From positions 104,001 through 168,000 of the forward strand of contig NZ_KB849284.1 in NCBI RefSeq assembly GCF_000368145.1: a stretch of 64,000 bases of DNA, in the 5' to 3' direction. Shown here piece by piece: positions 1 through 64,000 of the stretch (position 1 is the first letter of the stretch; each line of letters begins with the position of its first letter). Position numbers and translations under genes: made by a program. The notes under the pieces are model-generated. The model was not told the DNA's origin, made no database searches, and saw nothing but the letters and a program-made list of their open reading frames with translations. Origin of the DNA: Acinetobacter guillouiae CIP 63.46. Lineage in GTDB: Bacteria > Pseudomonadota > Gammaproteobacteria > Pseudomonadales > Moraxellaceae.

Positions 1-170
1 TGTTTTAATTCTTTATGGGCATGAAACCCACGGGGAGCATCAGGTTTTACATTAAAAATATAATAAAGACGTTTAATATCAAAAGGGATACTTTTATTTG
101 TCTCTAAAACAATTAACGAGCCACGATGATCGCCTAAATCAGGTATTTCAATCCATTCAATTAAGCTCAT
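1..170 (-). CDS. fdtA: FdtA/QdtA-type dTDP-sugar 3,4-ketoisomerase (3' part cut off by window edge)
   Basis: Only the first 56 residues are in the window. They read as the start of a WxcM-like cupin, with the family motif RGFHAHK at residues 47-53 carrying metal or active-site histidines. FdtA and QdtA enzymes convert dTDP-4-keto-6-deoxyglucose to the 3-keto isomer, which is the committed step to dTDP-3-amino-3,6-dideoxy sugars (Fuc3N or Qui3N). The ATG lies 2 bases after the rmlA stop, so it is cotranscribed with rmlB-rmlA, which make its substrate. Whether it is the FdtA (galacto) or QdtA (gluco) type cannot be told from this fragment. Confidence 0.8.
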   Translation of the reverse strand, partial: MSLIEWIEIPDLGDHRGSLIVLETNKSIPFDIKRLYYIFNVKPDAPRGFHAHKELK

Positions 171-172
171 TC

Positions 173-1045
173 TTATTCATCCACCAAAGAAATCAAATAT
201 TGACCATAATCATTCTTACTCATGCTTTGACCAATTTCCAAAACTTGCTCTTTAGTTAACCAGCCATTATGTAGTGCAATTTCTTCTAAACATGCGACTT
301 TATACCCCTGACGTTTTTCAATGGTTTCCACAAACTGAGCTGCTTCAAGTAAACTTTCATGGGTACCTGTATCTAACCAAGCAAAACCACGGCCTAACAA
401 TTCCACGCTTAAATCACCACGCTCTAAATACATTTGATTTACTGTGGTAATTTCCAACTCACCACGGTCAGAAGGCTTTACATTTTTGGCAATTTGAATA
501 ACATCATTGTCGTAAAAGTACAAACCAGTGACTGCAAAATTTGATTTTGGATGTTTTGGCTTTTCTTCTAATGAGACAGCACGTTTCTGATCATCAAACG
601 CGACCACGCCGAAGCGCTCAGGATCTTTGACTTGATAGCCAAAAACTGTTGCACCTTTTTGACGCGCTACAGCCTGACGTAACATTGGTGTAAAGCCTTG
701 GCCATAAAAAATATTATCACCAAGCACTAAACAGACATTACTATCACCAATAAAATCTTCACCAATAATAAAAGCTTGTGCCAAACCATCTGGACTGGGT
801 TGTACAGCATAAGTCAGCTCAACACCGAACTGTGAACCATCACCTAATAAGCGCTTAAAACCGTCAATATCTTCAGGCGTACTAATAATCAGTACTTCTC
901 GAATTCCTGCAAGCATCAGTACAGACAAAGGATAATAAACCATAGGCTTATCATAAATGGGTAATAACTGCTTAGATACACCCTTGGTAATGGGATATAA
1001 ACGAGTACCTGAGCCACCCGCTAAAATAATACCTTTTGTTGTCAT
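173..1045 (-). CDS. rmlA: Glucose-1-phosphate thymidylyltransferase
   Basis: Makes dTDP-glucose from glucose-1-phosphate and dTTP in the cytoplasm, the first step of dTDP-deoxysugar synthesis. At 290 residues it has normal family length. It shows the nucleotidyltransferase signature GGSGTRL at residues 10-16, then [11 protein letters not shown], the metal-binding [10 protein letters not shown] segment and EEKPKHPKS. The start codon overlaps the rmlB stop by one base (TAATG), so the two are translationally coupled. No rmlC or rmlD is visible; the next gene is an FdtA-type isomerase, which points to a 3-amino-deoxy sugar and not rhamnose, although genes beyond the left edge are unseen. Confidence 0.96.
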
Positions 1046-2103
1046 TATGCGCTTACACCTAATCGTTCACGTTGATAGCTACCGTCTTGTACACGACGGC
1101 ACCATTCTAAATTATTTAAATACCACTCTACTGTTTTCCGAATGCCTGTTTCAAAACTTTCTTCAGGAACCCAACCCAAATCTTTCTTAATCTTTCTTGC
1201 ATCAATTGCATAACGTAAGTCATGCCCAGGACGATCTTTCACAAAGGTAATCAATGTTTCATATGGTTGATGATTTGCCTGCGGTTTTAACTCATCCAAA
1301 ATTTTACAAATCGTTTTGACCACTTCAATATTTTGTTTTTCATTGTGACCACCAATATTATAAGTCTCACCCACCACACCTTCAGTAACAACTTTATAGA
1401 GTGCACGTGCATGATCTTCAACAAATAACCAATCACGAATTTGATCACCCTTGCCATAGATCGGTAAAGGCTTACCGTCTAAAGCATTTAAAATCACTAA
1501 AGGAATCAATTTTTCAGGAAAATGAAAAAGACCATAATTATTGGAGCAATTGGTGACAATCGTAGGTAAACCATAAGTTCTTTGCCATGCTCGGACTAAA
1601 TGATCTGAACTGGCTTTACTTGCAGAATAAGGAGAACTTGGTGCATAAGCTGTTGTTTCAGTAAAAAGATCTGTCGTACCTTCTAAATCACCATACACTT
1701 CATCGGTTGAAATATGGTGAAATCTAAATTGTTGCTTTTGCGAATCACTAAGCGCTAACCAATATTTTCGAGCCACTTCCAATAAGGTATATGTACCCAA
1801 AATATTAGTGGTAATAAATTCAGCAGGTCCATCAATTGAGCGATCTACATGTGACTCTGCAGCTAAATGCATCACCACATCAGGCTTAAATTCATCAAAA
1901 GCTTGCGTTAATTTTCCTGTATCACAAATGTCAATTTGCTTAAATTGGTAACGTGAGTCTGAATCGACTTCTTTTAAAGATTCTAGATTTCCAGCATAAG
2001 TCAGCTTATCAATATTTAATACTTCATCATTTGTATTTTTTATAATATATCGTACCACTGCTGATCCAATAAATCCTGCACCACCAGTCACCAAAACTCT
2101 CAT
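1045..2103 (-). CDS. rmlB: dTDP-glucose 4,6-dehydratase
   Basis: NAD-dependent short-chain dehydrogenase family enzyme that turns dTDP-glucose into dTDP-4-keto-6-deoxyglucose. The 352-residue protein has the Rossmann motif GGAGFIG at residues 7-13, the catalytic TDE triad at 133-135 and the YxxxK pair at Tyr159 and Lys163, all intact. It is the first gene of the leftward rmlB-rmlA-fdtA operon and is divergent from wza across a 0.4-kb spacer, the usual arrangement at the export end of Acinetobacter capsule loci. Confidence 0.97.
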
Positions 2104-2502
2104 ACCCTACATCCTGCAAATCATTTTTTAATAAATCTAATAGTTAAAATGTTCCAATAACAACTTCATCAAAACACCAAAATCATTTTTTTACAAAGGA
2201 TGATTTTCATCCACTTTTACACTAAAAAGATTATATCCAAACTCAGCCTAAAATCATATATTAAACGGCTTCCAGCAAAAACAAAATAATTTTGATTTTC
2301 ATCACCGATTACCGTTGATGAGATACTTTATTCTTTTTAAATTACAAAATCATTGAATAAATACAAGTCAACACACTTCTTTTTCGATTTTAATACAATT
2401 ACCTCCCTACAATAAGATATCCAACCTAGTTTTTTTAGCTTACAATTCGTTTTCAAGATGAGATTCTAAGCAACAACGCAATATAAAATAAGGGTTTTGA
2501 AT
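2104..2502. promoter_or_regulatory. Divergent intergenic region between capsule sugar genes and wza
   Basis: This very AT-rich 0.4 kb must hold the promoters of both capsule operons. A short hairpin (GGATGA, 3-base loop, TCATCC) lies at 2198-2212. A TACAAT hexamer near 2439-2446 is a possible -10 for wza, without a convincing -35. I see no JUMPstart-like motif and no open reading frame worth calling. An AAGG ribosome-binding site at 2490-2493 serves the GTG start of wza. Confidence 0.5.
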
Positions 2503-3603
2503 GTGAAGTATCCGCACACATCACTGTTTACAATTTTAGCTATTTCGATTTCTTTTTCTGGTTGTACTATCACTTCAGGACTTCAAACCTACGATCTACC
2601 AGAACAAGGCCATTATAAAACTGATCAAGGTGCGGAACTTTCTGTTATACAGCTCAATCAAAATAACATTCCAAATCTAAATAAGGCTGATCAACTCAGT
2701 TCAAATAATATTGTTTCTTTATTTCATCATCAGCAAAGTATTTATCGTCTAAGTGCTGGTGATGTCCTCTCTATTCAACTTTGGGCATATCCAGAAATCA
2801 CACCACCAATTCAAGATAAAAGTACGTCCTCTGTAGGTTATCCAATTGACATGGAGGGTTATATACAGTTACCACTTGTTGGCCGTGTACATATTGCTGG
2901 AAAAACTTTAGCTGAAACCAATCGCTTTTTACATAATCAATTTGCTAAATATCTAAAACATCCTGATGTGGTTGTTCGAGTACTTTCTTATGAAGGACGT
3001 CGTTACTTTGTTAATGGCCAAGTGATGAAGGGCGGTCAATACAATCTAAATGATCAACCTATCAGTATCTATACAGCATTGGGCCAAGCGGGTGGAGTAG
3101 ATACTAAAACAGGTGATACAACCAATATCCAACTGATCAGAAATGGGCAAACCTACAACCTAAATACGATTCAGTTAGAAAAGCAAGGTTTATCTTTACA
3201 TCAATTATTGATTCAACCCAACGACACAATTTTCGTCAATTCTAAACAAGATCAAAAGCTCTATGTCATGGGTGAATCAAATAAAAGTCAAGCCCTTGTT
3301 TTACGTGATCAAGGCATGACCTTAAGTGATGTACTTGGTGAAAGTGAGGGAATTAGCCCATATTCTGCCAGTGCTGCACGAATTTATGTGATGCGTACTG
3401 ATTTAAATACCAAGCAATCTACAATCTATCAACTCAATTTAAATAGTATAGGAAACTTTGCTTTAGCGAATCAATTTGCCATGCAAAAAAACGATATTGT
3501 CTATATTGATGCAACAGGTCTAACTCGCTGGCAACGTGTTATTGGGCAAATTGTACCTTTTGCCAGTGCAATTTATTCTTTCCAATTATTAGGGAACAAC
3601 TAA
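2503..3603 (+). CDS. wza: Outer-membrane capsule export lipoprotein Wza
   Basis: Octameric outer-membrane channel for capsule export. An upstream TTG is in frame at 2497, but the AAGG site sits 8-9 bases before a GTG at 2503, so the GTG start is preferred and gives 366 residues. The N-terminus is a lipoprotein signal with the box FSGC and acylated Cys21. The Poly_export domain follows (RLSAGDVLSIQLWAYPE onward), then two SLBB-type repeats (YFVNGQVMKGGQY; KLYVMGESNKSQ). The C-terminal TRWQRVIGQIVP segment is the amphipathic helix forming the membrane barrel in this family. The gene is 4 bases upstream of wzb. Confidence 0.95.
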   Translation: MKYPHTSLFTILAISISFSGCTITSGLQTYDLPEQGHYKTDQGAELSVIQLNQNNIPNLNKADQLSSNNIVSLFHHQQSIYRLSAGDVLSIQLWAYPEITPPIQDKSTSSVGYPIDMEGYIQLPLVGRVHIAGKTLAETNRFLHNQFAKYLKHPDVVVRVLSYEGRRYFVNGQVMKGGQYNLNDQPISIYTALGQAGGVDTKTGDTTNIQLIRNGQTYNLNTIQLEKQGLSLHQLLIQPNDTIFVNSKQDQKLYVMGESNKSQALVLRDQGMTLSDVLGESEGISPYSASAARIYVMRTDLNTKQSTIYQLNLNSIGNFALANQFAMQKNDIVYIDATGLTRWQRVIGQIVPFASAIYSFQLLGNN

Positions 3604-3607
3604 TTTT

Positions 3608-4036
3608 ATGGATATTAATAATATTCTTGTTGTATGTGTTGGCAATATTTGTCGAAGCCCAATGGCTGAATTCTTTTTAAAACAAAGTCATCCAAATTTA
3701 AACATTGAGTCAGCAGGTCTTTCCGCTATGGTTGGGCATTCAGCAGACAACAAAGCCATTGCTTGTATGGACAGTCTCAATATTGATATGCGCAGCCATA
3801 TTGCACGACAAATTAATGCGGAACTGATCAAAAAAGCCGATCTTGTTCTAGTGATGAGCAAAAACCAATCACAACATATAGAACAAAAATGGCCCTTTGC
3901 TAAAGGTAAAGTATTTCGCTTAGGACATTGGCAAGGTCAAAATGTGCCTGATCCATATCAACATGATCAAGCTTTTTTTGATGAAACATGTAAAAATATC
4001 CAAGTTTATGCCAATGACTGGCAATCACATCTATAA
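3608..4036 (+). CDS. wzb: Low-molecular-weight protein tyrosine phosphatase Wzb
   Basis: Cytoplasmic phosphatase that dephosphorylates the Wzc C-terminal tyrosines, so cycling capsule polymerisation and export. The CX5R active-site loop is CVGNICRS, with catalytic Cys10 and Arg16, and the general acid is Asp115 in the DPYQHD motif. Its 142 residues match the family. It lies between wza and wzc in the same orientation with small gaps (4 and 22 bases), the normal wza-wzb-wzc order. Confidence 0.96.
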   Translation: MDINNILVVCVGNICRSPMAEFFLKQSHPNLNIESAGLSAMVGHSADNKAIACMDSLNIDMRSHIARQINAELIKKADLVLVMSKNQSQHIEQKWPFAKGKVFRLGHWQGQNVPDPYQHDQAFFDETCKNIQVYANDWQSHL

Positions 4037-4058
4037 ATTTTAAATTAGTTGTTAACTT

Positions 4059-6254
4059 ATGAATCAAAATTTACAAACTAATGATGATACGATTGACTTA
4101 AAAGAGTTATTTTTCTCTTTAATCGCTCAATGGAAAGTGATTGTACTTTGTGTCATTTTAACCTTAATCTGTGCCTTACTTTATTTACGCGTTACCTCTC
4201 CAGTCTATTCCACTGATGCAATGGTTCAAGTTGAAGACGGTAAAAGTGCTGCCTCAGCTGCTTTAATGGGTGAACTCAAAGATATTGCTGGCGGCTTAGG
4301 GCAAAAGTCTCCTACTGATGCCGAAATTGAAATCTTAAATTCGCGCCTTGTACTTGGAAAAGTGATTAATAATTTGAATTTAAATATTCAAATTCAAGAT
4401 AATGAAGATACTTTTTTACATAAGTTAATTTCCAAAGAAAAAACTCAGCTCAGTTATAGTGCTAAAGCAGTTGATTTTCAAAAAAATCAGTCTAGCTTTT
4501 CGATTTTAAAGTTGGATATTCCAGAATATTATTCTGATAAAAAGCTTACTTTAAATTTTATAAATAAAAATCAGTTTAGTTTGAGTTATCAAGATCAGGT
4601 TGTATTCAAAGGCAATTTAAATCAGTTCAACCAAGCTCAAGACAATAAAGGATTATGGTCAGTCCAAATTAACAGCCTAAACCCATTTCAGCAAGATTTT
4701 ACACTCACTAAGCTTGCACTTCCTTCAGCAGTTAAACTGATGCAAGAAAATTACTTAGTTGCTGAAAAAGGTAAAATGACAGGTGTGATTGGCCTGAGTT
4801 ATAGCGGAAGTGATCAACAACACATTACTCAAGTTCTCAATAATATTCTGAGCGTTTATCATGAACAGAATATTGAACGTAAAACTTTAGAATCTAAACA
4901 AACTTTACGTTTTCTCGATCAACAACTACCTGAGCTAAAACAGCAACTTGAAGAATCAGAAATTAAATTTAATAGATTCCGTGAACAATACAATACTGTG
5001 GATGTCACTCAAGAATCAGAGTTGATGTTAAAGCAGAATATTGAATTAGAGAAAATGCGGATAGAATTAAAGCAAAAACAAGCTGAATACTCTGCTAAAT
5101 ATACTCCTGATCACCCTTTAATGACAGAGATCAATGCACAACTCGCAGCAATTGATAAGAAGTCTATTGAACTGAATCAAGCCATTAAACGCTTACCTGA
5201 AACTCAACGCCTATATTTACAACTCTATCGTGATGTGAAAGTCAATACAGAACTCTATACATCACTATTAAACAGCTACCAACAATTAAAAATTGTTAAA
5301 GCAGGTGAAATTGGTAATGTTCGTATCATTGATACTGCGGTAGAGCCAGTTAAACCAATAAAGCCTAAAAAATTAATTGTGTTACTTCTTGCAATTTTTG
5401 TGGGCGGATTTATTGGTGTTGTTATTGCATTATTGCGTAATATGCTTTCATCAGGGATTAAAGATTCTAGCCGTATTGAAAATGAACTTGATCTACCCGT
5501 CTATGCCACTGTGCCTCGCTCTCCGATTCAAGAAAGCCGAGTACAGTTACTGAAAAAGAAAAAATCGATTCCTATTCTTGCTGCTAAAAATAGTGAAGAC
5601 ATTGCCATTGAAAGCTTACGTAGTATTCGTACTACCATTCACTTTGCTTTAAACACAGCTAAAAATAATATTATTGCGATTTCAGGACCAGCTCCAGAAA
5701 TTGGTAAATCATTTATCTCAACGAACCTCGCCGCGATTTTTGCACAAGGCAATAAGAAAGTCTTATTGATTGATGCAGATATCCGTCGAGGCTATTTACA
5801 TAAATATTTCAGTCATGACACTTCACCTGGTTTAACTGAATATTTAGCAGGACAAAGCACGCTTGAACAATGTATTGTTCATTCAAATACCGTAAACCAT
5901 TTAGATTTTCTGCCGCGTGGTAAAAATCATAATCATGCTTCCGAAATGCTCAGTTCAGATCGTTTTAGCGAATTATTAGAACAACTTTCTCAGCAATATG
6001 ATCATATTATTATCGATACACCGCCTATCTTGGCGGTAACTGATGGCATCATCATTTCTCAATTTGCTGGTGTAAACCTTGTGGTTGCACGTTATGCAAA
6101 AACACAAATGAGAGAATTAGAATTAGCCATTAATCGCTTTGAACAGGCGGGAAGCAAAGTGAATGGTATTATTCTCAATGATGTCCGAGCAACTGTAGGC
6201 GGTAATTATGGCTATAATTATGCTTATGCCTACACCGCTTCCAAAGATGATTAA
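4059..6254 (+). CDS. wzc: Capsule tyrosine-protein kinase / co-polymerase Wzc
   Basis: Inner-membrane BY-kinase that controls capsule chain length and export. Two membrane segments (about residues 30-50 and 437-458) flank a large periplasmic Wzz-type domain with coiled coil. The cytoplasmic kinase has Walker A GPAPEIGKS at 543-551, Walker A' VLLIDADIRRG and Walker B IIIDTPPIL near 650. The tail holds five tyrosines on every second residue (717, 719, 721, 723, 725), the autophosphorylation cluster acted on by Wzb. The 731-residue length is normal. A strong terminator follows 18 bases later. Confidence 0.96.
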   Translation: MNQNLQTNDDTIDLKELFFSLIAQWKVIVLCVILTLICALLYLRVTSPVYSTDAMVQVEDGKSAASAALMGELKDIAGGLGQKSPTDAEIEILNSRLVLGKVINNLNLNIQIQDNEDTFLHKLISKEKTQLSYSAKAVDFQKNQSSFSILKLDIPEYYSDKKLTLNFINKNQFSLSYQDQVVFKGNLNQFNQAQDNKGLWSVQINSLNPFQQDFTLTKLALPSAVKLMQENYLVAEKGKMTGVIGLSYSGSDQQHITQVLNNILSVYHEQNIERKTLESKQTLRFLDQQLPELKQQLEESEIKFNRFREQYNTVDVTQESELMLKQNIELEKMRIELKQKQAEYSAKYTPDHPLMTEINAQLAAIDKKSIELNQAIKRLPETQRLYLQLYRDVKVNTELYTSLLNSYQQLKIVKAGEIGNVRIIDTAVEPVKPIKPKKLIVLLLAIFVGGFIGVVIALLRNMLSSGIKDSSRIENELDLPVYATVPRSPIQESRVQLLKKKKSIPILAAKNSEDIAIESLRSIRTTIHFALNTAKNNIIAISGPAPEIGKSFISTNLAAIFAQGNKKVLLIDADIRRGYLHKYFSHDTSPGLTEYLAGQSTLEQCIVHSNTVNHLDFLPRGKNHNHASEMLSSDRFSELLEQLSQQYDHIIIDTPPILAVTDGIIISQFAGVNLVVARYAKTQMRELELAINRFEQAGSKVNGIILNDVRATVGGNYGYNYAYAYTASKDD

Positions 6255-6272
6255 TAACAAATAATGAAGAGA

Positions 6273-6297
6273 AAGCCAGATTCTATCTGGCTTTTTT
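6273..6297 (+). terminator. Intrinsic terminator after wzc
   Basis: A perfect 9-bp stem (AAGCCAGAT and ATCTGGCTT) with a 3-base loop, followed by a T run. It closes the wza-wzb-wzc transcript. Confidence 0.9.
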
Positions 6298-6444
6298 GTG
6301 CCAATTTTTTGATCAATATAACTGTATATTTTTAGTTGTCGTCATCAGATAACTATATCGTTTATGATGAAGAAGTTATATGCTTGAGCAGATTATGCTA
6401 ATGATCAAATTAGCCTCTTAAAAGATTAAAATTTGGAAATTTTT

Positions 6445-7152
6445 ATGAGTAAAGCCTTACCCATCGCAATTGCTGTAATCTTAGGTGGTGCTGCACTTGT
6501 ACCTGTTTATTATGCATCTCAACATCCTGCTGATGTAAACAGTCACTCAATGTCAAAAAATGCTAAACCTGTAGAAAAAATTAGTTATGCACTTGGTTAT
6601 GAAGTTGCGAGCCAAACGCCACCTGAAGTCGATGTGAATACATTTATCAGCGGTATTCGTGACGGTCATGCTAAAAAGCAACGTGCCTATACAGATGAAG
6701 AATTACAAGCTGCGTATGTTGACTTCCAAAAAGAAATGCAACAAAAGCAATTACAACAAAGCAAAGAAACAGCTTCATCAAATGACTCATTCTTAGCTGA
6801 AAATGCGAAAAAAGAAGGTGTTAAAACAACAGCTTCAGGATTGCAATATAAAATCACCAAAGAAGGTACAGGTAAACAGCCTGCTGCTACTTCACAAGTC
6901 ACGGTACATTACAAAGGTCAGTTGTTAGATGGCAAAGTATTCGACAGTTCATATGATCGTGGTCAACCGGTTGAGTTCCCTTTAAACCAAGTGATTCCAG
7001 GTTGGACTGAAGGTTTACAACTGATGAAAGAAGGCGGTAAAGCAACCTTATATATCCCTGCAAAATTAGCTTATGGCGAACAAGGTGTTCCTGGCACGAT
7101 TCCTCCAAACAGCACTTTAATTTTCGATGTTGAACTTGTTAAAGTGAAATAA
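6445..7152 (+). CDS. fkpA: FKBP-type peptidyl-prolyl isomerase FkpA (membrane-anchored or secreted)
   Basis: Isomerase that helps fold envelope proteins. A TTG at 6433 is in frame, but the ATG at 6445 has a GGA site 7 bases before it and starts a hydrophobic segment ([20 protein letters not shown]), so the ATG is used here (235 residues). An FKBP_N dimerisation domain with helices spans roughly residues 45-115 and the FKBP_C catalytic domain the last 95, with [16 protein letters not shown] and [12 protein letters not shown] typical of active FKBPs. It is the customary neighbour of the capsule locus in Acinetobacter and is followed by a close paralogue. Confidence 0.9.
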
Positions 7153-7160
7153 CATTTAAG

Positions 7161-7187
7161 AAAAGGAGAGATTTACTCTCCTTTTTT
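7161..7187 (+). terminator. Intrinsic terminator between the two FKBP genes
   Basis: A 10-bp stem (AAAAGGAGAG and CTCTCCTTTT) with loop ATTTA and a T run. It lies just before the ATG of the second isomerase gene, so some readthrough is possible. Confidence 0.85.
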
Positions 7188-7198
7188 GGATTTTAATT

Positions 7199-7888
7199 AT
7201 GAAAAAAACACTTATTGTGCTTAGTCTTAGTCTGCTGAGTAGTGCAGCTTTCTCAGCGCCGATTAACAATAAAAGCTCCCAACAAGATCAACTGGGTTAT
7301 AGCTATGGCTATGTCATGGGCCGTACCAATGCAGATACCTTAAAACAAATTAATTTAAATGCCTTTATCCAAGGGATCAAAGAAGGTTCTACAGGTCAGA
7401 AAGCAAGCTTAACTGATGAAGAAATGGCAAAAGCACTTGCACAATATAAACAGCAAACCGAAGCAAAACAAATGCTAGAGTTTAAACAAGCTGCAGATGT
7501 AAATGCCAAACAAGGTGAAGCTTTTCTTGTAGAAAATGCAAAGAAAACAGGTGTGATTACTCGCCCAAGTGGTTTGCAGTATAGTGTTTTACAGCAAGGT
7601 ACTGGAAAATCACCCTCAGCAAAATCTAAAGTCTCTGTAAACTATGAAGGTCGTTTGCTTGATGGTACTGTATTTGACAGTTCTTTTGCACGAAATGAAG
7701 CGGTAGAATTTCAAGTTAGTCAAGTGATTCAAGGCTGGACTGAAGGTTTGCAACTGATGAAAGAAGGCGCGAAATATCGTTTCTTTATTCCAGCGAAACT
7801 TGCCTATGGTGAGATTGGTGCGGGTGATGCGATTGGCCCAAACAGCACATTAATCTTTGATGTAGAACTATTAAAAGTTTTACCTTAA
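7199..7888 (+). CDS. Periplasmic FKBP-type peptidyl-prolyl isomerase (FkpA/FklB paralogue)
   Basis: Second FKBP isomerase of 229 residues. It has a classic Sec signal peptide (about residues 1-19, ending AAFSA), an FKBP_N helical domain with YSYGYVMGRT, and a catalytic domain with VNYEGRLLDGTVFDSS and [15 protein letters not shown]. It is clearly homologous to the upstream fkpA product and probably arose by tandem duplication. The two genes are separated by a terminator, so they may be expressed separately. The periplasm is the expected location; specific clients are unknown. Confidence 0.9.
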   Translation: MKKTLIVLSLSLLSSAAFSAPINNKSSQQDQLGYSYGYVMGRTNADTLKQINLNAFIQGIKEGSTGQKASLTDEEMAKALAQYKQQTEAKQMLEFKQAADVNAKQGEAFLVENAKKTGVITRPSGLQYSVLQQGTGKSPSAKSKVSVNYEGRLLDGTVFDSSFARNEAVEFQVSQVIQGWTEGLQLMKEGAKYRFFIPAKLAYGEIGAGDAIGPNSTLIFDVELLKVLP

Positions 7889-7915
7889 GTTAAATGTGAA
7901 ATAGCTTTTAAAATA

Positions 7916-7944
7916 AAAACATCGCTCAATTGCGATGTTTTTTA
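7916..7944 (+). terminator. Intrinsic terminator after the second FKBP gene
   Basis: Stem AAAACATCGC / GCGATGTTTT with a 6-base loop and a following T run. The rest of the spacer up to murJ (about 200 bases) shows nothing I can name. Confidence 0.85.
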
Positions 7945-8152
7945 TGCTCTAATAAAAATCTTATCGCATTTCATAGACGTAAATTCATTCCTTGGTCAAA
8001 CTTACAGTACTGTATCTTATATTTAGAATTTAAATTCTATCCTACACGCTATGGACGACATCCTTGTCACCATGCGCTAGATACAGAATATATGATTAAA
8101 TGATGCTCAAAGTAAAAGCTATCTCATTTATATTCTATTGATTGGTCTTAAT

Positions 8153-9694
8153 TTAGTGCTTTAAATGTCTTGGTCTAAAACCTGCTGCAAGTAGAGCAAC
8201 ACCATAAGCCACAATACCGACTAAACATAATCCGACAACTTCAAGAATTCGAAGCCATTGCGAAGCTGCACCATCATACCAATTTAAAGCAAACCATAGC
8301 GCACCAATCATCACGATATTGGCTATGGCAAATTGAACGAATAATTTTTTCCAGTGCGCACCAAAACGGAAAATATTTTTCTTATGTAAATAAAAATATA
8401 ACATCCCTGCATTGACCAAAGCTGAGCCTGAAGAAGCAATGGCTAAGGCCATATGCTCAGCTTGCCAATCAATCAATTTAAAAATACCAATAAAGATAAT
8501 GTTTAAAATCGCATTGGCTGCAACCGCCATTAAGCCAACACGTACAGGTGTTTTGGTGTCCTGAATGGCATAAAAACCTGGTGCAAAAACTTTAATCAAC
8601 ATAAATGCCAGTACACCGCCACTCATACATTGCAGTGCCATAGCGGTCATTTGCGTATCACGTGCATCAAAAGCACCATGCTGGAAAAGCGCTTGAATGA
8701 TCGGCGTAGATAACATGAACAAAGCAATGCTGGCTGGCACACCCACCAAGACAATCACGCGTGCAGCCCAATCCAACATTCTACGGAACTTGGCCTGATC
8801 TTGTTCTGCTTTACTCACGGAAAGAGACGGAAGAATCACGGTACCAATCGCAACACCAATCAATCCAAGTGGTAACTCGGTCATCCGCTCGGCACTATAT
8901 AACCATGACACCGAACCATCTTGCATGAATGACGCCCAAATTGTATTTAGTAATAAGTTAATCTGAGTGACTGATACACCAAATAAAGCGGGCAACATCA
9001 GTTTTAAAATTCGATCTACACCCTCATGTTTAAAATCAACTTTAGGTGGAATCAGTAATTTTTTATTCCATAATTCAGGGATTTGAATGGCAAGTTGTAA
9101 AACCCCTGCCGCAACCACAGCCCATCCTAAAGCCATGATCGGTTGAGCCATATGCGGGGCTAACCACCAAGCACCAGCAATCATTGCCACGTTGAGTAAG
9201 ACAGGCGAAAACGCTGGCGAAGCAAAAGATCCATAACTATTCAAAATACTGCTGGCAAATGCAGTCAACGACATAAACATAAGATAGGGAATCGTTAAAC
9301 GAAACATATCTACAGCCAGATCAAATTTTGCAGGATCATTATGAAAACCAGGTGCATAGACATACAAGATCACAGGCGCAATGATCATACTGATCAAAGT
9401 TAACAGTGACATCACCATTAACAAACAGCCAAACACACGACTAATCAGAATCTGTACTTCCGCATGCAGTTTTGTAGTTTTATATTCGGTGAGTACCGGG
9501 ATAAAGGCTTGCGAAAAAGCCCCTTCTGCAAATAAACGCCTGAAAAAATTGGGAATACGAAAAGCAACCACAAAGGTGTCAAAATCCTTACCTGCCCCAA
9601 ATACATTGAGCAAAACCATATCTCGGACTAAGCCCAAGACTCGTGACAACATGGTCATTGCACTGACTATAAAGGTGGATCGCCACAGCGCCAT
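8153..9694 (-). CDS. murJ: Lipid II flippase MurJ (MviN)
   Basis: Inner-membrane flippase moving lipid II to the periplasmic face for peptidoglycan synthesis; MOP superfamily. The open frame begins with a GTG at 9703, but the ATG at 9694 has an AGG 8 bases upstream and gives the usual start MALWRSTFIVSAMTMLSR (513 residues). There are about 14 hydrophobic helices along the whole length. The conserved segments RVLGLVRD, FRIPNFFRRLFAEGAFSQAF and FAPGFYAIQDTKTP are present. It is followed in the same orientation by no other gene; ampD lies upstream in the same direction, about 0.1 kb away. Confidence 0.95.
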   Translation of the reverse strand: MALWRSTFIVSAMTMLSRVLGLVRDMVLLNVFGAGKDFDTFVVAFRIPNFFRRLFAEGAFSQAFIPVLTEYKTTKLHAEVQILISRVFGCLLMVMSLLTLISMIIAPVILYVYAPGFHNDPAKFDLAVDMFRLTIPYLMFMSLTAFASSILNSYGSFASPAFSPVLLNVAMIAGAWWLAPHMAQPIMALGWAVVAAGVLQLAIQIPELWNKKLLIPPKVDFKHEGVDRILKLMLPALFGVSVTQINLLLNTIWASFMQDGSVSWLYSAERMTELPLGLIGVAIGTVILPSLSVSKAEQDQAKFRRMLDWAARVIVLVGVPASIALFMLSTPIIQALFQHGAFDARDTQMTAMALQCMSGGVLAFMLIKVFAPGFYAIQDTKTPVRVGLMAVAANAILNIIFIGIFKLIDWQAEHMALAIASSGSALVNAGMLYFYLHKKNIFRFGAHWKKLFVQFAIANIVMIGALWFALNWYDGAASQWLRILEVVGLCLVGIVAYGVALLAAGFRPRHLKH

Positions 9695-9791
9695 CGTATT
9701 CACCTAGTTAAAATAAAGTCGCTATTGTAATTAAATATTCTTAAAATTGCGTTGTTAAATCATAAACAGACGCTTATTTACTTCACTTGTT

Positions 9792-10364
9792 CTATCTTAA
9801 TTTTTTCTGATTCAAACTTTCTCTAAACTGCTGCCATTGAAAATGTGGTCCAGGATCAGTTTTTCGTCCTGATGCAATATCAGAATGTCCTGTTAAATGA
9901 TGATCAGTTTTTGGATAAGCGCGTTGCAAAGCGGCTACCACATCAACCAGTTGTTGATATTGGATCGCTTCAAAATCGCTATCATCACTTCCTTCAAGTT
10001 CAATCCCAATTGAATAGTCATTACACTCAACTTTACCCAGATAAGCTGAACGTCCTGCATGCCAAGCCCGATCATTAAAATTAACAAACTGGATAATTTC
10101 ACCAGTTCTTAAAATCAGCAAATGTGCAGAAACCTGCATACCCTCAATGGTTTGAAAATAAGGATGGACTGACCAATCCAGTTGATTTTGAAAAAACTGT
10201 TCAATATAACCTCCACCAAACTGTGAAGGTGGCAAACTAATATTGTGAATCACAATCAGCTGAATCTCTGTATTTTCAGGGCGTTGATTATAGTTAGGAG
10301 ATGGGACTTGTCTTGCGCCAATCAATTGACCATTCACGACCTGAAACTGTGGTGCAGATTGCAT
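9792..10364 (-). CDS. ampD: 1,6-anhydro-N-acetylmuramyl-L-alanine amidase AmpD
   Basis: Cytoplasmic zinc amidase that cleaves the stem peptide from recycled anhydromuropeptides; its loss raises AmpC beta-lactamase in many species. The Amidase_2 fold is complete in 190 residues. Zinc ligands by alignment with the Citrobacter enzyme (His34, His154, Asp164) fall at His40 (IVIHNISL), His160 (LTGHSDIASGRKTDPGPHF) and Asp170, a constant offset of six. It lies head-to-tail with murJ and is convergent with nothing; a repeat element begins 67 bases upstream of its start. Confidence 0.95.
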   Translation of the reverse strand: MQSAPQFQVVNGQLIGARQVPSPNYNQRPENTEIQLIVIHNISLPPSQFGGGYIEQFFQNQLDWSVHPYFQTIEGMQVSAHLLILRTGEIIQFVNFNDRAWHAGRSAYLGKVECNDYSIGIELEGSDDSDFEAIQYQQLVDVVAALQRAYPKTDHHLTGHSDIASGRKTDPGPHFQWQQFRESLNQKKLR

Positions 10365-10430
10365 ATCTTATTCCTACAGAATTTTTCTATTTTCAATAAA
10401 GCTGATTTTCAATATTTTAGTGTAGTCTCG

Positions 10431-10565
10431 GGGCTGTTGACAATTCGTCTATGTTTGCGACGACGAGTATTTTTTAGGTGATACAAGGCACGAGATACGA
10501 AATTTAGTCATTCTAAATGAGTAGTTCGTAACGATGTAGCACCAAAAAATACTCTAGTCCTCAGC
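10431..10565. repeat. Dispersed MITE-like repeat, copy 1 (incomplete)
   Basis: It begins GGGCTGTTGACAATTCGTC and contains an inner inverted pair (GAGTATTTTTTAGGTG and CACCAAAAAATACTC) around a core with ATTTAGTCATTCTAAATGA. The first 100 bases match, in reverse orientation, the right half of the repeat at 34610-34889. No terminal GACAGACCC-like end is seen on the right, so this copy looks truncated. The remaining 270 bases to nadC carry no gene I can support and presumably include the nadC promoter. Confidence 0.75.
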
Positions 10566-10839
10566 TTCGACTTTCACTGCGAATAAAGTAATGCTTTGTT
10601 CTTGTTCAGATTATGACTAAAATTATTTCAGTCTGTATTATGAAACTTAAAAATAGTCTCACTATTCTCATTCATGTTTTACGATGTATACGTCTCGTGC
10701 TTAATTTGGACCGACAACGCAAACTATTTATGAAATGTTAACAGATCCTTATCTGTATAAAATAAAAACTTCTTCAAACTTGCAATGACAGTGCTAATAT
10801 ATCGCTCAGTTTTTAAGGGTGACTAAAATAGGGATATCC

Positions 10840-11685
10840 ATGAGCATACCTGAATCTTTGCTTGAACAATCTATTCAAATTAATATTCAACAAGCACTCC
10901 AAGAAGATATTGGCGATGCTGATATTACTGCCCTACTCACACCAGAAGATGAGCAAGCGACGGCCACGATCATTTCGCGTGAAGATATGGTCTTGGCGGG
11001 ACAACCTTGGGTCGATGCGCTGATCAAAGCGTATGATCCAACTGTACAGATTACTTGGCTTAAAAATGATGGTGACTGGGTCAAAGCCAATGAAACCATT
11101 TATAAATTGGCAGGTTCTGCGCGTAGTTTGCTGACTGTTGAGCGTCCTGCATTAAACTTTGTGCAAACCCTGTCTGCAGTCGCAACCAAAACGGCTGAAT
11201 ATGTAAAATATCTAGAAGGTACTCCAACCAAATTATTAGATACGCGTAAAACTTTGCCGGGTTTACGGATTGCACAAAAATACGCAGTTGCTGTAGGTGG
11301 CGGTCAAAACCACCGCCTTGGTTTATTCGATGCGTTCTTAATTAAAGAGAATCACATCATGGCTGCCGGTGGTATTGCTCAAGCAATTGCCAAAGCGCAT
11401 CAAATCGCACCAGGTAAGCCTATTGAAGTCGAAGTTGAAACATGGGATGAACTGAATCAAGCACTTGAAGCCAAAGCCGATATCGTCATGCTAGATAATT
11501 TTAGCCAACAACAAATGATTGATGCGGTTAAACATGTAGCAGGGCGTTGTAAATTAGAAGCTTCTGGAAATATAACTCTTGAGAATTTAAGTCAAGTTGC
11601 ACAAACAGGTGTTGACTATATTTCGATGGGTGTATTGACTAAAGATGTTAAAGCGATTGATTTATCTATGCGTTTTAATGACTAA
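10840..11685 (+). CDS. nadC: Nicotinate-nucleotide pyrophosphorylase (quinolinate phosphoribosyltransferase)
   Basis: Converts quinolinate and PRPP to nicotinate mononucleotide in de novo NAD synthesis. A GTG at 10819 is in frame but overlaps its own AAGGG; the ATG at 10840 follows GGGA by 5 bases and gives 281 residues, so it is preferred. Family motifs are present: TRKTLPGLR, the HRLGLFDAFLIKENHI active-site segment, EVEVETWDEL, ADIVMLDNF and EASGNITLEN. A single-gene unit with its own terminator. Confidence 0.95.
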   Translation: MSIPESLLEQSIQINIQQALQEDIGDADITALLTPEDEQATATIISREDMVLAGQPWVDALIKAYDPTVQITWLKNDGDWVKANETIYKLAGSARSLLTVERPALNFVQTLSAVATKTAEYVKYLEGTPTKLLDTRKTLPGLRIAQKYAVAVGGGQNHRLGLFDAFLIKENHIMAAGGIAQAIAKAHQIAPGKPIEVEVETWDELNQALEAKADIVMLDNFSQQQMIDAVKHVAGRCKLEASGNITLENLSQVAQTGVDYISMGVLTKDVKAIDLSMRFND

Positions 11686-11706
11686 TCACTCAATCATATG
11701 AGCCAT

Positions 11707-11733
11707 AAAGCAGTATCTATATACTGCTTTTTT
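11707..11733 (+). terminator. Intrinsic terminator after nadC
   Basis: A perfect 10-bp stem AAAGCAGTAT / ATACTGCTTT with loop CTAT, then a T run. Confidence 0.92.
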
Positions 11734-11835
11734 ATTACAAAATATAACGATGAGTCAATAAATAATCAGCTAATTTTATGCAAAAGATCTTCTAAATAAC
11801 AATCAAATTATGTGTACCAACAAAAGAGATAAACA

Positions 11836-12999
11836 ATGAAAAAACATATTTTATATTCATCACTATTCGCATCCATTATTCCGATCCTGAGCCATGCAGA
11901 CACCGTCAATGTGCATGTGTTAAGTGCAACAGTCAAAGATCAAAATATTGCCAATGCTGAAGTAATTTTGCAAAAAAATGGTGAGCGCTCTGCCTCAAGT
12001 TCTACCAATACAAGCGGCCGAGCCACAGTCAATAGTAATACTATAGACAGTTCAGATAATTTACTGATTATCAAAAAATCAGGTTATTCAACACTGGTTG
12101 CAAAATGTCCATGTGATGGCATGACCTACGCCTTAAGTCCTGTACTCAAAGATCTCAACAGTATGCGAATTGTACTGAATTGGGGGCAAAACCCTTTAGA
12201 TCTCGATTCACACTTAAGTTATAAAAATCAACATGTATATTGGGACAGTAAACAAGGTTTGGCTGCAAATCTGGATGTGGATGACACCGACTCTTATGGT
12301 CCTGAAACCGTCACTATCGATAAACGTTTAGAGGGTCAATATTATGTGTATTCAGTACATGACTATTCTGATCGCACTCAACCAACTACGGCCAACTTAT
12401 CCAATAGCCAAGCCAAAGTCATGGTCTATGCAGGGGAATCACTGATTCGTTCTTATTATATTCCAACTGGTCAAACGGGTAATTTATGGACTGTATTTCG
12501 CATTAGTCCTGAAGGTGAAATTCAAGACATCAATCGTATTTCAGGAACCACGGTTAACACAAGCCAAGTGGGTTCAACAGTATCAAATTATCAAAATCAA
12601 ACAACTCGGGTAAATATCGTTCCTGTCTCAGCAGATGCGCAAAAACGAGCCAAGACACTTAATTTAAGTGCGGATAAAGCCTATCAAAACAACCAGATTG
12701 AACAAGCTGCAATGCTCTATCAACAGTCTATCGACTACAATCCAAATGTTGGCCAAACCTATAGTAATCTTGCTGTTGCTTATCAAAAGCTCAATCGTTC
12801 CTCAGAAGCTTTATGGGCAAATCAAAAAGCCATTGCTTTGGCGACCAATAACAATACCAAAGCTTATTCTCACTATAATATGGGTAAAATCTATGAAAAT
12901 AACCAAGATTATGCCCAAGCTAAGCAACATTACCAATTGGCCAATCAATACAAACCAAGCGCGACTTATGATGAAGCGATACAACGTGTAAGCCAGTAA
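11836..12999 (+). CDS. Secreted DUF2135 (YfaP-like) protein with TPR repeats
   Basis: Function unknown. The 387-residue protein has a Sec signal peptide (residues 1-21, cleavage near SHA-DT), a carboxypeptidase-regulatory-like beta domain (about 25-105, with the GRATVNSN segment), a DUF2135/YfaP-type beta domain (about 115-220, signature LNWGQNPLDLDSHL and YYVYSVHDYSD), a Thr/Gln-rich linker, and two or three tetratricopeptide repeats at the end (about 275-385, e.g. GQTYSNLAVAYQKLNRSSEA). The TPRs suggest protein contacts in the periplasm or at the outer membrane. It stands alone between two terminators. Confidence 0.75.
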   Translation: MKKHILYSSLFASIIPILSHADTVNVHVLSATVKDQNIANAEVILQKNGERSASSSTNTSGRATVNSNTIDSSDNLLIIKKSGYSTLVAKCPCDGMTYALSPVLKDLNSMRIVLNWGQNPLDLDSHLSYKNQHVYWDSKQGLAANLDVDDTDSYGPETVTIDKRLEGQYYVYSVHDYSDRTQPTTANLSNSQAKVMVYAGESLIRSYYIPTGQTGNLWTVFRISPEGEIQDINRISGTTVNTSQVGSTVSNYQNQTTRVNIVPVSADAQKRAKTLNLSADKAYQNNQIEQAAMLYQQSIDYNPNVGQTYSNLAVAYQKLNRSSEALWANQKAIALATNNNTKAYSHYNMGKIYENNQDYAQAKQHYQLANQYKPSATYDEAIQRVSQ

Positions 13000-13004
13000 A
13001 AAAA

Positions 13005-13036
13005 TTGCCCAAAGGATATCTACATTCTTTGGGCAA
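13005..13036 (+). terminator. Hairpin terminator after the DUF2135 gene
   Basis: A 10-bp stem TTGCCCAAAG / CTTTGGGCAA with a 12-base loop. The T run after it is weak (GTTTGATGC), so efficiency is uncertain. Confidence 0.65.
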
Positions 13037-13170
13037 GTTTGATGCTTTAGTTTGCTATTTTTTATTGATTAGTTTTAATTTTGCTTACAAAACAAGCAGT
13101 TTTTACATAGAAAAGCCGTCTGAATAAGCCTATAATCTTTGGCTTCCAATACATTCCTGTAATTAGGCCA

Positions 13171-15048
13171 ATGAAGACTTTGAAACAACAAGTTTTGTTT
13201 TTACTTGTCGCTTTTTTATCTGTATTTGCTTTTTTCTTATACCAAGAAGATATCACGCGTTTCTTTCAATTACGTGACATCTATCTAAAACCACGTCTGT
13301 ATAAATATGGCTTTTCAATTCTCTTAAACTACGCCTTTATTAGTTTATTTTATTTAATCTTAAGAAAAACCTTTGCGACCATTTTACTCAGTCAATTTAT
13401 TATTTTTTTACTGAGCTTTATCAATATCAAGAAAGAGCAATATCTTTCTGCAAGTTTGGTTCCTAGTGATTTTTTATTATTTAAAGAAACCTTTATCGCC
13501 TCTCCAGTCATGCTCAAAATTGCGGTCTTTGTAGCAATTGCAGTGTTTATTGGACTATTTGTATTTCTGTATAAAAAAGAGAAATTAGGGACAAAGCCTC
13601 TCCTCCTGACAAACAGCATTTTATCTTTTGCTATCCTTGGCTTCTTTATCACTGCGAATTTTAAAAATAATTTTAGTGAAGCTTGTGCCAACGCGGCAAA
13701 AAACTCAATTTGCCAATATGCAAAATATCTACCCAATACCCGTGGTGACTGGATCGGTGATCATTTAACCATTAAATATTTAGGTTTTTCGACCTTCTTT
13801 TTTTCCAAAACGGTTGATGGCTTAAATAATAAAATTTTCCAAACACAAGTCATCCCTGAAGAAAAAGTTGCTACTTTTTATCAACCGATGGCGGTTGAAC
13901 ATGATGAAGAACCTACATCGAATCTAGCATCAGATGATCCGTCACAACAAAAACAATTGCCAAATATCGTTTTTGTGATGAGCGAGTCGCATTGGGATGC
14001 CAGAAAATTAGACAAAAGCATTCCACCTAACATCACCCCAACGATTAGTAAAAATCAGATTTCTAGCTTATTGTCTCCAAGTTTTGGTGGAGGAACTGCT
14101 AACGTTGAGTTTGAAGTGTTAACCAGTCTAAATACCTATTTAAATCATAATGAACTGGCTTATGTCTCAAAATTAAAACGTCCAACTTATTCATTACCGA
14201 TGTATTTAAATACATTGGGTTATGAAACAACTGCAATGCATAACAACGGCAAATATTTTTATAACCGTAGCGCAGTTTATCAAAATCTAGGTTTTAACCG
14301 TTTTACTTCAATTGAAAATATGATCAACATGGCTGACCGTGCTAAATATATTAATGCTGCGGGTTGGGCTACTGATGATTTAATTTATAACAGTATTGAA
14401 AATCAGCTTAAAAATACGGATAAACCTCAATTTATCTATGCGATCAGTGTTGAAAATCATCCAATGTACAGTGATGATCGCTTTGGTAAAGATCATTTTA
14501 AAATCACCAAAGATGGTGTGAGTGAGAACAGTAAACGTGCACTGAATACTTATTTAACGGGTATGCAACGTGCTGACGATAAATTTAAAACCCTGATTGA
14601 GCATGTCAAACAGCTTGATCGCCCAACAATTGTGATTTTCTTTGGTGACCATTTACCCAACTTACAAAGCGTTTACGATGAGTATGGCTTCTTTAAATCA
14701 GCGCAAGAAAAAGCTGAGAAAAAAGATGTGCGCTTCTTTGAAACACCACTTGCAGTTTGGGCAAATTTCCCCATTGATCAAAAGCAATTTAAAGGGCCTT
14801 TTGTGGCGGCACATTTCTTAGCACCCAAAGTATTAGAAGCAGCGCATATTCCCCTTTCACCTTACTATGCTTTTGTGAATAAAGTGAGCGCTTGTTATAC
14901 GACCGTGCATCAGACAGGCACGCAAACGCAAAAATCTTGTGAATTTGATCAAACAGAGATTCTACAACAGTATAAAGACATGAATATGGATGTGCTAAAT
15001 GGTAAGAATTTCACTTATCAGATGTTAAAATCAAAAGCTGAAAGCTAG
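13171..15048 (+). CDS. LTA synthase-like sulfatase-fold membrane phosphotransferase
   Basis: A 625-residue inner-membrane protein with about five N-terminal transmembrane helices (residues 8-25, 45-65, 68-85, 110-130, 145-165) and a periplasmic alkaline-phosphatase-fold domain. The metal motif FVMSESHWDA lies near 268, the probable threonine nucleophile in GGGTANVEFEVLTS near 309, ENHPMY near 430 and FFGDHLP near 492. This is the OpgB/LtaS group, which moves glycerol-phosphate or similar groups onto glycans or lipids. The substrate in Acinetobacter is not established, so a specific name would be a guess. Confidence 0.8.
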   Translation: MKTLKQQVLFLLVAFLSVFAFFLYQEDITRFFQLRDIYLKPRLYKYGFSILLNYAFISLFYLILRKTFATILLSQFIIFLLSFINIKKEQYLSASLVPSDFLLFKETFIASPVMLKIAVFVAIAVFIGLFVFLYKKEKLGTKPLLLTNSILSFAILGFFITANFKNNFSEACANAAKNSICQYAKYLPNTRGDWIGDHLTIKYLGFSTFFFSKTVDGLNNKIFQTQVIPEEKVATFYQPMAVEHDEEPTSNLASDDPSQQKQLPNIVFVMSESHWDARKLDKSIPPNITPTISKNQISSLLSPSFGGGTANVEFEVLTSLNTYLNHNELAYVSKLKRPTYSLPMYLNTLGYETTAMHNNGKYFYNRSAVYQNLGFNRFTSIENMINMADRAKYINAAGWATDDLIYNSIENQLKNTDKPQFIYAISVENHPMYSDDRFGKDHFKITKDGVSENSKRALNTYLTGMQRADDKFKTLIEHVKQLDRPTIVIFFGDHLPNLQSVYDEYGFFKSAQEKAEKKDVRFFETPLAVWANFPIDQKQFKGPFVAAHFLAPKVLEAAHIPLSPYYAFVNKVSACYTTVHQTGTQTQKSCEFDQTEILQQYKDMNMDVLNGKNFTYQMLKSKAES

Positions 15049-15058
15049 TCCTATCCAA

Positions 15059-15094
15059 ATGATCAAGAAGGTTCTCCAGAGTCTTCTTGATCAT
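15059..15094. repeat. 12-bp perfect inverted repeat overlapping the end of a small gene
   Basis: ATGATCAAGAAG and CTTCTTGATCAT are separated by 12 bases, starting 10 bases after the stop of the LTA-synthase-like gene. It has no T run on either strand but could cap the 3' end of that mRNA. It also covers the last codons and stop of the minus-strand small gene that follows. Confidence 0.6.
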
Positions 15095-15227
15095 GCTGCT
15101 GTTCAGCATGTTGTTGTGGTTCATTATTTTTTGCGTCAAATTCTTTGCTTTCGAAATCTTCACGGCGTGGATCTCCAGCCATCAATACAAAGGTAATCAC
15201 TGCGAATAGAACAATGAGTATTTTCAT
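15063..15227 (-). CDS. Predicted 54-residue membrane-anchored or secreted small protein
   Basis: It has a hydrophobic start of about 17 residues (MKILIVLFAVITFVLMAG) followed by a very polar tail rich in Glu, Gln, Asp and His. An AGG lies 3 bases before the ATG, which is rather close. I do not recognise the family. The pattern of a clean signal-like helix and a charged tail argues for a real gene over chance, but there is no other support. It is convergent with the LTA-synthase-like gene; a role linked to that enzyme is possible but not shown. Confidence 0.5.
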   Translation of the reverse strand: MKILIVLFAVITFVLMAGDPRREDFESKEFDAKNNEPQQHAEQQHDQEDSGEPS

Positions 15228-15401
15228 AAGCCTGCCATTTGCTAAAGTTTGAAATATTCTAAATATCGGTTGATGAAAAGATTTGTAGAGTCTGTATACG
15301 AAACAAGGGATTTCAGCTGATTTATGTATCTATTGACGTAAATAGATGATTGGAATCTTAATCATGTAAGTTTGCGCAAATTATGTGGCCTTCTATCAAC
15401 T

Positions 15402-15430
15402 AAAAATAAGGTGCAATTCGCACCTTATTT
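15402..15430 (-). terminator. Intrinsic terminator of the phospholipase C gene
   Basis: A perfect 11-bp stem AAATAAGGTGC / GCACCTTATTT with a 5-base loop, T-rich on the minus strand. It lies 28 bases after the phospholipase stop. Confidence 0.88.
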
Positions 15431-15457
15431 AAATTATAAAAATTCAGCTATTTAAAA

Positions 15458-17638
15458 TTAAGATTCTATAAATCCCATATAAGGGTCAGAAAATGAATCT
15501 TTACCCGTTTCAATACGCCCAGCAAAACGGCGTTTAAAGGTGCTATCACCCTCTATTGTTACAGTAAAATCATACCAACCACCGAAATCAGACATATTCC
15601 AATTCAACTCCTTTTCTGTAGAAGCCGTTTCGATATTCCATGTCTTATTGGGTAGATAAGCATTGGCTTTCACGGTCAATTTTGCTGTTTTCGCAGCATC
15701 ATTACGAACTTTTAAATAGAGTTTAGGATCACACTCTTCAACACATACACGCACTTCTGGCAATGCCTCTATTTGTGCAGACTTGACTAAATCTCCTGCA
15801 AAGCCACGATGGAAACCATTTGGACCCAATACCCATAAATCATATAGTCCATTTGAAGCTTTCCATACATCATCCAATTGCTTACCTGCTTCAACCATAT
15901 AACGACGAGGAATCGCGTCTAAATTCAATTTGTCATAAACATGGAAAACTGCGGCGTGTGTTCCGGTATTAGAGAACATTAACTTCACCGTTTTTGTTGC
16001 CACATCAACTTTCGCACTACTATGTAAAATATAAGGCAATGCCCGAGAGAGGCGTGTTCCTAACTCTTGAACAGGATAGACCTGACTTAAAGGACGGGAA
16101 ACCGGTGGCAATAGCGCTTGTGCATTACGAATCGCATCTGCATCATTTTTGGTTTTTTTACCCATTAAGTCCGAAATAGCGGTGGTATTTGGATTTTTAA
16201 AGTCAAAAGCTGTGGTTAAATCACCACATACAGCACGGCGATATGGACTAATATTCGGTTCTTGCACGCCAAAACGTTGCTCTAAGAAACGAATAACAGA
16301 CGAATGATCAAAAACCTGTGAATTTACCCAACCACCACGACTCCACGGAGAAATCACATACATAGGTACGCGTATTCCTGGACCATAGACCCCCACACCA
16401 TTGCTGACTTTAGGATCAGTAAAGTTAGGTTGTCCTGCTGAAGCTTTGGGGTGCGTAGCGTATTCATATGAGATTTGTTCTTCACTCAAGGTGGTTTTAC
16501 CTTGCATCACACCTGAAGCATCTTTTGAAGGTGCGCTTGGTGATGGAATGTGATCAAAAAAGCCATCATTTTCATCAAAGTTGACCAATAAAACCGTTTG
16601 ACTCCAAATCGCAGGGTTTTCCGTTAAAGCGTTTAAAACTTCCTGAATGTACCAAGCACCTTGTACAGGGCTTGATGGTCCTGGATGCTCACTATAGGCC
16701 GCAGGTGCAACCATCCAACTGACTTGAGGTAATTGACCTTTGGCAATATCATCTTTAAATGAAGTAAGGAATCCACCATCAGGCATCGTATTGGCAATCC
16801 CTTTATACAATGGTTGTGTTGCATCAATGGCGGGATCATAAGCAGGACACGTGCTGTCATTGTTTACAGGTTTACCGGATAATTCATTGGCACGGCGATA
16901 TTGTTTAAAGCCAGCCAAAGGATTGTCGGTAAAGTTATCGGGCATATTTTGATAAACTTTCCACGTCACACCCGCTTGTTGTAGGCGCTCAGGATAGGTT
17001 GTCCAATCATAGCCTGTGCTTGATGCACCAATACTGTCCAAGTCATTTACAACACTGGCAACACCCGCAGCTTTAGGACCGTTTGAACCTGTCCATAAGA
17101 ACATACGATTCGAATTGGTTCCTGTATGCATTGCACAATGATATGCATCACACAGGGTAAAGGCGTTGGCAAGTGAGAACTGAAATTCAACTTCTTTTTG
17201 TTTGTAATATCCCATAGATTGGGGTTGTTTATATTGTACCCAATTGCCCATACGGCCATGGTTCCAAGCAAATTGCCCATCTGTCCATGAGTGTGGCGTA
17301 CCGCTAACACGTTGTGCATTACCGCGAGTACTGTCTAAATGATAGGGAAAGATTTTATTCTTATCTTTATCGTATTGTTCCCAAATCTTACGGTTGTCGG
17401 ATAGCGGAATGGTAAAACGATCACCAAACCCACGAACTCCTTTTAACGTTCCAAAATAATTATCAAACGAGCGATTTTCTTGCGTCAAAATGATGACATG
17501 TTTTACATCTTTAATCGTGCCTGTTTCGACTTTGGCGTCAATGGCTAAAGCTTTTTGGATGCTGGCTGGAAAGCTGGCTAAAGCGGCTGTACCAAATATT
17601 GTTTTTGTTGAATTGACTAAAAAATCACGACGGTTCAT
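15458..17638 (-). CDS. plc: Phosphocholine-specific phospholipase C, Tat-exported
   Basis: Hydrolyses phosphatidylcholine or sphingomyelin to phosphocholine outside the cytoplasm. The frame is open further upstream, but the ATG at 17638 has AAGGAAA 7-8 bases before it and begins the twin-arginine signal NRRDFLVNSTK, so that start is used (726 residues). The catalytic phosphoesterase domain starts at VKHVIILTQENRSFDNYFG, with DAYHCAMHTGTNSNR, NFDENDGFFDHIPSP and VYGPGIRVPMYVISPWSRG. Two DUF756-type C-terminal beta domains close the protein, matching the Pseudomonas PlcH/PlcN layout. A tiny lipoprotein gene lies 20 bases upstream. Confidence 0.93.
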   Translation of the reverse strand: MNRRDFLVNSTKTIFGTAALASFPASIQKALAIDAKVETGTIKDVKHVIILTQENRSFDNYFGTLKGVRGFGDRFTIPLSDNRKIWEQYDKDKNKIFPYHLDSTRGNAQRVSGTPHSWTDGQFAWNHGRMGNWVQYKQPQSMGYYKQKEVEFQFSLANAFTLCDAYHCAMHTGTNSNRMFLWTGSNGPKAAGVASVVNDLDSIGASSTGYDWTTYPERLQQAGVTWKVYQNMPDNFTDNPLAGFKQYRRANELSGKPVNNDSTCPAYDPAIDATQPLYKGIANTMPDGGFLTSFKDDIAKGQLPQVSWMVAPAAYSEHPGPSSPVQGAWYIQEVLNALTENPAIWSQTVLLVNFDENDGFFDHIPSPSAPSKDASGVMQGKTTLSEEQISYEYATHPKASAGQPNFTDPKVSNGVGVYGPGIRVPMYVISPWSRGGWVNSQVFDHSSVIRFLEQRFGVQEPNISPYRRAVCGDLTTAFDFKNPNTTAISDLMGKKTKNDADAIRNAQALLPPVSRPLSQVYPVQELGTRLSRALPYILHSSAKVDVATKTVKLMFSNTGTHAAVFHVYDKLNLDAIPRRYMVEAGKQLDDVWKASNGLYDLWVLGPNGFHRGFAGDLVKSAQIEALPEVRVCVEECDPKLYLKVRNDAAKTAKLTVKANAYLPNKTWNIETASTEKELNWNMSDFGGWYDFTVTIEGDSTFKRRFAGRIETGKDSFSDPYMGFIES

Positions 17639-17658
17639 CTCTATTTCCTTATTTTTTA

Positions 17659-17787
17659 TTATGGTGCGCAATGTACTTTACACGCAGCGGGTGGCTGTGG
17701 ATTCGTCGTTGAGCTTTCATTATCATCATTACAAGCACTGAGTAAGACACTCAGACTGGTCACTAAAATCAGCAAAAAATTTTGCAT
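17659..17787 (-). CDS. Predicted 42-residue lipoprotein in front of phospholipase C
   Basis: The frame reads MQNFLLILVTSLSVLLSAC and then a short polar tail with NDDNESS, PQPPAA and two further cysteines. LSAC is a good lipobox with Cys19 as the acylated residue. AGGA lies 2-3 bases before the ATG; an in-frame ATG at 17799 is an alternative. It ends 20 bases before the phospholipase start in the same direction, so the two are probably cotranscribed. No family is recognised. It resembles the small lipoprotein leaders seen beside exported enzymes, but a function cannot be given. Confidence 0.6.
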   Translation of the reverse strand: MQNFLLILVTSLSVLLSACNDDNESSTTNPQPPAACKVHCAP

Positions 17788-17953
17788 TGTCCTATCCATG
17801 AAATAAAGGTAGGGATAGTCAATACAACTGCTATGACGCTAGAGTGAAGTTTTTATGGCAGTTTGATGAATACTTTTTAAAAAATTATGAATATCAAATA
17901 TTTGTTTTAATTTATAAATAACCGAATTAGGTTAAAATCATTTTATGCAATAA

Positions 17954-17977
17954 AAAACGCATCCGAAGATGCGTTTT
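17954..17977 (-). terminator. Intrinsic terminator of rph
   Basis: A perfect 10-bp stem AAAACGCATC / GATGCGTTTT with loop CGAA on the plus strand; T-rich on both sides, so it can work in both directions. It lies 30 bases beyond the rph stop. Confidence 0.9.
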
Positions 17978-18006
17978 GTTTATAAAAATAAATCAATATT
18001 TTCGAA

Positions 18007-18723
18007 TTACCAACCAAGCGCTTCTTGTTGTTTTTTTACCAATTCCTGAATACCTTTTTCAGCCATTTCAAGCATTGCATTGGATTGAGCGCGTGTAAAT
18101 GGTTTTTCTTCTGCAGTCCCTTGAATTTCAATAAACTCACCTGCTTGAGTCATCACCACATTCAAGTCAGTTTGACAGTTAGAATCTTCTTCATAGCAAA
18201 GATCAAGCAATACTTCATCTTGATACATGCCGACAGAAATCGCAGCAACAAGCCCTTTTAATGGATCATGCTTAATTTTCTTTTTCTCAAGAAGTACATT
18301 CATAGCATCAATTAATGCAACCGCAGCACCCGTAATTGCAGCAGTACGTGTACCACCATCTGCCTGAATCACATCGCAGTCGATGGTAATAGTGTTTTCA
18401 CCCAATTTTTTCAAATCCACCATTGCACGTAAGCTACGACCAATCAAACGTTGAATTTCTTGAGTACGACCAGATTGCTTACCGCGAGCAGCTTCACGGT
18501 CGCTACGTGTATGGGTAGAACGTGGCAACATACCGTATTCCGCAGTCACCCAACCTTGGCCCTGACCCTTTAAGAAACGTGGCACTGAATTGTCAATACT
18601 TGCAGTACACAGCACTTTTGTATGACCAAATTCAACCAATACTGAACCTTCCGCATAACGGGTGTAGTTACGGGTAATTTTAACTTCACGTAATTGATCT
18701 AATGCACGTTGGTCGATACGCAT
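18007..18723 (-). CDS. rph: Ribonuclease PH
   Basis: Phosphate-dependent 3' exonuclease that trims tRNA precursors. The 238-residue length is normal. It shows [15 protein letters not shown]-like strand residues ([15 protein letters not shown]), the phosphate-binding [18 protein letters not shown] region, [27 protein letters not shown] and the C-terminal VEIQGT equivalent [13 protein letters not shown]. All are intact, unlike the frameshifted rph of E. coli K-12. It is transcribed alone. Confidence 0.97.
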
Positions 18724-19088
18724 AGCTTGTCCTTATGGGATTCAAAAAATATTGCGACTTATTATAACAGATCCAAGAGAGATGGTTTTGTTACAAGATG
18801 GTGGTTTTTGAAATTGCTCGCTAAATCTATATGTGGTGACTTAAATAAACGTCTATACAAAAAGATAGATATACAAACCACGTTTTAAAATTTTCGAAAT
18901 TTAGCAAAAAAATTAAAAATCACTGAATCTAAAACATCGCATTAAAAGCAATAGAAGAACCTTATTTAACTCAATAAGGTTCTTCTAACAACAATTGAGG
19001 ATCTATTTTCAACAGCTATTGCACCAGTTGAATGAAGCGAGATAAACACCTTAGCAACACCAATGCTTACACATCGCAAAAACTTTGT
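18724..19088. other. Intergenic region between desB and rph with a 14-bp hairpin
   Basis: No coding frame is convincing here. A perfect 14-bp inverted repeat (AGAAGAACCTTATT at 18953-18966 and its complement at 18973-18986, 6-base loop) lies about 100 bases past the desB stop and probably ends the leftward desCB transcript. The right part presumably holds the rph promoter. Confidence 0.6.
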
Positions 19089-20228
19089 TTAAGCAAAAAT
19101 ACCCTTCAACTTTTGTAAAGACTGAGTAATGGTTGCTGTCAGACTATTTGGCAAAGAGCATTTGGCTAAACGCACCCATACACTGCCAAATTGTTTCAGG
19201 AAATCTGCTTCATTATAATTGATGCCATATTCTGCACATAAAGCTCTAATTTTTGGAGCAGCTTCTGAATAACGATTGGCTGGCATATCAGGGAACAAAT
19301 GATGTTCAATCTGATGACTTAAATTCCCACTCAAAATATGCAACCAGTCTGTTCCAGTAAAATTACTAGAACCACGAATCTGACGTAAATACCATTCAGC
19401 ACGGGTTTCATTTTCCACATTATCTGCTTCAAAAGTCTCTGCATCTTCAGTGAAATGACCATTAAAGATTACCGCTGAAGACCACAAACTGCGGATCACA
19501 TTGGCAATGGCATTCCCAGCTAACACTGGCAAAGCATTGGGGCCTGCAATCACAGGAAAAAACACATAATCTTTTAGAATTTGACGGCGGGCTTTTTTAC
19601 GAAATTTTGCCGCATCTGCCCAGACCTGTTTCCAAGTTTTTGTTTTATAGATCAGCGCATCTTCCAAATGTAGATTTTGTAAGCCAACATACCATTCAAA
19701 AAACACCATCAATTGAATCGCTAAAGGGATATTAAACAAAAAGCGCGGTTCCCATTTTTGTGATTCACTAACACGGAGTAAACCATAACCCACATCATGA
19801 TCTTTACCCACAATATTAGTATAGGTGTGATGCACATAATTATGTGTGTATTTCCAATCATCACCTGTTGCCATGGTATCCCAGTCGTAGTTTGCACCAT
19901 TCAAACTTGGGTCATTTAACCAATCGAATTGACCATGCATAACATTATGACCCAGCTCCATATTTTCTACGATTTTGGAAATTCCCAGCAATCCCGTACC
20001 CACCACCCAAACAGGTGGAATCCATCCGCCAAACATCAACATAGCACGTGAAGCAATTTCACTATAACGGACAAAATTACGGATTTTATAAATATACTTG
20101 GCATCTTGTTCACCTAAACTGTCCATGATTTCACGACGGATTTCATCAACACGGCGACCAAACTCTGCGGTTTGTTCTGGGTTTAAATGTTTCGATTTAC
20201 TGTTTGGAAAAGTAACTGACATATTCAT
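19089..20228 (-). CDS. desB: Membrane acyl-CoA (stearoyl-type) fatty acid desaturase
   Basis: Di-iron membrane desaturase that puts a double bond into exogenous or phospholipid-derived acyl chains. The frame is open to 20303, but the ATG at 20228 has GAGGAG 7 bases upstream (379 residues). Three histidine boxes are seen: HNVMH (His94, His98), HNYVHH (129-134) and HQIEHH (305-310). Hydrophobic helices lie near 65-90 and 220-260. It is downstream of a matching ferredoxin reductase and near a divergent TetR gene, the same module as Pseudomonas desT-desCB. The symbol is by that analogy. Confidence 0.9.
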   Translation of the reverse strand: MNMSVTFPNSKSKHLNPEQTAEFGRRVDEIRREIMDSLGEQDAKYIYKIRNFVRYSEIASRAMLMFGGWIPPVWVVGTGLLGISKIVENMELGHNVMHGQFDWLNDPSLNGANYDWDTMATGDDWKYTHNYVHHTYTNIVGKDHDVGYGLLRVSESQKWEPRFLFNIPLAIQLMVFFEWYVGLQNLHLEDALIYKTKTWKQVWADAAKFRKKARRQILKDYVFFPVIAGPNALPVLAGNAIANVIRSLWSSAVIFNGHFTEDAETFEADNVENETRAEWYLRQIRGSSNFTGTDWLHILSGNLSHQIEHHLFPDMPANRYSEAAPKIRALCAEYGINYNEADFLKQFGSVWVRLAKCSLPNSLTATITQSLQKLKGIFA

Positions 20229-20279
20229 TGTCTTGCTCCTCAGCACTTCATTTTTAGAAGCCTTAGCTGAATTTTGGGT

Positions 20280-20319
20280 ACAACTTCCTACGCCTAGGTT
20301 CAACAGACCGAGAAGTTGT
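20280..20319. repeat. Inverted repeat in the desC-desB gap
   Basis: ACAACTTC at 20280-20287 and GAAGTTGT at 20312-20319 can pair with a 24-base loop in the 119-base gap between the two genes. It could affect the relative expression of reductase and desaturase. There is no T run. Confidence 0.4.
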
Positions 20320-20347
20320 TTAAATTTATTGAAATGATTGTTTTAAT

Positions 20348-21370
20348 TTACAGATTAATGACCACAGGGCTTATCGCTTGGCTGATACACAATTTGATCT
20401 GTGTATTTGAAGCATGGTCAATTTCACCTGTCAGCATATTTTTGGTCGAACCACTCACTTTGGTACAAGTACAGGTATTACAAATCCCCATACGACAACC
20501 ATGAGTTGGCTTTAATCCCGCTTGTTCAGCACTTTCAAGTAGGTTTGATTTCGCAGCAAACTCTTGTTGTGAGCGTAAAAAAACAATCGGTTGTGCTTCT
20601 AGGCTTTCATCTACCGCAATCTGGAAATACTCTTGTTTCAAACGATCTGTGATATTCAAATCTTGAAAAATTTGATTGATGCTTTGCATCATTGCACGTG
20701 CACCACACGCATAGCTTTGACGCTGCTTGAAATCAGGAACCAAACTTTCCAATAACTCGACAGTTAAATGCTGCTTTTGCTGAGCTGTGTGAATATAGTG
20801 ATAATTCAACAACGCATGTTGCTGATAAAGCTGTTCTAGATCTGTATGAAAAGCCTCATCACGACTAAAATAAATTAAATCAATTGGACGATTTGAATCT
20901 TTAAGTGCTTCAAGCAATAAAGAATGGATTGCGGTAATTCCACTGCCTGACGCAATCAATAACAATGGCGATGCATCTTGAGCTAAAACAAAATCACCTT
21001 GAGCTTGTGACAACTCAACAATGCTACCAAAAGCCATTTGGCTCAGTGCATTGGAGACTTTACCCTGCTGTTTTACAGCAATGATCAGATCGCCATTATT
21101 CAAAAATTTAACCACAGAGTAACTACGTTGTTGACGCACACCCGCAATTTCAACAGTTACAAGAACAGATTGTCCTGCTTTAAACTGTTGATGCTTAAAA
21201 TTACGATTTGGACGTAATTGAATTTGATAAAAATCAGGGCTTAATGCACGAGTTTTAATAATCGTGGCTTTTACCTTTTTCCAAGCCCAAACAGGATTGA
21301 TTTTTTCAGCGATAAAATCGACAAAATCCTCACGAACCCATTCTGGCTGATACTGCATATAGCTACTCAT
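20348..21370 (-). CDS. desC: Ferredoxin reductase partner of the desaturase (FAD/NAD and 2Fe-2S)
   Basis: Electron-transfer oxidoreductase that feeds the desaturase. The preferred ATG at 21370 has GAGGAA 6 bases upstream (340 residues). The order is an FAD-binding barrel (RSYSVV near 100), an NAD(P) domain (PLLLIASGSGITAIHSL), YACGARAMMQS, and a C-terminal plant-type 2Fe-2S ferredoxin with CRMGICNTC plus a distal Cys in IKLCISQ. The two operator-like palindromes lie 33-69 bases upstream of its start, so the divergent TetR protein probably represses it. Confidence 0.9.
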   Translation of the reverse strand: MSSYMQYQPEWVREDFVDFIAEKINPVWAWKKVKATIIKTRALSPDFYQIQLRPNRNFKHQQFKAGQSVLVTVEIAGVRQQRSYSVVKFLNNGDLIIAVKQQGKVSNALSQMAFGSIVELSQAQGDFVLAQDASPLLLIASGSGITAIHSLLLEALKDSNRPIDLIYFSRDEAFHTDLEQLYQQHALLNYHYIHTAQQKQHLTVELLESLVPDFKQRQSYACGARAMMQSINQIFQDLNITDRLKQEYFQIAVDESLEAQPIVFLRSQQEFAAKSNLLESAEQAGLKPTHGCRMGICNTCTCTKVSGSTKNMLTGEIDHASNTQIKLCISQAISPVVINL

Positions 21371-21402
21371 GTGACGTTCCTCTTTGTGCTTGCTATTTAT
21401 TG

Positions 21403-21439
21403 AGTGAACAAACGTTCTTTTAGTGAACATATGTACACT
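21403..21439. promoter_or_regulatory. Two adjacent operator-like palindromes for the DesT-type regulator
   Basis: Site 1 is AGTGAACAAACGTTCTTT (21403-21420) and site 2 is AGTGAACATATGTACACT (21422-21439). They start with the same AGTGAACA and are one base apart. Site 2 matches its own reverse complement at 16 of 18 bases. A TATAAT at 21439-21444 on the plus strand touches site 2 and may be the -10 of the regulator gene. Placement in the divergent gap fits repression of both directions. The similarity to Pseudomonas DesT boxes is from memory. Confidence 0.65.
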
Positions 21440-21544
21440 ATAATCATTTTTTAAATTCAGTCAACACCTGTACACTGACATTCGTCGTTTAATTTGTTTT
21501 TATTTTTGATAGACTCATCACAACAAAAATCTTTGGATACCAGA

Positions 21545-22189
21545 ATGTCGATACGCGATGAACGAAAACAGCAAAGCCGTCAGGCTTTACTTGATGCTGC
21601 TTTAACCTTAAGCACATCGGGTCGTTCATTTTCGAGTATCAGTTTGCGAGAAGTTGCCCGTGAAGTTGGTTTGGTTCCGACAGCGTTTTATCGCCATTTC
21701 CAAGATATGGATGAGTTGGGCAAAGAGCTGGTGGATCAAGTTGCGCTTTATTTAAAGAATGTCCTACATCAATTAGGCAAAGGCCTAGCGCATCCTGAAG
21801 CGAAAACCAAAACCAGCATGGCGCTGTTTTTTGAGGCTGTAGACAGCAGTTCGCAACAATGGATTTTTATGATCGCGGAACGTTGGGGTGGTTCAGAAGT
21901 TGTGCGTAAAGCCATCGCCCGTGAAATTGACTTCCTAAACGATGACCTTGCCAACGCGTTAAAGAAGTTTGAAGTTATCGCAAATTTTCATGATGAAAAT
22001 GATTTAAAAGTGATCACCAATATTTTGATTAATTTATCTTTTACTTGGGCAATGTCATGGATCAACTTATCTCGACAATATTCAGGCATAGAACTTGAGT
22101 TGCAAAAAATGGTGCTTAAAAAGCAATCGGTAACGCAAATCCGCTTAATTTTTAAAGGCATCGAAAATTGGGACCGAGATAAAGCTTAA
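21545..22189 (+). CDS. desT: TetR-family regulator of unsaturated fatty acid metabolism (DesT-like)
   Basis: A 214-residue repressor or sensor that, in Pseudomonas DesT, senses the saturated to unsaturated acyl-CoA ratio. The track frame opens at a TTG; the ATG at 21545 follows GGATA by 5-6 bases and starts MSIRDERKQQSRQ, so it is chosen. The N-terminal helix-turn-helix is ISLREVAREVGLVPTAFYRHF (about 37-57). It is divergent from desC-desB with paired palindromes between them. The gene ends before a bidirectional terminator shared with dsbA. Confidence 0.85.
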   Translation: MSIRDERKQQSRQALLDAALTLSTSGRSFSSISLREVAREVGLVPTAFYRHFQDMDELGKELVDQVALYLKNVLHQLGKGLAHPEAKTKTSMALFFEAVDSSSQQWIFMIAERWGGSEVVRKAIAREIDFLNDDLANALKKFEVIANFHDENDLKVITNILINLSFTWAMSWINLSRQYSGIELELQKMVLKKQSVTQIRLIFKGIENWDRDKA

Positions 22190-22228
22190 TTTATCTCCCA
22201 AACTCGCCTCTATATCATCAGCAATAAA

Positions 22229-22255
22229 AAAACCCGCAATTCAATTGCGGGTTTT
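22229..22255. terminator. Bidirectional terminator between desT and dsbA
   Basis: A perfect 12-bp stem AAAACCCGCAAT / ATTGCGGGTTTT with loop TCA between two convergent genes, with A and T runs on its two sides. Confidence 0.92.
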
Positions 22256-22269
22256 AAAAACAGCAAAGC

Positions 22270-22887
22270 TTATTTGGCTTTACGTTCTTTATTGATCAGA
22301 TAGTCAACAACTTGCGTCACTTTACCATCTTCACCTTGAACCACATATTTACCATTTACCACAACAGCAGGCACCCCTGAAAGCTGGTACTGTTGTGCCA
22401 ATTGGTTTGATTCAGCAATTTTTGCAGTGATCGCAAAAGAACTATACATACTGTTAAATTTCGCCTCAGGCACACCGTACTGAGTAAAGAATTTAGCAAA
22501 AGCATCTTTTTGTAGAACTTGCTGATTACCTGCATGATTGGTATGGAATAAAGGCAAATGCGTACGTTTACGTACACCCAATGCTTCACTCACATAATAT
22601 GCACGAGCACCTTGTTCCCATAATGGATTCATTGCTGCAGGTGTACGGATAAAGTTAACATCTTTAGGGATCTTCTTTAACCACGCTTGCATATGCGGTT
22701 CTAATGTAAAGCAGTGAGGGCATCCATACCAAAAAAACTCACGTACTTCAATTTTACCAGGAACTGAAACTTTTCCTGGGTTTTGCACCACGGTATAATC
22801 TTTACCTGCAACAAAATCGGCAGCCATGGCATTTACAGAAAACGCCATCACCATGGCAGTCATGCCACCTAAAATAAATTTTTTCAT
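22270..22887 (-). CDS. dsbA: Periplasmic thiol:disulfide interchange protein DsbA
   Basis: Introduces disulfides into exported proteins. The frame is open to 22929, but the ATG at 22887 begins a clear signal peptide (MKKFILGG through VNAMA, cleavage before ADFVAGKDY), so 205 residues are called; the GAGGAC site is 12 bases off, a little far. The active site is FFWYGCPHCF, and the cis-proline loop is SGVPAVVVNGKY. The helical insertion between them has normal length. It is convergent with desT. Confidence 0.92.
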   Translation of the reverse strand: MKKFILGGMTAMVMAFSVNAMAADFVAGKDYTVVQNPGKVSVPGKIEVREFFWYGCPHCFTLEPHMQAWLKKIPKDVNFIRTPAAMNPLWEQGARAYYVSEALGVRKRTHLPLFHTNHAGNQQVLQKDAFAKFFTQYGVPEAKFNSMYSSFAITAKIAESNQLAQQYQLSGVPAVVVNGKYVVQGEDGKVTQVVDYLINKERKAK

Positions 22888-23012
22888 TGACTTTATTGTC
22901 CTCGTAGTCATCTCGTATAGCTTATGCATTCACTATAAAACAAATATGGGAAAATCGTTTTCCTTCTGTGAAGTTTTTTACACGATTCATCGCTTTTTCT
23001 GGATTTATGGTT

Positions 23013-23065
23013 ACACTAGGGTCTGTTGATATTTCATAAATAGACGAAGTGTTAACAAACACTAG
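23013..23065. repeat. Short repeat remnant flanked by 7-bp direct repeats
   Basis: The segment starts GGGTCTGTTGATATTTCAT, the left-end sequence of the MITE-like repeat family in this window. ACACTAG occurs on both sides (23013-23019 and 23059-23065), which looks like a target-site duplication around a 39-bp remnant. It lies between dsbA and ubiG and may carry the ubiG promoter region. Confidence 0.5.
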
Positions 23066-23116
23066 CATAACTGAACTTAATTTTTGATTAAAACAATTTA
23101 CTTAGAGGTGCCCGGC

Positions 23117-23830
23117 ATGTCGCAACTTAATGTTGATCCACAGGAAATTGCTAAATTTGAAGCACTTGCTGCTTTATGGTGGGATCAACACTCTGAGTTC
23201 AGACCTTTACATCAAATCAATCCACTGCGTTTAAACTGGGTTGATGAACATGCCAATGGTCTTACAGGCAAAAAGATTCTTGATGTGGGCTGTGGCGGCG
23301 GGATTTTGGCTGAAAGTATGGCGCGTCGTGGTGCCGATGTTTTAGGTATCGATATGGGGGCAGCGCCATTGAATGTGGCTCGCTTACACGCTGAACAAGA
23401 AAATGTTCAAAATATTGAATATCGCCAGGTTCCTGTGGAACAACTCGCAGAAGAACAAGCAGGACAATACGATATTGTTACATGTATGGAAATGCTAGAA
23501 CATGTTCCTGACCCAGCATCCATCATCCAAGCGTGTCAAAAGTTAGTTAAACCAAATGGTCATGTGTTTTTCTCAACAATTAACCGTAATCCTAAGTCTT
23601 ATTTATTCGCAATTATTGGTGCGGAATATGTATTACGTTTATTGAAAAAAGGCACCCATGATTATCATAAATTTATTAAACCGTCTGAACTTGCAGATGA
23701 CATTCGTAACTCAGGTTTAAAACTTAAAGATATGACTGGCTTACACTACAACCCACTCACAAAGCATTACTGGCTTGCGCCCAATGTTGATGTGAATTAC
23801 ATGGTTTATACTGTGAATGAAGGTGTTTGA
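23117..23830 (+). CDS. ubiG: Ubiquinone biosynthesis O-methyltransferase UbiG
   Basis: SAM-dependent enzyme that carries out both O-methylations of ubiquinone. The ATG at 23117 has AGAGG 8 bases before it and gives the normal N-terminus [18 protein letters not shown] (237 residues); the frame opens slightly upstream. SAM motifs are [25 protein letters not shown], split here as DVGCGGG and GADVLGID, then [12 protein letters not shown] and FFSTINRN. It overlaps gph by one base. Confidence 0.96.
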
Positions 23831-24501
23831 TGCAAGCTGTTCTTTTTGATTTAGACGGAACACTGATTGATACGGCTGCGGATTTTATCCGTATTATTCA
23901 AAATATGTGTCGAGAAGAAGGACGTGCAGTGGTTGATGCGGATTTGATCCGTACTCAGGTTTCTGAGGGCGCACGTGCAATGGTAAAACTGGTTTATCCT
24001 GAACTCGAAGTGGATGATCCAGTCTTTTTAGTGCATCGCCAACGCTTTTTAGATCAGTATGGTGATGACATTGCTGTAGACACAGACCTGTTTGCTGGTA
24101 TGTATCCACTTTTGGCAGAGTTAGAAAGCCAACAGATCCCTTGGGGTATTGTGACCAATAAACCACGTTGGTTAAGTGAATCATTATTGAACGCATTGAA
24201 CCTCACACAACGTTGCGCTGTTCTGGTCTGTCCTGAAGATGTCGCTCAGACCAAACCAGATCCTGAGCCAATGTATCTGGCGGCAAAGCAAATTGAGATT
24301 GCACCTGAACAATGTATTTATGTGGGTGATCATCCGCGCGATATTGATGCAGGACGTAATGCGCAAATGTATACAATCCTCGCAGCATATGGTTATTTAC
24401 CATTACAGTACAAAGATGATTTAAATGCTTGGCAAGCCGACTGTATCGTAGAGAATGTCGATGAATTACATCAAGTTATTCGAAAACTTGTGAATAGTTA
24501 A
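23830..24501 (+). CDS. gph: HAD-family phosphoglycolate phosphatase
   Basis: A 223-residue haloacid dehalogenase phosphatase. HAD motif I is FDLDGTLID (residues 6-14), motif II is VTNKP, motif III the KPDPEP lysine, and motif IV YVGDHPRDID. A cap domain fills residues 15-85. The start ATG shares one base with the ubiG stop (TGATG), so coupling is expected; the TTG three bases upstream is not needed. In proteobacteria the ubiG-gph pair is common. Substrate is assigned by family and could also be a related phosphosugar. Confidence 0.9.
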   Translation: MQAVLFDLDGTLIDTAADFIRIIQNMCREEGRAVVDADLIRTQVSEGARAMVKLVYPELEVDDPVFLVHRQRFLDQYGDDIAVDTDLFAGMYPLLAELESQQIPWGIVTNKPRWLSESLLNALNLTQRCAVLVCPEDVAQTKPDPEPMYLAAKQIEIAPEQCIYVGDHPRDIDAGRNAQMYTILAAYGYLPLQYKDDLNAWQADCIVENVDELHQVIRKLVNS

Positions 24502-24548
24502 AGTTCAAGAAAATCATTCAATTTACCCAACAACATGATAAATAACAC

Positions 24549-24581
24549 TGAAACATCTTGAATATGATGTTTCAATGTTTT
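24549..24581 (+). terminator. Intrinsic terminator after ubiG-gph
   Basis: A perfect 9-bp stem TGAAACATC / GATGTTTCA with an 8-base loop and a T-rich tail. Confidence 0.8.
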
Positions 24582-24597
24582 TATATAGAAGATAGCT

Positions 24598-24720
24598 CTG
24601 TTGGCACTTCGGCTCGCTTTACGAGAAGCAGTTCTTTTCCAACAGTGCAAAGTAAGACATATAAAATTTAATCATTCTAAATGATGAGAAACATTGTTTG
24701 ATTGGGTAACGACATTGCGT
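24598..24720. repeat. Degenerate dispersed repeat, copy 3
   Basis: It contains CTGTTGG and CCAACAG as inverted arms (24598-24604 and 24639-24645), then AATTTAATCATTCTAAATGA and GGTAACGACATTGCG. These match the core of the repeats at 10431 and 34610 with many changes. It lies between the gph terminator and yciK. Confidence 0.55.
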
Positions 24721-24762
24721 CCAAAGCCTAAATGACATCATAACAACTATAGGAGGTCTCCC

Positions 24763-25509
24763 ATGAAGTATTCAGAATATCAACCTCGCCCAGATTTATT
24801 GAAGGATAAAATTATCCTTATTACGGGTGCGGGAGACGGTATTGGACGTGCAGCTGCGCTCAGCTACGCCTTACACGGCGCAACAGTCGTGTTACATGGT
24901 CGCACGCTCAATAAACTTGAAGTCATTTATGATGAAATTGAATCACTTGGTGCCCCGCAACCTGCCATTCTTCCTTTGCAGCTTTCTACTGCCTCTTCAC
25001 GTGACTATGAACTGCTCGTCGATACTCTAGAGCAACAATTTGGCCGCTTAGATGGTATTTTGCATAATGCCGGAATCTTAGGAGAGCGTGTTGAGCTGGC
25101 ACATTATCCAGAAGAGGTCTGGGATGATGTGATGGCGGTGAATTTACGTGCACCCTTTGTGCTCACCCAAGAATTACTGCCTTTACTGGAAAAATCTGAA
25201 AATGCATCAGTCGTTTTCGCTAGCTCTGGTGTAGGACGTGAAGCACGTGCACAATGGGGTGCTTACTCGGTTTCAAAGATTGCGATTGAAGCGGTCAGTA
25301 AAATATTTGCTAAAGAAAATACTTATCCAAATATTCGATATAATTGTATCAACCCAGGTGGGACCCGTACCGCTATGCGTGCCAAAGCTTATCCTGATGA
25401 AGATCCAAAGGTTTTACCATCACCTGAAGCCATCATGCCTGCTTATCTCTACCTCATGGGAGATGATAGCCTTGCGTTGAATGGTGAGAGTATCGACGCA
25501 CAAGATTAG
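24763..25509 (+). CDS. yciK: YciK-family short-chain dehydrogenase
   Basis: NAD(P)-dependent oxidoreductase of unknown substrate. Its 248 residues show the cofactor motif TGAGDGIG (about 21-28), the NAG of LHNAG, and the catalytic Ser and YxxxK (ASSGVG; YSVSK). NPGGTRTAMRAKAYPDEDP is typical of YciK. The start has a very strong AGGAGG site 6 bases upstream. It follows ubiG-gph at 260 bases, past a terminator and a repeat, so it is a separate unit here. Confidence 0.9.
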   Translation: MKYSEYQPRPDLLKDKIILITGAGDGIGRAAALSYALHGATVVLHGRTLNKLEVIYDEIESLGAPQPAILPLQLSTASSRDYELLVDTLEQQFGRLDGILHNAGILGERVELAHYPEEVWDDVMAVNLRAPFVLTQELLPLLEKSENASVVFASSGVGREARAQWGAYSVSKIAIEAVSKIFAKENTYPNIRYNCINPGGTRTAMRAKAYPDEDPKVLPSPEAIMPAYLYLMGDDSLALNGESIDAQD

Positions 25510-25515
25510 GGTCTG

Positions 25516-25545
25516 TTTCTCCGCGCTTTTCGAAGCGTGGAGAAA
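25516..25545 (+). terminator. UUCG-loop hairpin after yciK
   Basis: A 13-bp stem (TTTCTCCGCGCTT with AAGCGTGGAGAAA, one G-T pair) closed by TTCG, 6 bases after the stop. No T run follows, so it may protect the mRNA end more than terminate. The 180 bases after it hold the promoter of the next small gene and nothing else I can name. Confidence 0.65.
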
Positions 25546-25724
25546 ATCATAAGAGATACTGTCATTTAAAATATTGATCACAGAGTCAAAATAAAAATTT
25601 AATAAAAGCCCACATCAAAATCGCTTTACCCAATAAAAACTATAACTTTATTCAGTTTCTTAAATCATAACGCTTCCTCTATAGTGTTACTCAAGTTAAG
25701 CAGATCAATTTGAGGCGTTTTTTT

Positions 25725-25880
25725 ATGAAAGATTTAAAACATAAAGTAGAGATGATTCGTTCTATCGAACAATTACAGCTTCCAAATCAGTTTATTCAGG
25801 CCTTAGATGATGCTCATCAAGCTAAAGAGATGATCAAAGCAATCAATTATTTAAAGGAGATGAATCAGCAGTGGTATTAA
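25725..25880 (+). CDS. Predicted 51-residue cytoplasmic small protein
   Basis: The frame has a good GAGG site 9 bases before the ATG and reads as an all-helical, charged protein (MKDLKHKVEMIRSIEQLQL, ending NYLKEMNQQWY) with no membrane or signal segment. No family is recognised. It has its own upstream spacer and is in the direction of the RcnB-like genes but 280 bases ahead of them. The good ribosome site and amphipathic pattern favour a real gene. Confidence 0.6.
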   Translation: MKDLKHKVEMIRSIEQLQLPNQFIQALDDAHQAKEMIKAINYLKEMNQQWY

Positions 25881-26161
25881 TCATTCAGGCTCAATTTATA
25901 GTGGGGTCATCTCTCTAAGCCTGCATACAAGTTTATTTTCATAAATATTTACATTTTTTAGTCACACATTCCGCTTAAAAAAATTTGCTGCGATGCATTA
26001 CAGCTCAAAGCTTTGCAATAACTCTTTTCACTTTTACAGAAATATGTTTTTATTATGTCTGTCATTTTAAATGAAAAACTGAACTTTCTTCACAGTTTCT
26101 CTGCAATTTAGCAGTACAGTAGTGAGGTCAAAATAAACATATTGAATAAGCGAGGACGATT

Positions 26162-26563
26162 ATGAAAAAGATTTTAGCGATCATCGCCATCTCTTTATCA
26201 ACGCTGTTGACGGCTCAGATCAGCAGTGCAGGTCCTCATTTTGACAATGACAATGGTTTTGATCGTGGCAAAAGCGAACGTGGAGATCGTGGACGCAATC
26301 ATCGTGATCGTGGTAATGATGATGACAACATTCAAGAACAACGTCGTGAACGTGAAGAACGTGGTGTAAAACGTTTGCAACAGCACAAATGGCAAATGGG
26401 TTATGTAATGCCACAACATTATCGTGGTAATAGTTACAAAGTTGATTATAAAGATGAAAATCTTCCAAAGCCTTCACGTAATCAACAATGGTATAAGATC
26501 AACAATGACTATATCTTGGTCGACTCAGACAATAATAATATTGTGAATATCCGAGGGATGTAG
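26162..26563 (+). CDS. RcnB-like periplasmic protein 1
   Basis: A 133-residue exported protein. The signal peptide spans about residues 1-23 (MKKILAIIAISLSTLLTAQI to SSA). A highly charged stretch of Arg, Asp, Glu and Asn follows (24-70). The C-terminal RcnB-type fold has MPQHYRGNSYKVDY, LPKPSRNQQWYKINNDYILVD. E. coli RcnB takes part in nickel and cobalt homeostasis; here the metal role is only an inference. GAGGA lies 7 bases before the ATG. First of three tandem paralogues, each with its own terminator. Confidence 0.8.
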   Translation: MKKILAIIAISLSTLLTAQISSAGPHFDNDNGFDRGKSERGDRGRNHRDRGNDDDNIQEQRREREERGVKRLQQHKWQMGYVMPQHYRGNSYKVDYKDENLPKPSRNQQWYKINNDYILVDSDNNNIVNIRGM

Positions 26564-26587
26564 TTTTTAAATATTTTGGTTTCATAG

Positions 26588-26619
26588 GCTCAAACACCTT
26601 TTTGTTTGAGCTTTTTTTT
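26588..26619 (+). terminator. Intrinsic terminator after RcnB-like gene 1
   Basis: A 9-bp stem GCTCAAACA / TGTTTGAGC with a 6-base loop and eight T. Confidence 0.95.
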
Positions 26620-26769
26620 GTCTAAATTTCATCATTCCAATCTGTTTTTAAAAAATTCCATAAATCTCCATAAAATTGACAATTAGATGATATTTCTCCA
26701 TTTTTTATCTTAACTTAAAGTGTAATTTGAATAATCGGATAAAGCATCCGTCTGAAAAGGTCGATTCAA

Positions 26770-27066
26770 ATGAGAAAAGTTCTAAGCGCAATCACACTAT
26801 CACTCAGTGCCTTAGTTGCTACTTCAGCAATGGCTGACTGGGATCATGGTCAAAATCATCGCCCTGTTGCATCACATGAAAAATTTGAATGGCGAGAAGG
26901 TGTAATTTTACCTGATCGTTATCATGACAATCGCTATTATGTGAATGATTATCGTGCATACAAAAACCTGCATCAACCGGCTAAATTTGAACGCTGGTAT
27001 AAAGTAGATGGTCGTTATGTACTGGTTAATGAACGCAACCACCATATTATCCGTGTGATTCGATAA
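26770..27066 (+). CDS. RcnB-like periplasmic protein 2
   Basis: A 98-residue paralogue with a signal peptide ending SAMA before DWDHGQNH. The central charged region is much shorter than in copy 1, and the RcnB-type end reads LPDRYHDNRYYVNDYRAY, then WYKVDGRYVLVNERNHHIIRV. It has several histidines (HGQNH, NHH), which could bind metal. AAGG is found 9-12 bases before the ATG. It is a single transcription unit by its flanking hairpins. Confidence 0.8.
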   Translation: MRKVLSAITLSLSALVATSAMADWDHGQNHRPVASHEKFEWREGVILPDRYHDNRYYVNDYRAYKNLHQPAKFERWYKVDGRYVLVNERNHHIIRVIR

Positions 27067-27085
27067 TATCCAAACTACGATATTT

Positions 27086-27114
27086 AAAGCCCAAATTCTT
27101 TTTTGGGCTTTTTT
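27086..27114 (+). terminator. Intrinsic terminator after RcnB-like gene 2
   Basis: A 10-bp stem AAAGCCCAAA / TTTGGGCTTT with a T tail. Confidence 0.93.
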
Positions 27115-27259
27115 ATTTATGAAAAGAAAAACCTCAATGGGTCTCTTCATCAAGTCTTCATACATTTCACAATTCACCTAAATCTTGCTCACCGTTTATC
27201 TCAAATTATTGAGTAATTTAATTACATCAAAGGACAAAAGTTCAATTCAGGTGAATCAA

Positions 27260-27622
27260 ATGAAAAATATCTTAACGACACTGGCTTTATCGATGAGTGC
27301 GCTGATTGCAACGTCTGCGATGGCTGCACCTCATGATTATCATCGAAATGATCACAATCGCTATCAACAAAGCCATTGGGATCATAAACATGACCATCGT
27401 TGGAATAACAACAACCATTATGACAACCGAGTAAATTCGAGTCAGCGCTGGCGCTCAGGGCAATACTTCCCGACTCAATTCAATTCTTCGCGTTATCATG
27501 TCAATTATAAAAACTACCGTCAGTTACCTAAACCTGGAAGATATCAGCAATGGTATAAAGTAAATGGTGATTATGTGCTGGTAAATGAGCGAAATAATCG
27601 TATTATTCGTGTGATTGGTTAA
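27260..27622 (+). CDS. RcnB-like periplasmic protein 3
   Basis: A 120-residue paralogue. The frame opens at 27185, but the ATG at 27260 has AGGTG 8 bases before it and starts the signal peptide (MKNILTTLALSMSALIATSA). A His, Asn and Asp-rich stretch follows (HDYHRNDHNRYQQSHWDHKH), then the RcnB end with FPTQFNSSRYHVNY, LPKPGRYQQWYKVNGDYVLV. Its last 25 residues are nearly the same as in copy 2, so the pair duplicated recently or converts. Confidence 0.8.
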   Translation: MKNILTTLALSMSALIATSAMAAPHDYHRNDHNRYQQSHWDHKHDHRWNNNNHYDNRVNSSQRWRSGQYFPTQFNSSRYHVNYKNYRQLPKPGRYQQWYKVNGDYVLVNERNNRIIRVIG

Positions 27623-27641
27623 TGTCTATATTTTAACTTTT

Positions 27642-27666
27642 AAACCCAACTCAGCTTGGGTTTTTT
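27642..27666 (+). terminator. Intrinsic terminator after RcnB-like gene 3
   Basis: An 8-bp stem AAACCCAA / TTGGGTTT with a 6-base loop and T run. Confidence 0.9.
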
Positions 27667-27779
27667 CATATTTTGAGAATATGATTAAAATCTAATTGAT
27701 TGGGCAAATAAATAAACTACATACTTTCATTTATATCTCCATAGTTTCTCTATATTTTACGATTAAATTTAATCTGAAC

Positions 27780-27971
27780 TGGTTAATTATTGAGTTAGTT
27801 AGGAAAGACAAATATCCTCATTAAATTTTTCAAAATGAAAAGATTAACTTGTGTAATTTCAATGAACAGTAATCCTTAAAATATTTGGTTTTTAACTCAA
27901 TAATCCAATGTGAATCGCAACACGCATATGACCCTTTTGCACTCGTCCTCCCACGTTCGAGTGCTTTTTTT
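27780..27971 (+). ncRNA. Candidate small RNA ending at an orphan terminator upstream of argA
   Basis: A strong hairpin (GCACTCG at 27939-27945, CGAGTGC at 27958-27964, then seven T) lies 78 bases before the argA start, yet no gene reads into it: the RcnB gene upstream already has its own terminator. So either a short transcript begins somewhere in 27670-27900, or this is an attenuator in a long argA leader. The 5' limit given is a guess. A 72-codon frame on the other strand is not convincing. Confidence 0.4.
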
Positions 27972-28042
27972 ATTTTGACTATTATTCTTGCACTATTTTT
28001 GTTTAGAATCGCTGTATCGCAATCATCAATACTGAGATAGGC

Positions 28043-29398
28043 ATGCAAACCGACAGTTTAGAAACAATACAAAGCACAACGCAAGAATACGTGCATTGGT
28101 TTCGTCACTCTGCACCCTATATCAATGCCCATCGTGGTAAAACTTTTGTATTGATGTTTGGTGGTGAAGCTGTTGAACATGAAAATTTTCAGCATATTAT
28201 TCATGATATTGCGCTACTGCATTCATTGGGCATACGACTCATTTTAGTCCACGGCGCTCGCCCGCAAATTACGGCCAACTTGCTTCACAATAAAATTCAA
28301 AGCCCGATCCATATCAACCGTCGTGTCACCACACGTGAATCACTGCCTTGTGTTATGAGTGCCGTTGGTTCGATTCGTCTACAAATCGAAGCTTTATTGT
28401 CTATGGGACTAGCCAATTCACCTATGTTTGGCGCACGCATTGATGTGGTCTCAGGTAATTTTGTCACAGCAAAGCCGTATGGCATTCGTGATGGTGTCGA
28501 TTTCCAACTCACTGGCGAAGTTCGCACGATTGATACTGAAGCCATTCAAGGCCATTTAGGCAATCAAAATATTGTGTTACTTGGCCCTACAGGGTATTCC
28601 ACCACAGGTGAAGTATTTAACTTGCTTGCGGAAGAAGTTGCGACAAAAACGGCCATTCATATCAAAGCCGATAAATTGATTTTTTTAGGTAATCAACAAG
28701 GCTTAATGGATGAATATGGGCAATTGAGACGTGAAATTACCCCGCAGCAACTCGATAAGCATATTGAAAAATACCAAGATTCAAATTTTGAAATCGCTTT
28801 GCATTTGCACAATGCAAAAGAAGCCTCATTAAAAGGCGTAAATCGCGTTCATCTGCTTTCCTATAGCGATGATGGTGCATTGATCAAAGAGCTCTTCACT
28901 CGTGATGGACATGGCACCATGATCACCGATGCCCATTATGAAGAAGTTCGTATGGCAAATATTGGTGATGTTGGCGGTTTGATTAATCTATTACGCCCTT
29001 TGGAAGATGAAGGTATTTTAGTCTATCGCTCACGCGAACGTTTAGAAAATGAAATCGAAAAGTTTGCCGTCATTGAACGAGATGGAACAATTCTCGCCTG
29101 TGCTGCGCTCTACCCAATTCCATCAACAGACAATGAAGTGCAATCGGCCGAAATTGCTTGTGTAGCCGTACACCCAAGCTATCGCAAATCTAATCGTGGT
29201 AGCCAAATTTTGCATTTCCTAGAAGAAAATGCACGTCAATTGGGTATTCAACAACTGTTTGTATTAACCACGCGAACCGCACACTGGTTCTTAGAGCATG
29301 GATTTAAACTGGCCAATGTTGATGATTTACCCGAAGCCCGACAAGCGCTATATAACTATCAACGTAATTCGATGGTCTTTAAAAAATCAATTACTTAA
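28043..29398 (+). CDS. argA: N-acetylglutamate synthase
   Basis: First step of arginine synthesis: acetyl-CoA plus glutamate to N-acetylglutamate. The 451 residues have the classical two-domain layout: an amino-acid-kinase-like domain (about 20-285, FVLMFGGEAV and LILVHGARPQI) that binds the arginine inhibitor, and a GNAT acetyltransferase domain (about 295-440, IACVAVHPSYRKSNRGSQIL as acetyl-CoA loop). Arginine feedback is expected from the family. It is a single-gene unit; an orphan hairpin terminator sits upstream. Confidence 0.96.
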   Translation: MQTDSLETIQSTTQEYVHWFRHSAPYINAHRGKTFVLMFGGEAVEHENFQHIIHDIALLHSLGIRLILVHGARPQITANLLHNKIQSPIHINRRVTTRESLPCVMSAVGSIRLQIEALLSMGLANSPMFGARIDVVSGNFVTAKPYGIRDGVDFQLTGEVRTIDTEAIQGHLGNQNIVLLGPTGYSTTGEVFNLLAEEVATKTAIHIKADKLIFLGNQQGLMDEYGQLRREITPQQLDKHIEKYQDSNFEIALHLHNAKEASLKGVNRVHLLSYSDDGALIKELFTRDGHGTMITDAHYEEVRMANIGDVGGLINLLRPLEDEGILVYRSRERLENEIEKFAVIERDGTILACAALYPIPSTDNEVQSAEIACVAVHPSYRKSNRGSQILHFLEENARQLGIQQLFVLTTRTAHWFLEHGFKLANVDDLPEARQALYNYQRNSMVFKKSIT

Positions 29399-29734
29399 AA
29401 TTGATGAAATTTTTTTATTCTGAAAGAATTATCACATTTGCTGCTAAGCTTATCGCTATAGATTCCATCAAGCAGAATATTTTCTTATTCTTGAGAGTGG
29501 AATCTATATATGGTGATTGAATAATACAAATAACATCATAATTTTCAAATTCTTATAACATTATATTTTTATAGAATATCCACTTTATATTTCTCATTTA
29601 CAGCTAAGCTTAGCAGTTAATTATTTATCTGTTTTTTTCATTAGCAATCACTAAAAACTTATTTTTTTGAAAATACAAAGCCTTTTAAGCTGATGCTCAT
29701 GCCTTTTTCTGACTTTATAGGAGCATCGTGACTC
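29399..29734. promoter_or_regulatory. Leader region of the ssu operon with a long hairpin and repeated GCTAAGCTTA
   Basis: An 11-bp inverted repeat (TATAGATTCCA at 29457-29467, TGGAATCTATA at 29498-29508) has a 30-base loop that can itself partly pair (TCAAG with CTTGA). GCTAAGCTTA occurs at 29443-29452 and again within the perfect 12-bp palindrome GCTAAGCTTAGC at 29603-29614. They may be binding sites for a sulfur regulator or a structured leader. No coding frame is evident. No clear argA terminator is seen. Confidence 0.45.
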
Positions 29735-30694
29735 ATGGCGAGCTTATTTCAACCTTCGTGGAAAAAAATCACCCTTATTAGTGCTAGCCTTGCCACCATC
29801 ATGATGCTTACTGGATGCTCAAAACCACAAGAAACTACAACCTTAAATATCGGTTTTCAAAAATATGGGGTCTTGCCCATTATCAAAGCACGTGGCGACT
29901 TAGATAAAGCCCTAAAGGAAAAAGGGGTAAATGTGAAATGGGTTGAATTCCCTGCTGGTCCTCAACTCCTAGAAGGTTTAAATGTCGGTAGTGTGGCCTT
30001 TGGTGAATCTGGGGAAGCACCGCCTATTTTCGCCCAAGCTGCAAACTCAAATCTGGTCTATGTTGCCAATCAACCTGCTGCACCTTTGGCTGAAGCCTTA
30101 ATTGTGCCGCAAGATTCAGCCATTCAATCAGTCCAAGATTTAAAAGGTAAGCGTGTAGTTTTGAATAAAGGTTCAAATGTACATTATCTTTTACTGAAAG
30201 TTTTAGAAGCAAATCATTTAAAACTTGATGATATTCAAGTGGTCTACCTACCACCAGCTGATGCACGTGCTGCCTTTGAAAAAGGTGCTGTAGATGCTTG
30301 GGTCATTTGGGATCCGTTCTTTGCTGCTGCTGAAAAACAACTCAATGCCAAAGTCATTGCGACAGGTCAAAACTTGGTCAACAACCACCAATTCTATTTG
30401 GCTGATCGTAAGTTTGCCGAACAACATCCCGATGTTTTAAAAATTGTGGTCAATGAACTGAATACGACAACGCAGTGGGTGTCTCAACATCAAACCGATG
30501 CGGCAAAACTCTTAGAAAAACCGACGGGATTACCGCTTGATATTTTGAATACCTCAATTTCTCGTATGGGTTTTGGTGTGACTCCAATTTCTAACGATGT
30601 GGTAAAGAAACAGCAAGCTGTCGCAGATGCTTTTTATCAACAAAAACTCATTCCCAATAAAATCAACATTCAAGCAGCTGTTTTAGCGAATTAA
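29735..30694 (+). CDS. ssuA: Sulfonate ABC transporter substrate-binding lipoprotein
   Basis: Captures alkanesulfonates or related organosulfur compounds for the SsuBC importer. The 319-residue protein has a lipoprotein signal with the box LTGC and acylated Cys28, so it is membrane-tethered. The SsuA/TauA fold shows FQKYGVLPIIKARGDL, VEFPAGPQLLEGLNVGSV, GKRVVLNKGSNVHYLL and the ligand-site DAWVIWDPFF. AGGAG lies 11 bases before the ATG. It is followed at 34 bases by a second binding protein of the same family. Confidence 0.9.
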   Translation: MASLFQPSWKKITLISASLATIMMLTGCSKPQETTTLNIGFQKYGVLPIIKARGDLDKALKEKGVNVKWVEFPAGPQLLEGLNVGSVAFGESGEAPPIFAQAANSNLVYVANQPAAPLAEALIVPQDSAIQSVQDLKGKRVVLNKGSNVHYLLLKVLEANHLKLDDIQVVYLPPADARAAFEKGAVDAWVIWDPFFAAAEKQLNAKVIATGQNLVNNHQFYLADRKFAEQHPDVLKIVVNELNTTTQWVSQHQTDAAKLLEKPTGLPLDILNTSISRMGFGVTPISNDVVKKQQAVADAFYQQKLIPNKINIQAAVLAN

Positions 30695-30728
30695 TTTCGC
30701 CAACAGCGCCGTTAAAGAGGACATCAAT

Positions 30729-31721
30729 ATGACCCAGCAAATCGCACAACAAAACACAGCCTCATGGTTCAATGCAACGACTCATGCCATGACCACGATG
30801 TTGATCTGTAGCGCAATGCTGGGTTCAGCCTCTGTGTGGGCAATCGATCCAACGGTAAAAGAATTACGTATTGGCTTTCAAAAAAGTTCTATTAATTTTG
30901 CAATCGCCAAACAACAAAAGTTGTATGAGAAAGAATTCCCAAATGCCAAAATCACTTGGAATGAATTCCCTGCGGGTCCTCAAATTTTAGAAGCCCTTGC
31001 TGTAGGTTCTCTGGATGTTGGTGTCACTGGCGATACCCCACCAGTATATGCCCAAGCCGCGAATAAACCGCTGTACTACATTGCCTATGAAGCAGCCAAG
31101 CCGTTGGCTTCGGCAATTTTAGTGCCTAAAGATTCAAAAATCACCAAACTGAATGAGTTGAAAGGTAAACGTATTGCGTTACAGAAAGGCTCAAGTGCGC
31201 ATTATTTATTGGTACAAGCTGTCCGTAAAGCTGGTTTGCAATGGTCAGACATTCAACCGATTTGGTTAACCCCTGCTGATGCCCGTGCTGCATTTCAAAA
31301 AGGTGCTGTCGACGCTTGGGCGATTTGGGACCCATTCTTTGCTTCTGCTCAAGTTGAAGATCAGGCGCGTATCCTCGCCTCAGGGCAGGGTTTAAGTCCG
31401 AATTATACCTTCTATTTAGCATCGCCAGATTTTGTAAAGAAATATCCTCAAGCAGTTAAAGGCATTATCCAGCAAATTAATACTGCTGATAAATGGGTAC
31501 AAGCCAATCGTGTCGCAACAGCACAAGCCATCGGGCAAAGCACTGGTTTAAAACCGAAAGTTAGTCAAACTTTTATTGAGCGACGCCCAAGACCTTCGGG
31601 TGCAGCACCGCTTTCAGCAAAAGTAATTGCAGATCAGCAACAACTGGCCAATCGTTTTAGCGAACTCAAAATTATTCCAAACAGCATTGATATTAAACAA
31701 GCCGTTTGGACAGCGAAATAA
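30729..31721 (+). CDS. ssuA: Second sulfonate ABC transporter substrate-binding protein (soluble)
   Basis: A 330-residue paralogue of the preceding product. It has a long Sec signal peptide with the cleavage after SVWA and no lipobox, so it is a free periplasmic protein. Matching segments are FQKSSINFAIAKQQ, NEFPAGPQILEALAVGSLDV, GKRIALQKGSSAHYLL and DAWAIWDPFFAS. The pair lies in one operon, so they may differ in ligand range while sharing SsuC and SsuB. Confidence 0.92.
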   Translation: MTQQIAQQNTASWFNATTHAMTTMLICSAMLGSASVWAIDPTVKELRIGFQKSSINFAIAKQQKLYEKEFPNAKITWNEFPAGPQILEALAVGSLDVGVTGDTPPVYAQAANKPLYYIAYEAAKPLASAILVPKDSKITKLNELKGKRIALQKGSSAHYLLVQAVRKAGLQWSDIQPIWLTPADARAAFQKGAVDAWAIWDPFFASAQVEDQARILASGQGLSPNYTFYLASPDFVKKYPQAVKGIIQQINTADKWVQANRVATAQAIGQSTGLKPKVSQTFIERRPRPSGAAPLSAKVIADQQQLANRFSELKIIPNSIDIKQAVWTAK

Positions 31722-31742
31722 TATTTTCTAAGGATGAATGAA

Positions 31743-32912
31743 ATGAAAATCTTCTGGTTTATTCCTACTCACGGTGACAGTCGTTATTTAGGCACAAGCA
31801 AAGGCGCTCGCCAAGTGGACCATGCTTATATGAAACAAATTGCTGTAGCTGTGGATAATTTGGGCTATGAAGGTGTACTCATTCCCACGGGACGTTCATG
31901 TGAAGATCCATGGATTACTGCTGCGAGCCTGATTGATGCGACTAAAAATTTAAAATTCTTGGTTGCGTTACGTCCAGGCGTAACAACGCCTGCACTCGCG
32001 GCACGTATGGCTGCAACTTTTGATCGTCTATCCAATGGACGGGTTTTACTCAACCTCGTTACAGGTGGTGATGAGCAAGAATTGAAAGGTGATGGCGTAT
32101 ACGAAGACCACGCTTCACGTTATAAAACAGCAGCTGAATACACCACGATTTGGCGTGAAATTTTAAAACGTTCACATACAGGTGAATCATTTACCTTCCA
32201 TGGCGAACGTTTAAGTGTAGATGATGCCAAGCTGCTTTATCCACCGATTCAAGCGCCTTACCCACCACTCTGGTTTGGGGGCTCTTCTGAAGATGCGATT
32301 GAATTGGCTGCTGAGCAAGTTGATACCTATTTGACTTGGGGCGAACCACCTGCTGCTGTCAAAGAAAAAATTGCAGTAGTGAAAGCGAAAGCCGATGCCA
32401 AAGGTCGTCAACTTAATTATGGTATTCGTTTACATGTCATTGTTCGTGAGACCAATGAACAAGCATGGCAAGCTGCCAATGAACTGATCCAATATGTAGA
32501 TGATGCGACGATCGCCGCTGCACAGAAAAAATTTAAACAAATGGATTCCGTCGGTCAGCGCCGTATGGCTGAGCTACATAATGGTGATCGTAGTAAGCTT
32601 GAAGTATCACCAAATCTTTGGGCAGGAGTTGGACTCGTTCGTGGTGGTGCAGGTACGGCTTTGGTCGGTGATCCACAGACTGTTGCAGATCGTATTCAAG
32701 AATATGCAGATTTAGGCATCAATACCTTTATTTTCTCAGGCTACCCACATTTGGAAGAATCTATTCGCTTTGCTGAACTAGTATTCCCATTACTGCCGTT
32801 GGAAACACGCAAGAAACTCACGCAACCTAATTTGACTGGACCATTTGGCGAAATCGTTGCCAATAATTACACCCCTGAAGAAAATAAGAAACCATTACAG
32901 GAGCCTGCATGA
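31743..32912 (+). CDS. ssuD: FMNH2-dependent alkanesulfonate monooxygenase
   Basis: Releases sulfite from alkanesulfonates with FMNH2 and O2 in the cytoplasm, giving sulfur for growth. The ATG at 31743 is 9 bases past AAGG, while the ATG at 31734 directly abuts it, so the later one is chosen (389 residues). Family motifs are [14 protein letters not shown], the [16 protein letters not shown] region, [12 protein letters not shown] and the C-terminal [10 protein letters not shown]. The reduced flavin must come from a reductase; no ssuE is in the operon, although a flavin reductase lies 4 kb downstream. Confidence 0.96.
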
Positions 32913-33730
32913 ATGCCTTAATTAACAATGCTGCTCCAGCCAAAAGTACTGCCGTTTCACGTGGAACGAAACAAATTGGGCAGCGTTTGCTGCCTTGGAT
33001 TGTGCCGATTTTACTGATTGTCATTTGGCAAATTGCGTCTAAAACAGGATTGCTTGAAAGCCGTGTTTTACCTGCACCGACAGCGGTAGTCTCTGCGTTT
33101 TGGACACTTTTAGTCAGCGGTGAGCTTTGGCAGCACGTCAAAGTCAGTGCTGGTCGCGCGCTACTTGGCCTCTTAGTTGGTGGTGGGCTCGGTCTATTTT
33201 TGGGACTGCTTAATGGTTCATCAAAAGTTGCATCCAACTTATTGGATACCACCTTGCAAATGATCCGAAATATTCCAGCATTGGCGCTGATTCCATTGGT
33301 TATTTTATGGTTTGGAATTGATGAGTCTGCAAAACTCTTTTTAGTGGCTGTCGGTGTGTTTTTCCCGATCTACATCAATACCTATCATGGGATTCGTTCA
33401 GTTGATCCTCAATTGATAGAAATGGGAAAAAGCTATGGATTAAGCAGATGGCAATTGTATAAAGACATTATTTTACCGGGCGCAATGCCTTCAATTTTAG
33501 TGGGTTTACGCTTTTCACTGGGGTTGGTTTGGGTACTGCTGATTGTGGCAGAAACAATTTCTGCACAATCTGGAATTGGTTATATGACCATGAATGCGCG
33601 TGAGTTTTTACAAACAGATATCGTGCTAGTGGGTATCTTGCTGTATGCCCTTTTAGGCAAACTTGCCGATGTTTTTGCACAATTTTTAGAAAAATACCTA
33701 TTGCGTTGGCACGCAGGTTATCAAAAATAG
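32909..33730 (+). CDS. ssuC: Sulfonate ABC transporter permease
   Basis: Inner-membrane permease of the sulfonate importer. It has 273 residues with about six helices. The binding-protein-dependent transport signature that contacts the ATPase ([25 protein letters not shown], shown here as [15 protein letters not shown]) is present near residue 180. The ATG overlaps the ssuD stop by four bases (ATGA), so translation is coupled. Confidence 0.95.
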
Positions 33731-33739
33731 GAGTCTGAT

Positions 33740-34537
33740 ATGACCGATTTAAGCATTAGCCAATATGCCAATGACTTGGTGGCACCAACCGAGATTATTG
33801 AAGAACAACAAGCAAAAATTGGTGCCGAAATTTCGATCGAACAACTGCATAAATATTATGGCGAAGTTAAAGTTCTTGAGGACTTAGATTTAAACATTGA
33901 AGCAGGTGAATTCGTTGCAATTGTGGGACGTAGTGGTTGTGGTAAAAGTACCCTACTGCGTTTAATTGCCGATTTAGAACAACCCAGTTATGGTGAAATC
34001 AAATTTAAATCCTTATTAAATTTCCGTGAAGGGATTATTGCAGATGATATTCGGGTGATGTTCCAAGATCCACGCTTATTGCCATGGAAAAGTATTCTAA
34101 AAAATGTGCAATTGGGTCTAGCCAAAAACCAATTTTCTAAAGCTGAGCAATTATTAGAAAAGGTCGGATTAAAGGAGAAATCTGGACTTTGGCCATCACA
34201 GCTTTCTGGTGGACAACGTCAACGAACGGCGCTTGCTCGTGCTTTGTCACATACACCACGAGTTTTATTACTGGATGAACCTTTAGGTGCTTTAGATGCA
34301 TTGACGCGACTAGAAATGCAGAATTTAATTGAAAAGTTATGGTTAGAACAAGGTTTTACCACCATTCTGGTTACCCATGATGTTAGTGAAGCAGTTCAAC
34401 TCGCAGATCGTATTATTCTTTTGGATAAAGGACATATTGCGCAACAGTTTCAAGTCGATTTACCACGTCCACGTCAAAAGGGTGTAGCATTTGCCGAACT
34501 TGAACAACAGGTACTCAGTGCTGTGCTTGCGACATGA
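33740..34537 (+). CDS. ssuB: Sulfonate ABC transporter ATP-binding protein
   Basis: ATPase of the sulfonate importer. The 265 residues include Walker [10 protein letters not shown], the Q-loop [10 protein letters not shown], signature [15 protein letters not shown], Walker [13 protein letters not shown] and the H-loop VTHDVSEAV. It has an extra 30-residue N-terminal extension compared with a minimal ABC domain. It ends the ssuA-ssuA-ssuD-ssuC-ssuB operon. Only a weak hairpin (CAACAAAA / TTTTGTTG at 34542-34562) follows. Confidence 0.95.
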
Positions 34538-34609
34538 ACAGCAACAAAATACCCTTTTGTTGGCAACGCAAGGTATTGTCGAGCAGAATATTTTTGTCTT
34601 TACATATTA

Positions 34610-34889
34610 GGGTCTGCTGACATTTCATAAATGGTTTGCGTTGTAGGTTAAAATTGAGCAGGCAAGGCATGAAACGAAGAGAATAGCGAGACTATTTTCG
34701 AGTTTCATAACACAGGCTGAGATAATTTTAGCCACAACCCTTCGGGACTAGTGTGCTTTTTGTCGCTACGTCGTTACCTTGCGAAACGATGTTTCTCATT
34801 ATTTAGAATGACTAAATTTCGTATTTCGCGCCTAGTATCGCCTAAAAATCACACGTAGTCGCAAACTTAGACGAATTGTTAGCAGACCC
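34610..34889. repeat. MITE-like repeat of 280 bp with terminal inverted repeats
   Basis: The ends are GGGTCTGCTGACA on the left and TGTTAGCAGACCC on the right, an inverted pair with one mismatch. There is no coding capacity. The right half (34780-34889) is the reverse complement of the repeat at 10431, sharing the core TTTAGAATGACTAAATTTCG. The left half has its own inverted arms (TTGTAGGTTAAAATT and AATTTTAGCCACAA). No clear target-site duplication is seen. Confidence 0.75.
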
Positions 34890-34890
34890 C

Positions 34891-34944
34891 AACCTTGCGG
34901 AACCATGTTGCTGATCTAGAATAATTAAATCGAATATTTTGTCG
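34891..34944. repeat. Older, degenerate copy of the same repeat core, abutting the 280-bp element
   Basis: The bases AACCTTGCGGAACCATG and TAGAATAATTAAATCGAATA line up with ACCTTGCGAAACGATG and TAGAATGACTAAATTTCGTA inside the 280-bp element, in the same orientation and spacing. So a decayed copy follows directly, as if the newer element had inserted into it. Confidence 0.55.
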
Positions 34945-35342
34945 TTTTGATCGGATAGAAAATGTTCGCTGTCACAAATATGTTTAAGTTTTCAGCTGTT
35001 TCTATTGATTAAAAATGAGCTGGGTATTTTAAAGAAAGTCAGTTTTCTTAAATGAAAATTAAATCATGCTATTTAAGATTATCTAATTTTTAAATTAACT
35101 CAAAAATTAACCTTATACTAAAAAATGTCACAAAATTTAAATATTAAGTCATAACTGACAGAATTTTAAAATAAGATTTGCTCCAGTTTAGTGCAAAATT
35201 AGATAATAGGGATCTACGATCGACTTAATAATAAAACTTCATCATTATTTATCAGAAATATACCAAAATAATGCTGCTTTCTGTGCACAAATCAAACATT
35301 TTACCGTACAATTTAATAATCAGTTTTTCGATTAAAGATGCG
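34945..35342. other. AT-rich intergenic region before the RutR-like gene
   Basis: About 400 bases without a supported gene. It presumably has the promoter of the downstream regulator. A frame opening at 35271 continues into that gene but has no ribosome site at its start, so I treat it as non-coding. Confidence 0.4.
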
Positions 35343-35957
35343 ATGGAACAAAAAAAGAGTGCTCAAAAACGCCAGCAGCTGCTCAATGCTGCACTTGACG
35401 TATTTTCTGTCTATGGTTTCAACGGCGCAAGTCTAGATGAAATCGCTCAATTAGCAGATATGCATAAATCCAATATTTTCTACTACTATGAAAATAAAGA
35501 AGCCTTATATGTTGAAGTGCTAACAACAGTTATGCAGAAATGGTTAGCACCGTTGCAGTCGCTTGAGTCAGAATTGGAACCGACAGAGGCTTTGTCACAT
35601 TACATCATGACCAAAATTGAAATCTCTAGAACTCAGCCTAAAGCTTCAAAACTTTTTGCATTAGAAGTGATTCAAGGCGCACCACATATTTTACCGATCC
35701 TCAAAGGCCCGCTTAAAAAGCTCTTTAAACGTAAAGCCAAAGTGATTTTAAACTGGCAGGCGCAAGGTAAAATATCAGATCAAATCGATGCTGAGTTGCT
35801 GATTATTAATATTTGGGCATTGACTCAAAATTATGCAGACTTTAGTACTCAAATCGAAATGGTGACTGGTAAAACTTTGCGTAATAAAAGTATGTGTCAA
35901 CGCGCAATTGAACATACAATCCATATGACTTTATATGGTGTGTTACCGCGCAATTAA
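35343..35957 (+). CDS. TetR-family regulator, RutR-like
   Basis: A 204-residue regulator. The ATG at 35343 gives MEQKKSAQKRQQLLNAALDVF, the normal N-terminus of the RutR (YcdC) subgroup; the longer frame would add 24 unusual residues. Helix-turn-helix: SLDEIAQLADMHKSNIFYYY (about 36-55). The RutR-type C-terminal domain has FALEVIQGAPHILPIL. In E. coli RutR controls pyrimidine degradation, but no rut genes are near, so the targets are unknown. Confidence 0.8.
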   Translation: MEQKKSAQKRQQLLNAALDVFSVYGFNGASLDEIAQLADMHKSNIFYYYENKEALYVEVLTTVMQKWLAPLQSLESELEPTEALSHYIMTKIEISRTQPKASKLFALEVIQGAPHILPILKGPLKKLFKRKAKVILNWQAQGKISDQIDAELLIINIWALTQNYADFSTQIEMVTGKTLRNKSMCQRAIEHTIHMTLYGVLPRN

Positions 35958-35982
35958 TCATCCAATATACTTATTGGTTATT

Positions 35983-36016
35983 TTGGCAAACGGCCATAGA
36001 GTTCTATGGTCGCCAA
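35983..36016. terminator. Hairpin between convergent genes
   Basis: Nested arms TTGGC / GCCAA and CCATAG / CTATGG between the RutR-like gene and the leftward nucleosidase gene. It lacks a strong T run, so terminator activity is uncertain. Confidence 0.4.
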
Positions 36017-36060
36017 GACTCAATTTTAAACTTTATATAATACGCAAATAAACTAAGTCT

Positions 36061-36627
36061 TTAATAAATAGACTGATATAGTTTTAACAACTTTTGTGCA
36101 CCCAATAATAAATTATCTTCCCAATCTAAATGTGCGGTGTCATTTGCACCATCTGTAATGTATTTAATCGAAACGAAACGCACATCTAATTTTTTACAGA
36201 CTTTAGCCAGTGCATAGCCTTCCATATCGACCAAGTTACAGCTCACTTTGGGTTGTCCTGTTTCAAAACTATCCCCTGTACCACAAACACCCTGCGCTAA
36301 ATGTGGAAAATACGATTCTAAATGAATTTCGCCTGGAAAATGCTTATCCATTGGCGTAACGCCCACATCAAAACCGAGTGGAGAAACATCCATATCGCGT
36401 TGCACAAAGGTTTTTACCTCAATCAACTCATGGGCATCAAAGAAAGAACTTCCTGCACTACCTAAATTCAGTATGGTTTTACAACCGGTTTTTTGAATAA
36501 CATCGAATGCCGTATAGGCTGCATTAATCTTGCCAATCCCGCTATAGTGGACGGTGATACCTGCTTGTTCAAATAAGCCTTTAGATTCATTGGGTAAAGC
36601 CATAATCAGTGCAATGTCGTCTTTCAT
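36061..36627 (-). CDS. MTA/SAH nucleosidase-like protein (PNP/UDP phosphorylase family)
   Basis: A 188-residue member of the purine nucleoside phosphorylase fold, shorter than E. coli MtnN (about 230). It has the glycine-rich GIGKINAAYTAF, LNLGSAGS and VDMEGYALAKVCKKL with the nucleoside-binding Met-Glu, and YITDGAND with the catalytic Asp. A hydrolase on 5'-methylthioadenosine or S-adenosylhomocysteine is likely, but the shortened middle makes the substrate uncertain. It is transcribed alone. Confidence 0.8.
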   Translation of the reverse strand: MKDDIALIMALPNESKGLFEQAGITVHYSGIGKINAAYTAFDVIQKTGCKTILNLGSAGSSFFDAHELIEVKTFVQRDMDVSPLGFDVGVTPMDKHFPGEIHLESYFPHLAQGVCGTGDSFETGQPKVSCNLVDMEGYALAKVCKKLDVRFVSIKYITDGANDTAHLDWEDNLLLGAQKLLKLYQSIY

Positions 36628-36785
36628 ATCTATTCAGAATTAAAATTTTCCTTATTAGAATGGAAATTCAAATCCTGATCAATCTTATTGTTAACTCAAA
36701 ATTTTAAAATCATATACAAATCACTACTGTACCTATGACCTTGATTGCGCATAATGTTTTCATAGAAAAATAGAGATGAAAATAA

Positions 36786-37328
36786 ATGAATATCCAAATC
36801 ATCGTGGGTAGTATTCGAGAAGGTCGTGTTGCCATTAAAGTCGCAGAATGGTTACTTAAAGAAATCCAAAAACTCGACTTCAGTACCCTCAATGTTGAAA
36901 TTGTAGATTTAAAAGAATGGGATTTACCTTTCTTTGCTGGGAAAAATTCACCCGCCTCAGGAATTTATGATCAGCCTAAACAGCAAGAATGGGCGAAAAA
37001 AGTTGCTTCTGGCGATGCCTTTATTTTCATTACCCCAGAATACAATCACGGCTATAGTCCTGTACTGAAAAATGCCATCGACTTCGTTTATAAAGAATGG
37101 CAGAGCAAGCCTTCGGCTTTTGTCAGTTATGGCGGTACCAACGGTTCACGTTCAATCGATCAAATTAAACAAGTCTGTGCTTTTATTGGCATGATTGACT
37201 CTAATGCTGTCATTGAACTGCGAGATATTGGACAACGTGGTAAGAGTGAAACCTTTGAAGGAAATGAGTTTGATAATAAAGCAGTCAAATCTGTGGTAAA
37301 CAAACTCATCCAATATGCCAATGTCTAA
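36786..37328 (+). CDS. NAD(P)H-dependent FMN reductase-type flavoprotein
   Basis: A 180-residue flavodoxin-fold protein of the NADPH-dependent FMN reductase family. FMN phosphate-binding GSIREGRVAIKV is at residues 8-19, and the TPEYNHGYSPVLKNAID segment marks the flavin ring site near 80-97. It may supply reduced FMN or act as a quinone or azo reductase. Although 4 kb from ssuD, it could in principle feed it, but nothing in the sequence links them. A candidate small RNA starts 71 bases after its stop. Confidence 0.85.
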   Translation: MNIQIIVGSIREGRVAIKVAEWLLKEIQKLDFSTLNVEIVDLKEWDLPFFAGKNSPASGIYDQPKQQEWAKKVASGDAFIFITPEYNHGYSPVLKNAIDFVYKEWQSKPSAFVSYGGTNGSRSIDQIKQVCAFIGMIDSNAVIELRDIGQRGKSETFEGNEFDNKAVKSVVNKLIQYANV

Positions 37329-37399
37329 AATCACATTGTACGCTTTAGCTTACATCACTTGCATGCATTGACGGCTAGGGAAGTTGAAGCAAATCCCCT

Positions 37400-37541
37400 A
37401 TTCTATAGTCATAGGGAACAGGAAGTTTCCCAGACATAAAACAATAATAATCGGTCTGTACATCAGGAAGTGAGGTAGAACAGGAGTTTACCTAGCGAAC
37501 CAATACGAAAAAGCCCCGTCAGGATGATGGGGCTTTTTTTA
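37400..37541 (+). ncRNA. Candidate structured small RNA, copy A (left of the T6SS)
   Basis: The 142-base segment opens ATTCTATAGTCATAGGGAA and contains a hairpin GGGAA-TTTCCC and a terminator with a 10-bp stem AAAAAGCCCC / GGGGCTTTTT around GTCAGGATGAT. It matches the copy at 59495-59641: the first 45 bases differ at about two sites, the middle diverges, and the end is conserved. The stem carries a compensated base change between the two copies. It resembles C4-antisense-like sRNAs reported in Acinetobacter, from memory. There is no coding frame. Confidence 0.75.
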
Positions 37542-37554
37542 TAACTTGGACTTT

Positions 37555-37821
37555 TTAATTTTGCCCAACTGTTAATGACTGATCACCAATACATTTACAT
37601 CCGCAAGATAAAGGTGAATTATGCTGAGCAGCGGGCTTCCCCATCACCAACATATGATTATCACCTGCAACAATGCTGGCGACACATTTATGCTTGGGAC
37701 AGGTCGCCTTATCCCCTACACACGCAATCGCTTTACCATCAATCAGAAAAGAAGACTGAGCAGAAATAATTTTTCCACCACCTGTCGTGGGTGACCCTAA
37801 CGTGATATATGGAAGTGCCAT
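37555..37821 (-). CDS. PAAR-domain spike tip protein of the T6SS
   Basis: An 88-residue single-domain PAAR protein that caps the VgrG spike. It shows the PAAR start (LPYITLGSPTTGGGKII), the turn FLIDGKAIACVGDKATCP and the Cys/His residues near the end (AAQHNSPLSCGCKCIGD) that bind the zinc. There is no C-terminal effector extension, so effectors are not fused. It is the last gene of the leftward T6SS block, 38 bases after an OmpA-like gene. Confidence 0.9.
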   Translation of the reverse strand: MALPYITLGSPTTGGGKIISAQSSFLIDGKAIACVGDKATCPKHKCVASIVAGDNHMLVMGKPAAQHNSPLSCGCKCIGDQSLTVGQN

Positions 37822-37859
37822 AGTGCCTACCTTTTATTGTTTTGTTATTGAATAAAAAT

Positions 37860-38636
37860 TTATAAAACATCGAACTCAATACGGCGGTTCTTTTTACGCC
37901 CATCTTCAGTTGCATTATCAGCAACAGGTTTGGTTGAACCCAGACCAGCTGTGCTTAAACGAGTCGGTGCAATGCCTTTCGTAGTTAAGTATTGCTTCAC
38001 CGCTTCAGCACGTTGCAAACTCAAATCCTGATTCTTCTGTGGATTACCTTGGCTGTCAGTATGCCCCACAATTTTAACATTTTTACCTTGGACTTTATTT
38101 AATGCAACCACCATCTCGTCTAAGATTTGTGTACCTGTTGCGGTAAGTACAGCTTTGCCAGATTCAAACTCAATAATTCGATTTTTTAGGGCATTATCAA
38201 TCACAGATTGCTCAGCAGCATTCACTGAAATTTGAGAATTAAATCGATAAGGTGGTTGAACTAAGGATTGGAATAAACTGGTGGTTGGCTGAATATCAGT
38301 TTGCACACCCATTTTCCCAACCAATTCAACTTGCGTGCCTCGTACAGAGAGCTTACCTTGGCTAATCTTCTTTAAATCTGGAGTAATCACACGTGTAACC
38401 GAATCACTCCAGCCATTCGGTGCGGATACGGCTCGAATTTGGATTTTATCAACAACTTGATCATCACCATAAACCGCTTTTAATTTCGCCAAGATTGCTT
38501 GTTTGGTCATGTCATTTGGCACAGCACCTTCAACTACAATCGGGGCAGCAAACACATTGAATGAACAAAATAAGCTAGAAATAAGCGCAAATTTTTTCAA
38601 TATTTTGACTTGTTTATTTTTCATATCATTATTCAT
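37860..38636 (-). CDS. tagN: OmpA-C-domain protein of the T6SS cluster
   Basis: A 258-residue periplasmic protein with a signal peptide (about 1-30, ending VFA), a BON-like middle and a C-terminal OmpA/MotB peptidoglycan-binding domain (about 155-258) with [32 protein letters not shown] and NRRIEFDV. Such proteins anchor the TssJLM membrane complex or its substitute to peptidoglycan. TssL here has no OmpA domain, so this protein may supply it. The start overlaps the tagF stop by 8 bases; an ATG at 38624 is an alternative. The tagN symbol is by cluster position. Confidence 0.8.
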
Positions 38637-39588
38637 CTATAAATGTTTGTCTAAAAATTTTCATGCCTTGAACCAGACTCAATTGACGTTCACATAAAGA
38701 TTGTTCTAGTGCTGCTAGACCTGCATTCTGTTCCAAATAGGCATCAATCCATAACGGTTTGACCAAAGACACCCAATGATCATTTTGCATATTTTGAGTG
38801 AAAATATTACTCAAAGCCGTGATATCTGCCCCTTGGAATCCAAATAATAAAATTGGAGACTCCTGGTGAAGAATACCAATCAAGATCTCTGTATTACTTT
38901 TTTCTAAAAAGCGTCCGATTAAGTTGACCCAAAAGGCAGCAATTTCATAGCAATAATTATGATTATTAATCGGTAAAATAAGCACCTTAGATAACTTACT
39001 GGTACCGTGTTTAAGCACCGGCTGTAGTAATAAGCCCAAACCCAACATACTTTGTGCCAATTCATAAGGCGTGATCTTCATCATTTGTGCAAATGAATGC
39101 ATGGTATGATTTTCAAAAAAGTCCTGCGTTTTTAATTCAGGTAGAACCTGTATTTCACGATCAATTTCACCCAGCTTATTGATCAATACTTCAGGATCAC
39201 GAATGGTTCGGATGCTTCGATTTTTTTGAAATAAATCAATCAATACCGGTTTATATTTAAACGGCGCATAGAGTAAGTTTTGAAAGGGGTGATCAACTTC
39301 TAATAACTGACTTAAAACCATTGGAAATTGACGACCAGAACTGTCTTCACTGGTCACCATATTTGCCGCAAGAAACATTCTTTCCTTAGGGTTTGCGATA
39401 AAGAAGTCTAAAGGTGCTAATGATTCATAAGCTTGATTAAAATTTTCTTCTCGCATTGCAAGCTCTAAAGCTTCCGTAATCCATTGATCAATCACTTGAA
39501 TCAATGAATATTGCCCTTTTGTTTTCAGAAAATCACCACGTGCGGGACATTTTCCATAATACAACGGTGTAGACTTTATCGTTTGCAT
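38629..39588 (-). CDS. tagF: T6SS regulator TagF
   Basis: A 319-residue protein with the TagF N-terminal sequence [17 protein letters not shown] and DQWITEALE, and [28 protein letters not shown]. In other species TagF represses T6SS post-translationally, often through Fha. No fha or PppA gene is seen here, so it may act differently. It sits between tssM and the OmpA-like gene with tight spacing. Confidence 0.9.
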
Positions 39589-39622
39589 ACTTTAATCCCT
39601 CGCGTCAAATCGTTCCCTTTAA

Positions 39623-42600
39623 TCATTGAGCCACTCCTTTTCCAGCAGCATTTGCCACATTGCCAGCAGGTGCCGCAGTTGGGCTTGCTGGTGCGGTTGT
39701 CTGAGGCTTAGGTGCTGCTGCTGTCGGTGCTGTAGCACCGCCAAATGGTGAAGCCGCTGGTGAGTTTGCACTTACTGTAACAGGCGCTGCCTGTGCTGCA
39801 ACAACCAATGGTGCTTTAGGACTTGTGACTCGATCAACCAGTTTTAATCCAACATAGCCACGATTAGAACCAATTGGATTTGAAGCATTACCACTAATTA
39901 AACGGAATTGAAGTTTCACAAACAAATCACTGTTTTGTTTGCTTGCCCATGTCATTTCAAAGCTTCCATTCAATGACTTACGTTGTGCGCTATCAATTAA
40001 TTTATTGATCCCGTATTCACCCGGCTCATCAAATATGGTATGGGTTTGCCCATCTAAATCGATTGCAGTAATCCGTGCTCCCGGTATTGCACCAGGATTT
40101 GGCCACATGAAGTTAACCCATTGTTGGATGCCATTTTCATAAACCAAGCGCTGCCCATCAATATCAATGGTATAGGACAATAATTTATTGTTAGGGATTG
40201 GATAGAATTGGAAATTTGACTGATTGGCTGCAACTGGAGCACCACCTGATGCTCCCGCAGAAGCACCATTAATTGGTGTGGTATATTGCTCAAAATTCAT
40301 CACGAATTCAGGATTTAAACCAATACCCATGTTTTTCCATGTCTTCGATGACAACGTATAACCACGACGAATAACGAATGGATCAAGGGTTTCTTTTACA
40401 AATTTAGAAATGCTGCCGTTATCACCAAAAATTTGGCTAATTTCACTACTGGTCGCTTGAATGGTTCCAGAAGAGTTAAATGGAACTTTTTGCGAAAGTG
40501 TTTGGCTAAATGGTTGGAAAGCCTGCAAGGTCCAAAGTTTATTAATTTCATCCTGTGCTGGGGTCAACAAACTGTCAAAAGATTGAGTTAATGGACTCAC
40601 CAACAATTTTTGAACCATTTGCTGATCCAACTCACCCAAACCAACCGTCAATTTTTCATCGACGACTTTTTGAGTGGTGTTGAAAACTGAACTTTGATCG
40701 TTAATGGTCAGTTTCGCTAAGGCCAAAGCACTTGGACCAAAGTCACCTGCACTGCGTAGATCATTCAACTTACTTCTGACTTGCGCCATATTCTGTAAAT
40801 AATCATCCAACAGTGATTTGTTCTGTAAATCATCACGTTTACGGACCAATTGGTAGAATACTTGGAATTGTTGAGAAATCTGCCCTTGTGCTTGATTCGA
40901 TGCACGTTGGATATCATCCGTTTTACCTTGACCTAAAACTTTACGCTTAAACCAAGCAATAAAGCCAGTTTGTGGCGCGGCAAGTTCAGCTTGAACGACT
41001 GGATTATCCCAACTGGTTTCTTTTGCAACACGATCAATATAGGTACGGATTGGAGAGTTTTGTGGCTCACCCAACACATCCATGACCTTGGCTTGCTGAA
41101 CAAAATCAGCACCTTTCGCATAATGGGTAGCATTAATAAACTTCTTCCATTCAGCAATATATTCTTGCTTATACAACTGGGTTAACTGTTTACGAATTTG
41201 GTCAGGACTACCACTAAAAGTTAAATCATCTGACTGGGTACTATTCAACACCCAATCTTTGGTATCTGTTGGCTTATTCGCAGCTTCTTCAATCGCTTTA
41301 TCGACATATTCATCCCATGCTTTTTGGGTAAATATACCAGGCAATGCATAACCACCGAGCATGACATTACGATTGGTTTCACCGACAATTTGCGCCACCG
41401 TCACCGCAGGGAATCGAACTGCCGCGCGCATTTTAATTTCATTATAAACGCGATCACGTGCTGGCATTCCACGTACAACAGAGAGCAACACTTGACGGGT
41501 TTGATCGACCAATTGCGCATCAGACTCTAACACTGGAAACTTTTTATCATTGGCTAAAGTCATTGAATAGCTCAATATTTTTTCAGCTTTTTGAATCATT
41601 TCGCCACGTGGCATTTGCCCACGATTGGTGTCTAACCATGAACGCCAAAAGCGAGTGACTTGGTCACTTAAATGACTCGCATCCATATATTGTGGATTGC
41701 TCATCATCAAATAGGCTTTTAACGCATTGTAGGCATCTTGTGGATTGGTATCAGAAGGTTCTGATGCAATCTGTGTCGAAGACGCTTGTTTAATTTCTAC
41801 ATTGACATGATTTTGCTTAAGCGTCTGCTCATTGCCTTTTACACGTTGTAAATATTGTGCAATGTTTTGCTGACTCGGCGCTAAAACAATCTGTTTCACA
41901 CCTTTTAAATATTCAGCTTTTAATTTTTCTTTTAAGTCATTGCCTTGATATAGACCAAACGAAAACTTCAATGGGCGATGCTGATCAAAATCATCTAATT
42001 GCTCTAAACGTTGTTGCAAAATCAGTAAAGCATCGATTTGGGTAGAGAGCTCTTGACCCGAAGTTTGCTCCATTTGCACAACTTTATTTAAATCGGCCTG
42101 AACATCTGCAATCAATTGTTGGTTATTACGATAAGACCATACCCATAGACCTAAAATGATGGAAACACCCAATAATGATGCAATAAACGCCAAATAACGT
42201 TTACGCTTTGTGGTCGGGTTAATATGTTGTTTAACTAGGTTTTTATCTTTGAGAATGACTTCTGAGAATAAACCTTTTAAGAAATAGCCATGATTCTGAG
42301 AAATTGAATTTTGTGGAATACCATGTTCGCTATTGGGGATTTTAGTCAGCTGAAAATCATCAACAATTTGTTCCGTCATCGGGCTTTCTATCACGCCCTC
42401 TTGTAAAGCACTGGTAAAGTAAAAGCCACGGAAGACTGGTTTAAATTGATACGGGTTTTCTTCAAATAAAGTACCAATAAACGTTTTTAATACAGGTTTT
42501 AAAGTCTTAAATTCAAGTGGGAAAGTCATCACACTTGGCGAAATATTTTGCGCATGACGGCGACTTAAATGGGTGGTACTGACCCCTTTTAATCCATCAT

Positions 42601-43528
42601 ATAAAATATTGTAGTGCTTCTCGAAATGTTCTACAGCATTCTGTGATGATTCAGAGTCATAAGGTAAGGTCGCACCCCACACTTGATCAAACTCAGCAGA
42701 TTCATAACATTCAAAAAATTCAGTGAATCCTGCAATCAAATCCATTTTAGAAAAGACCAAATAAACAGGTGCAAAAATTTCTAAACGTTCAGTTAAGTCT
42801 TGAATACGCGCTCTTAAACTTTTCGCCAATTTGATCGATTTTTCAGGGCTTTGACTGACCAATTCAGCCACACTAACAATCACAATTAAGCCATTGATCG
42901 GCGCTTTAGAGCGGTTCTTTTTCAGAATATTTAAAAAGCCTAACCATTCTGAATGGTCTTCAGAATACACAGAGTATCGACCAGCTGTATCCAGCAAGAC
43001 CCCTTCTGTTGAGAAAAACCAATCGCAGTTTCGGGTACCACTGAGTCCTGAAGACACCACTTTTTGATGGGTCTCTTCAAAGGGAAATTTTAGTCCAGAA
43101 TGGTAAATTGCCGAGCTTTTTCCCGCAGCAGGGTTACCAATCACCATATACCAAGGCAACTCATAGAGTGCCGCATTACCACTTTTATCACCCAATTTAG
43201 ACTTACGAATCAACTGGATCGAATCTTTCATCTGCTGATTGATCAGATTTAATTCTTCTTTATCTTTTTGTTTTCCATATTCAGCAGTGGTGTCTTGTTG
43301 AATCGCTTCAGCCAATGCTTCACCTTGTTCTGCATGTTTACGGCGCTGGATCAACCAGTAGATGCCGTAAATCACCAATCCAAGAATGTAAGCTGCAACC
43401 ATCATAAAGAAGTACTGACGCGGCACTACACTATATGAAGAAACGATCGCCACCAGAATCGAAAGCGCAATCACCAGTTTCGGGTTTGTGATGTACTGCC
43501 ATGCATAGCTTAAAATTGTTTGTATCAT
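39623..43528 (-). CDS. tssM: T6SS inner-membrane protein TssM (IcmF)
   Basis: A 1301-residue protein and the core of the membrane complex. Two N-terminal helices (about 15-60) are followed by a cytoplasmic NTPase-like domain with Walker A GNPAAGKSS (131-139), a third helix near 448-468 and a long periplasmic region. It ends in a low-complexity Ala/Pro tail of about 45 residues (many AAP and TAP repeats), which is unusual and may be a flexible link to another envelope protein. No TssJ lipoprotein is found in this cluster. Confidence 0.95.
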   Translation of the reverse strand: MIQTILSYAWQYITNPKLVIALSILVAIVSSYSVVPRQYFFMMVAAYILGLVIYGIYWLIQRRKHAEQGEALAEAIQQDTTAEYGKQKDKEELNLINQQMKDSIQLIRKSKLGDKSGNAALYELPWYMVIGNPAAGKSSAIYHSGLKFPFEETHQKVVSSGLSGTRNCDWFFSTEGVLLDTAGRYSVYSEDHSEWLGFLNILKKNRSKAPINGLIVIVSVAELVSQSPEKSIKLAKSLRARIQDLTERLEIFAPVYLVFSKMDLIAGFTEFFECYESAEFDQVWGATLPYDSESSQNAVEHFEKHYNILYDGLKGVSTTHLSRRHAQNISPSVMTFPLEFKTLKPVLKTFIGTLFEENPYQFKPVFRGFYFTSALQEGVIESPMTEQIVDDFQLTKIPNSEHGIPQNSISQNHGYFLKGLFSEVILKDKNLVKQHINPTTKRKRYLAFIASLLGVSIILGLWVWSYRNNQQLIADVQADLNKVVQMEQTSGQELSTQIDALLILQQRLEQLDDFDQHRPLKFSFGLYQGNDLKEKLKAEYLKGVKQIVLAPSQQNIAQYLQRVKGNEQTLKQNHVNVEIKQASSTQIASEPSDTNPQDAYNALKAYLMMSNPQYMDASHLSDQVTRFWRSWLDTNRGQMPRGEMIQKAEKILSYSMTLANDKKFPVLESDAQLVDQTRQVLLSVVRGMPARDRVYNEIKMRAAVRFPAVTVAQIVGETNRNVMLGGYALPGIFTQKAWDEYVDKAIEEAANKPTDTKDWVLNSTQSDDLTFSGSPDQIRKQLTQLYKQEYIAEWKKFINATHYAKGADFVQQAKVMDVLGEPQNSPIRTYIDRVAKETSWDNPVVQAELAAPQTGFIAWFKRKVLGQGKTDDIQRASNQAQGQISQQFQVFYQLVRKRDDLQNKSLLDDYLQNMAQVRSKLNDLRSAGDFGPSALALAKLTINDQSSVFNTTQKVVDEKLTVGLGELDQQMVQKLLVSPLTQSFDSLLTPAQDEINKLWTLQAFQPFSQTLSQKVPFNSSGTIQATSSEISQIFGDNGSISKFVKETLDPFVIRRGYTLSSKTWKNMGIGLNPEFVMNFEQYTTPINGASAGASGGAPVAANQSNFQFYPIPNNKLLSYTIDIDGQRLVYENGIQQWVNFMWPNPGAIPGARITAIDLDGQTHTIFDEPGEYGINKLIDSAQRKSLNGSFEMTWASKQNSDLFVKLQFRLISGNASNPIGSNRGYVGLKLVDRVTSPKAPLVVAAQAAPVTVSANSPAASPFGGATAPTAAAPKPQTTAPASPTAAPAGNVANAAGKGVAQ

Positions 43529-43562
43529 TTTCTCTATTTCTTTCTAAATTTATCTGTAAGTT

Positions 43563-44954
43563 CTATGCAAACTCAGTCCCAACAAGCACTTGGGTTTGCT
43601 GATGTTCAGCACTATAAACATAACCGTACAACTCATCTTTAAAGTGCAAACTCAACATAAAACCAAAAACTTTGGCTAAGGGTTGGGTATGGCCTAGGCT
43701 ATTTTTACTATAAAGATAATGATGCGCTTCAATCGCTGTTTCGGCAAAGTTTTGTTCAAGTTTCTTTAACAGCTTGATCTCTGCTGGGTCGTCTAAGACC
43801 AAGACAAAGGGCTGTTCTTGATCAAACTGTTCTGCTTGGTCTAAATTCAACTCTTTTAATGTTTTAGATGCCTGATCAGAATTTAAAGCAATTCGAATAT
43901 ACTTTATTGCTTGTAAATTTTGCAATTCGACCTGAGTATTTGTCATACAACAGGTACTGATATACTCAGATGGAATATATTTTTCAGTCATCCACGTCCG
44001 ATCATCTATGGTTTCTTGATCAATTTCTGAATCTACTGCAATAAACAGTGATGCCTCAGAATCCAGAAGTTGGGTTCTTTTCAGCAACTTAATCCAGTCT
44101 TTATACGCAGTTGTTTCACCCCAATAATGATATTCAGTGCCAAATTGCTGATCGAGAATGCCCAGTTCAGTAAGGTAATGATGAACCAATTCTGAAGCTG
44201 AACTTTCATCCCAGCTATGGAATAAATTTTCTGGCAAAATAATATGAATATTCAAACGATTAAGTCGCGGTACTGCTTCTGCGACCTGTTGTTCTATCGG
44301 CTCATCCTCATAGTCACGATGCGGGTCAATCCAAGCAGGATGCATACGATATTCATGTGCAAGTTTCGCATCATAAAAGAGTGCTGAGTTTTTTAGGTGC
44401 TCTGCAATTTGATATAAAGTTTCAGTATTCTGTTCTAATTGCTGCTGAATTAATGCACTTATACGCTTTTGACGACTGGAAAGACTAGATGCCTCATCCT
44501 CTAACGGTTCTTCAATCTCTTGAACACGGAATGAAAGAATCGGTAAGCCATAACCATTGACCAATTGCGAATCAAGTTCAGGACTTGCCACATCTTGAAG
44601 CTGATCAAGCTGTGCTTCATTTTCGCCTAAGGCACTTAAACTTGTCGCTGAATAAACTTTCAAGTCTACCCATTCAATTTTTTCTTCAACTTTAGCTTCA
44701 GTGGTTTGTTGTTGTTCTGAATATTGTTCTGCCTCAATTCTTTGTTGTTCTTTCTTCTCTTGGCGGCTTTGATAAATCTTTTTGATCAACATTGGGCTTA
44801 GAATTAACAAAGTAATCGCTACTGGAATCACCCCAAAGAAAATCAGAAAATCTTGCCCATTTGGGTCATATTTAATATCACGCCAATAAAACACCACGAT
44901 TACCGAAACCAGTAATATTGTGCTGACTAAAGTTCCTAAAATTATTTTGATCAC
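43563..44954 (-). CDS. Uncharacterised T6SS-cluster membrane protein between tssG and tssM
   Basis: A 463-residue protein with two N-terminal membrane helices (about 5-27 and 36-56), a Gln/Glu-rich coiled linker (60-95), and a large soluble domain without a family I can name. Motifs include ILPENLFHSW, YHYWGETTAYKDWI and SEASLFIAVDSEID. It is flanked by tssG (start to stop 1 base apart) and tssM (34 bases), so it is an integral part of the operon. Acinetobacter T6SS clusters have genus-specific asa genes; this may be one of them. Confidence 0.75.
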   Translation of the reverse strand: MIKIILGTLVSTILLVSVIVVFYWRDIKYDPNGQDFLIFFGVIPVAITLLILSPMLIKKIYQSRQEKKEQQRIEAEQYSEQQQTTEAKVEEKIEWVDLKVYSATSLSALGENEAQLDQLQDVASPELDSQLVNGYGLPILSFRVQEIEEPLEDEASSLSSRQKRISALIQQQLEQNTETLYQIAEHLKNSALFYDAKLAHEYRMHPAWIDPHRDYEDEPIEQQVAEAVPRLNRLNIHIILPENLFHSWDESSASELVHHYLTELGILDQQFGTEYHYWGETTAYKDWIKLLKRTQLLDSEASLFIAVDSEIDQETIDDRTWMTEKYIPSEYISTCCMTNTQVELQNLQAIKYIRIALNSDQASKTLKELNLDQAEQFDQEQPFVLVLDDPAEIKLLKKLEQNFAETAIEAHHYLYSKNSLGHTQPLAKVFGFMLSLHFKDELYGYVYSAEHQQTQVLVGTEFA

Positions 44955-45947
44955 TTATGACACTCCAATCAGTGCATAACAGGTTTCATCATTGTCACTT
45001 TGAGTTTTTGGCATCACAAAAGCACCTTGTGCCAAACCGATTTGTGTTGTTGAACTCAGTTGTAAAGGCTGGACTTCCTCTTTTGCCAAGACTAAACGTA
45101 GATCGACAAGTAAGGTGGGACTACACCAACTTTGCAGAATTTTCTTTAACTTCTTACTCAATTTTTTCTTGGGTAAAAATTCTAAATACTGTGCATGGCT
45201 CAATGGTCCAATTTGAATCTCAATTTTTCCATCAATTTGTCGAATCGTTTCTCCACAAAAAGTATTTACACCTAACAAAAAGGGTTGCTTGCCTCCCAAT
45301 GTAGTTTTCTGTTCATCGCCGAGTTTAAACTTTTCGGTAATATATTCTTTGACTTCAACGTGTTGATTGAATACGCAGGTCAGCATTGTCTTTAGTGCAT
45401 GGGCTGTATTGTTTTGCCCCTGCATCAGCCCAGAAAATTCAGCAAAATAATCGTCTAAATCACTCTGTTGATGTTGTGTCCGAATATAACCATTTAATGC
45501 ATGCAGGATTTCTAAGTAATTATTTTCTTTCTCAACCTCATAACGTACAGGCAGGTTATAACTTAAACTGGCTTCAACAAATTGAGCTGTAAGCTTATGA
45601 TTAAATAAGCCTAAAAACTTTTGAACTTCAACACGCTGTTTACGCGGTGCTTGTTTCACTTTATTGGTATAGGTATACGGCATTGCGCCTTGCATACCAG
45701 TTAAACCGACAATCAAATTGGTAAGATGAATTTTTTCATCTTGTTGTTCGAGTAATTCAATTTCATGTTTTGGGAAGTTCAAATTTAATGAACTTTCAAA
45801 AAGAAAATCGTCAGACCAATTCTTTAAAACAGCAGTATTGGGCGCATGTCTAAATAATCGTGTGGATTGGATAAATTCAAAAGCTGTAGGGGTTTTAAAA
45901 AGCTCATCAATTACAGAAGCTTCTTGCCACCAACGTTCTGTACGCAT
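44955..45947 (-). CDS. tssG: T6SS baseplate protein TssG
   Basis: Baseplate wedge component working with TssF. The 330 residues start with RWWQEASVIDELFKTPTAFEF and include the FIQSTRLF and PYTYTNKV patterns of the family. It overlaps the upstream tssF by 37 bases, which implies coupled translation and so a fixed ratio. Confidence 0.92.
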   Translation of the reverse strand: MRTERWWQEASVIDELFKTPTAFEFIQSTRLFRHAPNTAVLKNWSDDFLFESSLNLNFPKHEIELLEQQDEKIHLTNLIVGLTGMQGAMPYTYTNKVKQAPRKQRVEVQKFLGLFNHKLTAQFVEASLSYNLPVRYEVEKENNYLEILHALNGYIRTQHQQSDLDDYFAEFSGLMQGQNNTAHALKTMLTCVFNQHVEVKEYITEKFKLGDEQKTTLGGKQPFLLGVNTFCGETIRQIDGKIEIQIGPLSHAQYLEFLPKKKLSKKLKKILQSWCSPTLLVDLRLVLAKEEVQPLQLSSTTQIGLAQGAFVMPKTQSDNDETCYALIGVS

Positions 45948-47719
45948 TGGTATAACTCCTGTTTTGTATTTAAATCTCGAACAAAAACGTCAACAAAACT
46001 GTTCATCTGTACTTTTAAGTTAAAGATATGACTGATCAATTCGCTGAAAATATATAAGCTATGCCCTCTAAAGACTTGGACATCTACATCCATTAAAACC
46101 TTCACCCCACGTACAAACATTGGAAAGGGTTTGGCTTCAACCAGTTTATTGGTGATTTCAAACTCAATGTTTTTAATTGCATCAATAATTAAATGATTTT
46201 CTTTAGATTTTGGTAGGTTATAAAGCTCTAATAATTCTTTAATATGGCTGACAGCATCACCTTTCATTAACGCTAAAGTATTTAATGAAAGATGCGAAAT
46301 AATACGCCATTGTTCATTCTTATTTTTTTCAAATTGGAACGGTGCAGTAGGTCTTTTTAACACCAATGCACGACGAGCAACGGTACTGTCATTCAAATTC
46401 AAGACATTATTTGACTGACCCAAAGCTTCGTGCGGTAATTCACGATTGGAACATAACAATTTACAACTGACAAAATCAGACTTAATACTGTGCGGTTCTA
46501 ATTGTTTAGAAATAATCGAATAGCCCGTTTCGACATATTGATTTTGTAAAACGGTTGGATTTAATGCATAAAAAAACTGAATATCATCACCGTGATAATG
46601 ACTCATGGCAAAGAAAGGTAAAATCGGATAAACCACTTGATCTTGGTTGCTTTTTTCACGGATCAAATTCATTTCAACGATTGAATACACTTGATAGAAC
46701 TCAGGATGATGTGCATCTGTCATCAAAGGATATTCTAAGTTTTTATGATTGATTTTTTGTGGCTCAGCTTGTTTCTCAAACAAATTGACGACTGGGCTGG
46801 TAAATAACTTAAAATTTGCCACATTCAATTCTGAATAATTGCGAATAATGGCTTGGTCATTTAAATTCAGTTTTAAATGGATCTGCACTTCAAAACTTAG
46901 ATTTTCTTCTTTTAATAATTTTAAAAAATCTAAATTCAAATTTAAATAACTAAACTTTTCAGGAAAGCAGAAATATTCGATTAATAATCGGTAAGCATGA
47001 TGGGTATGTTGATCAACCGGCAATAAACTTTCATTTTCATCAAAACCCATCACTTCAAACGGATTTTTTATCGCCACAACTTTATGATTGATACGAAGAC
47101 TAAAACTGGTCTCTTTATGAAAGATATGATCTAGAACTTGCAAAGGAAAGTTTGAAATCGCATCCAAATAAATGGGGAGCTTTTCATTTTTCAACCAATT
47201 TTTAGCAGGGTTTAATAACTCAAATTTTAAATTTAATGTCGCATTTTGGTTTAAATGAATATGTGCGCTAGGATTGGTTTGGAAACTCAGGCTTTCCAGT
47301 TGGATCGGCAGTAATTTAACTTCAGCACTGGTATTAAACTCACATTGGACACCTTTGAAACTTCTCGATTTTAAAGTGGTCCCTTTGGGAATAATATGAA
47401 CATCTGTCAATTGTTTTTGCTTGTTTAAGTCTTCAAAACTCACAACTGAACACGCCGGGAAATGGCGTAAATATTGAGGAAACATCACCTCAAATAAAGA
47501 ACGTGTAAAGATGTCGTAACTATCAGCTAACTTTTTATCAATACGTGCGGCAATTAAAGAAAATGCCTGTATCAGGCGTTCAATATGTGGATCATCAATT
47601 TGTTCTTGATTTAAAGATAATCGTTGTGCAATTTTTGGGTATTTATCTGCAAAGGCACGCGACTGCTGTCCAAATTCTTGTAATTGCTTTTCATAATACG
47701 GTAAAAGTTCTTCTATCAC
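45911..47719 (-). CDS. tssF: T6SS baseplate protein TssF
   Basis: Baseplate wedge component. Start codon is GTG with AGG 8 bases upstream; the nearby ATG is out of frame and meets a stop at once. The 602 residues have the family start LLPYYEKQLQEFGQQSRAFA and YPKIAQRL, then QAFSLIAARIDKKL and LFEVMFPQYLRHFPA. It overlaps tssG by 37 bases. Confidence 0.94.
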   Translation of the reverse strand: MIEELLPYYEKQLQEFGQQSRAFADKYPKIAQRLSLNQEQIDDPHIERLIQAFSLIAARIDKKLADSYDIFTRSLFEVMFPQYLRHFPACSVVSFEDLNKQKQLTDVHIIPKGTTLKSRSFKGVQCEFNTSAEVKLLPIQLESLSFQTNPSAHIHLNQNATLNLKFELLNPAKNWLKNEKLPIYLDAISNFPLQVLDHIFHKETSFSLRINHKVVAIKNPFEVMGFDENESLLPVDQHTHHAYRLLIEYFCFPEKFSYLNLNLDFLKLLKEENLSFEVQIHLKLNLNDQAIIRNYSELNVANFKLFTSPVVNLFEKQAEPQKINHKNLEYPLMTDAHHPEFYQVYSIVEMNLIREKSNQDQVVYPILPFFAMSHYHGDDIQFFYALNPTVLQNQYVETGYSIISKQLEPHSIKSDFVSCKLLCSNRELPHEALGQSNNVLNLNDSTVARRALVLKRPTAPFQFEKNKNEQWRIISHLSLNTLALMKGDAVSHIKELLELYNLPKSKENHLIIDAIKNIEFEITNKLVEAKPFPMFVRGVKVLMDVDVQVFRGHSLYIFSELISHIFNLKVQMNSFVDVFVRDLNTKQELYQCVQNVGGKKLL

Positions 47720-47736
47720 GACATACCTACTTTATT

Positions 47737-48210
47737 TTAAGATCTGGCAGAAATCACATATTGCTGTGTTGTTGGCTTAAGTAAGGCATCAAAAATTACA
47801 GGTTCATAAAGTGGGTGGATATTTAAATAAGCTTGAATGCTTAGGCATAACGAACCAACATTTTGGTCATCTAACTGCATTTCTACTTTAATTTGTTTTA
47901 AGCGTGGTTCATGTGCAGCAATCGATTGTTCTATAGACTGGCAGATGGTATCTCGATCGGTTGGATTCGCTGTTGAAAGCCCAACAAAATCAATAATGCC
48001 AAATTGTACAATAGACTTTTTCACTAAAGGAAAATCATCGATTTCCAGATCTAGCTTGGCAATTCGTGTATTTAATAAATCTTCTAAATCATGAGCAACA
48101 GACTCTCTTAACTCATGAATCGAAAGCCCTTTAATATAATCATCTTCAACAATTAAACGATCAAATAGTGTAGATCGAAATCCATATGGGTATAGTTGAT
48201 CTAAATTCAT
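47737..48210 (-). CDS. tssE: T6SS baseplate protein TssE (gp25-like)
   Basis: Baseplate component that starts sheath assembly. The frame extends to 48273 into a hairpin after hcp, but the ATG at 48210 begins the family N-terminus MNLDQLYPYGFRSTLFDRL (157 residues). The gp25 helix GLSIHELRESVAHDLEDLLNTR is present, with the conserved Glu/Arg wedge. The ribosome site is weak, suggesting lower translation than hcp. Confidence 0.9.
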   Translation of the reverse strand: MNLDQLYPYGFRSTLFDRLIVEDDYIKGLSIHELRESVAHDLEDLLNTRIAKLDLEIDDFPLVKKSIVQFGIIDFVGLSTANPTDRDTICQSIEQSIAAHEPRLKQIKVEMQLDDQNVGSLCLSIQAYLNIHPLYEPVIFDALLKPTTQQYVISARS

Positions 48211-48232
48211 AATGTATATTCTAATAATATGA

Positions 48233-48262
48233 AACAGATAGGGACCCGAGTCCCTATCTGTT
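48233..48262 (-). terminator. 13-bp hairpin between hcp and tssE
   Basis: A perfect stem AACAGATAGGGAC / GTCCCTATCTGTT with a 4-base loop, 12 bases after the hcp stop. Few T follow on the minus strand, so it is likely a partial terminator or an mRNA-end protector, which could give hcp more message than the baseplate genes downstream. Confidence 0.75.
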
Positions 48263-48273
48263 CCAACAAACAA

Positions 48274-48777
48274 TTAAGCAGCGTAAGATGCTGTATTGTT
48301 AGAAAGAGACCATTTCTTAGTAACGGCACCTTTAGCAGAACCGTTAATATCTTGTTGATTATAAGTCCACTCAACCGCAGCATATTTAAGACCAAATGCT
48401 TCAGTTGGAACACCTTCTTCATTTACCGTAGGCGTTACACTTGAAACAAGTACATGCTTAAGTTTGATTTGAAGGTACTTAATACGTTTGTCACCATTTG
48501 CACGGTAGAAGTCAATTTGAACTTCATCAAATGTATAACCCGCAGAACAAGCTTCCCAAAGTTTTGGACTAGTTGCATCCAAATCTTTAACAAAAAGCAT
48601 ATCTGAGTGTTCTACACGTTCAGCAGTATGACCACCAACGCTTGAAGAAGTCGCAGATTTCGGCTGACGAATATTATGAGACCAAGAATTAACTTCTAGC
48701 CAATTTTTGTGCTCAGAATCACGTGACTCGCCATCAACCTTGTACTTACCTTGGAATTGAACGTATATATCTTTCAT
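48274..48777 (-). CDS. hcp: T6SS inner tube protein Hcp
   Basis: Forms the hexameric rings of the expelled tube. The 167 residues have the family start MKDIYVQFQGKYKVDGESRD, SWSHNIRQP and EVQIDFYRANGDKRIKYLQIKL. No effector extension. It is placed between tssC and tssE, and a strong hairpin follows, in line with a need for high expression. It is a marker of T6SS activity when found outside cells. Confidence 0.96.
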   Translation of the reverse strand: MKDIYVQFQGKYKVDGESRDSEHKNWLEVNSWSHNIRQPKSATSSSVGGHTAERVEHSDMLFVKDLDATSPKLWEACSAGYTFDEVQIDFYRANGDKRIKYLQIKLKHVLVSSVTPTVNEEGVPTEAFGLKYAAVEWTYNQQDINGSAKGAVTKKWSLSNNTASYAA

Positions 48778-48823
48778 TGGATTACCCTTATTTTTTAAAG
48801 TTATTATTTAGCCACGCTCTATT

Positions 48824-50305
48824 TTAATTCGAGGACTGAGGTAACTCAGTGACAAGTCGCAAAGAAACCGACAACTCATCTAGCTGGAAATGCGGTCTTA
48901 AGAAGACCACAGACTTGTAGTGCCCTGGCTCTGCAGGATTCTCTACAACTTTTACAGAAGCTTCACGCAATGGATACTGCGCTTTAGCTTCTTGTGAAGC
49001 ACCATCATCAAGCAATACGTATTGTGATAGCCATTCATTTAAAAATGCTTCTACATTACCCGCTGAAGCAAAGCTTCCGACTTTATCTCGCATCATTGCT
49101 TTTAAATAATGTGCAATTCGTGAAACTGCCATGATGTATTGGATCTGGCTAGATAATGATGAGTTCGCATTTGCCGTATCACTGTCATACTTCTTCGGTT
49201 TTTGCGTAGACTGTGCACCAAAAAATGCTGCGTAATCTGTATTTTTACAATGAACAAGTGGAATAAAACCTAAGTCACTCAACTCTTTCTCACGACGGTC
49301 AGTGATCGCAATTTCAGTTGGGCACTTAAATACAACTTCACCATCATTGGTTTTGAAAGTATGTACTGGTAAGCCTTCGACCATACCACCACCTTCAACT
49401 CCGCGAATCGCAGCACACCAACCATGGAGGTCAAATGCATTGGTCAAACGAGTACCAAACGCATAAGCTGCATTCATCCACAAATATTCATCATGGTTTT
49501 GCCCTGAAACTTCTTCCACAAAGTTAAAGCCTTCAGTCGCCCAACCTTCTTTTGGATCATAAGGCAAACGGCCTAAAACGCGTGGCATTGTCAACGCAAC
49601 ATAACGAGCGTCGTCGCTTTCACGGAAAGAACGCCACTGTACATATTCTGCTGTTTCAAATACTTTTGAAACGTCACGAGGACGATCAATATCTGTAAAT
49701 GATTCAAGGCCTAACATATTACTGCTTGCTGCCGAAATAAACGGAGCATGTGCCGCTGCTGCAACATGTGAAATCTGTTCTAACAGATACATGTCTGAAG
49801 GAGTACGGTCAAACTCAAAGTCACCGATCAATGTTGCATAAGGTGCACCACCGAATGAACCGTATTCTTCTTCATAAACTTTTTTAAACAAAGTACTTTG
49901 ATCGAAATCTGTCGCACCTTGGAAATCTTTGACCAATTCTTTTTTCGTTGTGTTTAACATACGAATTTTGATCAATGGATTTGAAGGTGACTCCTGACAG
50001 AAGTAATACAAACCACGCCAAGTCGATTCAATTTTCTGAAACTGCTCATTGTGCATGATTTTACTGAGCTGCTTTGAAATCAACGCATCTATTTCAGCAA
50101 TACGCTTATCAATCGATAAAGACATATTTTCTGAAACAGTGATTGTTCCTGCCATCACTTCTTTGGCTAATTCACCAATCAAGCTTTTCGCACGGTCATG
50201 CTCTTCGTCATTACGTGCAATTCGGCTACGCTCCACGATAGAATCAAGTAAACTTACTTCTTCTACGTCTGCATCTTGCACAGTATTGGTTTGTAAATTA
50301 CTCAT
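48824..50305 (-). CDS. tssC: T6SS contractile sheath protein TssC
   Basis: Large sheath subunit that pairs with TssB. The 493 residues include the conserved FQKIESTWRGLYYF, GDFEFDRTPSDMYLLEQIS, PRVLGRLPYDPKEGW and the C-terminal sheath strand region. It overlaps the tssB stop by 8 bases. Confidence 0.97.
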   Translation of the reverse strand: MSNLQTNTVQDADVEEVSLLDSIVERSRIARNDEEHDRAKSLIGELAKEVMAGTITVSENMSLSIDKRIAEIDALISKQLSKIMHNEQFQKIESTWRGLYYFCQESPSNPLIKIRMLNTTKKELVKDFQGATDFDQSTLFKKVYEEEYGSFGGAPYATLIGDFEFDRTPSDMYLLEQISHVAAAAHAPFISAASSNMLGLESFTDIDRPRDVSKVFETAEYVQWRSFRESDDARYVALTMPRVLGRLPYDPKEGWATEGFNFVEEVSGQNHDEYLWMNAAYAFGTRLTNAFDLHGWCAAIRGVEGGGMVEGLPVHTFKTNDGEVVFKCPTEIAITDRREKELSDLGFIPLVHCKNTDYAAFFGAQSTQKPKKYDSDTANANSSLSSQIQYIMAVSRIAHYLKAMMRDKVGSFASAGNVEAFLNEWLSQYVLLDDGASQEAKAQYPLREASVKVVENPAEPGHYKSVVFLRPHFQLDELSVSLRLVTELPQSSN

Positions 50306-50807
50306 TTTCAGGACCCGCCTCAGCGCTTAATTTACGAATCTGATCAGTATTTTGTAAGACTTCATCAAGTAAATCTTCCAAACGCTCACTATTTGAAATC
50401 TTATTTCTCAAATCCGTTAAGCGTTCACGAGCTTCAACTAATTTTCTCAATGGTTCTACTTGTTGTACCACTTGTTCTGGTCTGAAATCTTCCATCGATT
50501 TAAAGGTTAAGTCGACCGACATACGCCCACCCTCTTCAGTCAGCGTATTTTCAACTTGATATGCGGCACGTGGAGACAACGACTCCATCACTTCATCAAT
50601 GTTTTCTAAGTCGACATTGATGAATTTTTTATCTTTTAATTTGGTTTTTTCTAACTCAGAAGCAGCAGAAAAGTCACCTAAAACACCGACAACAAAAGGT
50701 AACTCTTTAATTTCTTTACCATCACCGACTTCAACATCATAAGTCAGTTGAACACGTGGTGGTCGGATTCGCTGTAATTTCTTCTGTACACTTTCACGTT
50801 TTGACAT
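50298..50807 (-). CDS. tssB: T6SS contractile sheath protein TssB
   Basis: Small sheath subunit. The 169 residues show the signature RIRPPRVQLTYDVEVG, LPFVVGVLGDFSA and VDLTFKSMEDFRPEQVV. The C-terminal helix that ClpV (TssH) recognises in the contracted sheath is expected near its end in this family. It precedes tssC with an 8-base overlap. Confidence 0.97.
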   Translation of the reverse strand: MSKRESVQKKLQRIRPPRVQLTYDVEVGDGKEIKELPFVVGVLGDFSAASELEKTKLKDKKFINVDLENIDEVMESLSPRAAYQVENTLTEEGGRMSVDLTFKSMEDFRPEQVVQQVEPLRKLVEARERLTDLRNKISNSERLEDLLDEVLQNTDQIRKLSAEAGPENE

Positions 50808-50836
50808 TTTTGTTATCCATTAATTTGGGCAATAAA

Positions 50837-51481
50837 TTATGTTGGGAAGTTCGGTCTTGGTGCTGATGACGTAGACTTCGGTTTCGCTGGCGTCGCAGTA
50901 GGCTTTGTCGCTGGTTTTGCAGCAGGCGTTGAGCGTGTTGGTGTAGCACGGTTCTTCTGAGGGCGACTTACCTTCTGTGGACGAGCACGCTCTACAACTG
51001 GGGCACTTTCCTGATTTTTTTCAACCAAAACTGCTGCTGGCATTGCTTGTCTAACTGCGTCAGTAAAACTTTTCGCAACAGGATAGGTTTTATCCTCAGT
51101 CAAATATCTCATTTCACGTGTGCGCATTTTATTCAATGCGTCAGAAGCTAAGCCAATTCCTGCAAGGAATTTGACATCCGTTAATTCATTGCTTTGGATG
51201 TTTTGCGTTTCTAAATAATTGACAATTTGGATGGCTTTATCATTTTTTCCAATTTGCTGAAACTTCTCTGCCGCTGAGACCAACAGTTTGTTTTTATTGT
51301 CTTTATTTTTCTTATCACACAATTGTGAATAGACCGCCAACAACTCAGGATTGGTTTCTCCCTCGACCATTGGGTAATCTTTTATACAGGATCTTTTTAG
51401 TTTGATTTCATCATCCGCGTAGACAAATGTAGTCGCCAATGATGCGCCAAGAACTAAAATATATGGAATAAAATTCTTCAA
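50837..51481 (-). CDS. asaA: Periplasmic T6SS accessory protein, AsaA-like
   Basis: A 214-residue exported protein: signal peptide (about 1-22, ending VYA), a helical middle with TPR-like pairs (KLLVSAAEKFQQIGKNDKAI), and a disordered tail very rich in Pro, Ala, Thr and Lys/Arg (165-214). Position before tssB, first in the leftward block, fits AsaA of Acinetobacter, a periplasmic protein reported to contact TssM. The assignment rests on position and features, not on an alignment. Confidence 0.7.
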   Translation of the reverse strand: MKNFIPYILVLGASLATTFVYADDEIKLKRSCIKDYPMVEGETNPELLAVYSQLCDKKNKDNKNKLLVSAAEKFQQIGKNDKAIQIVNYLETQNIQSNELTDVKFLAGIGLASDALNKMRTREMRYLTEDKTYPVAKSFTDAVRQAMPAAVLVEKNQESAPVVERARPQKVSRPQKNRATPTRSTPAAKPATKPTATPAKPKSTSSAPRPNFPT

Positions 51482-51846
51482 AATCCAACCTCAATATTTA
51501 CTTGATTCAGTTATTCAATAGATTTACTTTTGATGTTTTATAAATATGTATAATTAAGCAATTTCGTTAAAGACTTAAAAATAAGACTAAAAAAACGTAC
51601 CCTCGTCAAGTTAAATTTCGTATCAATATTTTAACCGTTTGATAAAAATGACTTTTTTAATTGGTTGCATAATATACATAATATCCTGTCTTCACAAAAG
51701 TTTTTTTTTATGTAAAATATTTCCAGTGATTTTTAAAAAATTATTAAATATTTGATTTCAATATACTAATTTTAATGCCAAATTTATAGGCTAGAAAATT
51801 TAGAATTTATTTGCCTAGAAATAAAGTTTTTTGAGAGAGACAGAAA
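51482..51846. promoter_or_regulatory. Divergent promoter region of the T6SS cluster
   Basis: Very AT-rich 365 bases between the two T6SS blocks, with long T and A runs (for example near 51703-51712) like those bound by H-NS-type proteins. A TATAAT-like box is not certain; TATGTATAATTAAG near 51544-51557 is one candidate. No coding frame. Confidence 0.55.
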
Positions 51847-54519
51847 ATGACAGATCTAAAAGTTTTGATTAAAAAGTTATCAGCATCTTCACGTACATCT
51901 TTAGAACAATCCGCCAACTTATGTGTAAACCATCAAAATTTTGAAATCGAAATCGAACATTTTTTTGTCAAATTATTAGAACAACAATCCAATGATCTTG
52001 AACTTCTACTTAATAAATACAAAATTTCAAAAGATGCACTTTTAACGGATTTATTAGAGTGTATTTCTCAACTTCCTAAAGGAAATACCCGTACACCTAT
52101 TTTTTCCAAATCAATTGTTAGACTTCTTGAACAAGCTTGGTTACTTGCTTCGGCTGAACCAGACCCAGTGATCCGAAGCGGTCATTTATTAATTGCACTT
52201 TTAACAGCATCTGATCTTTACCAAATTGCTATTCGAGCATCGAGCTTATTTGATCTGTTTCCAATCGATACGATGAAGCATAAATTTTTGGAAATTTGTG
52301 TAAACAGCGCCGAAAATATTCCAACAAATTCTCAAGAACAAGAAGCTGAACTTAAGAATCAGCCAACAGACAATTCCGCTTCGAGCAAAAAGACACCTGC
52401 ATTAGATCAGTTCACCATTAATTTGACTGAAAAAGCCCAAAAAGGTGGGATTGATCCAGTCATTGGTCGTGAATATGAAATCCGTTTAATGCTTGATATC
52501 TTGATGCGTCGTCGTCAAAACAACCCTATTTTAACGGGTGAACCTGGTGTGGGAAAAACGGCTGTTGTAGAAGGTCTGGCATTAAAAATTTCACAGAACC
52601 AAGTGCCCGATGCGTTAAAAAATGTCCAATTACACTCTTTGGATATGGGCCTGTTACAAGCGGGTGCAAGTGTTAAAGGTGAGTTTGAAAACCGCTTAAA
52701 ACAAGTGATTCAAGAAGTACAACAGTCTTCTCATCCAATTATTTTGTTTATTGATGAAGCTCACACCATGATTGGTGCGGGCGGCCAAGCTGGGCAAAAT
52801 GATGCTGCGAACTTATTAAAACCTGCACTTGCGCGCGGTGAATTACGCACAATTGCAGCAACAACTTGGGCTGAATACAAACAATATTTTGAAAAAGATG
52901 CTGCTTTAAGTCGTCGTTTCCAAGTGGTCAAAGTAGAAGAACCGACTGAAGAAGTCGCGATCGATATGCTACGTGCCATGATTCCAGTGATGGCCAATCA
53001 CTTTAATTTACGCATTGATGATGAAGCGATTATCACCGCTGTTCATTCTTCACATCGTTATATTAGTGGCCGCCAACTCCCAGATAAAGCCATTAGTGTG
53101 CTTGACACCGCTGCGGCTCGTGTTGCGCTAACCCAAAATGCTCAACCGGTCAAACTCGATCAACTTAAAGCACAACAACATAATTTAAATCTTGAATTCA
53201 ATATTATTGAAAATGAACACCGTCACCAGCCAATTCATGAAGAACGTTTAGCTCAATTAACATCATCATTGGAATTGCTTGATCAAGAAATTCAGCAAAC
53301 AGAACAACAATGGCAAGCTGAATTGGCACTGATTCAAAAAATCCAAACATTAGAAACTGCTGAACAGGCTGATTCCAACAAAGATGAGATTCTCAGTACA
53401 CGTACGCAGCTATCTGAGCTACAAGGTCAGCAACCACTGGTCTTTGAACGTGTAAATGCCCAAATTATTAATGAAATTATTTCAGACTGGACGGGTATTC
53501 CTGTTGGTAAAATGGTCAATGATGAAATTAAGCAAATTCTCAGTCTGGAAGAAAAACTTGAAAAACGTGTGATGGGACAAGATTATGCCCTACATCAGTT
53601 GGTTCAAGGTATTAAAACATCAAAAGCACGTTTAGAAGACCCAAATAAACCACAGGGTGTTTTCATGCTTGTCGGTCCAAGTGGTGTGGGTAAAACAGAA
53701 ACTGCCTTAGCACTTGCCAATGAACTTTATGGTGGTGAGTCACATTTAATCACCATCAATATGTCTGAATACCAAGAGGCGCATACGGTTTCTTCGCTTA
53801 AAGGTGCGCCTCCAGGATATGTCGGGTATGGTCAAGGCGGTGTTTTGACTGAAGCCGTTCGACGTAATCCGTATAGCGTTGTGTTATTAGACGAGATTGA
53901 AAAAGCACACAGCGATGTCCAAGAACTGTTCTACCAAGTTTTTGACAAAGGTACGCTCGAAGATGGTGAAGGTCGTGTGATTGATTTTAAAAACACCACG
54001 ATATTACTGACGTCAAACACGGGCTCAAATGCCATCATGCAGGCATGCTTAAATCAACCTGTCGAAGAATGGCCAAGTGCTGAAGAGCTGACTGAACAAC
54101 TCAAACCAAGCTTATACAAACAATTTAAGCCAGCATTCTTAGGCCGTATGCGAATTGTCCCTTACTTCCCATTACATGATGATCTATTAGTCAGAATTAT
54201 TGAGCATAAACTAGGAAAAATTACAGCACGACTCGAAAAGCAGTATGAAACCAAAGTGACATATAGCGATGATTTAATCGAATTAATTCTAAGTCGTTGT
54301 ACTGAAGTTGATAGTGGCGCACGTAATGTTGATAACATTTTAAATGCCTCAGTGTTACCTGCTTTGGCCACTGAAATATTGGTGGCTTTGGCTGAACAAA
54401 AAATACCAAAAGTCATTCATATTGATACTAAAGATGATGAAATCATTTACCTATTAGATCCACAAGCGAAGCCAGCAAAGAAAAAGTCGAGCAAAAAGTC
54501 AAAAGTTGTGGAAGCTTAA
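51847..54519 (+). CDS. tssH: T6SS sheath-disassembly ATPase TssH (ClpV)
   Basis: AAA+ unfoldase that recycles contracted sheath. The 890 residues have an N-terminal Clp domain (1-150), AAA1 with Walker A GEPGVGKT (near 232) and Walker B IILFIDEAHT, the middle coiled-coil domain, and AAA2 with GPSGVGKTE (near 611) and VVLLDEIEKAH. It ends with a Lys-rich tail (AKKKSSKKSK). First gene of the rightward block. Confidence 0.95.
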   Translation: MTDLKVLIKKLSASSRTSLEQSANLCVNHQNFEIEIEHFFVKLLEQQSNDLELLLNKYKISKDALLTDLLECISQLPKGNTRTPIFSKSIVRLLEQAWLLASAEPDPVIRSGHLLIALLTASDLYQIAIRASSLFDLFPIDTMKHKFLEICVNSAENIPTNSQEQEAELKNQPTDNSASSKKTPALDQFTINLTEKAQKGGIDPVIGREYEIRLMLDILMRRRQNNPILTGEPGVGKTAVVEGLALKISQNQVPDALKNVQLHSLDMGLLQAGASVKGEFENRLKQVIQEVQQSSHPIILFIDEAHTMIGAGGQAGQNDAANLLKPALARGELRTIAATTWAEYKQYFEKDAALSRRFQVVKVEEPTEEVAIDMLRAMIPVMANHFNLRIDDEAIITAVHSSHRYISGRQLPDKAISVLDTAAARVALTQNAQPVKLDQLKAQQHNLNLEFNIIENEHRHQPIHEERLAQLTSSLELLDQEIQQTEQQWQAELALIQKIQTLETAEQADSNKDEILSTRTQLSELQGQQPLVFERVNAQIINEIISDWTGIPVGKMVNDEIKQILSLEEKLEKRVMGQDYALHQLVQGIKTSKARLEDPNKPQGVFMLVGPSGVGKTETALALANELYGGESHLITINMSEYQEAHTVSSLKGAPPGYVGYGQGGVLTEAVRRNPYSVVLLDEIEKAHSDVQELFYQVFDKGTLEDGEGRVIDFKNTTILLTSNTGSNAIMQACLNQPVEEWPSAEELTEQLKPSLYKQFKPAFLGRMRIVPYFPLHDDLLVRIIEHKLGKITARLEKQYETKVTYSDDLIELILSRCTEVDSGARNVDNILNASVLPALATEILVALAEQKIPKVIHIDTKDDEIIYLLDPQAKPAKKKSSKKSKVVEA

Positions 54520-54538
54520 ATATATACGAGTATAGAAA

Positions 54539-55642
54539 ATGGATATAAATTTAGACGTCTTATTAGAGCCTATTTCTGATGCTCATCCGTGTGGAGAAGA
54601 TTTATCTTTTTCCAATGAGTTTCACGAAATCAAAAAAGCACGTACCCATGATGATCCTTTATTAGACCAAGGTGATTGGATTTCTGAGCCAAAGCAAGCC
54701 GACTGGTCATTTGTTGCAGAAAAATCAATCCAATTACTCACGCAAAAAACCAAAGATATTCGTTTATTAACCTGGCTTACAGAAGCTTGGACAAACCTCT
54801 ATGGCTTTGAAGGCTTAATTAAAGGACTGGAACTGAGTCACCGTGTTTTAGAACAGTTCTGGTTAAAGATTCATCCTGAAATTGAAGATGACGACTTAGA
54901 TCAACGCTTAGGCTTACTGCAAGGTTTTACCACCCAATTACCGAGCTTGGTAAAGAATGTTCCGCTCATCAACATTCAACCGTTTTATTCACTTGCCCAA
55001 TACGAAAAATTCTTACATCTACAGAATAATCGTCGTAAGCAAGCCGAAGATTCTGACAGTGTAGAAGCGTCCTTAGAATTAGATCAATTCAATCAGGCGC
55101 TATTCAACACCTCACGGACTTTTCAGTATCAAAATTATCAGCAATTTCAAGAAATTTTGCAGCATTGGAATATTATCAAACAAACATTAGATGCATTAAT
55201 GGAGCTGGAAGCACCAAGTTTTGCGAGTATCGATTCACAGTTTGAAAATATTCAAATGAACCTGAAAAAAATCTATAAAGCAGACTCATTTGGAAACAAC
55301 ACCAATACAGCTGCAGTTGAAGATACCCCAGCTCAAATGACAATGCCAGTAACAGAAACAACGCATTCAGCTCCAATTCCACAAGCGCAAACATTTCAAC
55401 CTCAACCACAAAGCCATTTACAAAACCGTGAACAGGCAATGCGGGTTTTACAAGAGATTGCCGATTACTTTCAAACCAATGAGCCGCATAGTCCTGTGAG
55501 TTATATGCTGCAAAAAACAATTAAATGGAGCCAAATGCCTTTACATGAATGGTTAACTCAAGTCATTAAAAATGATAATCCCCTTGATTCTATTCAAGAA
55601 TTATTGGGCGTAAACCAAAATAATGAATCTTCTGAATGGTAA
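54539..55642 (+). CDS. tssA: T6SS assembly protein TssA
   Basis: Coordinates baseplate and sheath growth. The 367 residues begin with the ImpA N-terminal domain (LLEPISDAHPCGEDLSFSNEF), then a Pro/Gln/Thr-rich linker (about 255-295) and a short C-terminal domain with REQAMRVLQEIADYF and NEPHSPVSYML. The last is shared with the TssA family having the VasJ-type end. It is followed by tssK after 6 bases. Confidence 0.9.
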   Translation: MDINLDVLLEPISDAHPCGEDLSFSNEFHEIKKARTHDDPLLDQGDWISEPKQADWSFVAEKSIQLLTQKTKDIRLLTWLTEAWTNLYGFEGLIKGLELSHRVLEQFWLKIHPEIEDDDLDQRLGLLQGFTTQLPSLVKNVPLINIQPFYSLAQYEKFLHLQNNRRKQAEDSDSVEASLELDQFNQALFNTSRTFQYQNYQQFQEILQHWNIIKQTLDALMELEAPSFASIDSQFENIQMNLKKIYKADSFGNNTNTAAVEDTPAQMTMPVTETTHSAPIPQAQTFQPQPQSHLQNREQAMRVLQEIADYFQTNEPHSPVSYMLQKTIKWSQMPLHEWLTQVIKNDNPLDSIQELLGVNQNNESSEW

Positions 55643-55648
55643 TCATCT

Positions 55649-57013
55649 ATGTTTAAAGCAGAAAAAGTTCTTTGGGGTGAAGGTTTATTTTTAAGACCAC
55701 AACACTTCCAATTACAAGATACGTATCAAGAACAACGACTTAACCACACCATTCGTTCAACGATTCCTTATCCTTATGGAATTAAAAATCTTCGATTTGA
55801 CGAAACACAACTGGGCACACATGTGCTTGCTTTAGAGCAAATCGATATGATTTGGCAGGATGGTGAAATTTACCAAGCGCCGGCCAAAGATCTGTTACCA
55901 CAACCAATTTTATTGGATGAACTGAACTTGCGTGGGGAAATGTTAATCTACTTAGCATTGCCTATTTTACAACCGAATAAAAAGAACATCTCTGATGAAC
56001 AGGATAAACAACCTGCTCGCTACCATTCATATTTGAATGAAACTCACGATCTTTTTACTGATGCATCCCCTGCTGAAATTACATTTCTTCGACGCCGAAC
56101 TGAATTTAAACTTTTTGATGTTCAAGCAGATCCAAATCAAGATTTAGATGGTTTTTTATATCTTGCTATCGGAAAAATTCGACGTCATAGTTCAGGGAAT
56201 TTTGAGATTGATTCAAAATATATTCCACCAATTTTACATATTCAGTCAAATGAAACCTTATTGGCAAATTTGAAGCGAACATTGAACGTTGTTCGTGCCA
56301 AAATTAAAATGATTCAAACCAATAATCGTGAAAATGAACAAAAGCTCATTGAATTTAGATCGGGTGATATTGTTTCATTCTGGTTGGTCAATGCACTAAA
56401 TACTGCTCATGCGACCTTGAATCATCTGTTACAAAATCCGCAGATTCACCCTGAAAAACTATTTTTTGAACTTCTGCGTTTAACGGGTTCATTGCTGACA
56501 TTCTCTACCGCATATGAAGTTGAACATTTGCCACAATATCAACATCATAACTTGCAAGATAGCTTTAGTCAGCTTGATAAAATTTTACGCGAATTGCTCG
56601 ATACGATTATTTCAAGTCGTTATATCAGTATTGCGCTAAAAGAAATTCGCCCATCTTATTGGGTCGGAAGCTTAGAAACAGATAAAATCACCAAAGAATC
56701 AAGACTTTATATCGCTGTTTCTAGTAGCATGATGCAAACCCATGAACTGATTCAAATTGTCCCACTGCGTTTCAAAGTCGGGAATACTGTCGATGTTGAA
56801 CAACGTGTTGTTGCGGCACTTCCTGCAATCCCAATTCATCATTTAGTCCAAATTCCAACTGCTATCCCGGTGCGTTCTGGTGTGAATTATTTTGAAATTG
56901 AACCACATCATGAAATGTATCAACGTATGCTTGATTCTGAAACCATCTGTATTTATGTCCCTGCAGGTTTCCCAGATATCAGTATTGAATTAATTGCAGT
57001 GATGAATGGTTAA
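55649..57013 (+). CDS. tssK: T6SS baseplate-membrane linker TssK
   Basis: Trimeric adaptor joining the baseplate to TssL and TssM. The 454 residues have the start KVLWGEGLFLRPQHFQLQD that marks the family, and the C-terminal IPVRSGVNYFEIEPHHEMY segment. The neighbours are tssA upstream and tssL downstream at 14 bases. Confidence 0.96.
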   Translation: MFKAEKVLWGEGLFLRPQHFQLQDTYQEQRLNHTIRSTIPYPYGIKNLRFDETQLGTHVLALEQIDMIWQDGEIYQAPAKDLLPQPILLDELNLRGEMLIYLALPILQPNKKNISDEQDKQPARYHSYLNETHDLFTDASPAEITFLRRRTEFKLFDVQADPNQDLDGFLYLAIGKIRRHSSGNFEIDSKYIPPILHIQSNETLLANLKRTLNVVRAKIKMIQTNNRENEQKLIEFRSGDIVSFWLVNALNTAHATLNHLLQNPQIHPEKLFFELLRLTGSLLTFSTAYEVEHLPQYQHHNLQDSFSQLDKILRELLDTIISSRYISIALKEIRPSYWVGSLETDKITKESRLYIAVSSSMMQTHELIQIVPLRFKVGNTVDVEQRVVAALPAIPIHHLVQIPTAIPVRSGVNYFEIEPHHEMYQRMLDSETICIYVPAGFPDISIELIAVMNG

Positions 57014-57027
57014 GCGAGGAGTATGTC

Positions 57028-57828
57028 ATGAGCCAGAATAATATTGCCCCCTCACTGTTTGATGATGGACAAATCGGTGGAGGTTCTTTACCGCAACAAT
57101 CCAAAATCACACAAGCAACCAATTTAGTCGACCTTCTACATGACGGATTTTATATTGTTTTCTTATTGAAGAATCAGTATGTGCCAGAAAATGCAAACGG
57201 CTTTAAAGACAAAATTTTAGACTTGTTAAATCGTTTTGAACATCAAGCAAAAAAACTGCAGTTTTCTCCTGAAGATATCCATGATGCAAAATATGCATAT
57301 TGTGCCCTAATTGATGAAACCATTGTTACTCAACAAGATCCATCATTCTTTAACCTGCAAAATCATTGGTTAATCAGTCCACTTCAATTAACTTTATTTG
57401 GTTCACAACTTGCAGGTTATCGATTCTTTGAGTTTCTCGAACTGATTCGTGCTCGTGGTAAAGAAAGATTGGCTTCACTCGAAGTTTTTCACTATTGCTT
57501 ATTGCTTGGTTTCCAAGGTAAGTATCGTATTGAATCGATTGAAAGTTTAAATCATCTTGTGGCACGAGTCGGTGATGAAATCGATTATTTAAAAGGCAAA
57601 AAGACTGCCTTTTCTCCTTTTGCGGCTTTACCAGATCAAATCAAAAATATTATTCATAAAGAATTACCCTTTGTTTGGATTTTAATTTTCCTGTTGTTAT
57701 TTGCTGTACTGGCTTTCGCTGGCCTAAAATTCATGTTGAATAAGACGGAAAATGCTTCTATTGCGAAATTTAATAATGTGATTTCTGCACCTGCTGAACA
57801 AGCACATATCACTATTCAATTGCCTTGA
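57028..57828 (+). CDS. tssL: T6SS inner-membrane protein TssL (DotU-like)
   Basis: A tail-anchored protein of the membrane complex. In 266 residues it has the DotU cytoplasmic domain (about 30-205, with DAKYAYCALIDETIV and LFGSQLAGYRFFEFLE) and one C-terminal helix (about 217-238). It lacks an OmpA peptidoglycan-binding extension; the OmpA-like protein in the other block may substitute. Confidence 0.95.
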   Translation: MSQNNIAPSLFDDGQIGGGSLPQQSKITQATNLVDLLHDGFYIVFLLKNQYVPENANGFKDKILDLLNRFEHQAKKLQFSPEDIHDAKYAYCALIDETIVTQQDPSFFNLQNHWLISPLQLTLFGSQLAGYRFFEFLELIRARGKERLASLEVFHYCLLLGFQGKYRIESIESLNHLVARVGDEIDYLKGKKTAFSPFAALPDQIKNIIHKELPFVWILIFLLLFAVLAFAGLKFMLNKTENASIAKFNNVISAPAEQAHITIQLP

Positions 57829-57839
57829 CAGGTTGAATT

Positions 57840-58436
57840 ATGACACAAGAAAAACAAACATCTATTCGTATATTACAAAGTAAACCCGCTAAAAAAACAT
57901 TGGGGAAATCATTTGTTTTTCTACTTGGTTTAATTGCTGGGATGGTTATTTCTGCTATTTTCTTTTTTGTTTTTATCAATATGAACCCAACAGAAAGTGC
58001 CAGTACCAATACAGATTCGGTTGCAACACAAGAACCTGAGCTACGTGACGTGCATGCTGAAGAAGCAGCAACCAATCATCATGATGAAAATGCTGGTGCA
58101 TATAAGCAGCATATCAATGAAAAAGATTTCAATCAGATTTTTAAACATGAAAATAAGGTTGCTGCTCAGAAAAACCCAAATCCGAATGCCTCACCGTTTG
58201 AACAAATGCTAAAACCGGAGGCGAAACCAGCAGTGCCACCGCCAGCTGCAACCAGACCACAAGCTGCAATAACCGCAAAACCAGTACCAAAAGCTAAAGT
58301 AGAAGCAAAGCCAGAAGTTGCTGCTAAACCTACTGAAAAAGAAGCCGCACCTAAAAAAGAGGAAGCGCAAGAAGCTTCCCCTGAAGGTACAGTGAAAATG
58401 ACGATAGACCGTAAAGTCATAGAAAACAAACCATGA
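57840..58436 (+). CDS. T6SS-cluster single-pass membrane protein rich in Ala, Lys and Pro
   Basis: A 198-residue protein of unknown role. One transmembrane helix (about 25-47, FVFLLGLIAGMVISAIFFF) has a short basic N-terminal part, so the bulk is likely periplasmic. Residues 110-180 are low-complexity with KPAVPPPAA and KPVPKAKVEAKPE, like TonB-type rods that span the periplasm. The gene is 11 bases after tssL and overlaps tagX by four bases, so it is part of the apparatus operon. No homologue is named here. Confidence 0.75.
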   Translation: MTQEKQTSIRILQSKPAKKTLGKSFVFLLGLIAGMVISAIFFFVFINMNPTESASTNTDSVATQEPELRDVHAEEAATNHHDENAGAYKQHINEKDFNQIFKHENKVAAQKNPNPNASPFEQMLKPEAKPAVPPPAATRPQAAITAKPVPKAKVEAKPEVAAKPTEKEAAPKKEEAQEASPEGTVKMTIDRKVIENKP

Positions 58437-59416
58437 TTTTGTTTGTTGTCATTTGCTTTATCTTTTTGGTGCTTGGTCTAACTTTTCTGATGTCTTATGA
58501 AATTAGACATAAAACCTTAGACTACCTTAAAGCACTTTTACCGCAAGGTAAGAGAAAGCTGGCTTCTGCAAAGCACTTTGCAGAACAAATGAATCAAGCA
58601 GCCTCAGCCAATCAGACCCAAACCCATTGGCATTTACAGCAATGGTGGATTTTGATTGCGGGTTTCTTTTTACTTTCCAGCATTCTTGTTTTTGCATTTA
58701 CACGACCAATTGATCCGACAAAGGTTGAAGCAGAATATTTAAGAAAAACTGACCCACAAATTTATGCACTATTAAATGGTGAAGTTTTAACCCCTCCTCC
58801 TGCAGTGGATGAAAGCTTAATTGATGCTGCGATTGTTCAAGCACAAATATTAGAAAGAGACAACCCTGTTCCAAATCATCAATTCCCGAGTGTAAATCCA
58901 TCAGCTATTGATAATGAAGGGGTTGGAGATCAACGTAGCAGCTTCGATACAGCAATGGTTGACCGTAAATGGGACAAAATGCATCCAAGTTATAAGCAGC
59001 GTTTACTGATGGTCTTTAAAATCATGAAAGAGCGCCATGGTTATGAAATGGTGCTTTTAGAAGGTTATCGTAGTCCAGAGCGTCAAACTCGTTTATCTGG
59101 CAATACAGCCACGACTTTAGCCAAAGCCTATCAAAGTTATCATCAATTTGGTTTAGCAGCCGATGTTGCCTTTAAACGAGATGGTAAAGTTGTTATTTCT
59201 GAACGAGATCCTTGGGCATGGAAAGGTTATCAATTGTATGGGGTTGTTGCTGAATCTGTAGGTTTAACATGGGGTGGACGTTGGACACGCATTCACGACT
59301 ATGGTCATACTGAGTTCCGTATGCCAGGACTGCGTAAAAACCGTGAATCTGCTGAACGCTTGATTGCTGAAGCACAAGGCAAAGGACTTATGGCAAATAA
59401 TATTGATGTAAATTAA
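58433..59416 (+). CDS. tagX: Peptidoglycan peptidase TagX of the T6SS (M15 family)
   Basis: A 327-residue membrane protein that opens the cell wall for T6SS assembly in Acinetobacter. Two N-terminal helices (1-20 and 66-88) precede a periplasmic M15 (VanY-like) zinc peptidase domain (about 165-315) with MVLLEGYRSPERQTRL, HQFGLAADVAF (zinc His and Asp) and HDYGHTEFRM (third ligand). TagX was reported as an L,D-endopeptidase. The start is ATGA-coupled to the gene before. It is the last gene of the rightward block. Confidence 0.92.
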   Translation: MILFVVICFIFLVLGLTFLMSYEIRHKTLDYLKALLPQGKRKLASAKHFAEQMNQAASANQTQTHWHLQQWWILIAGFFLLSSILVFAFTRPIDPTKVEAEYLRKTDPQIYALLNGEVLTPPPAVDESLIDAAIVQAQILERDNPVPNHQFPSVNPSAIDNEGVGDQRSSFDTAMVDRKWDKMHPSYKQRLLMVFKIMKERHGYEMVLLEGYRSPERQTRLSGNTATTLAKAYQSYHQFGLAADVAFKRDGKVVISERDPWAWKGYQLYGVVAESVGLTWGGRWTRIHDYGHTEFRMPGLRKNRESAERLIAEAQGKGLMANNIDVN

Positions 59417-59494
59417 TAGCCATGTTGTCTGTGTAGGAAAATGCTTACAGCAATCACAGCGATTGTCATCTATACGATCAAAGCACAGTCTTAT

Positions 59495-59641
59495 ATTCTA
59501 TAGTTATAGGGAACAGGAAGTTTCCCAGACATAAAACAACAATAAAGCGTCTGAGCATCAGGAACGTGAGATTCGACAGGAGTCAGATCTAACACACCAA
59601 TACGAAGAAAACCCCATCAGGATGATGGGGTTTTCTTTTTA
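59495..59641 (+). ncRNA. Candidate structured small RNA, copy B (right of the T6SS)
   Basis: A direct copy of the element at 37400-37541. The first part (ATTCTATAGTTATAGGGAA to CAGACATAAAACAA) is almost the same; the middle diverges; the end CACCAATACGAA and the hairpin AAAACCCC / GGGGTTTT around ATCAGGATGAT are conserved. The stem's outer pair is A-T here and G-C in copy A. It starts 79 bases after tagX and has a T-rich tail, so it may also end the tagX message. Confidence 0.75.
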
Positions 59642-59682
59642 TATCTATAGAATATCTGATTCACATCATATTGTTTGAGAAT

Positions 59683-59994
59683 CTATAAACCCTTTAAATA
59701 CGTAATAATCTGTTGATTTTCAGCCATTTCTGCGAGCTCTAATGCGGTAAATTGGCTTTTATAGTCTTTGTTTGCGCCTTTAGAAATCAATAATTTAACG
59801 ATATCTAAATGATCATTTTCCGCCGCAGCTTGTAGCGCACTATAGCCTTCATCATCAGTTTGATTGACATCAACACCTTGTGATAATAGTTGTTCGACCT
59901 GTTCAAACTCTCCTAAAGATGCAGCATATACCAGTTCAGGAAGATGTAATTCTTCATCATTATTAGGAAGCGGTGAGAATGAGTTAAGTTTCAT
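59683..59994 (-). CDS. Small ankyrin-repeat protein
   Basis: A 103-residue protein with about three ankyrin repeats (LVYAASLGEFEQVEQLLSQG, then GYSALQAAAENDHLDIVKLL and a degenerate last one), no signal peptide. The frame opens at a TTG (60018), but the ATG at 59994 is used; no strong ribosome site is seen for either. Ankyrin proteins bind other proteins; closeness to the T6SS may be chance. It sits between copy B and the rRNA terminator, convergent with tagX. Confidence 0.8.
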   Translation of the reverse strand: MKLNSFSPLPNNDEELHLPELVYAASLGEFEQVEQLLSQGVDVNQTDDEGYSALQAAAENDHLDIVKLLISKGANKDYKSQFTALELAEMAENQQIITYLKGL

Positions 59995-60131
59995 AAGAAA
60001 TACCAAATTTTTGTTCAATTATTATTTAGCTAAAAATTTTAAAGGTCAACAGTTCATTATTCAATGAATTCAGTGATCAATTAGCTTAATATAACTAGAT
60101 CTATTTCATTTCGCTAATAAACACCGCGCAT

Positions 60132-60172
60132 AAAAAAACACCCCAATCTCGTTAAAGATCGGGGTGTTTTAG
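60132..60172 (-). terminator. Terminator of the rRNA operon
   Basis: Stem ACACCCC / GGGGTGT extended by ATCT / AGAT around CGTTAA, with A and T runs on both sides, 9 bases after the 5S gene. Confidence 0.88.
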
Positions 60173-60180
60173 ATTTAAAA

Positions 60181-60295
60181 GCTGGCGATGACTTACTCTC
60201 ACATGGGTAACCCCACACTACCATCAGCGCTAAGAGGTTTCACTTCTGAGTTCGGGAAGGGATCAGGTGGTTCACTCTTGCTATTGTCGCCAGCA
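60181..60295 (-). rRNA. rrf: 5S ribosomal RNA
   Basis: The minus strand reads TGCTGGCGACAATAGCAAG at the start and TAAGTCATCGCCAGC at the end, about 115 bases, with the pairing arms GCTGGCGA / TCGCCAGC and the conserved CCGAACTCAGAAGTGAAAC. Ends are good to a few bases. The 230-base gap to the 23S gene holds no other gene. Confidence 0.96.
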
Positions 60296-60527
60296 AACTG
60301 TTATGGACTTGTTCGGGTCTTATTTAAATGCCTTACTTCGTACCAAATGAGTTTAACAGAACATTTGAGTTGATTTTAACATAAAGCATAGCTTAATGTC
60401 TTGCGCTCGGACAAACATAATTAATGTTTGTTTATTCCTCGCTCATGTAACTAGCTTTATAACTAAATCAAGTATGTTTGATCTTTTATGAATCAAATGA
60501 TGCTTCATATACAACTGCTTGGGTGTT

Positions 60528-63418
<2,891 letters not shown>

Positions 63419-63757
63419 CTATACAACCCCAAACAGTCGTTAATCCCTACAAGGAGGATCAACAATGTGAACTTAATCACTTCTATTTGTTGCCTGTGAA
63501 CTTAATCACTATACAGCTTCAATTTAATTCATATACCAAAACGCTTGATTCAGTTTTATCGCTAGTGCTCATTTCATTCAACATTAACAATTACTTGCTA
63601 ATATCAACTAAAACGAGTTTAAACAATTATTTCAACTCAAATATATTCTGTTAATGATTCACTACCGCCTCGTCAGCGAGTAGTTAACTGTGATAAATCA
63701 CAGAACTTAATAAGCTATCTGCTTACTAAGTTCTGTAATCACTTAGTCTTTAATTAG
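63419..63757 (-). other. Spacer between tRNA-Ala and 23S
   Basis: An internal transcribed spacer of about 340 bases with no gene. A hairpin pairs CAGAACTTA (63701-63709) with TAAGTTCTG (63727-63735), and may be a processing signal. The part next to 23S has the processing-stem sequence. Confidence 0.8.
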
Positions 63758-63833
63758 TGGTGGAGACTAACGGAGTCGAACCGTTGACCTCCTGCGTGCA
63801 AAGCAGGCGCTCTACCAACTAAGCTAAGTCCCC
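63758..63833 (-). tRNA. tRNA-Ala (TGC)
   Basis: A 76-base cloverleaf on the minus strand with encoded CCA. The acceptor arm starts GGGGACT and ends AGTCTCC, the anticodon loop is CTTTGCACG with anticodon TGC, and the T arm has GGTTCGACTCC. It is the second tRNA of the rRNA spacer. Confidence 0.97.
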
Positions 63834-63877
63834 AGCTTAAGATCTTAATATATCTGCTCTTCTGTGTTCAGTAGACT

Positions 63878-63954
<77 letters not shown>

Positions 63955-64000
63955 TCAGATACATCAATGAAGAACAACTTGTTGTGGATTCTTACCAATC

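Follow-up and report, generated by a model that had tools for sequence, protein, structure and literature searches.

A probable multicopy small RNA family of Acinetobacter chromosomes and plasmids with the features of GacA-activated CsrA-decoy RNAs

The DNA analysed here (the window) is a 64-kb stretch of the Acinetobacter guillouiae CIP 63.46 genome, and it holds two copies, A (37399-37541) and B (59494-59640), of an element whose shared 71-nt core is 90% identical between them; this is the sole direct-repeat family of at least 40 nt reported in the window. Copy A is flanked by the gene of an NADPH-dependent FMN reductase (PF03358) and a convergent PAAR gene (PF05488), and no listed open reading frame of at least 60 aa overlaps 37411-37541 on either strand. 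Copy B is located 540 bp from a 5S gene and beside a gene that we take to be ankyrin-like. A further copy in the same genome (C3:522290-522422) also lies near a 5S rRNA gene, at 0.6 kb compared with about 0.5 kb for copy B. The window additionally contains an inverted repeat pair of 89 nt (10430-10518 and 34801-34889), 87% complementary and 24 kb apart. The predicted features of the two copies are collected in Table 1.

Table 1 Predicted features of copies A and B (window coordinates; C5 coordinates refer to the contig).
Feature	Position	Strand	Basis or detail
Putative GacA-type activator site, copy A, TGTACG-N6-CTTACA	37337..37354	+	zero-mismatch match, C5:141337-141354
-10-like TATTCT, copy A	37399..37404	+	sequence; presumed
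Predicted RNA, copy A	37410..37541	+	predicted start ~37411; terminator as 3' end
Hairpin 1, loop AGGAA, copy A	37414..37430	+	CAGGA at 37419-37423; fold and loop-anchored counts
Inter-hairpin CAGGA, copy A	37464..37468	+	unpaired in 37-copy consensus
Hairpin 2, AGGA loop, copy A	37473..37493	+	CAGGA at 37481-37485; folds, alignment
Intrinsic terminator, copy A, loop with CAGGATG (37520-37526)	37507..37541	+	sequence, folds, alignment
Putative GacA-type activator site, copy B, TGTAGG-N6-CTTACA	59432..59449	+	C5:163432-163449
-10-like TATTCT, copy B	59494..59499	+	sequence; presumed
Predicted RNA, copy B, anatomy as in A	59505..59640	+	CAGGA at 59514, 59559, 59577, 59618

The original prediction, made from the letters of the window, was of a small RNA present in more than one copy, structured and terminated, whose stem changes compensate each other; the folds, covariation among 37 and 84 copies and a genus-wide distribution support it. 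Both copies end in a hairpin followed by a T run, and the terminator stems read GCCCC/GGGGC in A and ACCCC/GGGGT in B, with pairing kept and with a loop, AGGATGAT, that is fixed in A and B, all as had been claimed. The hairpin GGGAA..TTTCCC had been called constant; this is true of A and B, but copies in relatives differ in it, and its pairing is GGGAAC-AGGAA-GTTTCC. Single-sequence folding gave z-scores of -5.09 for A, -5.90 for B and -5.50 for a plasmid homologue, and in each case none of 200 shuffles folded as well.

Homologues were collected with the DNA query 37380-37545, which leaves out the upstream palindrome described below. Matches were obtained in 86 of 144 related genomes, comprising our own, 82 of the 88 other members of the genus and three genomes of other genera, the latter at E 1.5e-4 to 7.8e-4. 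For the alignment we retained 37 of 47 rows, dropping six repeats (L040, L045, two of L046 and two of L047) and four partial secondary matches to the terminator region (the second rows of L002, L003, L025 and L028). A covariance model (R1) built from these 37 copies found the element in 144 of 149 Acinetobacter genomes, with 1-14 hits each under strict filters, and in 126 of 299 genomes of a family-wide draw, 123 of them in the genus and three in other genera (E 3.4e-4 to 9.5e-4). These three model hits in other genera are marginal and may be due to chance. Copy A (C5:141410-141539, corresponding to 37410-37539) scores 143.6 bits (E 2.5e-23) and copy B 136.1 bits (E 6.4e-22), both being among the model's own 37 sequences.

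A scan of the genome for further copies had also been suggested, and there are four in all by BLAST and six by the model. Four of the model hits have the palindrome (A, B, C3:522290 and C8:170); C12:48377 (E 1.4e-6) has it with one mismatch and lacks the CAGGA of hairpin 2, and the sixth, C4:212051 (E 2.6e-4), is without it. Seven weaker hits in the same genome (E 0.1 to 1) are taken as chance. The spacing of six copies in one A. baumannii record was compared by eye with the sRNA positions of AB5075 (Table 1 of PMC5320573), and no convincing match was found.

The covariation seen between A and B persists when more copies are aligned, an alignment without it having been named beforehand as grounds for rejection. 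RNAalifold predicts 23 pairs for the 37 copies, and 11 of these 23 show two-sided changes; the outer terminator pair is A-U in 22 copies, G-C in 12, C-G in 2 and A-G (unpaired) in 1. Because MAFFT places one hairpin-1 base wrongly, we recounted from the loops outward in 84 distinct copies, and since these copies were picked for having the palindrome and the loop, only the stems are a free test in this count. The hairpin-1 stems are paired in 435 of 504 cells, where 2000 shuffles gave 411 on average (sd 3.4) and never more than 423, while the loop always reads AGGA plus one base and the stems around it change in step. At the second terminator pair (n=64), A-T, T-A and G-C occur 41, 13 and 10 times.

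These compensatory changes, with the loops fixed, argue against the view that the element is a non-functional dispersed repeat, such as a miniature mobile element with a chance terminator. That view is consistent with the presence of several copies per genome and of copies on plasmids by recombination-like sites. The spacing to the upstream palindrome is fixed, however, and the neighbouring genes are conserved as well: in eight other genomes, too, loci with the element have the FMN reductase gene on its upstream side, with identity down to 63%, and the presumed ankyrin neighbour of copy B recurs in loci of eight other genomes. The shared reductase gene indicates that locus A is old, and the kept neighbours at A and B together point to vertical descent. 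We consider a non-functional repeat very improbable.

The loop motif and layout had been likened to C4 antisense RNAs, and this assignment did not hold. C4 RNAs (RF01695) and the Group 1 sRNAs of A. baumannii, a large multicopy C4-like group recognised through the Rfam C4 motif as described in PMC5320573, are also short, structured and multicopy in Acinetobacter, and our own genome contains four C4 antisense RNAs over the Rfam cut-off (C6:196113, C4:2293410, C4:2080844 and C4:1777550), which would make a phage-derived C4-like antisense RNA conceivable at this locus. The C4 model nevertheless has no match in the window at its gathering threshold or in 37330-37600 at E<=10, and this negative result had power, as the same model finds the four C4 RNAs elsewhere in the genome. 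The element differs from C4 and Group 1 RNAs both in fold and in sequence. A phage origin was likewise rejected: the matches in the phage collection are four records, all named Acinetobacter phage MD-2021a, and the one that was opened holds fabB and acnA and therefore looks like a bacterial contig. The CAKLQF/CAKLQH records of that name in the collection are apparently mislabelled. We give the C4 reading almost no credence, and the loop motif TCAGGATGAT is better explained as a CsrA-type GGA loop than as a C4 feature.

CAGGA in hairpin loops is the binding signature of CsrA/RsmA. Each copy of 131-135 nt contains this word four times, in the hairpin-1 loop, in the stretch between the hairpins, in the hairpin-2 loop and, as CAGGATG, in the terminator loop, so that three of the four sit in hairpin loops according to the folds and the alignment. 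The hairpin-2 loop comprises 7 nt in the minimum-energy fold of copy A and AGGA in the centroid of A and in copy B. The inter-hairpin CAGGA is unpaired in the consensus of the 37 copies, and its GG falls in a 2-bp helix in the single folds of A and B. Shuffled sequences contain on average 0.33 (A) and 0.57 (B) CAGGA, and four were reached in 0 of 2000 and 2 of 2000 shuffles, respectively; elsewhere in the window, both strands included, a stretch of 131 nt holds two at most. For GGA by itself there is no enrichment, with five seen against means of 3.9 (A) and 4.4 (B), a number reached by 623 and 925 of 2000 shuffles. It is thus the context and placement of CAGGA that are unusual, and not the plain count of GGA.

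Upstream of both copies lies an 18-bp palindrome that, as we read it, resembles the activator site of GacA, whose consensus is TGTAAG-N6-CTTACA. The promoter of copy A shows no good -35 on inspection of the sequence, as expected for an activated promoter. The palindrome is present in all 37 aligned homologues, which are the best-matching loci rather than a random sample, and as the DNA queries left it out it constitutes an independent, non-circular test. Five of its 12 bases are invariant over the 37 copies. The distance from its end to the AGGA motif of hairpin 1, scanned by script from +60, is 64, 65 and 66 nt in 23, 11 and 3 copies. In our own genome the form TGTNNGN6CTTACA occurs without mismatch at 12 places; four of these precede the four BLAST copies, the zero-mismatch palindrome of the C8 copy reading on the opposite strand, and a further two stand ahead of other terminated RNAs that contain GGA. 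If one mismatch is tolerated, the count of the palindrome in this genome (98 and 120) does not exceed that of a reversed control (112 and 122), so that the strict form alone is informative. The palindrome also accompanies 6 of 6 model hits, two of them weak (87 and 78 bits), in an A. baumannii record of 3.97 Mb.

A palindrome of this type controls CsrA decoys, and its presence speaks against another explanation, namely that the element is a base-pairing (antisense-type) small RNA family whose GGA loops serve as mRNA seeds with Hfq. A. baumannii does have multicopy sRNA groups with conserved loops, as reported in PMC5320573, and the A-rich stretch AAAACAAnAATAAT between the hairpins of our element is conserved, as such an RNA might require. 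The four occurrences of the same CAGGA word, however, differ in their structural surroundings, and GGA is retained in the loops although the stems change, which is the mark of a protein site rather than of one seed; moreover, GGA resembles the ribosome site instead of complementing it. We therefore hold a base-pairing RNA to be unlikely. The base-pairing RNA AbsR28 (PMC11796373) lies between other genes, and no link to the element was found.

We then considered the protein partners that a CsrA decoy under GacA control would need. The genome has one match to csrA (91.8 bits), the product of which we take to resemble enterobacterial CsrA in its N-terminal part. A gacA-type regulator with a receiver and a LuxR-type domain is encoded at G000:C3:223819-224448 and scores 267.9 bits against the NCBI UvrY/GacA model. 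A gacA-type best hit is found in 148 of 149 genus genomes, at E 8.5e-82 to 6.1e-78, the exception being G170. None of the hits in the 149 genomes reaches NCBI's curated 280 bits, the best scoring 274.3; orthology is drawn from the gap between 261-274 bits for these hits and at most 128 bits for the next paralogues listed.

Co-loss of the RNA and gacA was looked for in the 149 genus genomes and was not found. A gacA-type gene is present in each of the five genomes in which the model found nothing, and G170, where no strong gacA match was obtained, yields five model hits, of which four keep 11-12 of the 12 palindrome bases. Decay of the palindrome was thus not found in four of the five hits of G170, and the fifth (E 0.0016) is without a palindrome. 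The loss of gacA in G170 may be recent, or the assembly may be incomplete.

Taken together, these findings make it very probable that the element encodes a small RNA which GacS/GacA would switch on and which would soak up CsrA. We are confident, if short of certain, that each copy is a GacA-activated CsrA-decoy RNA gene of the Csr/Rsm type, like RsmX/Y/Z or CsrB. We infer CsrA binding, transcription, GacA dependence and the direction of the effect from sequence. Phosphorylated GacA would bind the palindrome, whose centre lies some 65 bp before the predicted start, and turn on a promoter with a weak -35. The resulting RNA of about 130 nt would fold so as to present three CAGGA motifs in hairpin loops, the last of these being the terminator loop, and the fourth between hairpins; CsrA dimers would be captured by these motifs and withheld from the mRNAs that CsrA controls. 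With several copies at different loci the doses would add up and the responses perhaps differ, and plasmids would bring further copies. Counting against a decoy are the absence of a known Csr/Rsm Rfam match, the GGA count at shuffle level, the weak pairing of one CAGGA and the lack of strict coupling between the RNA and gacA, as well as gacA scores below the curated cut-off, a palindrome that is not enriched once a mismatch is allowed, the missing CAGGA sites of the C12 copy and of some plasmid copies, and the model hit at C4:212051 that has no palindrome.

Well-known systems of other bacteria provide a frame for this proposal. The RsmX, RsmY and RsmZ genes of Pseudomonas have a GacA-type palindrome upstream, and the CsrB and CsrC RNAs of enterobacteria, about 360 nt long with about 18 repeats of CAGGA-type loops, act as CsrA decoys under two-component control. 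Our element is far shorter than CsrB/CsrC, at about 131 nt with four CAGGA. It is similar to RsmX/Y/Z in size (about 110-140 nt), in its GGA hairpin loops, in its intrinsic terminator and in having duplicated copies; rsmX-2 of P. brassicacearum, for instance, is described as a 110-nt duplicate of rsmX-1 (PMC7911923), and 9 of 10 predicted RsmA-regulating RNAs of P. syringae are given as 136-140 nt (PMC5568370). It differs from RsmX/Y/Z in being a sequence family of its own, without an Rfam match at E<=10, with 1-14 model hits per genome and with copies on plasmids. None of the known Csr/Rsm families of Rfam (CsrB, CsrC, RsmX, RsmY, RsmZ) was found at gathering threshold in the window, and a search of the element at E<=10, which gave 18 weak matches, returned none of them either.

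Within the genus, RsmA/CsrA-regulating RNAs of 119 and 139 nt have been predicted for Acinetobacter ADP1 (PMC5568370), where an earlier prediction (Kulkarni 2006) is also cited; following these predictions, a figure published in 2025 includes a CsrB-like RNA of A. baylyi (PMC12442408). These RNAs share genus and predicted function with our element; they are known as predictions, and could be members of this family or of the second one described below. Our literature search, which lay outside most subscription papers, returned no experimental CsrA-decoy RNA from Acinetobacter and no plasmid-borne one.

The genome contains other candidates for such RNAs. A second, unrelated GGA-rich RNA lies at C3:57849-58109 on the minus strand (L144:1850-2110) behind a perfect GacA-type palindrome, TGTAAGCAATTACTTACA, and ends in a terminator with CAGGATG in its loop; 87 of 99 genus genomes have a match to it, nearly always a single one, and it could be the CsrB-like RNA predicted for ADP1. 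A third candidate starts at C8:178678 on the plus strand (L145, approximately 1679-1920), where a terminated RNA follows the palindrome TGTACGAAATTGCTTACA and carries AGGA in hairpins or close to them; its fold z is only -2.2.

The presence of the element on plasmids was examined in PLSDB. With copy A as the query, 225 of 72,556 records match, 224 of them from Acinetobacter; with a plasmid copy as the query the number rises to 414 of 72,556 (392 Acinetobacter, 16 Klebsiella, 3 Raoultella and 3 others), of which 236 cover at least 80% of the query, the weakest listed rows representing little more than the terminator. One of the records matched by copy A, the A. baumannii replicon NZ_CP064203.1, is filed as a plasmid in PLSDB, apparently by mislabelling, but measures 3.97 Mb and is presumably a chromosome. 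We examined 19 plasmid records, chosen by hand, together with this 3.97-Mb record. In 18 of the 19, the palindrome retains 10-12 of its 12 bases and CAGGA follows it at 64 or 65 nt; in the remaining one, a plasmid of K. pneumoniae, nothing but the terminator survives. Among the plasmid copies (n=18), two have an inverted terminator with no GGA in the loop and two are without the hairpin-2 CAGGA, which speaks against a uniform function. In L125 and L134 the terminator loop has ATCCTG in place of CAGGAT, a change that looks like an inversion of the terminator palindrome and that removes one GGA site.

All 18 plasmid copies that were measured (17 Acinetobacter loci; L136 and the L134 copy are left out of this count) have, 203-241 bp upstream of the palindrome and in one orientation throughout, a site that we matched to a pdif (XerC/D) consensus; the plasmid copies are interrelated, so that these are not 18 independent events. 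A downstream pdif-like site was not found in 6 of the 18, mostly where only 1.5 kb of flank was covered. In two plasmids, L127 and L129, the RNA lies between a pair of pdif-like sites in opposite orientation, with no annotated gene beside it; it is the sole annotated or recognised content there, which suggests that the RNA may itself be the selected cargo. The C12 copy of our own genome has no pdif-like site within 3 mismatches. Of 103 copy-places in other loci, a number in which overlapping loci are counted repeatedly, nine have such a site within 1.2 kb, and in five of these nine rows, representing three places, it lies about 134-137 bp upstream in the plasmid orientation. A gene of a toxin-antitoxin pair comes first among the annotated genes downstream in 11 of these 19 plasmid records.

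Many of the loci L066-L070 and L123-L135 also show, in the interval from the pdif-like site to the RNA and some 20-40 bp ahead of the palindrome, inverted pairs (TTATCCcCA..TGtGGATAA, for instance) that in our view resemble DnaA boxes. Outside Acinetobacter, a 5.6-kb plasmid of K. grimontii (L134) carries a near-complete copy with a 12/12 palindrome beside a catalase gene, and a K. pneumoniae plasmid (L136) carries a terminator-only remnant, also beside a catalase gene. Plasmids seem to have taken the element out of the genus.

Carriage on plasmids beside XerC/D-type sites is apparently new. A parallel is offered by RsmQ, a plasmid-encoded protein of the CsrA family (PMC9928087), with which a plasmid likewise interferes with the Gac-Rsm circuit of its host. 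RsmQ, however, is an RNA-binding protein, whereas our element is a putative plasmid-borne decoy RNA with a host-type control site. We propose tentatively, at slightly under an even chance, that Acinetobacter plasmids carry CsrA-decoy RNA genes with a host-type GacA site as cargo of pdif modules, and that the added doses answer the host's sensor and tilt its post-transcriptional control, possibly towards maintenance or transfer of the plasmid.

Both ends of the proposed circuit have been studied in A. baumannii. GacS/GacA is functional there and is reported to control metabolism, transfer of the plasmid pAB3 and virulence; it is needed for efficient pAB3 transfer and for growth on TCA-cycle intermediates, effects explained by direct binding of GacA to promoters (PMC10746170). 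In the text of that paper CsrA is absent and sRNA is mentioned once. The csrA gene is called essential on rich medium in A. baumannii (PMC12802169). If our interpretation is correct, the RNA family, whose exact loci are given here, would link GacS/GacA sensing with global control by CsrA in Acinetobacter, and plasmids would act on host control in a new manner, through extra doses of a host-type decoy RNA and not through a protein regulator.
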